Positions 1 to 24,148 of a DNA stretch of 24,148 nucleotides are shown piece by piece. The translations under genes and the position numbers were made by a program. The stretch is from the IMG/VR virus record IMGVR_UViG_3300006810_000374, positions 1 to 24,148 of that record. One strand, written 5' to 3'. The DNA is from a virus. How positions within the stretch are numbered: the stretch's first letter is position 1; every line of letters begins with the position of its first letter. Below the pieces are notes generated by a model, which was not told the DNA's origin, ran no database searches, and worked only from the letters and a program-made list of their open reading frames with translations.

Positions 1-1
1 A

Positions 2-499
2 AACGATATAGAAAAAGCAATAATTGATTCTTGGAATGACGAAGAAGAAAATCCTCCTGTTTGGGTGTTAGACGATGGTGCTAAAGACATTTTACAAAAT
101 GCAGGTCTTATTGATGCAACACCAGAAGAGCCTGAAATGGAAGAAAGTTTTGATCCTGATTTTGAACCATCAAGAGAAGAAGAAGAGTACAATAGATTGA
201 TAAGTGCATACGAGCAAGGTGAAGAAGAATTAGCAAAAGCCATGGGTCTGAGCTTAGAACAACTTGACCAAGAAATGACTGAGTTTGCAATGGATCGTGG
301 TTTACATATGGACGATGACAGAGATGAAGTTGTTCAAGGTTATATAGAAGATGTAATTAATAATGCAGACTACAAAGACCACGGTGAACAGGATTTTGAT
401 CCACAAGATGCTGAGATGATGGATAGTATAGAAAACACTTCAAACAAGGCATTAGAAGCCGCAGTTCTAGAACTTAAAAAACTAGCAGGCCTATACTAA
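2..499 (+). CDS. Acidic hypothetical protein, 5'-partial
   Basis: The frame is open from base 2 with no stop until TAA at 497-499, giving 165 visible codons. The true start lies left of the window; the internal GTG at 65 is only the first start-like codon inside it. The product is very rich in Glu and Asp, with E-rich runs in its first half and a helical C-terminus ending ELKKLAGLY. No catalytic motif, signal peptide or membrane segment is visible. A similar hydrophobic tag (LQQLAGI) opens the small protein encoded at 1756, so the two could be functionally linked, but that is inference. The next gene has its own late promoter in the 34-base gap. I do not recognise the family. An acidic structural or scaffold-type phage protein is possible but not shown. 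Confidence 0.75.
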   Translation, partial: NDIEKAIIDSWNDEEENPPVWVLDDGAKDILQNAGLIDATPEEPEMEESFDPDFEPSREEEEYNRLISAYEQGEEELAKAMGLSLEQLDQEMTEFAMDRGLHMDDDRDEVVQGYIEDVINNADYKDHGEQDFDPQDAEMMDSIENTSNKALEAAVLELKKLAGLY

Positions 500-520
500 A
501 AAGAAGTTATTAACTAGTAT

Positions 521-528
521 TATAAATA
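521..528 (+). promoter_or_regulatory. T4-type late promoter TATAAATA, leaderless geometry
   Basis: Perfect TATAAATA, the -10 element used by the T4 gp55/gp33/gp45 late transcription system. It is followed by exactly five bases (CTAGC) and then the ATG at 534. In T4 the element occupies about -13 to -6, so +1 would fall on the A of the start codon. Confidence 0.75.
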
Positions 529-533
529 CTAGC

Positions 534-1754
534 ATGATAAATGTTTTAGATAAATTTTATTGTTCATCAGAACAAGTAGAACATAAATCCCTATTAGGTT
601 ACCTCAGATATTATAGTAATAAAGGTATTGACTTGCCTATCAATATAGTACAGGATACTAATCAACCTACACTTATCTTTGTCCATACAAATACTGTACA
701 CCATGTTCCAATGGAAGAAGTACAGGAAATTGTCACATTTTATAAAAAACATAAAAGCAATAAAATTATTATAGATACCTGTATAGAAGAATTTGTTGAT
801 GACAAATATTATACACTTATAGATAGACTTGAAGCATTAGACGTTGATCCTTTAGATATTGTAGTGTTTACAGGACAAAATTCTATAGAAAATTTTGTAA
901 CTGATTACAATATAAGACATACTTGTTTTTCCTGTCAAGGATTCGAACTAATGTATAATATATACATAGAATTATTATTGGACTTAAAAGGCACGCCGCA
1001 CGAAACACCTGGATTGGATTTTATTTATAGACCTATCACTCCTAGAAAATTAAAAAAACATTTTATAAGTTATAAAAAGAATGGTAGGCGGTTGAGGAAA
1101 TTATTTCATGCGGTAATGTTAGACAAAGGATTTATAGATAAATCTTATTACAGTTGGCATGCCACAAAACCGTTTGGAAAACACGATATAACATTCTTAA
1201 AATATTTTAATTATTTAGATGATAGTGTTACAATAGATAACTTTAAAGAAGATTATAAAAAATACGAACAAAAGATTATACCTAACTCTATAGAAGGCAG
1301 TTTAGAATGGTGTTTTGAAGACGAAGTAATATTACATGGCGGTATTAACTTGCCTCATGAAACACATGTAAGTTTAGACTTTTGGCAACCTGACCAATTG
1401 AAAACATCTGACAGAATATTCTTTACAGAAAAAACTTACAAAAACTTTGTATATGGAATGCCTTTTGTAAATTTGGGTATTCCAAGAGCTGAATTAGTAT
1501 TACAACAAATGGGATATAGAGGGTTCGATGATTTGTTTGGTATGAATAAAGACCCACACAATTATTATAAAAATGTAGAACAGAGTATAGAACTTTTAGA
1601 TACTATAGGAAATATGCCTTTACAAGAATTAGAAGACATACTTAATAGTGATGTTGCAATGGATAGGTTAAGACATAATCAAGAAGTATTTAGAGAGCAA
1701 CGACAATTTAAGAAGTTATTGTTTGATCTAGAGTCTATTTGTGATAAATACTAG
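534..1754 (+). CDS. Phage protein with glycan-transfer-like C-terminal motif
   Basis: 406 residues. Two blocks stand out. Around residues 165-205 a basic segment (ITPRKLKKHFISYKKNGRR) is followed by LDKGFIDKSYYSW. Around 296-325 lies FFTEKTYKNFVYGMPFV followed by LGIPRAELVLQQMGYRGFDDLF. This pairing is familiar from large hypothetical proteins of marine T4-like phages that are sometimes labelled glycosyltransferase-like, because the TEKT...PF pattern resembles the nucleotide-sugar-binding half of GT-B enzymes. No catalytic residues can be assigned, so the function is a guess. The start is fixed by the late promoter five bases upstream; there is no Shine-Dalgarno site. The 3' end overlaps the promoter of the next gene, whose ATG comes one base after this stop codon. 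Confidence 0.85.
   Translation: MINVLDKFYCSSEQVEHKSLLGYLRYYSNKGIDLPINIVQDTNQPTLIFVHTNTVHHVPMEEVQEIVTFYKKHKSNKIIIDTCIEEFVDDKYYTLIDRLEALDVDPLDIVVFTGQNSIENFVTDYNIRHTCFSCQGFELMYNIYIELLLDLKGTPHETPGLDFIYRPITPRKLKKHFISYKKNGRRLRKLFHAVMLDKGFIDKSYYSWHATKPFGKHDITFLKYFNYLDDSVTIDNFKEDYKKYEQKIIPNSIEGSLEWCFEDEVILHGGINLPHETHVSLDFWQPDQLKTSDRIFFTEKTYKNFVYGMPFVNLGIPRAELVLQQMGYRGFDDLFGMNKDPHNYYKNVEQSIELLDTIGNMPLQELEDILNSDVAMDRLRHNQEVFREQRQFKKLLFDLESICDKY
1743..1750 (+). promoter_or_regulatory. Late promoter GATAAATA, leaderless geometry
   Basis: GATAAATA, a 7/8 match to TATAAATA, then five bases (CTAGT) and the ATG at 1756. It is embedded in the last codons of the preceding gene. The 15-base context (ATAAATACTAG plus ATG) is almost the same as that before the gene at 534. 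Confidence 0.65.
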
Positions 1755-1755
1755 T

Positions 1756-2133
1756 ATGAACGAAATAGATAGATTACAACAATTAGCAGGAATAATTAAC
1801 GAAGACGGTGAACCGGGTGTTGATTACAAATCAGATACCGGTGAAGGCGACACTAAGAAAGTTGCTGTAGGGCATATTGATAATGAAAGAGGCATGATAT
1901 CTAAAGAATTATATCTTATAGGTAAAAATGCAATTGATTTACATAAGATGCTTAAAGAACTACCTGATTCAGATTTCCCTCATTGGTGGCAAGCAAAAAT
2001 AGTAAAGGCACACAGTTATTTACAAGGTGCAAAAAATTATTTAGATGCAGAATTAAATTCACCAAGAGCTGATCATGAAATAAAGCCTAGTCCAGATACT
2101 GTTGACGTTACTGATCCTTCTGGAGTTAGTTAA
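1756..2133 (+). CDS. Small hypothetical protein, LAGI-type N-terminus
   Basis: 125 residues from ATG 1756, chosen because it sits five bases behind a late-promoter element; a GTG fifteen bases upstream in frame overlaps the preceding gene and is less likely. The N-terminus is MNEIDRLQQLAGI, followed by a flexible Asp/Glu/Gly-rich stretch, a central helical region (about residues 45-100) with DFPHWWQAKI, and a polar Pro/Asp-rich tail. No catalytic motif or membrane helix is visible. Short marine-phage proteins with an RLxxLAGI start are common and mostly uncharacterised. The gene converges on the GH6 gene and overlaps its stop by 8 bases. I do not recognise a function. Confidence 0.8.
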   Translation: MNEIDRLQQLAGIINEDGEPGVDYKSDTGEGDTKKVAVGHIDNERGMISKELYLIGKNAIDLHKMLKELPDSDFPHWWQAKIVKAHSYLQGAKNYLDAELNSPRADHEIKPSPDTVDVTDPSGVS

Positions 2134-2974
2134 TATCCTTAACTAATTCTGTAGCCATTTCAGGCCAAAACTTTCCAGCTCTGGGACCACCATTACCCTT
2201 ACCATCTGATTCTCCTGGTATCTTTATCCATAAGAATGCATCACATTTCTCTTCACCTGTATCACAAGTAGGATGTTCTCCTACTAATCTACCAGGTGGG
2301 TTACACCAATCATTACCATGAGGACCATTGCCATTGCGACTTGTATCTATAACAAAATGCCAATTATCGTTGTATTCGCATATCTTTAATGCCCATTCCA
2401 TACTTTCTTTTGTTGATCTATAGTTACTAACATTAACACTAAATCCCCTTACACGGTCATTAGAGACCCTTGTGATCAGTTCTGCGGCATCTTTAGGGTC
2501 TAACCAATTGCTATGTCCTATATCAACATACACATAAGCATCGCTTTCTTCTGTAAGTATATCTATACCTGCTTGTAATAAGTTTATACGATATTCTGCT
2601 TGATCGCTATTCATTAATGTAGTATGAGGTAAGGCATCAGGCTCTAATATTACAATTGGCTTATGCCCTTTAATACCTGCACAAAACTCTTGTAAGAATA
2701 ATAAGTATTCTGTGGCATCAGAGGCTCCTCCTTTGCTGTAATGTCCTAAGTCTCTATTAGGTAAATTATATATTACAAAGTAAGGTAAGCCTGGAAGTGT
2801 TCTTTTTAAAAGACGTTTAAGACTTTTATCTAAATTTTTTGTTGCATTTTTGTTCTTTTTTGCCCCGTACCAGAATGCTACGGGTTGCTCAAATATTTTT
2901 GCAACTTCTGGATGAGTAATTCTGTGATCTTTTACTCTATCAAAGTCATTTACCCAAAAAGGATAATTAAACAT
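2126..2974 (-). CDS. Glycoside hydrolase family 6 (endo-1,4-beta-glucanase type)
   Basis: 282 residues covering a near-complete GH6 catalytic domain, a family of inverting beta-1,4-glucanases and cellobiohydrolases. The diagnostic blocks appear in family order: YNLPNRDLG (70-77), VILEPDALPH (108-117), YVDIGHSNWL (149-158), GFSVNVSNYR (177-186), FVIDTSRNGNGP (207-218), DWCNPPGRLVG (222-232) and LWIKIPGESDG (248-258). Asp75, Asp113 (general acid in the family) and Asp257 occupy the expected acidic positions. The blocks resemble actinobacterial GH6 enzymes most closely. No signal peptide or carbohydrate-binding module is visible, so the protein would be cytoplasmic or packed in the virion. The ATG overlaps the deformylase stop as TAATG, implying coupling to that late gene. 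Glucan or capsule degradation during entry or release is inferred. Confidence 0.88.
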   Translation of the reverse strand: MFNYPFWVNDFDRVKDHRITHPEVAKIFEQPVAFWYGAKKNKNATKNLDKSLKRLLKRTLPGLPYFVIYNLPNRDLGHYSKGGASDATEYLLFLQEFCAGIKGHKPIVILEPDALPHTTLMNSDQAEYRINLLQAGIDILTEESDAYVYVDIGHSNWLDPKDAAELITRVSNDRVRGFSVNVSNYRSTKESMEWALKICEYNDNWHFVIDTSRNGNGPHGNDWCNPPGRLVGEHPTCDTGEEKCDAFLWIKIPGESDGKGNGGPRAGKFWPEMATELVKDIN

Positions 2975-3516
2975 TATCTGGTTGCCCTTTGAATTTCCTT
3001 AAAGTATTTGTCTCTTTTCTTCATTGCACGTTGCAATTTCAATTCACTAGCATGTTCCAAATAAAGTTTACCCTGTAAATGTTCATATTCATGTTGAAAA
3101 CATCTGGCATCTATACCATCTAACCAATCTTCTACTTGAGTTTTGCCATCATATAAAGTATAACTTACTTTACACTTTGCAGGACGATTAATCATAAAAT
3201 ATAGTAAAGGAAATGTTAAACAACCTTCTTCCATGTTTACAGTATCTTCACTAAATTCAAGTATCTTTGGATTATAAACACCTACGTCTCCTGAACCGTG
3301 TAAATTCATTACAAACATATTATAACTATTGCCTATTTGTGGACTTGCTAATCCTATACCATGTCTATTGTGCATGAGTTCAAACATGTCTACTTCTCTT
3401 TGTGCCCAATTGGCATCATCAGGAGCAGTAAAGGGATCTATATCCGCAGGCCTATGAAGAGCAGGATGTTTTGGATCAACTAGTTCGCATAGCCATTTAT
3501 CAGTAGGTTCTAACAT
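2974..3516 (-). CDS. def: Peptide deformylase
   Basis: 180 residues, the normal length for the family. It removes the formyl group from the N-terminal methionine of new proteins. All three motifs are present: GIGLASPQ (53-60), EEGCLTF (96-102) with metal ligand Cys99, and QHEYEH (141-146) with His142, Glu143 and His146. The last motif reads HEYEH instead of the common HEYDH. Deformylases are known auxiliary genes of marine T4-like phages, thought to speed processing of phage or host photosystem proteins. The gene is preceded by a perfect TATAAATA with five bases to ATG, so it should be a late gene with a leaderless transcript. Its stop is coupled (TAATG) to the GH6 gene. Confidence 0.95.
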   Translation of the reverse strand: MLEPTDKWLCELVDPKHPALHRPADIDPFTAPDDANWAQREVDMFELMHNRHGIGLASPQIGNSYNMFVMNLHGSGDVGVYNPKILEFSEDTVNMEEGCLTFPLLYFMINRPAKCKVSYTLYDGKTQVEDWLDGIDARCFQHEYEHLQGKLYLEHASELKLQRAMKKRDKYFKEIQRATR

Positions 3517-3521
3517 ACTAC

Positions 3522-3529
3522 TATTTATA
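3522..3529 (-). promoter_or_regulatory. Late promoter TATAAATA, leaderless geometry
   Basis: Perfect TATAAATA on the minus strand, then GTAGT and the deformylase ATG at 3516. It lies just outside the 3' end of the small basic protein gene. Confidence 0.75.
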
Positions 3530-3531
3530 AA

Positions 3532-3687
3532 TTATTTGCCTTGACCTCTATACTTTTTGTATGATCTTTTCTTAGATTTGTTCATAGTAGACAAACTAAC
3601 TTTAACTCTTCTACCTCTGCCGCCTGTGCCTTGAGATGTTGATTTTCTAGTAGGTACTATTGCACTTGTTTTTTTATATATTGCCAT
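3532..3687 (-). CDS. Small Arg/Lys-rich protein
   Basis: 51 residues starting MAIYKKTSAIVPTRKST. About a third of the residues are Lys or Arg, with a Gly/Arg patch (QGTGGRGRR, about 19-27) and a basic tail (KKRSYKKYRGQGK). The ATG directly abuts the stop of the metallopeptidase gene, so it is probably translated as the second cistron of that unit. Composition suggests nucleic-acid or ribosome binding, but no family is recognised. It was found by translating the gap between two longer genes. Confidence 0.75.
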   Translation of the reverse strand: MAIYKKTSAIVPTRKSTSQGTGGRGRRVKVSLSTMNKSKKRSYKKYRGQGK

Positions 3688-4095
3688 TTATTTCCAAAAT
3701 TTATTTACTAATTTATCTTCCAATAAGTATGCTTCTTTTTCCCAAGGTGTTCTACTATAAGGTACATTTGAAAAATCTATACGTTTCCATTTGTTTAGAT
3801 TTGGGTGTAAATCTCCTTTAATAAATTGCTTGGCATGAACAAGTTCATGTGATAAATTTAACATCATTTCTTCTAATGTAAATTTATAATCAAAAGACTG
3901 TCTTGCTATTTCTATCTCGACACCATCCTTATCGCCCCAACAAAGTGCTGAATTATTACCATCACACTTTGAAACTATTGCAATATCTATATTTACCTGT
4001 CTTTTTAATCTAGGTAATAAGTATTGCATTACATTACAAACAAACATTTCAACTTGTTTTTTCTTTGCAATTCTTCCTGTTATGTTCAAATGCAT
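3688..4095 (-). CDS. SprT-like zinc metallopeptidase domain protein
   Basis: 135 residues with one clear metallopeptidase motif, LSHELVHAKQF (81-91; HExxH at His83, Glu84, His87), and a downstream PWEKEAYLLED (117-126) whose Glu could be the third zinc ligand, as in gluzincin and SprT-like proteins. The N-terminal half is mixed alpha/beta without a recognisable motif. No signal peptide is seen. Small predicted Zn peptidases of this kind are frequent in T4-like phages and their substrates are unknown. The gene is driven by a consensus TTGACA-N16-TATAAT promoter ending five bases before the ATG, so it is probably an early gene with a leaderless mRNA. There is no Shine-Dalgarno sequence. Confidence 0.8.
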   Translation of the reverse strand: MHLNITGRIAKKKQVEMFVCNVMQYLLPRLKRQVNIDIAIVSKCDGNNSALCWGDKDGVEIEIARQSFDYKFTLEEMMLNLSHELVHAKQFIKGDLHPNLNKWKRIDFSNVPYSRTPWEKEAYLLEDKLVNKFWK

Positions 4096-4100
4096 ATAAT

Positions 4101-4128
4101 ATTATAACTTAATTGTTTTATTTGTCAA
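4101..4128 (-). promoter_or_regulatory. Consensus sigma70-type promoter, leaderless geometry
   Basis: TTGACA at 4123-4128, a 16-base spacer and TATAAT at 4101-4106, all on the minus strand. Five bases separate TATAAT from the ATG at 4095. The promoter overlaps the last codons of the upstream ATP-grasp gene. Confidence 0.8.
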
Positions 4129-4956
4129 GATGTATTTAATTATAATTTCATATAAATTCTTTTGTATAGCCTGTGATGCTCTATAAAGTTTAGTAGGACC
4201 GTTTAATTCTATTACAAAACAATTACCTTTTAAATCTTGTAATATGTCTAATGCACCAAAGTTAATATTTTTACTCTTTGCTAATTTAATAAATTTATCG
4301 CTAATTAGATTTATTTTTTTATTATCTGGATTTATAATATCTATTTTTCCGTTGTCCTTTAGACTACAAAATATACTGTCATTGTCAGATGTTTTTTTAT
4401 AGGTACATATTTTATCGTTTATAAAAATTGTTCTGTATTTAACTACAGGATTGCCAGTTTCTATAAACTCTTGTAATATATAATTTTTATTTAAATAATC
4501 TTCGTCTTGATTCAATATATCTATTTGATTTATAATGTCTAATTTATTTTTACATAATTTTAAATGTTCAGATAGAGAACCTGATACTGGCTTAAAAATT
4601 AAAGGATAGTTTTTATCTTTTATATCGTCTATAGAGTGATATGTTTTAGGTGTAGATATATTATTATTAATACAAAATTTATCAAATGCATTTTTATTAT
4701 ATATCTCACATGTTTCTATAGAAGGATATACATTTGTATTTGCTAATATGTGTTTTTGTTCTAGTAGATAATCTACATTAGATGCACCAAAATTTAGAAA
4801 AACAAAATCTTCAGAAGTGAATTTAAATTCTGTTATATCTTTAGGTAGTAATTTAAATTTTATATTATGTTGTTCTAATGTATCTAAAAATAAAAGATAA
4901 TCTTTATCACGTTTACCCGTGCCGTGTATTTCCATTTGGCTGTAAATATAGAACAT
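4102..4956 (-). CDS. ATP-grasp fold ligase
   Basis: 284 residues from ATG 4956. A longer frame starting at 5013 would run through tRNA-Glu and is rejected. ATP-grasp features are visible: a Lys-containing nucleotide-binding strand YPLIFKPVSGSLSEH (about 136-150), an adenine-pocket strand YILQEFIETG, and the metal-binding region FGALDILQDLKGN ... FVIELNGP near 245-265. This matches the RimK/glutathione-synthetase-like superfamily, which joins a carboxylate to an amine through an acyl phosphate. The substrate is unknown. Related phage proteins often sit in surface-glycan or peptide-modification cassettes. Base composition is even more AT-rich than that of its neighbours. A late-like element (GTTAAATA) lies five bases before the ATG. 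Confidence 0.8.
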   Translation of the reverse strand: MFYIYSQMEIHGTGKRDKDYLLFLDTLEQHNIKFKLLPKDITEFKFTSEDFVFLNFGASNVDYLLEQKHILANTNVYPSIETCEIYNKNAFDKFCINNNISTPKTYHSIDDIKDKNYPLIFKPVSGSLSEHLKLCKNKLDIINQIDILNQDEDYLNKNYILQEFIETGNPVVKYRTIFINDKICTYKKTSDNDSIFCSLKDNGKIDIINPDNKKINLISDKFIKLAKSKNINFGALDILQDLKGNCFVIELNGPTKLYRASQAIQKNLYEIIIKYILTNKTIKL

Positions 4957-4961
4957 AATAG

Positions 4962-4969
4962 TATTTAAC
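4962..4969 (-). promoter_or_regulatory. Degenerate late promoter GTTAAATA
   Basis: GTTAAATA matches TATAAATA at six of eight positions, including the TAAATA core, and stands exactly five bases (CTATT) before the ATP-grasp ATG. The shared spacing is the main reason for calling it. Confidence 0.5.
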
Positions 4970-4978
4970 TTAAAAGAA

Positions 4979-5053
4979 TGGTACCCTGTAGGAGAATCGA
5001 ACTCCTGTTGCATGGATGAAAACCATGTGTCCTAACCACTAGACGAACAGGGC
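4979..5053 (-). tRNA. tRNA-Glu (UUC)
   Basis: A complete cloverleaf reads on the minus strand from 5053. The acceptor GCCCTGT pairs with ACAGGGT (G-T at the first pair), the D arm is TCTAGTGGTTAGGA, and the anticodon stem CATGG/CCATG encloses TTTTCAT, giving anticodon TTC. The T arm is AGGAGTTCGATTCTCCT. CCA is encoded (4979-4981). It is the only tRNA in the window outside the 13.6-14.2 kb cluster. Confidence 0.95.
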
Positions 5054-5063
5054 ACAAACTGGA

Positions 5064-5274
5064 GGGATGGTTCACACTTTACACTCATGTCGTGTATTTA
5101 AAAATGTGGACTGGTGTTGCTTCGTGAACCTGTCCCTTACCCGAGGTTATTAACCCCCTATTGATAAATAGGTATGAGGAGCGGTACACATTGGGAATTT
5201 ACCATGGGGAACAGTAGCAACTACACTCACCTTTTTACCCAAACCCAGTTTACGAAATACCACTCGGGCTCCTC
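5064..5274 (-). ncRNA. Candidate structured RNA beside tRNA-Glu
   Basis: About 210 bases without a convincing ORF but with four consecutive hairpin domains. (1) GGGA plus GGTTCAC (5064-5075) pairs with GTGAACC plus TCCC (5124-5136), enclosing TACAC/GTGTA (5080-5084/5092-5096). (2) GGTTA-T-TAACC (5145-5155). (3) CCTATT/AATAGG with a GATA loop (5157-5172). (4) GAGGAGC (5176-5182) pairs with GCTCCTC (5268-5274), continued by GGTA/TACC (5183-5186/5258-5261). The stretch is visibly richer in GC than flanking DNA. Minus strand is preferred because the flanking gene and tRNA-Glu read that way and would be co-transcribed. It does not look like tmRNA or RNase P RNA. Function unknown. Confidence 0.55.
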
Positions 5275-5521
5275 AATTTTTTCTTAATTGCTTTGAAAGT
5301 TCTGCAGTTACTCTGCGTTCTTCTAACAGGCTTTTAAATGCAACTAAGTCGTCTTCTTTTAAAACACGTTTCATAGCATCGTGTGGCTTTATATCTAATT
5401 GTCTAGCCACATAGGCAGTAAATTCTATTAAATCATATCTGCCTATATTATGCTTTTTGCATATGGCCTCAACATCTACTTGATTGTTGAACTCTTCATC
5501 TCTATAAATGTCTTTGGTCAT
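5273..5521 (-). CDS. Small hypothetical protein, early-type promoter
   Basis: 82 residues starting MTKDIYRDEEFNNQVDVEAI. It is predicted to be mostly helical and charged, with the pattern CKKHNIGRYDLIEFTAYVA in the middle and a Lys/Arg-rich C-terminus. No family is recognised. The start is set by a consensus sigma70 promoter whose TATAAT ends five bases before the ATG; there is no Shine-Dalgarno site. The stop codon lies inside the right arm of the GAGGAGC/GCTCCTC inverted repeat, so the end of this mRNA merges with the candidate structured RNA. Confidence 0.8.
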   Translation of the reverse strand: MTKDIYRDEEFNNQVDVEAICKKHNIGRYDLIEFTAYVARQLDIKPHDAMKRVLKEDDLVAFKSLLEERRVTAELSKQLRKN

Positions 5522-5526
5522 AATGT

Positions 5527-5554
5527 ATTATACTACCTTTTTGTGGGTTGTCAA
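5527..5554 (-). promoter_or_regulatory. Consensus sigma70-type promoter, leaderless geometry
   Basis: TTGACA (5549-5554), 16-base spacer, TATAAT (5527-5532), five bases, ATG at 5521, all on the minus strand. The layout is identical to the promoter at 4101-4128. It overlaps the stop of the upstream gene. Confidence 0.8.
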
Positions 5555-5838
5555 CCTTTTGTGTGTCGGGTATAAGAATTAATAAGGTCATCGCCTTTTA
5601 ATTGTTTGCCAAGCCATATTTCTGTTTTGGTTCCTTTGGGGCGATCTCCTAATAATGTTCTTTTAATGCGTTCATCATTAAATCTTACATCCATGACCCT
5701 GCCATCATCTGGTCTTGTTTCATACCAGATATTGCATGTTTCAGTATTAAATGTATGTAAATCTTTAATACCGTTTGCCCATTCTTCTGCTTCAAGTAAA
5801 AGTCGTTGCCTTTCTACTACTTCGTCATATTGTCCCAT
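5551..5838 (-). CDS. Hypothetical protein, 95 aa
   Basis: 95 residues, beginning MGQYDEVVERQRLLLEAEEW, a helical N-terminus followed by a beta-rich part with the pattern CNIWYETRPDDGRVMDVRF and a polar tail. No known motif is visible. A perfect TATAAATA stands five bases upstream of the ATG, inside the end of the preceding YubB-like gene, so this gene can be expressed late on its own as well as by read-through from the ligase operon. No Shine-Dalgarno sequence precedes it. Confidence 0.8.
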   Translation of the reverse strand: MGQYDEVVERQRLLLEAEEWANGIKDLHTFNTETCNIWYETRPDDGRVMDVRFNDERIKRTLLGDRPKGTKTEIWLGKQLKGDDLINSYTRHTKG

Positions 5839-5843
5839 AATTT

Positions 5844-5851
5844 TATTTATA
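5844..5851 (-). promoter_or_regulatory. Late promoter TATAAATA, leaderless geometry
   Basis: Perfect TATAAATA on the minus strand followed by AAATT and the ATG at 5838. It overlaps the last codons and stop of the YubB-like gene. Confidence 0.75.
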
Positions 5852-6383
5852 CCTCAGTTTCTGGATCTTGTAAAGTTAGTGGTTCTTCTAATGCTTCTTC
5901 ATGCTCAAACTCTAAAAGTTCATCTTTCATTTCAACAATACCAAATGCGTCTTCTAGTTCTGTACCAACAGCATCTCCTAGTAACCAACTTATACTACAT
6001 TGGCTTATAGTAAAGTCACCTGCTTCTAGTGTTCCCATAAAATCATTTGCAAATTCACAGTATAATAAATCTGCATCACAGTCAGGATTATTGTCTAACC
6101 AAGTCTGAAATGCTACTGTTGGAGGGCTCCAAGCACTATCAAAGTGTCCAGATATTTCTGAATAAGTCTCTCCCTCATCAAACTCTAATCCGTGGTCTCC
6201 TTTTATATCCCATTTAGTACCCCAATTATTAACTGCGTCATTGTATTCCCAACCACCCTCTAATGGAGCCATTGCAGATAACAATCCATCGTCTATTGTA
6301 TCGTCCTCTAAGATGTCCCAGATTTTTTTTATTTTTTCTGTAGGGCCTCCTATTCTTGTTTGATTATTACACCAATTAGGCAT
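5847..6383 (-). CDS. YubB/Api92-like ferredoxin-fold protein (DUF1281 type)
   Basis: 178 residues. The N-terminus [13 protein letters not shown] is the signature of the YubB/Api92-like family (DUF1281), found in plasmids, phages and bacteria. The conserved NNWGTKWDI block (about 52-60) and a strand with [15 protein letters not shown] (about 81-95) support this. The fold is ferredoxin-like, with no iron-sulfur cluster, and the biochemical role is unknown. The acidic C-terminus ([14 protein letters not shown]) is typical. The ATG overlaps the end of the upstream gene by 8 bases and is served by a GGAGG Shine-Dalgarno site 7 bases upstream, so it is translated as an internal cistron of the ligase operon. 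Confidence 0.82.
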
Positions 6384-6639
6384 TTGCTACCTCCAATTTT
6401 TCTATTTGTCTTAAGTAATCGTCTACTTCAGGATCATTTAAATATCCAAGTACATCTGATGTAATGCCTGTGTCATAACACAAATCTTCACCTTTAAGAA
6501 CTGCTAATTCCCATTTATTATCTTTACCACCGTAACTATAACTGTGCTTCACAACACTAGCACCGTAGCCATTTGGAAAACTATATACTTTTTGTATACC
6601 GTCATGTACTTTATTTGTTTCTTTTAAATATATTTTCAT
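6376..6639 (-). CDS. Small hypothetical protein, 87 aa
   Basis: 87 residues starting [20 protein letters not shown], with alternating hydrophobic/polar strands ([23 protein letters not shown]) and a helical C-terminus. It is a compact soluble protein with no recognised motif. Its start overlaps the upstream stop as TAATG, and a weak Shine-Dalgarno (GGTAGG) precedes it. It overlaps the YubB-like gene, so the two are probably made together. Confidence 0.78.
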
Positions 6640-6998
6640 TATCCTACCACCGTTTTTAATACTTCAACAATTACTTTACCGTATTTGGCAAACCAACCTT
6701 GATCTTCTGTCATTGCTAATTCAGGCATAAGCATGAGTGCTGTTTCTGTTCCTAGAAACGCATTACCAATAAGTAAAAATCCTGCACTAGAAACTAACAG
6801 ATACATATGATCATTTGCTCTGAAACTATGTATAATTACAAATGTTGTTCCTAATATCATTGACAAATATGCAAATATTTCCATGTCAGGACTTTCACCT
6901 AATGCCACAGTCATTCCAATAAACAATGCAGAGCACCCTACAATTTTTAATGTAGATTGAATAAAGTTATTAATTTGCTTTTTCTGTTTGCTTGTCAT
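6639..6998 (-). CDS. Multi-pass membrane protein, 119 aa
   Basis: 119 residues with about three membrane helices: [11 protein letters not shown] (about 23-33), [18 protein letters not shown] (about 42-59) and [17 protein letters not shown] (about 66-82). The N-terminus is Lys/Gln-rich and the C-terminus is amphipathic. No transporter or holin signature can be assigned. GGAG lies 9 bases before the ATG. It is the third to fifth in a run of small membrane or hydrophobic proteins that follow DNA ligase, so a role in envelope remodelling is conceivable but unsupported. Confidence 0.75.
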
Positions 6999-7083
6999 TT
7001 TTAATCACTCCTTTTTCAATAAGGTAATCTATACTAATCCAACCAAATACCCAATTAATCACGATAAAATCCGTCCCTAACAC
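6970..7083 (-). CDS. Possible 37-aa microprotein, GTG start
   Basis: An open frame of 37 codons starting GTG 7083, with a hydrophobic first half (DFIVINWVFGWISIDYL) and a charged tail ([16 protein letters not shown]). It overlaps the 3' part of the microprotein at 7055-7144 and the first codons of the membrane protein at 6998. No Shine-Dalgarno site is visible. Its amino-acid composition looks protein-like, and it fills an otherwise empty gap. Low confidence. Confidence 0.35.
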   Translation of the reverse strand: MLGTDFIVINWVFGWISIDYLIEKGVIKNDKQTEKAN

Positions 7084-7144
7084 CAAAACGTGTTATTGTT
7101 AAAAACAAGGCACTTGTAAATATTGTTTGCATAAATTCAATCAT
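7055..7144 (-). CDS. Possible 29-aa hydrophobic microprotein
   Basis: 29 codons from ATG 7144, overlapping the stop of the preceding gene as ATGA. The product starts MIEFMQTIFTSALFLTITRF and then has a short charged tail, so it resembles a single membrane-anchored peptide. The tight ATGA coupling is the main evidence that it is real. Confidence 0.45.
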   Translation of the reverse strand: MIEFMQTIFTSALFLTITRFGVRDGFYRD

Positions 7145-7311
7145 CCGTTTGCCAACATAAACATTATATAAACTACTATAACAAACATACTGTTAAGAGT
7201 AGCAAAATTACTTCTTTGTACTACATTGACCTGTGGGAAAGTCCATTTAGGAAGTCTTACATAAGAAACTATCCATACAAATACTGCCACAAATAATATA
7301 TAACCAGTCAT
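7141..7311 (-). CDS. Small two-helix membrane protein, 56 aa
   Basis: 56 residues from ATG 7311. There are two hydrophobic segments: GYILFVAVFVWIVSYV (about 3-18) and SMFVIVVYIMFMLA (about 41-54), joined by a short loop with LPKWTFPQVN. The start overlaps the ligase stop as TAATG and has a GGGGAG Shine-Dalgarno 8 bases upstream inside the ligase gene. This is convincing evidence of a translated operon member. Small two-helix proteins in phages may be holin- or inner-membrane-related, but no family can be named. Confidence 0.72.
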   Translation of the reverse strand: MTGYILFVAVFVWIVSYVRLPKWTFPQVNVVQRSNFATLNSMFVIVVYIMFMLANG

Positions 7312-8576
7312 TATATTTTCTCCCCTAGTTCAAAACCTCTGAATGTTTTAAACCTTGGGAACCTAAGGCTCCAAGTGTCGCTATCTTGTCCTATAGTAGC
7401 CGCATCAGCCCTTACTTCAACAAGTTGTCCAACAACTTTATCCTGAGCCGCCCAAACGTCTTTACGCATGTCGTCACTAAGACCACTACCAACGTTTACA
7501 TGGAAAAACTTACCATCATCTTCACCCTCTACTACAAGAGCACCCAACATGCCTTCGTTCTTACCTGTACCCTCTTCAAGTGCTACAACTTTAAGTGTAA
7601 CTTCTATAAAAGGTTTGACCTTTAACCAAGCATGTGAACGTTTACATTTGTAACCCTCATGGTCTGGTTTAATCATAAGTCCTTCGTAACCTTCTGCTAG
7701 AGCATGTTTGTTAAGTTTATCAAACTCTGCTTGGCCTTCTTCAGTATCAAAGTCTACACTAAATGCATCAACAACTTTAATTTTACTGTCTTCAATAACA
7801 GTATCAATCATACGTTTTCTTCTGTCAACTGAATTAATACTAGTACCACCTGCTTCAAACTCTTCAAGTGTTAGCATATCAAATAGTGCCAAAAATGCGT
7901 CTTCAGTGTTAGCACCAGACTTTCTATGTACTTGCTTCATTAGTGTTTGAAAGTCTTCACTCATTACTTCGCCATCAAATACTAATCCATTGTATTCAGG
8001 CTTACTGAGTGCGTCTTCAATTAAATTAAAGTTAGGAAGTATTTTACCATTACGTGAATATAATGTAGCACTACCTTTTTGCACAATAGCAATAACTCTT
8101 ACGCCATCATACTTGTATTCAACTGAACAAGCACCTTTAATTTTCTTAGGGTGTTTAGCACCATCATGTGCTAACATACAACCAAAGATTGGAACTGTGC
8201 CTTTCTGTACGCCATTGACTGTACCAACACTAACACCACAACGTAGGTCTTTTAGTAATATTCTTCTGTACCAATCGTTCCATTGTTCATTAGTTGCTTG
8301 ATCACATAAGTCAATAATGGCATCTCTAGCCGCATGGCCAGTTAATTCTCTTTCATACAAGCCTTCAGCAAGTACATAAAAGTCTGCATTAGTAATACCC
8401 TTACCATCTGTTTCACTAACAGGTACTTGTTGTACGCCAAATGTAACTAAAGGGTTAAGTGCCCACTGCAAACCCTGTCTAAAATCTGCATCAGCAATGT
8501 GATCAGAAACAACACCCTCTTTAAAAAGTCTGCTGTTATCTGTCTCTAGTTTTTGTATAATATTCCAAGGATTCAT
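7311..8576 (-). CDS. 30: ATP-dependent DNA ligase (T4 gp30 type)
   Basis: 421 residues, slightly shorter than T4 gp30 (487). It seals nicks by way of an enzyme-adenylate intermediate. Motif I is EYKYDGVR (153-160) with Lys155 as the adenylated lysine. The N-terminal domain has RRILLKDLRCGVSVGTVN (about 104-121), very close to gp30. Later nucleotidyltransferase motifs include LYSRNGK, VFDGEVM, YEGLMIK and WLKVKP. A C-terminal OB-fold region follows, ending in LRFPRFKTFRG, typical of ATP ligases. The start overlaps the upstream stop as TAATG with GAGG before it. It works with replication and recombination functions encoded elsewhere in the genome. Confidence 0.96.
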   Translation of the reverse strand: MNPWNIIQKLETDNSRLFKEGVVSDHIADADFRQGLQWALNPLVTFGVQQVPVSETDGKGITNADFYVLAEGLYERELTGHAARDAIIDLCDQATNEQWNDWYRRILLKDLRCGVSVGTVNGVQKGTVPIFGCMLAHDGAKHPKKIKGACSVEYKYDGVRVIAIVQKGSATLYSRNGKILPNFNLIEDALSKPEYNGLVFDGEVMSEDFQTLMKQVHRKSGANTEDAFLALFDMLTLEEFEAGGTSINSVDRRKRMIDTVIEDSKIKVVDAFSVDFDTEEGQAEFDKLNKHALAEGYEGLMIKPDHEGYKCKRSHAWLKVKPFIEVTLKVVALEEGTGKNEGMLGALVVEGEDDGKFFHVNVGSGLSDDMRKDVWAAQDKVVGQLVEVRADAATIGQDSDTWSLRFPRFKTFRGFELGEKI

Positions 8577-8947
8577 TATACATTCCTCACTAAATTTGAA
8601 CCTGCATGGTCCATAATATTACCATCTTTATCTCTACCTGGTGATGTTGTAGCATGAATAACATTATCATAACTTCTAATGTCATAACCAGTTCTTGCTA
8701 AAATACTGTTAGCAACTCTTTCTCTCATCAACTTAAGAAAAGGAACATTAACACTTACAGGGTATTCTGAGCCTTCTGGATGATCTACGTTTTCTTCGTG
8801 ATTAACCCACATGGCTTCTAAACTTGTAAGTTGAATATTGACTGAATCGTCATTATTTTCATTATAGCAAGTAACAGTTGAAATCCAGTAACCATTTACT
8901 GATCTAATTTTGTCCTTGCTTTGATTTTGTGTGTAAATACTTTGCAT
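8576..8947 (-). CDS. Hypothetical early protein, first gene of ligase operon
   Basis: 123 residues from ATG 8947. A longer frame begins at 8980, but the AGGAG Shine-Dalgarno 6 bases before ATG 8947 decides the start. The product (MQSIYTQNQSKDKIRSVNGY...) looks like a soluble beta-rich protein with a central acidic segment and a block NVPFLKLMRERVANSIL. No family is recognised. It is transcribed from TTGACA-N16-TATAAT and carries a 30-base leader identical to that of the gene at 10543. It heads the operon that contains DNA ligase. Confidence 0.82.
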   Translation of the reverse strand: MQSIYTQNQSKDKIRSVNGYWISTVTCYNENNDDSVNIQLTSLEAMWVNHEENVDHPEGSEYPVSVNVPFLKLMRERVANSILARTGYDIRSYDNVIHATTSPGRDKDGNIMDHAGSNLVRNV

Positions 8948-8971
8948 AAAAACTCCTACCTTTTTATTTAA
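8942..8971 (-). repeat. Duplicated 30-base leader, copy 1
   Basis: These 30 bases, spanning the AT-rich leader, the AGGAG Shine-Dalgarno site and ATGCAA, are identical to 10538-10567. Flanking promoter elements are similar but not identical, so selection on the leader is likely. Confidence 0.9.
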
Positions 8972-8982
8972 TTTATACAACT

Positions 8983-9010
8983 ATTATAGCAAGAAACGAG
9001 TATTTGTCAA
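8983..9010 (-). promoter_or_regulatory. Consensus sigma70-type promoter
   Basis: TTGACA (9005-9010), 16-base spacer, TATAAT (8983-8988) on the minus strand, 35 bases before the ATG at 8947. Unlike the leaderless class, this promoter is followed by a leader with a strong Shine-Dalgarno. Confidence 0.85.
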
Positions 9011-9038
9011 CCTTTTTTATTAAAAAAGATAAATAGAT

Positions 9039-9068
9039 TTGTAACACGATTGTAACATAACTGTAGCA
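9039..9068 (+). repeat. Three tandem 8-mers with 11-bp period
   Basis: TTGTAACA at 9039, TTGTAACA at 9050 and CTGTAGCA (6/8) at 9061 are each 11 bases apart, about one helical turn. They lie between the divergent genes at 8947 (-) and 9148 (+). This arrangement suits a repeated protein-binding site (operator) on one face of the DNA. Confidence 0.6.
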
Positions 9069-9072
9069 TTAG

Positions 9073-9103
9073 AGTTGCAGTTCACTATAGTGATAAAGCA
9101 ACT
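9073..9103 (+). repeat. Nested palindrome in divergent control region
   Basis: The outer arms AGTTGC (9073-9078) and GCAACT (9098-9103) enclose the perfect 10-base palindrome CACTATAGTG (9083-9092). It follows directly after the tandem 8-mers and precedes the + gene at 9148 by 44 bases. It could be an operator or a hairpin in the 5' leader of that gene. Confidence 0.55.
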
Positions 9104-9147
9104 AGAACAGTTAGATACGATTGGTTACCACATTACAGGAGAATAAC

Positions 9148-9273
9148 ATGGCGAAGTCCTTAGGAATAGTAGCCAGTGCAACTCATCGTTTCGCATTGGT
9201 CACTTGGAAAAAATTAGATAAACTCATTAAAGCATCACGATTTGATAAAGTCGTAAATCAGGTTTTAAATTAA
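9148..9273 (+). CDS. Lone plus-strand 41-aa basic protein
   Basis: 41 residues, starting MAKSLGIVASATHRFALVTW, followed by a Lys-rich helix (KKLDKLIKASRFDKVVNQVLN). AGGAG stands 7 bases before the ATG, which supports real translation. It is the only plus-strand gene between 2133 and 18421, and it ends in a 4-base convergent overlap with the exonuclease gene. The upstream 140 bases hold the tandem 8-mers and the nested palindrome. The net charge is positive, so nucleic-acid binding or a membrane-surface amphipathic helix is possible. Function unknown. Confidence 0.7.
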   Translation: MAKSLGIVASATHRFALVTWKKLDKLIKASRFDKVVNQVLN

Positions 9274-9809
9274 CGAGGTTGGACGTTATAGTCCCTATAA
9301 AATTGCTGTACGCATACTGCTTGCCAGTGTGCGTCAGCCTGAGCATCGTGTAAATTTTGCTGTATGGCTTTACGAGGATCTACGGGCATCATCTTAAATA
9401 ATGTTCTACAATCATTTACTTGCCAAAAAAACCAATTCATATGATGATCAAAGTCTCTGAATAAATGTTCTATAATAACCATATCAAATTGAGGGCCTTG
9501 GCACCAGATTGTTTCACACCCTGTTAACCAAGCATTAAGTTCTTTCATAAAGGTATCCACAGGTACTCTGCCTTCGTCTGTAAAGGCAACATCCTGTATG
9601 GCTTGATCTTGTTTAGCCCACCATTCTAGTGTTTTGTCATCAACGAATCTGCCCTTTTTAGTTTGAGAATCTGCATCTAATTTCCAATGCTTTCCATCAA
9701 AAGGTTCGTTAGATGTAAAAGGATCAAACTTTACTCCGCCCACAGATAAGATAACACTTTCAGGTAAAGTACCTAGTGTTTCTATATCTATCATTGCATG
9801 AGTTGCCAT
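9270..9809 (-). CDS. dexA: DexA-like 3'-5' exonuclease (DEDDh)
   Basis: 179 residues, close in size to the Rv2179c-like/T4 DexA family. Exo I is MIDIETLGT (6-14; Asp8, Glu10). Exo II is in CQGPQFDMVIIEHLF (about 103-117) with Asp at FDM. Exo III is HDAQADAHWQ (about 154-163), giving the DEDDh pattern with His and Asp near the C-terminus. These enzymes digest single-stranded nucleic acid from the 3' end; T4 DexA is a DNA exonuclease, while relatives degrade RNA, so the substrate here is open. The gene is the last of a three-gene unit, and its ATG abuts the upstream stop. Confidence 0.88.
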   Translation of the reverse strand: MATHAMIDIETLGTLPESVILSVGGVKFDPFTSNEPFDGKHWKLDADSQTKKGRFVDDKTLEWWAKQDQAIQDVAFTDEGRVPVDTFMKELNAWLTGCETIWCQGPQFDMVIIEHLFRDFDHHMNWFFWQVNDCRTLFKMMPVDPRKAIQQNLHDAQADAHWQAVCVQQFYRDYNVQPR

Positions 9810-9968
9810 TTAAAATCCTGATGTCCAATGTGCATATTCTTCTTTGCAGTCAAACTCACCACATATACATTGGTTTTCTTCTAATTGTTCTCCGTTGAGG
9901 CCTTCACGTTTTCTCTCTTTAGCACGTTCTAAGTCTGCCCAACCACTTTCAATATGTCTAACTGCCAT
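9810..9968 (-). CDS. Small protein with CIC...C motif, 52 aa
   Basis: 52 residues from ATG 9968, overlapping the upstream stop as TAATG and ending directly against the exonuclease ATG. The N-terminus is a charged helix (GWADLERAKERKREGLN), followed by NQCICGEFDCKEEYAHW, whose three Cys and one His could bind one zinc ion. It was recovered from the gap between two longer genes. The close packing supports it. No family is known; a small Zn-binding regulatory protein is possible. Confidence 0.72.
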   Translation of the reverse strand: MAVRHIESGWADLERAKERKREGLNGEQLEENQCICGEFDCKEEYAHWTSGF

Positions 9969-10543
9969 TATACTGCCTCCGCAATTCTATTAATAGCAAT
10001 ATCTTCATTTGATATTTTATCTGTAATGTCACTAAATCCATATGACTCAACAATAAAATATCTAGTTTCTTTAACTATGTCTTCTTTTCTCATCACTTCG
10101 TAACCAATCTGTGGTACTTCTGCAATAATATCTCCTACTGATAATGAATGCATATCTCTGTATGTTACAACTTCACCATCTTTACGAGTAATTGTTTTCA
10201 TTTTAAAACCTGATACATGTTTATCAAAAACAATGTCCTCACCTGTGTCTTCATCTAAATAACATTGATTTAGAATTGAGAATACTTCATTTTTGCTGGT
10301 AACAGTATAATCTCTATCACCTTCTGTAAGACCGTTAAATCTACCATCTACTTCACATACTTTAGTATAGTGTGAAAAGAATTCTGATTTAAAGTTTATT
10401 TTATCTTCTAAACTACGCATTGTTTCCATTTTTGCATGGTATAGAGGATATTTTTCAGCGGCACCAAAGTGTCCTCTGTCATTTGAATTAACGTAATCTG
10501 ATATCTCGTCAGTAACTTTAATTTGATAAATGTCGTATTGCAT
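9968..10543 (-). CDS. Hypothetical early protein, first gene of dexA operon
   Basis: 191 residues from ATG 10543. A longer frame to 10606 crosses the promoter and is rejected, because AGGAG lies 6 bases before ATG 10543. The sequence (MQYDIYQIKVTDEISDYVNS...) is soluble and mixed alpha/beta, with a long KSEFFSHYTKVCEV segment and a conserved-looking SLSVGDIIAE block; no catalytic motif was identified. Its 30-base leader is identical to that of the gene at 8947, suggesting co-regulation with the ligase operon. It heads the unit that ends with the exonuclease. Confidence 0.82.
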   Translation of the reverse strand: MQYDIYQIKVTDEISDYVNSNDRGHFGAAEKYPLYHAKMETMRSLEDKINFKSEFFSHYTKVCEVDGRFNGLTEGDRDYTVTSKNEVFSILNQCYLDEDTGEDIVFDKHVSGFKMKTITRKDGEVVTYRDMHSLSVGDIIAEVPQIGYEVMRKEDIVKETRYFIVESYGFSDITDKISNEDIAINRIAEAV

Positions 10544-10567
10544 AAAAACTCCTACCTTTTTATTTAA
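10538..10567 (-). repeat. Duplicated 30-base leader, copy 2
   Basis: Identical to 8942-8971 across the leader, AGGAG and ATGCAA. Just upstream, both copies share a GTATA block after two mismatched bases. Confidence 0.9.
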
Positions 10568-10578
10568 ACTATACATAT

Positions 10579-10606
10579 ATGATAGCATAAATTGAGGAGT
10601 TGTCAA
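10579..10606 (-). promoter_or_regulatory. Sigma70-type promoter
   Basis: TTGACA (10601-10606), 16-base spacer, TATCAT (10579-10584) on the minus strand. The -10 has one mismatch to TATAAT. It drives the gene at 10543. Confidence 0.75.
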
Positions 10607-10634
10607 CCTAAATTACGACATATTTTTGAATTTT

Positions 10635-11513
10635 TTATAGAGTAATTTTGTAATCATCTGGCAATTCAGGTTTTTCATTAATAGGTGCTAGTTGCCCTGC
10701 ACCCTTAACACCTTCTTCCCAAACCATTTTTTCAAACGGATCTTGCTCGCCTGCTTTTACTTTTTCCCAGAACTCTGAGGGTTTACCTATTTTATCTAAG
10801 AACCATGCAATTTTATGTGCCGAATTGACACGAGCATTTTGCATATCTGTATGTCCAAAGTCTTTAGGATCGTTAGGATTACCTTCCATGTACTTACGAT
10901 TCTTAAATGTTTCGTCATCATTGTTACCTGTGATGTCTGCTCTGTCATGTATAAACTCAAAATCTACTCTTTCAAATATATCTAACATGTATGCAATATG
11001 ACTTAGCCAAGCATCGTTCTGAGTATTTTGACTTAAATGACCCATTAGAATAAACCAATCTCTAGGAACAATAGGTAATATTGCATAAGGATGTCCATTA
11101 TGATTATCTTTAGGACCTAACAGTTTAAATTGACCATTGTATTGATCTATAACGTCGTCCCAGCCTTCTGAAACCATTAGACAATCATCGTTCCAGAAAA
11201 AGAACCAATCTCCTGTTGCCGCTCCTGCTAGTGTATTAACGTAAATATGTAGATTCTCATATCCAAGTGGTTTAAATATACTTGCCCTGGCTTCTATACC
11301 AACCTCTTTCAAATCTTCTGCTATTTCTTCTTTTATGTAATCAATTACACTTTGATCATCTTCGTCTACACCAAACAATATTTCCAGTCTTTCTGGATGT
11401 TTTGCTTTACTTACTAAAGAATTTAAACTTTTTCTTAATGTTTCTCTACGACCTCTTGTAGGCAATAAGATTGATATAACTGCTGGTTTTGTTTTAGGTT
11501 GTTGTTTTGCCAT
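10635..11513 (-). CDS. Glycosyltransferase family 2-like protein
   Basis: 292 residues. The N-terminus after a short Lys/Pro-rich tail is ISILLPTRGRRETLRKSL (13-30), the nucleotide-binding opening of GT-A family 2 enzymes. FGVDEDD (47-53) and GDWFFFWNDDCLM (101-113) supply the acidic metal/nucleotide-sugar positions, followed by a GWDD helix. These enzymes transfer sugars from NDP-sugars; the acceptor is unknown (phage DNA, virion protein or host glycan). The start overlaps the upstream glycosyltransferase by 20 bases, with AGGTAA before it. It appears to form a surface- or DNA-glycosylation unit with the next two upstream genes. Confidence 0.82.
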   Translation of the reverse strand: MAKQQPKTKPAVISILLPTRGRRETLRKSLNSLVSKAKHPERLEILFGVDEDDQSVIDYIKEEIAEDLKEVGIEARASIFKPLGYENLHIYVNTLAGAATGDWFFFWNDDCLMVSEGWDDVIDQYNGQFKLLGPKDNHNGHPYAILPIVPRDWFILMGHLSQNTQNDAWLSHIAYMLDIFERVDFEFIHDRADITGNNDDETFKNRKYMEGNPNDPKDFGHTDMQNARVNSAHKIAWFLDKIGKPSEFWEKVKAGEQDPFEKMVWEEGVKGAGQLAPINEKPELPDDYKITL

Positions 11514-12435
11514 TTTGACTTACCTCTGTTTTTCTATTATGACTGTTTTCACCTGTAAATAACTTTCTAATATTTCCTCTAAATGTATAATGTCCCACAT
11601 GATTAAGAGCAGTACGTGGATCTAAATAAACAGTACCTCCCATATTTTGCCATGTTCTACAGAACATATAATCTTCACTTAGATATCTTCTGCTTTCTGG
11701 ATCAATTACAGTATCAAATAATGCATACATGAACGGCTCAAACTTTTGATCCACATTAATATCATTTACATATTTGAACTCTGGGTGTGCATCAAACATT
11801 TGCTGTATTACATCTTTTTTAATACACATAAAGCCAGTTCCAGCATCTTTTAATTTTACTAAGTTGTCTTCTATTTGTACTTGCGGTGTCTTATTACCAT
11901 CTTTATCTGATACGAAATCAAAGTTTACAACATAGTTTGAACTGTGACCTTCTATTGTATTTTCATCTTCATTTAAATCAGGATTTCTAGCGGCACTTAT
12001 AATACTATTCCAGTTAATTGCTTTCTTAGGATAAGCACCAACAACAATTGGTTTGTCATATGCTACCATTCTAAGAATGTCTTCTGGATTAAATTCAATA
12101 TCAGCATCAATAAAGAACAGGTGTGTTGCCGCTTTATTTTCCATGAAGAAACTCGTTAGTGTATTTCTGCCTCTGGTAACTAAACTTTCGTTAGCAAGAG
12201 TGCTAATAGTATATTGAATATTATATTTATTAAATAGTATTGCTAGTCTCATCATACTTCTAAAGTATGGTTCTCCTAGTTGTCCCCCATAACAAGGTGT
12301 TGCTATAAAGATATGTTTTTGCCTAAGTAATCCTAAAGGTACTTCAATTTTTTCATCTAATAGTCTGTACATGACATCACTGTCATTAGTTTGTACTTCA
12401 GGCTTTTCAGCCTTCTTTGTTTTTCTCTTTGCCAT
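11494..12435 (-). CDS. GT-A type glycosyltransferase-like protein
   Basis: 313 residues. HIFIATPCYGGQLGEPYFRSM (41-61) opens the fold, LVTRGRNTL (85-93) follows, and HLFFIDADIEF (105-115) contains the DxD motif at Asp110-Asp112, which usually holds the metal and sugar diphosphate. Later KDAGTGFMCIKK, YLSEDYMFCR and TALNHVGHYTF resemble acceptor-side motifs of the same family. The type is common in T4-like marine phages. A Lys/Glu-rich N-terminal tail (about 1-20) precedes the domain. AGGTAAAAA before the ATG provides the ribosome site. It lies three bases after the stop of the upstream fusion protein, so the three genes form an operon. Confidence 0.82.
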   Translation of the reverse strand: MAKRKTKKAEKPEVQTNDSDVMYRLLDEKIEVPLGLLRQKHIFIATPCYGGQLGEPYFRSMMRLAILFNKYNIQYTISTLANESLVTRGRNTLTSFFMENKAATHLFFIDADIEFNPEDILRMVAYDKPIVVGAYPKKAINWNSIISAARNPDLNEDENTIEGHSSNYVVNFDFVSDKDGNKTPQVQIEDNLVKLKDAGTGFMCIKKDVIQQMFDAHPEFKYVNDINVDQKFEPFMYALFDTVIDPESRRYLSEDYMFCRTWQNMGGTVYLDPRTALNHVGHYTFRGNIRKLFTGENSHNRKTEVSQNGKTTT

Positions 12436-12438
12436 TTT

Positions 12439-13575
12439 TTACCTTGTGTGTCCTAATAATAAATCGGGGTCTTCTTCGTCATTTATATATTCAAATATAT
12501 TATCTAAATATACTCTTTCCTTGTCGTTATTTAACAATATTCTTTCGTCAACAAACAAAAGATCGGTATTGTTTTCAAATGCAAGATCTATAAGTTCGTC
12601 TCTGCGTTTTTTATCGTATGTCATTCCTAGAATACTTGGAAATATTATACCTTCAATATTTGGATCACGTATAAAGTCTTCTAACATAGGTTCCCAATGA
12701 CAAAAACTTAGTTCTAATGGATAGTCTGCTGGCTCAATACCAACGTCTTTACAAAACTGTTGCATAATCATACTTGTTACAAAGAAAGGAGTTGTTTCAC
12801 AAAACCTACTATTCATATCAATATAATTAATCCAAGTTTTATTTGTATCTATATTTGTTAAAGGTTGTCTATATGTTCTGTGTAGTCTAAAGTATCCACC
12901 TGGTCTACGTCTGCCATAGTTACCACCTTTTACTAATACTCTGGTATCAAAACTCCAACGGGTAATATCAGTTTCGTTATTAATATTACCATGTAAGTGC
13001 CCTTGTTGAAATAACCAACTTTGCCCAGGAGAAGCATTACAAGGAATACTATGCTCTAAGCATAGTTTTTGTATTTCCTGATAACTTAACTGCTCATCGT
13101 ATGCCTTTTGAGTTATCATTCTGCTTTCTTCCCATGGTAAAATCTGCATAGTATTAGAATCCCATGCTTCTGTGATTGGACTCCAAATGCTAAACATACC
13201 CGGGCCATGTCCAAACCAAATACCTTGGTGAAAGTTTAATGTTCTACCATGTTTGGCTTGATTAGGTATAACTACCCTTACACCTACAACATCTTGTACC
13301 ATAAAGTCTGCACCATCTAGACGAGGCCTTGCAACATCGTCCATAAAGTCATCTAACTTTTTAGCAAACTCTTCTGTTTTACAGATACGTTGTACGTCCC
13401 AAACAAAATCATTTATTTCGTTAGGCGCCATTACTTCGTGTAGTTTTTCTAATTCTTTTACTTGAGGATACTTTTCTTGAACAGCATCTATAAAATACTG
13501 CCGCCAATTATACTTTTCATGATCGTGATCTATTAATTGGTTATCCCATCTAGGGTCTAATGTGTTTAATTTCAT
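12439..13575 (-). CDS. 2OG-Fe(II)-oxygenase-like fusion, sporadic carbohydrate cluster type
   Basis: 378 residues from ATG 13575; a longer frame crosses tRNA-Gly and is rejected. Residues about 85-215 look like a 2OG-Fe(II) oxygenase of the sporadic carbohydrate cluster: LNFHQGIWFGHG (113-124), WSPITEAWDSNTMQILP (131-147) and HLHGNINNETDITRWSFDTR (193-212), the last holding the distal His195 and the 2OG-binding Arg pattern. The normal HxD is HQG (116-118), so the carboxylate iron ligand appears to be absent. Residues about 265-365 (TPFFVTSMIMQQFCKDVGI ... GIIFPSILGM ... LLFVDE) resemble the LIC12192-type partner protein, implying a fusion. A late-like element with five-base spacing precedes the ATG. 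Family assignment is from memory and needs a profile search. Confidence 0.65.
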   Translation of the reverse strand: MKLNTLDPRWDNQLIDHDHEKYNWRQYFIDAVQEKYPQVKELEKLHEVMAPNEINDFVWDVQRICKTEEFAKKLDDFMDDVARPRLDGADFMVQDVVGVRVVIPNQAKHGRTLNFHQGIWFGHGPGMFSIWSPITEAWDSNTMQILPWEESRMITQKAYDEQLSYQEIQKLCLEHSIPCNASPGQSWLFQQGHLHGNINNETDITRWSFDTRVLVKGGNYGRRRPGGYFRLHRTYRQPLTNIDTNKTWINYIDMNSRFCETTPFFVTSMIMQQFCKDVGIEPADYPLELSFCHWEPMLEDFIRDPNIEGIIFPSILGMTYDKKRRDELIDLAFENNTDLLFVDERILLNNDKERVYLDNIFEYINDEEDPDLLLGHTR

Positions 13576-13580
13576 ATCTC

Positions 13581-13588
13581 TATTTACA
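13581..13588 (-). promoter_or_regulatory. Late promoter TGTAAATA, leaderless geometry
   Basis: TGTAAATA, a 7/8 match, followed by GAGAT and the ATG at 13575. The same five-base spacer (GAGAT) follows the element at 19971. Confidence 0.6.
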
Positions 13589-13597
13589 ACCTTTAAG

Positions 13598-13672
13598 TGG
13601 AGCGGATGCCGAGAATCGAACTCGGATCTAAACCTTGGCAAGGTCTCATAATAGCCGTTATACTACATCCGC
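13598..13672 (-). tRNA. tRNA-Gly (GCC)
   Basis: Minus-strand cloverleaf with acceptor GCGGATG/CATCCGC, anticodon stem-loop GACC-TTGCCAA-GGTT giving anticodon GCC, T arm CCGAGTTCGATTCTCGG and encoded CCA at 13598-13600. It lies one base from tRNA-Asp. Confidence 0.95.
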
Positions 13673-13673
13673 C

Positions 13674-13750
13674 TGGCGATCCAGAAGAGACTCGAACTCT
13701 CAACTTCCGCCGTGACAGGGCGGTGCTCTAACCAATTGAACTACTGGACC
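13674..13750 (-). tRNA. tRNA-Asp (GUC)
   Basis: Acceptor GGTCCAG/CTGGATC, D arm with TTCAATTGGTTAGA, anticodon stem CCGCC/GGCGG around CTGTCAC (anticodon GTC), T arm GAGAGTTCGAGTCTCTT, encoded CCA at 13674-13676. Confidence 0.95.
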
Positions 13751-13760
13751 AATTTGTATT

Positions 13761-13789
13761 AGTTTAACAAAGTTTTATTACTTTGTCAA
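13761..13789 (-). promoter_or_regulatory. Sigma70-like promoter between tRNA genes
   Basis: TTGACA (13784-13789), 17-base spacer, TAAACT (13761-13766) on the minus strand, 10 bases before tRNA-Asp. An AT-rich inverted repeat (ACAAAG/CTTTGT) fills the spacer. It would allow tRNA-Asp and tRNA-Gly to be made separately from the other tRNAs. Confidence 0.5.
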
Positions 13790-13790
13790 G

Positions 13791-13866
13791 TGGTGGAGCC
13801 AGGGAGGATCGAACTCCCGACCTCCTGGTTGCAAACCAGGCGCTCTCCCTGCTGAGCTATGGCCCC
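13791..13866 (-). tRNA. tRNA-Ala (UGC)
   Basis: Acceptor GGGGCCA/TGGCTCC, D arm GCTCAGCAGGGAGAGC, anticodon stem CCTGG/CCAGG around TTTGCAA (anticodon TGC), T arm GGGAGTTCGATCCTCCC, encoded CCA at 13791-13793. It is very similar to proteobacterial tRNA-Ala. Confidence 0.96.
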
Positions 13867-13876
13867 TGTATGAATA

Positions 13877-14125
13877 TTAACCTAAGTTTCTATTTAAGTA
13901 TGCTTTCATTCTGTCACCTACTCTTTGAGAGTTTCTTGCGACATTGTTACCGATTGTTTCAGCATTCTTCATTATGTTCTTGCTGATTTGCTCTGCGTTC
14001 TTTTGAACGTTTTCACCAACTTTAGAAAAATCAAAATCAATTGCTACGATTTTATCTTTCTTAGTTGTTGCTTTTTTAGTAACTTTTTTTGCTACTGTTT
14101 TTTTGGTTGCTTTTGCTTTTACCAT
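13877..14125 (-). CDS. Lys/Ala-rich DNA-binding-like protein inside tRNA cluster
   Basis: 82 residues. The first 24 are nearly all Lys, Thr, Ala and Val (MVKAKATKKTVAKKVTKKAT), like the tails of histone H1-like bacterial proteins. The rest is a polar amphipathic helix region with repeated KNAE/KNIMKNAETIGNN patterns and a basic C-terminus (RVGDRMKAYLNRN). A nucleoid-associated or RNA-binding role is plausible from composition only; phasin-like helical proteins also look like this. AGGA lies 7 bases before the ATG. The gene is flanked by tRNA-Ala (10 bases away) and tRNA-Thr (42 bases), so its mRNA would be released by tRNA processing. Confidence 0.8.
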   Translation of the reverse strand: MVKAKATKKTVAKKVTKKATTKKDKIVAIDFDFSKVGENVQKNAEQISKNIMKNAETIGNNVARNSQRVGDRMKAYLNRNLG

Positions 14126-14167
14126 TTTATTGTCCTGTTGCGTATTGCAACGTTATCATTAAAGTAA

Positions 14168-14243
14168 TGGTGCTGGTAGTCGGGTTCGAACTGACGACCT
14201 ACTGATTACAAATCAGTTGCTCTACCTACTGAGCTATACCAGC
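14168..14243 (-). tRNA. tRNA-Thr (UGU)
   Basis: Acceptor GCTGGTA/TACCAGC, D arm GCTCAGTAGGTAGAGC, anticodon stem CTGAT/ATCAG around TTTGTAA (anticodon TGT), T arm GTCAGTTCGAACCCGAC, encoded CCA at 14168-14170. It is the first gene of the tRNA transcription unit. Confidence 0.95.
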
Positions 14244-14259
14244 CTGTTATTACGACAAT

Positions 14260-14267
14260 TATTTATA
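14260..14267 (-). promoter_or_regulatory. Late-type promoter TATAAATA before tRNA cluster
   Basis: Perfect TATAAATA on the minus strand, about 17 bases before tRNA-Thr. A weak -35 (CTGACT) stands 16 bases upstream of the overlapping TATAAA, so a sigma70 form is also possible. It follows directly after the terminator at 14293-14319. Confidence 0.6.
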
Positions 14268-14292
14268 GTATATAAGAAATGTAAGTCAGAAA

Positions 14293-14319
14293 AAAAGAGC
14301 ACAATAAATGTGCTCTTTT
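14293..14319 (-). terminator. Intrinsic terminator
   Basis: An 11-bp perfect stem (14293-14303 with 14309-14319) with a five-base loop ATAAA. Its GC core is GAGCACA/TGTGCTC. On the minus strand the hairpin runs into six T residues, and on the plus strand four, so it mainly stops leftward transcription from the 56-codon gene before the tRNA promoter. Confidence 0.85.
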
Positions 14320-14330
14320 ATTAATAGAAA

Positions 14331-14501
14331 TTATTTATCTGAGAATGGCTTTTTAGAAACAAACTCGTTTAATCGTTCTGCTTCTTTTAGTACTTCTTCT
14401 GTGGTAGGCATGTCTTCAGGATTTTTTGCCTTCGCCTGAAGAATTTCTTTTGCCTCTCTTACTAAATCCAAACGTATCTCGTATGGTGTTTTGTTAGACA
14501 T
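14331..14501 (-). CDS. Small conserved-type phage protein, 56 aa
   Basis: 56 residues starting MSNKTPYEIRLDLVREAKEI, a charged helical protein with a conserved-looking N-terminus (KTPYEIRL) that I associate with small hypothetical proteins of T4-like cyanophages. AAAGGA lies 7 bases before the ATG. A GATAAATA late element is 33 bases upstream and the strong terminator follows 12 bases after the stop, so it forms a single-gene late unit. Function unknown. Confidence 0.8.
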   Translation of the reverse strand: MSNKTPYEIRLDLVREAKEILQAKAKNPEDMPTTEEVLKEAERLNEFVSKKPFSDK

Positions 14502-14534
14502 GTTTTAATCCTTTAACCTATGTTATTATGTTTA

Positions 14535-14542
14535 TATTTATC
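14535..14542 (-). promoter_or_regulatory. Late promoter GATAAATA with leader
   Basis: GATAAATA on the minus strand; the predicted start near 14529 gives a leader of about 28 bases with a Shine-Dalgarno site before the ATG at 14501. This is the leadered form of the late promoter. Confidence 0.55.
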
Positions 14543-14578
14543 AAACATTTAAGTTATAATTAAAACTGTGTATTGAAA

Positions 14579-14833
14579 TTATTTCTTTTTTAATTTTGCT
14601 ACTTCTTTTTCTAACTCTACAATACGTTGTCCAAGTAAAGGATATTGCTTTAACCATTTTTCTTCGCGACTAGCAATTTCTAAATCATATCTCTTTGCTA
14701 TCCACTCCATTGTGTTATCCATTTTTACTTGAAACCATACACCCATTTTGGTGTTTTTAAACCACTGATAAAAACTACTACCAATTATACTTGATAGTAT
14801 GCTTTTTAGTGCTAGTATTATTAACCAATTCAT
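14579..14833 (-). CDS. Membrane-anchored coiled-coil protein, 84 aa
   Basis: 84 residues with one N-terminal hydrophobic helix (WLIILALKSILSSIIG, about 3-18), a Trp-rich amphipathic middle (FYQWFKNTKMGVWFQVKMD) and a C-terminal coiled coil (LGQRIVELEKEVAKLKKK, about 67-84). This architecture suits a membrane-anchored spacer or spanin-like protein, but no lipobox is present. AAGGA lies 8 bases before the ATG. It is located 10 bases downstream of the lipase gene, so the two are probably expressed together. Confidence 0.75.
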   Translation of the reverse strand: MNWLIILALKSILSSIIGSSFYQWFKNTKMGVWFQVKMDNTMEWIAKRYDLEIASREEKWLKQYPLLGQRIVELEKEVAKLKKK

Positions 14834-14843
14834 TTATATTTCC

Positions 14844-15650
14844 TTATTTAGGTAATTGTTCGCCGTTGTCGTCCATGTTGTATAAGTACTCATGATATAA
14901 ACCCATACTGTGATCAGCAAAACCATCTATTAAATTAAAAGATTTAAGTGCCATCCAATGTCCTCTACATTTGTCTTTAAAACGTTGAAGCCATGTTGCA
15001 GGTCTTATATTACCATATGTATTAATATACCTTAATACCCCGCCGTGTCTAAACAGTAAGAATGAAGGCGGTACAGCCGTAACAGCATCATTATTATTTC
15101 TGTATCTGTAATATTTGATACCCTCCAATGCTTTAAGAAATTCTGCATTACCAACTCTAGGTTGCCCAAATGTATGTAAGCCACCATTTGGTCTTAACTC
15201 GGCCGCAACAAGCACAGCCATTGCTCCACCTAAACTATGTCCTGTGACCCATACAGTTTTGTCACCTTTTTTGTTATGTTTTGTTAATGCTTCTTTGATA
15301 CCAGGAATAACTTTGTTATACTCTGCATAAAATCCCCTGTGTACTCTTCCTGATATATGATGTTTAACAGGAAACATTTTTAAATCTGCTAAAATATCAT
15401 TTATCTGTGTGGGTTCCGTACCTCTACATGCTATTAATACATCATCCTTATCACTCATTACATAAGCCTGAGCTCCTTCTACATCTATAAATGTTGGTGG
15501 TAATGGTTTGTTTAAAAACTTTTTAAGAGGTGCCAAGTCTTTGATGCCTGGTCGTGCTTCTAATAATTCTTCTGGTGATTGATAGCATTGATGAGCATAC
15601 ATACTCAACAATAAACCGCGATCGCGGTAAGTCATATCTTTTACTGACAT
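14844..15650 (-). CDS. Class 3 lipase (alpha/beta hydrolase)
   Basis: 268 residues. VWVTGHSLGGAMAVL (133-147) is the GxSxG nucleophile elbow with Ser139. The ACRGTEP block (74-80) is typical of lipase_3 enzymes, as are HRGFYAEY (104-111), TFGQPRVGN (160-168), NNNDAVTAVPP (185-195; Asp188) and DHSMGLYHEY (246-255; His247). These enzymes cleave acyl esters of triacylglycerols or phospholipids. No signal peptide is seen, so access to lipid would depend on lysis or on virion delivery. AAGGAG precedes the ATG by 7 bases and a late promoter lies 35 bases upstream. Expression late with a membrane-anchored neighbour suggests a role in host envelope breakdown; this is inference. Confidence 0.9.
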   Translation of the reverse strand: MSVKDMTYRDRGLLLSMYAHQCYQSPEELLEARPGIKDLAPLKKFLNKPLPPTFIDVEGAQAYVMSDKDDVLIACRGTEPTQINDILADLKMFPVKHHISGRVHRGFYAEYNKVIPGIKEALTKHNKKGDKTVWVTGHSLGGAMAVLVAAELRPNGGLHTFGQPRVGNAEFLKALEGIKYYRYRNNNDAVTAVPPSFLLFRHGGVLRYINTYGNIRPATWLQRFKDKCRGHWMALKSFNLIDGFADHSMGLYHEYLYNMDDNGEQLPK

Positions 15651-15684
15651 TTGTTACTCCTTAATAATAAAATTATTATAGTAG

Positions 15685-15692
15685 TATTTATC
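15685..15692 (-). promoter_or_regulatory. Late promoter GATAAATA with leader
   Basis: GATAAATA on the minus strand; predicted start near 15679, giving a leader of about 28 bases with AAGGAG before the lipase ATG. Confidence 0.6.
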
Positions 15693-15694
15693 AG

Positions 15695-15865
15695 TTATAC
15701 GATATAATCGACCCTTTCCTTCTTGGCTGTGTGTATTTGTCCAGTCTTGCGACCATAGTAAGGCTCTTCTTCAATACCTTTTGTGCCACCGCCTTCGGTG
15801 ATTAATAAATGCACAATAGCAATTAAACTTGCTATTATACCTGCCGCCAGTAATACTCCGTTCAT
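15695..15865 (-). CDS. Small single-helix membrane protein, 56 aa
   Basis: 56 residues. The N-terminus [20 protein letters not shown] is one membrane helix, followed by a Gly-rich linker (TEGGGTKG) and a charged tail (EEEPYYGRKTGQIHTAKKE). The ATG overlaps the upstream stop as TAATG, and AAGGAAGAG supplies the ribosome site. It is a type of membrane-anchored microprotein with a cytoplasmic tail; the family is unknown. It ends three bases before the lipase late promoter. Confidence 0.75.
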   Translation of the reverse strand: MNGVLLAAGIIASLIAIVHLLITEGGGTKGIEEEPYYGRKTGQIHTAKKERVDYIV

Positions 15866-16005
15866 TATTTTTTCTCTTCCTTATACTTCTCTTTACGAGG
15901 TATAGTTTTTGTTTTATCCTTTTGTACTTTGTGTCCGAAAGGAGAGTCATGAGTAAACAACTGCAAGTGCGATCTTGTTTTTGGTTTATCCGTTTTCTTC
16001 GACAT
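15865..16005 (-). CDS. Small basic protein with [11 protein letters not shown] motif, 46 aa
   Basis: 46 residues, [20 protein letters not shown] then SPFGHK and a Lys-rich tail. About 40 percent of residues are Lys or Arg. The RSHLxLFxxDSPF block resembles short conserved proteins of marine T4-like phages. The start lies inside the last 20 bases of the ferredoxin gene, with AGGTGA 6 bases upstream, and the stop overlaps the next ATG as TAATG. Such tight packing makes it very likely to be real. The function is unknown. Confidence 0.75.
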
Positions 16006-16324
16006 GTTTCTCACCTATTGCTACTGCTTCTTCTGTACTATATGGACTTTCGTGTGCCATTGGTTCTTTAGTTTCTGTGATGTTTGGCCACACTTGGCTC
16101 ATTGCATCATTTATTTCTATAAATGGTATTTGTTCTGCTGGTAGCTCATCATCACTCCAAATTGCTTCTACAGGACATTCTGGTTCACATAATGCACAAT
16201 CAATACACTCATCAGGATTGATTACCAGCATATCAGGTCCTTCATAGAAACAATCTACAGGACATACCTCTACGCATTTCGTGTCTTTACATCCAACACA
16301 GGGACTACCTACTATAAAACTCAT
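15986..16324 (-). CDS. fdxA: 7Fe ferredoxin ([3Fe-4S][4Fe-4S])
   Basis: 112 residues, the usual length of Azotobacter FdI/FdxA-type ferredoxins. Nine cysteines lie at 9, 12, 17, 21, 25, 40, 43, 46 and 50. [18 protein letters not shown] (9-26) forms the N-terminal cluster region and [12 protein letters not shown] (40-51) the classic 4Fe motif. The [14 protein letters not shown] and [15 protein letters not shown] blocks are nearly identical to proteobacterial FdxA. It is a soluble low-potential electron carrier. A phage copy could feed electrons to a reductase or, speculatively, to the radical SAM enzyme at 20951. It is driven by its own TTGACT-N16-TATAAT promoter, so it is probably an early gene. 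The Shine-Dalgarno is weak. Confidence 0.95.
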
Positions 16325-16347
16325 AACTCTACTTATCTAAAAATATA

Positions 16348-16375
16348 ATTATACACAATTTTCTAGTAAAGTCAA
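16348..16375 (-). promoter_or_regulatory. Sigma70-type promoter of ferredoxin gene
   Basis: TTGACT (16370-16375), 16-base spacer, TATAAT (16348-16353) on the minus strand, 23 bases before the ferredoxin ATG. It is placed right after the stop of the upstream microprotein gene. Confidence 0.8.
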
Positions 16376-16537
16376 CTATTGTATTACAATACTAGCAAGG
16401 ATAAGCAATAATGTAATTGTGCCTAAAAATATTCCTGCTACTAAAAATGCAAATAGAATTATTCGCAATGGTGTGGTTTTTATTTGGCTGTTATTTTTGC
16501 CTACACCAATAACGGCCTGTAATGCTTCTTTGATCAA
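16376..16537 (-). CDS. Possible small membrane protein, TTG start, 53 aa
   Basis: 53 codons from TTG 16537, overlapping the upstream stop as TTGA. The product has a charged amphipathic start (IKEALQAVIGVGKNNSQIKT) and a strong membrane helix (IILFAFLVAGIFLGTITLLLILASIVI). The membrane helix and the stop-start overlap support coding, while the TTG start and the missing Shine-Dalgarno weaken the exact start. Function unknown. Confidence 0.55.
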   Translation of the reverse strand: MIKEALQAVIGVGKNNSQIKTTPLRIILFAFLVAGIFLGTITLLLILASIVIQ

Positions 16538-16722
16538 AAGAGAAATGTATTTAAATACATTACGGCTAACATTAAGCCAAATACTACTACTTGGATCACT
16601 GCTGGTATAACTACAAACATTTGTAGTACATCAAAGTCTCCTTTCATAAAAAAGTCTTTTTCAAACCACTCTGCTTGTTCTTCAGGTGTGGCTTCTCTTA
16701 CTTTGGAATTATTGGTGCCCAT
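16534..16722 (-). CDS. Small membrane protein, 62 aa
   Basis: 62 residues, MGTNNSKVREATPEEQAEWF followed by an acidic/aromatic patch (EKDFFMKGDFDVL) and a membrane helix (FVVIPAVIQVVVFGLMLAVMYL). The N-terminal half should be cytoplasmic. No clear Shine-Dalgarno is visible and no family is recognised. It begins a run of microproteins that continues to the ferredoxin promoter. Confidence 0.65.
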   Translation of the reverse strand: MGTNNSKVREATPEEQAEWFEKDFFMKGDFDVLQMFVVIPAVIQVVVFGLMLAVMYLNTFLF

Positions 16723-16771
16723 GGTAATATCCAGTATTTTAAGATTATCTCTTTTAAATTTTTCATATGAT

Positions 16772-16900
16772 TTAGAATAATATTGACAAGCATAAAAACC
16801 AAGATCCCCAAAGCATTGCGTAACAAAGTACTTCTGCTTTTTGGTGGACCTTTTTAAATATGCCGGATTTATCTATAATCGTTAGTGCTATCGTTCTCAT
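16772..16900 (-). CDS. Microprotein with hydrophobic C-terminus, 42 aa
   Basis: 42 residues from ATG 16900, where AAAGGA lies 2-7 bases upstream; a longer frame to 16960 lacks this support. The product starts MRTIALTIIDKSGIFKKVHQ and ends in a Trp-rich hydrophobic segment (CYAMLWGSWFLCLSILF) that could insert into the membrane. Function unknown. Confidence 0.55.
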   Translation of the reverse strand: MRTIALTIIDKSGIFKKVHQKAEVLCYAMLWGSWFLCLSILF

Positions 16901-16922
16901 TTCCTTTCTGTTCTCAGTCTGT

Positions 16923-17024
16923 TTATGAAATTGGAGCGATTGCAAATACACTTGACACAAAAATGGTTATCAAGGTTAATAATTCTGCGTGTTCACGAAA
17001 CTTGTTCATTTTTCTCTTGCTCAT
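16923..17024 (-). CDS. Microprotein with one membrane helix, 33 aa
   Basis: 33 residues: a basic N-terminus (MSKRKMNKFREHAE) followed by a hydrophobic helix (LLTLITIFVSSVFAIAPIS). GGAG stands 10 bases before the ATG. The gene overlaps the preceding one by 32 bases in another frame. Its positive-inside layout fits a one-pass membrane peptide, and it could equally be a signal-peptide-like secreted peptide, since VFAIAP offers an A-x-A-type cleavage site. Confidence 0.5.
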   Translation of the reverse strand: MSKRKMNKFREHAELLTLITIFVSSVFAIAPIS

Positions 17025-17133
17025 TGCTAATGCTCCAGTCAACAATCTCCCTTACACTTCGCAATGCACTGTATAAGTTGTCGGATGTCTGGATAGACAT
17101 TGACAACCATATTGTGAATAAACTTCTTATCAT
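16993..17133 (-). CDS. Small helical protein, 46 or 35 aa
   Basis: 46 codons from ATG 17133 (MIRSLFTIWLSMSIQTSDNL...) or 35 from the internal ATG 17100 (MSIQTSDNLYSALRSVREIV). The shorter form is soluble, charged and helical; the longer adds a hydrophobic N-terminus. No Shine-Dalgarno is seen at either, and a late promoter lies 46 bases before the longer start. The composition looks real; the start is unresolved. Confidence 0.5.
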   Translation of the reverse strand: MIRSLFTIWLSMSIQTSDNLYSALRSVREIVDWSISNEQEKNEQVS

Positions 17134-17178
17134 GATGGGAGGTTGATATAATTTTAGTTTATAATATGTTATATGCGG

Positions 17179-17186
17179 TATTTATA
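17179..17186 (-). promoter_or_regulatory. Late promoter TATAAATA
   Basis: Perfect TATAAATA on the minus strand, about 45 bases upstream of the first microprotein ATG (17133). It would drive the microprotein run late. Confidence 0.6.
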
Positions 17187-17198
17187 CATACGCATTTG

Positions 17199-17240
17199 AA
17201 ATACCTAGATTATAGGCCAAATTTGGATTATTTGGTATTT
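17199..17240 (-). repeat. Nested inverted repeat after the PP-loop gene
   Basis: AAATACC (17199-17205) pairs with GGTATTT (17234-17240), and between them sits the perfect palindrome CCAAATTTGG (17217-17226). It lies 10 bases beyond the stop of the PP-loop gene and just before the late promoter at 17179. It may act as a weak terminator or an operator. Confidence 0.5.
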
Positions 17241-17249
17241 TTGTGTATT

Positions 17250-18341
17250 TTAAAAATCGAAACTGTATCGGTTAACTGGAGTTGCTTCTGTGTTTATTAC
17301 TTGTTTTTGATATTCTAAAAATAATTTATTTAAAGTTTCTGGCATAATTACATTACGACCTCTTCTTCTTATATTCCGATTTTTTGTTTTTAACATCATT
17401 TTAACTGAGTCTACTGCAATATCCTGCATAGGCAATCTGTATAATTGATCGAATCTATTATAAATTCCGCTTTCTGATGCTAATATTTTCTTTAGTGTTT
17501 CAAAACCTGTTATTTCTGATTTTTGAGGTATCAACCCATCTATAATATTGTTATACCATTGATATTTAAAAATATAATTGTCAGTTAAATAGGGACTTGT
17601 AGAGATGTACTCTTGAGTGTCAGGTGTTTTTACCATTCTGCTATCATTCTCTATATAAATTTTTTGTTTATTAACTACATCTATATTGTTTTTGAAACCT
17701 GCATATACTATTTCAGGGTTATGGTAGTATATATCTCTAAGACAAAGTATTCCTTTAGATTTACAAAATAGATAATAAGGCGCAAGTATATCATGATAAA
17801 AAGCATCATTCATTCTAATTTTACCAGTACCAGTTTCTTCAGATGCATACTTAAATAAAGGCGGGTCTCCCCCCATTAAAATATTTTTTATTTTATATTT
17901 AGAATGTAATAAATCTAACCAATATAGATGTACTGCTAATTGTGGACTATGATTAGCAAAATCTTTACCGTAACTTAAATGTTTTCTTTCACTAAAAAAT
18001 TTATTTAGATCTATATCTATAATATTTAATTTTACATCATTTATATCAGCCATATGTTGTGCCATGTAAACATCTTCTACATTACAAAATGTACCGTTCC
18101 AAATAGATCTATATGTATATGCTGTTACATCTTTACCTAAGTGTTTTGCTAATGCTAAACTAAATTGACTGTCTAATCCACCACTTAAAGATAAATTAAG
18201 TTTATCCATATCTTTAAGTAATTCATCAGCACATGCAATTACAGATTTGTCAGTCTTTGTTGCAAAGAACTTTACATAAAATGCAGGAGAAATATCTATT
18301 TCTAATCCTGGGTCTTTTCCTAATTGTATATTAGTTTCCAT
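17250..18341 (-). CDS. Asparagine-synthetase-like PP-loop ATP pyrophosphatase
   Basis: 363 residues. LNLSLSGGLDSQFSLALAKHL (48-68) is the PP-loop (SGGxDS) of the N-type ATP pyrophosphatase superfamily, which activates a carboxylate or carbonyl by adenylation. Downstream blocks (FCNVEDVYMAQHMADINDV, ILMGGDPPLF) resemble the asparagine synthetase C-domain and its relatives. The N-terminal glutaminase domain of AsnB is absent, so ammonia or an amine substrate would have to come from elsewhere. No Shine-Dalgarno precedes the ATG. It is divergent from the subtilase gene over 79 bases. Role unknown: amino-acid amidation, tRNA or glycan modification, or peptide cyclisation are all possible. Confidence 0.78.
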   Translation of the reverse strand: METNIQLGKDPGLEIDISPAFYVKFFATKTDKSVIACADELLKDMDKLNLSLSGGLDSQFSLALAKHLGKDVTAYTYRSIWNGTFCNVEDVYMAQHMADINDVKLNIIDIDLNKFFSERKHLSYGKDFANHSPQLAVHLYWLDLLHSKYKIKNILMGGDPPLFKYASEETGTGKIRMNDAFYHDILAPYYLFCKSKGILCLRDIYYHNPEIVYAGFKNNIDVVNKQKIYIENDSRMVKTPDTQEYISTSPYLTDNYIFKYQWYNNIIDGLIPQKSEITGFETLKKILASESGIYNRFDQLYRLPMQDIAVDSVKMMLKTKNRNIRRRGRNVIMPETLNKLFLEYQKQVINTEATPVNRYSFDF

Positions 18342-18366
18342 AAAAAAATAAAAATACTGTTAATTT

Positions 18367-18374
18367 GATAAATA
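18367..18374 (+). promoter_or_regulatory. Late promoter GATAAATA with leader
   Basis: GATAAATA on the plus strand with a predicted start near 18380, so the subtilase gene has a leader of about 41 bases ending in GGAG 7 bases before its ATG. Confidence 0.6.
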
Positions 18375-18420
18375 CATATAGTAATTAGTTATCATAAACT
18401 TAAACGTATGGAGATTCATA

Positions 18421-19950
18421 ATGGCGGCATATATTGTAGCATTAGATAGCGGAACACATGCTGACGCAACAGCGGCTCAAAGTGCTATTACAGGCGCAGG
18501 AGCAACGATTACGGAAACGTATTCTTTTAACTTAACTTATAAAATTGAATGTACAGCGGATCAACTTGCCGCGATAGCAGGTGTTTTACATAGTTCTTTG
18601 GATAGTGCAACTGAAAATTTATCATCGCAGTATTCAACAGATCACTTAAAACATTTATGCAACAATGTATCTAATAGTTTAGCAACTGCATATAATCCTC
18701 TATATACAGGAACAGGTTCTGAAGTTTATCTATTAGATACTGGTATTAACACAAGTCACGTAGAATTTGCAAATGCCACTATTAATAATTTACATAGTTT
18801 ATATACTGTTGATGGAAGTCCGGATTATGCAGATTCCACAGGACACGGTACTGCGATGTGTAGTGTTATCAACGGAGAAAATATAGGTGTTTCACCTGAT
18901 GCAAAAGTCCATAATGTTAAGGTAATGAATAGTTCTAATGTTGCTTTAAGTGTAGGTGATATGATTGGTGCTTTTAACCAAGTTCTAGTACACCATCAAG
19001 CAAATACACCAAATAAAGTTAAAACAGTATGTATACCATGGACTACTGCTAAAAACAGTCTTATAGATGCTAAATTAGAAGAATTAGAATCACACAATCT
19101 AATGGTTATTTGTTCAGCAGGTAATAATGCATCAGATGTAGATAACTACTCACCTGCTGGTTTAGATCAAGTAATGACTGTGGGTGCGTATAACTCTAGT
19201 TATAATGTAGGTGGGTTTGGTGCCGATGCTACTTGGACTGGTACTTCAACTGGAAGTAACCTAGGGGAAGAAGTTGATATCTACGCAATAGGTTCTAATG
19301 TTAGTATTGCCGATCACAGTAATGTATCTAACTACCAATCAGCATATGGTACCAGTATATCAACTGCCATTATCGCAGGTTTATCAGCACAATATATTCA
19401 ACAAACTCCCACAGCAACTTCATCACAAACTAAATCATTTATAGTAAATGAAGGAAAAGTATCAGGGAGAGGAAGATCACTTACATTTATAGATGGACTC
19501 ATAACATCAACAGGTGCAAATGTAGAACTTTTATCAAAGTCCATTGGTGTTAGTCCTCAGGTAGGAGAAGTAAATCTATCCACATTACCATCAGGAATGG
19601 TTATCTCACTTGCTAACGGTCAAACAGGTAATGTTAATGTAGGTTTAAATGCAAGTGCTTCTAACGTTAGTGTTTTAACTTTTAGTCCAGTACCACCGTT
19701 TGCTACTTTTAATACAAGTACAGGTGTAATAGATGTTGATACTACTTCTAATATGACAGGTGTTACAGTTCCAGGTAAATATCACTTTGCAGTAAAAGGA
19801 ACAATAGGCGGCGTAACTAAAGTTGAAGAATATACTATAGGTATTTACGCGGCAGGTGGAGCAGAAACAGATTTAGATGCATCTGCTGAATTTTATTGGG
19901 ACGGTGCAAGTTTCGACCAAGTTGTAAACTTTACATCTACCAAAGAATAA
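18421..19950 (+). CDS. Subtilisin-like serine protease (S8) with Ig-like C-terminal region
   Basis: 509 residues. An N-terminal propeptide-like region (about 1-80) precedes the S8 domain. The catalytic residues are visible: Asp106 in VYLLDTGIN, His142 in GHGTAMCSVI, oxyanion Asn235 in CSAGNN and Ser312 in YGTSISTAIIAG (usually GTSMATP). The region about 365-480 is Ser/Thr/Gly-rich beta strands with the pattern of Ig-like or cadherin-like virion domains. No signal peptide is present. Late promoter and beta-rich tail suggest a structural or virion-associated protease, for example for tail-fibre maturation or receptor degradation; this is inference. GGAG precedes the start. Confidence 0.9.
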   Translation: MAAYIVALDSGTHADATAAQSAITGAGATITETYSFNLTYKIECTADQLAAIAGVLHSSLDSATENLSSQYSTDHLKHLCNNVSNSLATAYNPLYTGTGSEVYLLDTGINTSHVEFANATINNLHSLYTVDGSPDYADSTGHGTAMCSVINGENIGVSPDAKVHNVKVMNSSNVALSVGDMIGAFNQVLVHHQANTPNKVKTVCIPWTTAKNSLIDAKLEELESHNLMVICSAGNNASDVDNYSPAGLDQVMTVGAYNSSYNVGGFGADATWTGTSTGSNLGEEVDIYAIGSNVSIADHSNVSNYQSAYGTSISTAIIAGLSAQYIQQTPTATSSQTKSFIVNEGKVSGRGRSLTFIDGLITSTGANVELLSKSIGVSPQVGEVNLSTLPSGMVISLANGQTGNVNVGLNASASNVSVLTFSPVPPFATFNTSTGVIDVDTTSNMTGVTVPGKYHFAVKGTIGGVTKVEEYTIGIYAAGGAETDLDASAEFYWDGASFDQVVNFTSTKE

Positions 19951-19970
19951 TTTTAATTATTTTAAAGATC

Positions 19971-19978
19971 TATAAATA
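19971..19978 (+). promoter_or_regulatory. Late promoter TATAAATA, leaderless geometry
   Basis: Perfect TATAAATA, then GAGAT and the ATG at 19984. Confidence 0.75.
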
Positions 19979-19983
19979 GAGAT

Positions 19984-20970
19984 ATGGAACATATCTTTAT
20001 AGATCTTACATCAAAAAATAATCAATTTATTTGTGTTGAAGACCAAGGTTCTTGGTTATTCCATAGATTTGGTAAAAGACGTATAGATAACGAAGAATTA
20101 GATTTTAACCTTTTAAAAAAATATCTTAAAAAAGAATCCCCAAAACAAATTACATTATATAGTATTTTAGGAGATCCAATGGAATACTCTAGAATATTGG
20201 ATTTGCTATTCTTTTGTAAACGTTCAGATATAGTTGTAAATATAAACTGCAATGGTTTCAGCAAAAAGATTAAAGATACATTAGGATATGATATAGAATA
20301 CTGTTTTAAAATCTACGGCTATAAAAACACATTAGATATAATTGTTCCAAATGCAGATAAAACATTATTTAAGAATTTAAATTTAGATTTTAAAATAAAA
20401 CCTAAAATACAATACATGTTGTATGATCATAATCTTTGTGATGTAAAACATATTATAAGATTGAGTGAAGAAAAAAAGTTTACATTGGAAATACATCCTG
20501 GTGTATGTGTTTATAATAATCTAAACCATGTAATAGACCAACAAGGTAAATGGTTGTATGATATAAAAGGAGTAGACGAATATGATTTAGATATTTTTTA
20601 TAAACCTTTTACAGAATTTAAAAATTTAAAAAAAATATTTAATAGTTTCAAACAAACCAACTATAAGTTATCTCAAACAAATGAGGGCTGGCACCTGCTT
20701 AAAAATTATGTCAAGGATACCGGCATAAGTATTTTGGATGCTTCATTACCTAATATACAAAGTAATAAATCTTTTAAAAAAATTAAATGTATTTCTTACA
20801 AAGGACATATTTTTGATAATATAGAATCCTTCACTGTAGTAACTAATGCATATATTCCTGATTGGACTATTCAAAAATTTAATACAAGAGACTCTTATCA
20901 AAAAAATATATTTGAAATTTTATCTGAATTTTCTAACAGTGAAAAATTATCTATAAAGTCTTTGTTATAG
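19984..20970 (+). CDS. Radical-SAM-like barrel protein without cluster cysteines
   Basis: 328 residues. The middle (YSILGDPMEYSRILDLLFF, about 59-77, then IVVNINCNGFSKK, about 83-95) has the layout of radical SAM strands beta2-beta3 (GGDPxLxp...L...VxxxTNG), yet no CxxxCxxC occurs anywhere; Cys residues are few and scattered. It may therefore be a degenerate or accessory subunit that binds SAM or a peptide without doing radical chemistry. It has a late promoter five bases before the ATG and no Shine-Dalgarno. It converges with the true radical SAM gene and overlaps it by 20 bases. The similarity was judged by eye and is weak; an unrelated TIM-barrel protein is a real alternative. Confidence 0.6.
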   Translation: MEHIFIDLTSKNNQFICVEDQGSWLFHRFGKRRIDNEELDFNLLKKYLKKESPKQITLYSILGDPMEYSRILDLLFFCKRSDIVVNINCNGFSKKIKDTLGYDIEYCFKIYGYKNTLDIIVPNADKTLFKNLNLDFKIKPKIQYMLYDHNLCDVKHIIRLSEEKKFTLEIHPGVCVYNNLNHVIDQQGKWLYDIKGVDEYDLDIFYKPFTEFKNLKKIFNSFKQTNYKLSQTNEGWHLLKNYVKDTGISILDASLPNIQSNKSFKKIKCISYKGHIFDNIESFTVVTNAYIPDWTIQKFNTRDSYQKNIFEILSEFSNSEKLSIKSLL

Positions 20971-21964
20971 AGATATCAGATATATTGTTACAAAAATCAA
21001 AAGGGCAAACAGTTTTAGTTTCAGGCAACTCCCAAAAATTATTAGATATATTACCAAAGTTTTTCGCACCGCACCAACTACTGTAAATCTCTCCACTTGC
21101 ATCTATATTTAAACTTTCAAAACCTAGATGGCATCTAAGTCCTCTAAATGCATTAAGTCCTTTATCTATTATTTGATGACCCTGTACATATTCTGCTGTT
21201 CCATCATCGTATAAAAATTCTGTCATAAATGCATTTGGATCTGGTACAGGAAAATCATCCTCTACATTTGACTCTCTTCTAATTTCTTGTTGCTTTATTC
21301 CTGGCCTTTCTAATACTTCTTTTTCCTGATCTGTATATTCCCAGTATGTTTGTTGCTTACTATGACGGCCTAAGAGCTTCTTATACATAGTTTTTACACA
21401 TATACTAACATGATTATAATTGTTGTGTTCACAATCTATAAATAGATTTCTTAGTTCTTCTACAAAATTTCCTAAGTCTTCTACTTGTCCGCCTATACCT
21501 GCTATGTTTATATCTATAAAAACATGCTCTTTAATTTCATTTATAACATCTATAAAATGTTGTTTTTCTTGTGATAGGGGATGATATGTTAATACAACTG
21601 CATTCATATAATACTTAGCCTTAGACCACCAATTAACTGTTCTACTGGCATTTGTATATACTGTACTAGTTGTGTTGTATTCGCTTATAGTTCTTATAAT
21701 ATCCTCAAATCCAGGTATTACAGTAACCTCTCCTCCTATTAATTCGTAGTCTATACGTTTGCCTAGACTATTATAATATTTAGAAAATTTATTTATTGCA
21801 TCTATATATTGATCTTTACTAAGCCAGGGTTTAGTTCCATCATGTAATTGAGTAGGACAATACTCACATTCGTAATTACATGAGTTACCCATATTCCATT
21901 GTATTCTTATAAAATCGTTGTCATTTCTGGCATGAGGGCCTTTGACCGAAACCAGATTAGGCAT
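20951..21964 (-). CDS. Radical SAM enzyme with SPASM-like C-terminus
   Basis: 337 residues from ATG 21964; a longer frame to 22015 runs into the PAAR gene and is rejected because TAATG couples ATG 21964 to the PAAR stop. The [4Fe-4S] motif is SCNYECEYC (28-36; Cys29, Cys33, Cys36). ELIGGEVTVIPGFEDI and STVYTNASR continue the radical SAM core. The C-terminus has further Cys (RCHLGFE, SSWCGAK, VCPFDFCNN), suggesting auxiliary clusters as in SPASM/twitch enzymes, which often modify peptides or proteins. The substrate is unknown. The tight link to the PAAR protein hints at a virion target. Ferredoxin at 15986 could be a reductant. Confidence 0.88.
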   Translation of the reverse strand: MPNLVSVKGPHARNDNDFIRIQWNMGNSCNYECEYCPTQLHDGTKPWLSKDQYIDAINKFSKYYNSLGKRIDYELIGGEVTVIPGFEDIIRTISEYNTTSTVYTNASRTVNWWSKAKYYMNAVVLTYHPLSQEKQHFIDVINEIKEHVFIDINIAGIGGQVEDLGNFVEELRNLFIDCEHNNYNHVSICVKTMYKKLLGRHSKQQTYWEYTDQEKEVLERPGIKQQEIRRESNVEDDFPVPDPNAFMTEFLYDDGTAEYVQGHQIIDKGLNAFRGLRCHLGFESLNIDASGEIYSSWCGAKNFGNISNNFWELPETKTVCPFDFCNNISDISITKTL

Positions 21965-22236
21965 TAGAAACCTGCAAATACTGTTGCTGAACCAAAGGTA
22001 ATAGGGTGTCCACATGTAGTACCACTGCCTACAAGAGTAATAGGTCGTCCTTCAGCAAATACTGATGCTGAACCATTCACTACGAAAGAGGAACTGTGAG
22101 GGGGCTCGCCATGAGGAGCAACTTGGTCTCCTACTAAACTAATAGGCTTGCCTTCTACAAGTACTGAGGGAGCACCTGTATTGATAATAATGGCACTTAC
22201 TGTACCACTGGCAAAAACTGGACATGTATTAGGCAT
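21964..22236 (-). CDS. PAAR-domain spike-tip protein (T4 gp5.4 type)
   Basis: 90 residues with two PAAR-like repeats. GAPSVLVEGKPISLVGDQVAPHG (about 21-43) and SASVFAEGRPITLVGSGTTCGH (about 56-77) show the strand-turn pattern and metal-binding His/Cys of the family. The protein ends SATVFAGF. PAAR proteins form the sharpened tip on the baseplate central spike of myophages (T4 gp5.4) and type VI secretion systems. Length and composition fit the family. A GATAAATA element with five-base spacing precedes the ATG, giving a late leaderless mRNA, and the stop overlaps the radical SAM start as TAATG. Confidence 0.9.
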   Translation of the reverse strand: MPNTCPVFASGTVSAIIINTGAPSVLVEGKPISLVGDQVAPHGEPPHSSSFVVNGSASVFAEGRPITLVGSGTTCGHPITFGSATVFAGF

Positions 22237-22241
22237 ACATA

Positions 22242-22249
22242 TATTTATC
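22242..22249 (-). promoter_or_regulatory. Late promoter GATAAATA, leaderless geometry
   Basis: GATAAATA on the minus strand, then TATGT and the PAAR ATG at 22236. It lies in the 24-base gap after the Sm-like gene. Confidence 0.65.
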
Positions 22250-22260
22250 AGTTTTTTGTA

Positions 22261-22581
22261 TTATTTTTCTTCTTTTTCAGTCTTTACTTCTACTATTTTT
22301 AAATAGTCTTCAGCACTTTCTTTTATAGTTTCACTTACAGATAATACTTTATCAGTAGTAAAAGAAATTTGTTCTGTCTTAGAAGTAAATGTAAATGGTA
22401 CCACAGCGATAGAACTATCTGTAACTTCTCCACCGTTTCCTAATACTACCATTCTAGGATGTGTTAGTACAATTAAGTTATTTTCGTCATTAGTAGATAT
22501 CAATGTACCTATCATTTCTAAACCTGTTAGTGTTTTAATTGTAACTACTTTACCAAGTAATTCTTTTAGTTCTATTATCAT
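22261..22581 (-). CDS. Sm/Lsm-like fold protein
   Basis: 106 residues. The N-terminal 50 (LGKVVTIKTLTGLEMIGTL then ISTNDENNLIVLTHPRMVV) follow the Sm1 pattern of bent beta strands with a conserved Gly. The second half resembles Sm2 followed by a Lys/Glu-rich tail (KIVEVKTEKEEK). Sm-like proteins, including Hfq, form rings that bind RNA. Conserved genes of this type are known in marine T4-like phages, but their function is not. The gene overlaps the nrdB stop as ATGA and has no separate promoter, so it is the last cistron of the nrd unit. RNA binding is inferred from the fold only. Confidence 0.68.
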   Translation of the reverse strand: MIIELKELLGKVVTIKTLTGLEMIGTLISTNDENNLIVLTHPRMVVLGNGGEVTDSSIAVVPFTFTSKTEQISFTTDKVLSVSETIKESAEDYLKIVEVKTEKEEK

Positions 22582-23675
22582 AAATTAAAGCCTTTAAATG
22601 TGTTTCCATCTACGTCTTGTTTCGTTCCACCTATGACGTAAGATGATATTTCTGTCTCTTGTGGTGCAACCTGTACTGAACTACCTGTAATCCATTGTTG
22701 AGTCCACGGTAATGGGTTTGTACCACTATTATATATCTTTTCTAACCCAACGGCATGCATTCGTTTGGCCGCAATAAACTCAACATATTGTTTTAATAGT
22801 TCAGCATTTAGACCAATAATACTTCCGTCTTTAAATAAATATTCTGCCCATGTTTTTTCTTGCTCTACCGCATCTATAAACATCTGCTTACATTCTTCTG
22901 CTGTTTCTTTTTTAATCTTAGCAAAGTCATTATCCTCTAGTGGTAAGAGTTTTAGCATTTGTTGTGTACTAGCCAAGTGAACGTTCTCGTCTCTGGCAAT
23001 AAGTTTAATAATTTTTGCATTTCCTTCCATTCTTTTAAGTTCAGCAAATGCCCAACTACAAGCAAAGGATACATAAAAACGTACGCCTTCTAATATGTTT
23101 ACACTCATCAAACATTTCCATATACGTTTCTTATGTTCATATAAGTCATATTTCTTACTACCTATATCTCTGAGTAGATTATATTCTATAAGTTTATCAT
23201 AGTTTTCTGTGATACTATCTGCACAATCACATATTTCTTTGACATCTAACATCTCATCAAATACTTTACTAGGATTTGCATATACATTTCTAATAATATG
23301 TGTGTAACTTCTACTATGTATAGTTTCACTAAATGCCCAAGTCTCTATCCAGGTTTCTAATTCTGGTAGACTCACTACAGGCAGAAAAGCAATATTGGGA
23401 GAGCGACCCTGTACACTATCCAATAGTATTTGTCTCTTTAAGTTGGAGGTAAAGATATGTTGTTCGTGTTCTGATAAATTTTTAAAGTCTGTTGCATCTT
23501 TTAATATGTCAACTTCTTCTGGACGCCAAAAGAAACCTAACTGTTTGTCTGTTAGTTTATCAAACTGTTTGTATTTAAGAGTATCATATCGTTGTACTAC
23601 AGGACCTCCTGTTGGGTCTAAGAACATTTTTACTTTAGTATGGTCTACTCTATTTTTTGTATTTAAAACTGTCAT
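22578..23675 (-). CDS. nrdB: Ribonucleotide reductase class Ia, small subunit
   Basis: 365 residues, standard for R2 proteins, which hold the diiron-tyrosyl radical needed to make dNTPs. Ligands map cleanly: Asp86 in LLDSVQGRSP, Glu117 and His120 in SETIHSRSY, the radical Tyr124, Glu196 in ILEGVRFY, Glu230 and His233 in RDENVH. The C-terminal tail ends in a Phe/Asn-rich tetrapeptide (FKGFNL) that normally docks into NrdA. The start overlaps the nrdA stop as TAATG, so the two subunits are translated in a coupled manner. Confidence 0.97.
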   Translation of the reverse strand: MTVLNTKNRVDHTKVKMFLDPTGGPVVQRYDTLKYKQFDKLTDKQLGFFWRPEEVDILKDATDFKNLSEHEQHIFTSNLKRQILLDSVQGRSPNIAFLPVVSLPELETWIETWAFSETIHSRSYTHIIRNVYANPSKVFDEMLDVKEICDCADSITENYDKLIEYNLLRDIGSKKYDLYEHKKRIWKCLMSVNILEGVRFYVSFACSWAFAELKRMEGNAKIIKLIARDENVHLASTQQMLKLLPLEDNDFAKIKKETAEECKQMFIDAVEQEKTWAEYLFKDGSIIGLNAELLKQYVEFIAAKRMHAVGLEKIYNSGTNPLPWTQQWITGSSVQVAPQETEISSYVIGGTKQDVDGNTFKGFNL

Positions 23676-24148
23676 TATATTTTACAACTCTCGCAATCTT
23701 CATCATCTATTTCTGTTATTGCTAATTGTTCTTGGTTATCCTCTTTATGTACATCTATTTCACCCTGTCCGTCATAAGTGTTATTATAGTATAATTGTTT
23801 GCCGCCATATTTATAGAACATTAAGATGTCTTGTATAAGTACACTCATTGGAACTTTTTCATCTTCGTAATGTTCTGGATTGTAAGATGTATTTACCGAA
23901 ATTCCCTGATCTATGTATTTTTGTAGGACCGCCATTATCTTTAAATACCCTTGTGGGGACTTCTGCTCCCATAGTAAATCATATTTCTTTTTATAATATG
24001 GAAAGCCTGGTACCACTTGTTTTAACACACCATGTTTACTTTGCTTGATGCTAACATAACTACGTGGTGGCTCAATACCGTTTGTGCTGTTACTAATTTG
24101 TGCTGATGTTTCAGCAGGCATAAGTGCCATTAGTGTTGAGTTACGAAT
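23675..24148 (-). CDS. nrdA: Ribonucleotide reductase class Ia, large subunit (3' end only)
   Basis: The frame is open to the right edge, giving 157 C-terminal residues; the gene continues beyond the window. MALMPAETSAQISNSTNGIE matches the conserved C-terminal barrel block of NrdA that carries the dimer and active-site loop. YKYGGKQLYYNNTYDG follows with the family's pair of radical-transfer tyrosines (YY). The C-terminus ends DEDCESCKI, a CxxC that re-reduces the active site with thioredoxin or glutaredoxin. It is translationally coupled to nrdB. Confidence 0.96.
   Translation of the reverse strand: MRNSTLMALMPAETSAQISNSTNGIEPPRSYVSIKQSKHGVLKQVVPGFPYYKKKYDLLWEQKSPQGYLKIMAVLQKYIDQGISVNTSYNPEHYEDEKVPMSVLIQDILMFYKYGGKQLYYNNTYDGQGEIDVHKEDNQEQLAITEIDDEDCESCKI

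Follow-up and report, generated by a model that had tools for sequence, protein, structure and literature searches.

The window, by which we mean the whole 24,148-nt stretch analysed here (positions 1 to 24,148 of IMG/VR virus record IMGVR_UViG_3300006810_000374, from an uncultured T4-like phage), contains an inverted-repeat region between a small protein gene and a tRNA-Glu gene. The features of this locus, listed from 5′ to 3′ on the minus strand, are as follows.

5527–5554, minus strand: sigma-70-type promoter, TTGACA-16-TATAAT, ahead of orf82 (consensus scan)
5273–5521, minus strand: orf82, conserved phage protein of 82 aa, with its stop codon in the closing stem of module A
5174–5276, minus strand: module A (alignments A1/A3, pair counts, covariance model R1)
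5268–5276, minus strand: P1a 5′ arm, paired with 5174–5182, every pair position changed on both sides in relatives
5258–5261, minus strand: P1b 5′ strand GGUA, paired with 5183–5186 (U-A replaced by C-G in L220)
5244–5246, minus strand: P2 5′ strand GGG, paired with 5193–5195 (GAG/CUC in L087, AGG/CCU in L141)
5193–5195, minus strand: P2 3′ strand CCC (alignment, pair counts)
5183–5186, minus strand: P1b 3′ strand UACC (pair counts)
5174–5182, minus strand: P1a 3′ arm (pair counts)
5060–5171, minus strand: module B (alignment A2, RNAalifold, pair counts, covariance model R2)
5143–5157, minus strand: Pb1 hairpin of the GGGGN...NCCUC type, two pairs of which covary
5124–5141, minus strand: Pb2/Pb3 5′ strand (GGUAAGGGACAGGUUCAC), paired with 5061–5075
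5114–5117, minus strand: Pb4 5′ strand, paired with 5081–5084, with double changes in 4/4 pairs
5081–5084, minus strand: Pb4 3′ strand (RNAalifold, pair counts)
5061–5075, minus strand: Pb2/Pb3 3′ strand (GUGAACCAUCCCUCC; pair counts)
4979–5053, minus strand: tRNA-Glu (UUC), directly downstream of module B (ARAGORN; Rfam tRNA, 61.6 bits)

A promoter scan of the window returned three sites against 2.5 expected in shuffles, and the site ahead of orf82 matches the consensus at 12/12 positions. Because of this promoter, orf82, module A, module B and tRNA-Glu likely form a single co-transcribed unit, as read from sequence. A protein search with orf82, which belongs to no Pfam or PHROGs family, retrieved the IMG/VR contigs L001 (90% amino acid identity) and L002 (82%), in both of which the region likewise precedes tRNA-Glu. 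Between the window and L002, module A is 98.1% identical and the tRNA 100%, with orf82 at 82.7% at the DNA level. Directly downstream of tRNA-Glu lies the gene of a RimK-like ATP-grasp protein (PF08443; 4102–4960, minus strand). RimK ligates glutamate, and the adjacency may or may not be a coincidence.

The original prediction described the region (5064–5274) as a candidate new structured RNA of four domains, richer in GC than its surroundings and closed by an arm that includes the upstream stop codon. GC content is indeed higher (0.40–0.45) than on the ATP-grasp side (0.21–0.25) or the other side (0.33–0.37), and all four arms were found in the window sequence: an 11-bp arm with a small bulge (GGGA-CA-GGUUCAC/GUGAACC-A-UCCC, plus-strand positions 5064–5075 with 5125–5136), a 5-bp arm (GGTTATTAACC, 5145–5155), a 6-bp arm (CCTATT...AATAGG, 5157–5172) and a 7+4-bp arm (GAGGAGC+GGTA/TACC+GCTCCTC, 5176–5187 with 5258–5274), within which the TGA of orf82 falls. 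Folding energy computed from the window alone showed no significant excess over shuffles on either strand (minus strand, MFE −64.2 vs −57.1 ± 4.8, z = −1.48; plus strand, z = −1.53), so the evidence behind the prediction was insufficient by itself to settle the matter. A conserved protein reading through the region is ruled out, since no ORF of at least 50 aa in the window ORF list spans 5060–5272 and relatives differ there by indels of 1–2 nt.

Comparison with relatives established that modules A and B are real structured RNAs: in dozens of other phages, a mutation on one side of a pair is matched on the other side so that pairing is kept. Among 32 sequences of module A, double-sided changes that keep the pair were found in 12/16 pairs (P1a 9/9, P1b 1/4, P2 2/3), with 114 double-changed cells against 33 ± 5 in shuffles and 94.9% of cells paired compared with 38–58% in slid registers. 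The 14 sequences of module B gave the same kind of result, with such changes in 11/23 pairs, 50 double-changed cells against 17 in shuffles, and 96.3% of cells paired compared with 37–54% in slid registers. For neither module was the observed covariation score reached in any of 500 shuffles. The two main predicted arms, of 11 bp and 7+4 bp, thus keep pairing in relatives and are upheld by compensatory changes. The 5-bp arm tops a hairpin that covaries, and the register of that hairpin shifts. The 6-bp arm occurs only in near-identical relatives, is missing from L033, L091 and L145, and is unsupported.

The inverted-repeat region is RNA structure on the minus strand, which is the strand of tRNA-Glu, because the helices contain conserved G-U wobbles, which would read as A-C mismatches on the opposite strand. 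The first P1b pair is G-U in 17 of the 32 module A sequences, and pair 17-29 of module B is G-U in 14/14. In both modules the compensatory changes, and conserved G-U pairs that share a single polarity, require that pairing occurs in RNA. The region comprises two separate modules rather than the single RNA first envisaged, and each is found alone: module A occurs without B in L045, L057, L074, L079, L094, L141, L165, L167, L220, L223 and others, and module B without A in L145, L147 and L154.

Module A, which is 60–105 nt long with the shortest forms (L074, L087, L091) at about 60 nt, consists of a variable stem enclosing a near-invariant core of about 30 nt. The 5′ half has the consensus P1a, a 6-nt bulge NCGAGU, GGUA (P1b), UUUCGUAAAYU, GGG (P2) and a variable hairpin P3, after which the 3′ half continues with CCC, UAAGUG, UACY (P1b) and P1a. 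P1a has at least 9 bp and is free in sequence, and the conserved internal loop between P1b and P2 reads UUUCGUAAANU // NANGUG. Covariance model R1 scores the module of the window at 89 bits (E = 3.7e-22). A D-loop-like reading of AGUGGUA was rejected, as GGUA pairs in P1b and a compensatory change is present in L220.

Module B, about 110 nt long, opens with the 5′ hairpin Pb1, which carries GNRA-like loops in L145 and L154, followed by a short linker and a long irregular stem-loop (Pb2/Pb3/Pb4) with a conserved terminal loop. The long stem contains a CA/A internal loop (GGGACAGG / CCAUCCC) and then a covarying stem. A third helix (56-59/90-93), obtained from RNAalifold, is kept in all cells except two and replaced a hairpin at 78-82/90-94. 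Covariance model R2 scores module B of the window at 114.5 bits (E = 2.3e-25).

The family was collected by pattern scans of IMG/VR with several different anchors, the last of which omitted the GUGGUAUU and ACYG ends of the module A core, and a large family was obtained. With anchors varied in this way, conservation of the core is not merely the product of one seed word, and a bias towards conserved members stays. Pattern hits sharing one short word (most of L004–L017, L022–L032 and L034–L039) were discarded as unrelated DNA. Of 30 viral records scanned whole, 26 carry a single convincing copy of module A and four carry none; the single-copy rule holds in records of 83–340 kb, including those of 217–340 kb, and module B is likewise single. 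Candidate second copies of module A in G003, G014 and G016 scored 15–18 bits and were judged to be chance. T4-type Gp23 was detected in 5/31 records searched, so at least those five belong to the T4 superfamily; most other records are fragments. BLAST searches of 50,697 isolated phage records with the window region, the A consensus, an A+B composite, module A of L220 and module B of L154 yielded no A or B, only tRNA-Glu or chance matches, and scanning 84,980 genomes of bacteria and archaea for the pattern gave six hits, all lacking P1 and P2. The whole genomes of T4, HTVC008M, P-SSM2 and KVP40 gave chance-level hits to R1 and R2; an R2 hit in KVP40 (19.7 bits) was rejected because an annotated gene of the opposite strand covers almost all of it. 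The family is known here only from uncultured phages.

In Rfam 15, tRNA alone reaches the gathering score in the window and nine related loci, and nothing credible beyond tRNA appears for the region and related loci at permissive E-values. As predicted, the hallmarks of tmRNA, RNase P RNA or a second tRNA are absent: ARAGORN reports the adjoining tRNA-Glu only, and neither it nor Rfam matches tRNA, tmRNA, RNase P RNA or 6S in 5054–5280. The module A core in this setting was not found in the literature searched, in which motif lists outside Rfam were partly covered. With no Rfam match, two main arms showing compensatory changes and no protein through the region, the description as a candidate new structured RNA stands, now as two RNA families lacking an Rfam entry, which may have been described earlier under another name.

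Several known phage RNAs invite comparison. GOLLD and ROOL are ornate RNAs of phages and prophages that often lie near tRNA islands, GOLLD often exceeding 800 nt (PMC12286853). Modules A and B resemble them in being phage-encoded structured RNAs near tRNA islands, identified by comparing genomes and metagenomes, but are far shorter, and neither GOLLD nor ROOL has an Rfam match in the window or the nine related loci. The manA and wcaG motifs of marine T4-like phages are likewise known mostly from metagenomes (PMC2864571); they differ as presumed cis-regulatory RNAs of cyanophage metabolic genes with Rfam entries (RF01745, RF01761), neither of which matches the window region. RNA C and RNA D of T4 (rnaC/rnaD, ‘species 1 and 2’; annotated in AF158101, L225:1409–1672) are, along with the much larger GOLLD and ROOL, the nearest kinds: like A and B they are small RNAs that are not translated, have no assigned function and are encoded beside tRNA genes, on the strand of those genes, in a T4-superfamily phage. 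However, they adjoin tRNA-Arg, whereas A and B precede tRNA-Glu and are found in places remote from tRNAs as well. A and B are similar to both kinds in setting and match neither. The T4 tRNA-region locus with rnaC/rnaD has no R1 or R2 match at E ≤ 10, and the whole T4 genome has two chance-level R1 hits (15.9 and 13.6 bits) and no R2 hit.

The gene neighbourhoods of module A are varied, with tRNA-Glu the recurrent partner. An intact tRNA-Glu (UUC) follows module A in 20/32 distinct rows, on the same strand in 20/20, with a short spacer in many rows and otherwise with B or a different element separating the two. When module A is preceded by a gene, the stop codon of that gene is often adjacent to P1 or overlaps it. 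In other settings module A lies upstream of a SleB-type hydrolase gene (Pfam Hydrolase_2; L049, L050, L060, L061, L092, L095, L102, L138), a small ORF usually separating it from the cell-wall hydrolase gene, or before an ORF of 113–116 aa with DNA ligase further on (L054, L106). In L223 and L224, contigs of 217 and 340 kb, it is flanked by two TTGAC(A/T)...TATAAT promoters, with tRNA genes downstream. A promoter like these occurs just ahead of module A in L033, L057, L091, L161, L164 and L223, and about 45 nt or more upstream in L074 and L167–L169. In the latter four loci (L074:3877–3936, minus strand) a short reading frame between promoter and module A enters the core and ends at its UAA; that of L074 reads MKHKNPLRFRAGPSGIS. 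An intact module A also stands beside a tRNA-Glu without its 3′ part in L087 (9132–9191, minus strand) and in L098, which suggests that module A is independent of the tRNA.

We favour, by somewhat more than even chances, the reading that A and B are independently inherited, phage-specific small RNAs that would be made in one unit with tRNA-Glu, then freed, and would act in trans through the core of module A. Minus-strand transcription from the sigma-70-type promoter would yield orf82, A, B and tRNA-Glu as one RNA; 5′ maturation of the tRNA by RNase P would cut the A-B RNA away; and the freed RNA could persist as a small stable RNA whose invariant core is recognised by a widely conserved host or phage protein. 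Other phage tRNA regions encode small stable RNAs, themselves unexplained, that offer a possible precedent. Action in trans is preferred to a leader of a single gene since the modules assort independently, the core of module A is kept while the downstream gene changes, and module A can form a transcription unit of its own.

Its recurrent position before tRNA-Glu makes a role in cis the main rival, and a possible one to which we give clearly less credence. A and B would then act on their own transcript by put-like antitermination, as a 5′ stabiliser, or as a guide for processing of the tRNA-Glu precursor. Module A recurs 5–10 nt upstream of tRNA-Glu in divergent phages, where it could serve transcription or processing of the tRNA, and directly after a promoter in the six loci named above; no intrinsic terminator follows A or B, and tRNA transcripts, being untranslated, are typical targets of antitermination. 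The HK022 put RNA, a short promoter-proximal phage antitermination RNA with conserved unpaired bases, may be comparable, though module A is single-copy and often has no long operon after it. A dedicated leader also fits poorly with the variety of downstream genes (the SleB hydrolase operon, ORF113, jumbo-phage ORFs) and with the second promoter within tens of nucleotides after module A in L223/L224. In L001, moreover, tRNA-Glu is followed by a convergent gene with nothing directly after it on the same strand, leaving little in need of antitermination.

It is unlikely that module A is a self-cleaving ribozyme cutting polycistronic RNA between genes. With a minimal size of about 60 nt, internal loops that do not vary, a closing stem that does, and a place between a stop codon and the next gene, it resembles phage-borne small ribozymes, but known small ribozymes have fewer invariant bases, and no Rfam ribozyme family (hammerhead, hairpin, HDV, twister, twister-sister, pistol or hatchet among them) matches the region at E ≤ 10 or L220, L223, L164 and L057 at E ≤ 5. 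A riboswitch-like aptamer controlling the next gene is somewhat more improbable again: aptamers typically look like module A, with an asymmetric conserved internal-loop core enclosed in a stem of variable sequence, and in L049, L060 and L061 the module probably belongs to the 5′ UTR of a small operon, but P1 is not followed by any recurrent expression platform (a terminator, or a stem that sequesters the ribosome site), and the downstream genes are unrelated, with tRNA the commonest. The notion of a DNA-level element or chance repeats without RNA function (a cruciform, recombination or packaging site), with which the unremarkable window-only folding energy (z about −1.5) would agree, is refuted in practice by the compensatory changes and one-polarity G-U pairs of both modules. 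The linkage to promoters and tRNAs on one strand also counts against it, and we consider it highly improbable.

The module A core stays nearly invariant in gene neighbourhoods that differ greatly from one another, which implies a single, strict molecular partner; a 60-nt synthetic RNA could serve to fish for it. A bolder extension, which we put forward only tentatively and rate below even the cis role, is that module A represents a new functional RNA class whose core of about 30 nt is recognised by, or acts upon, a machine common to many bacteria. Candidate partners would be RNA polymerase, a defence nuclease that targets tRNA or an RNA-binding protein of the host, and T4-superfamily phages, including those of 217–340 kb, might deploy module A from a shuffling cassette of small RNAs (A, B and the pseudoknot motif C described below) centred on tRNA-Glu. 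The covariance models of A and B are ready for annotation, and the two modules enlarge the small set of phage RNAs beside tRNAs without a known purpose; the conserved link with tRNA-Glu bears on why phages retain particular tRNAs.

Two other RNA-like elements were observed in related loci. Motif C, NNGUCAACNGCNCUUGGACNN...GNGC followed by AGAGUAG, has by sequence the form of an H-type pseudoknot and occurs on the minus strand at L051:2178, L062:7575, L057:2823, L141:3983 and about 5590 in L145. Its stem varies as GAGUC/GACUC, AAGUC/GACUU, CAGUC/GACUG and GGUC/GACC, its loop as GCAC/GUGC and GCUC/GAGC, and its order relative to A and tRNA-Glu shuffles (C-A-tRNA, A-C-tRNA, A-tRNA-C). It is reminiscent of type III systems, in which the antitoxins are small pseudoknot RNAs. 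In L154, an element of about 70 nt with tRNA-like ends (GGGUACGGCC...GCCCUGCCCA; about 976–1049, minus strand) lies between module B and tRNA-Thr; ARAGORN does not recognise it, and in Rfam it gets no more than a weak hit below threshold (Atu_C4, 14.2 bits). Elsewhere in the window, translations judged by eye resemble a ferredoxin (15986–16324, minus strand), a subtilase (18421–19950, plus strand) and a radical-SAM protein (20951–22015, minus strand).
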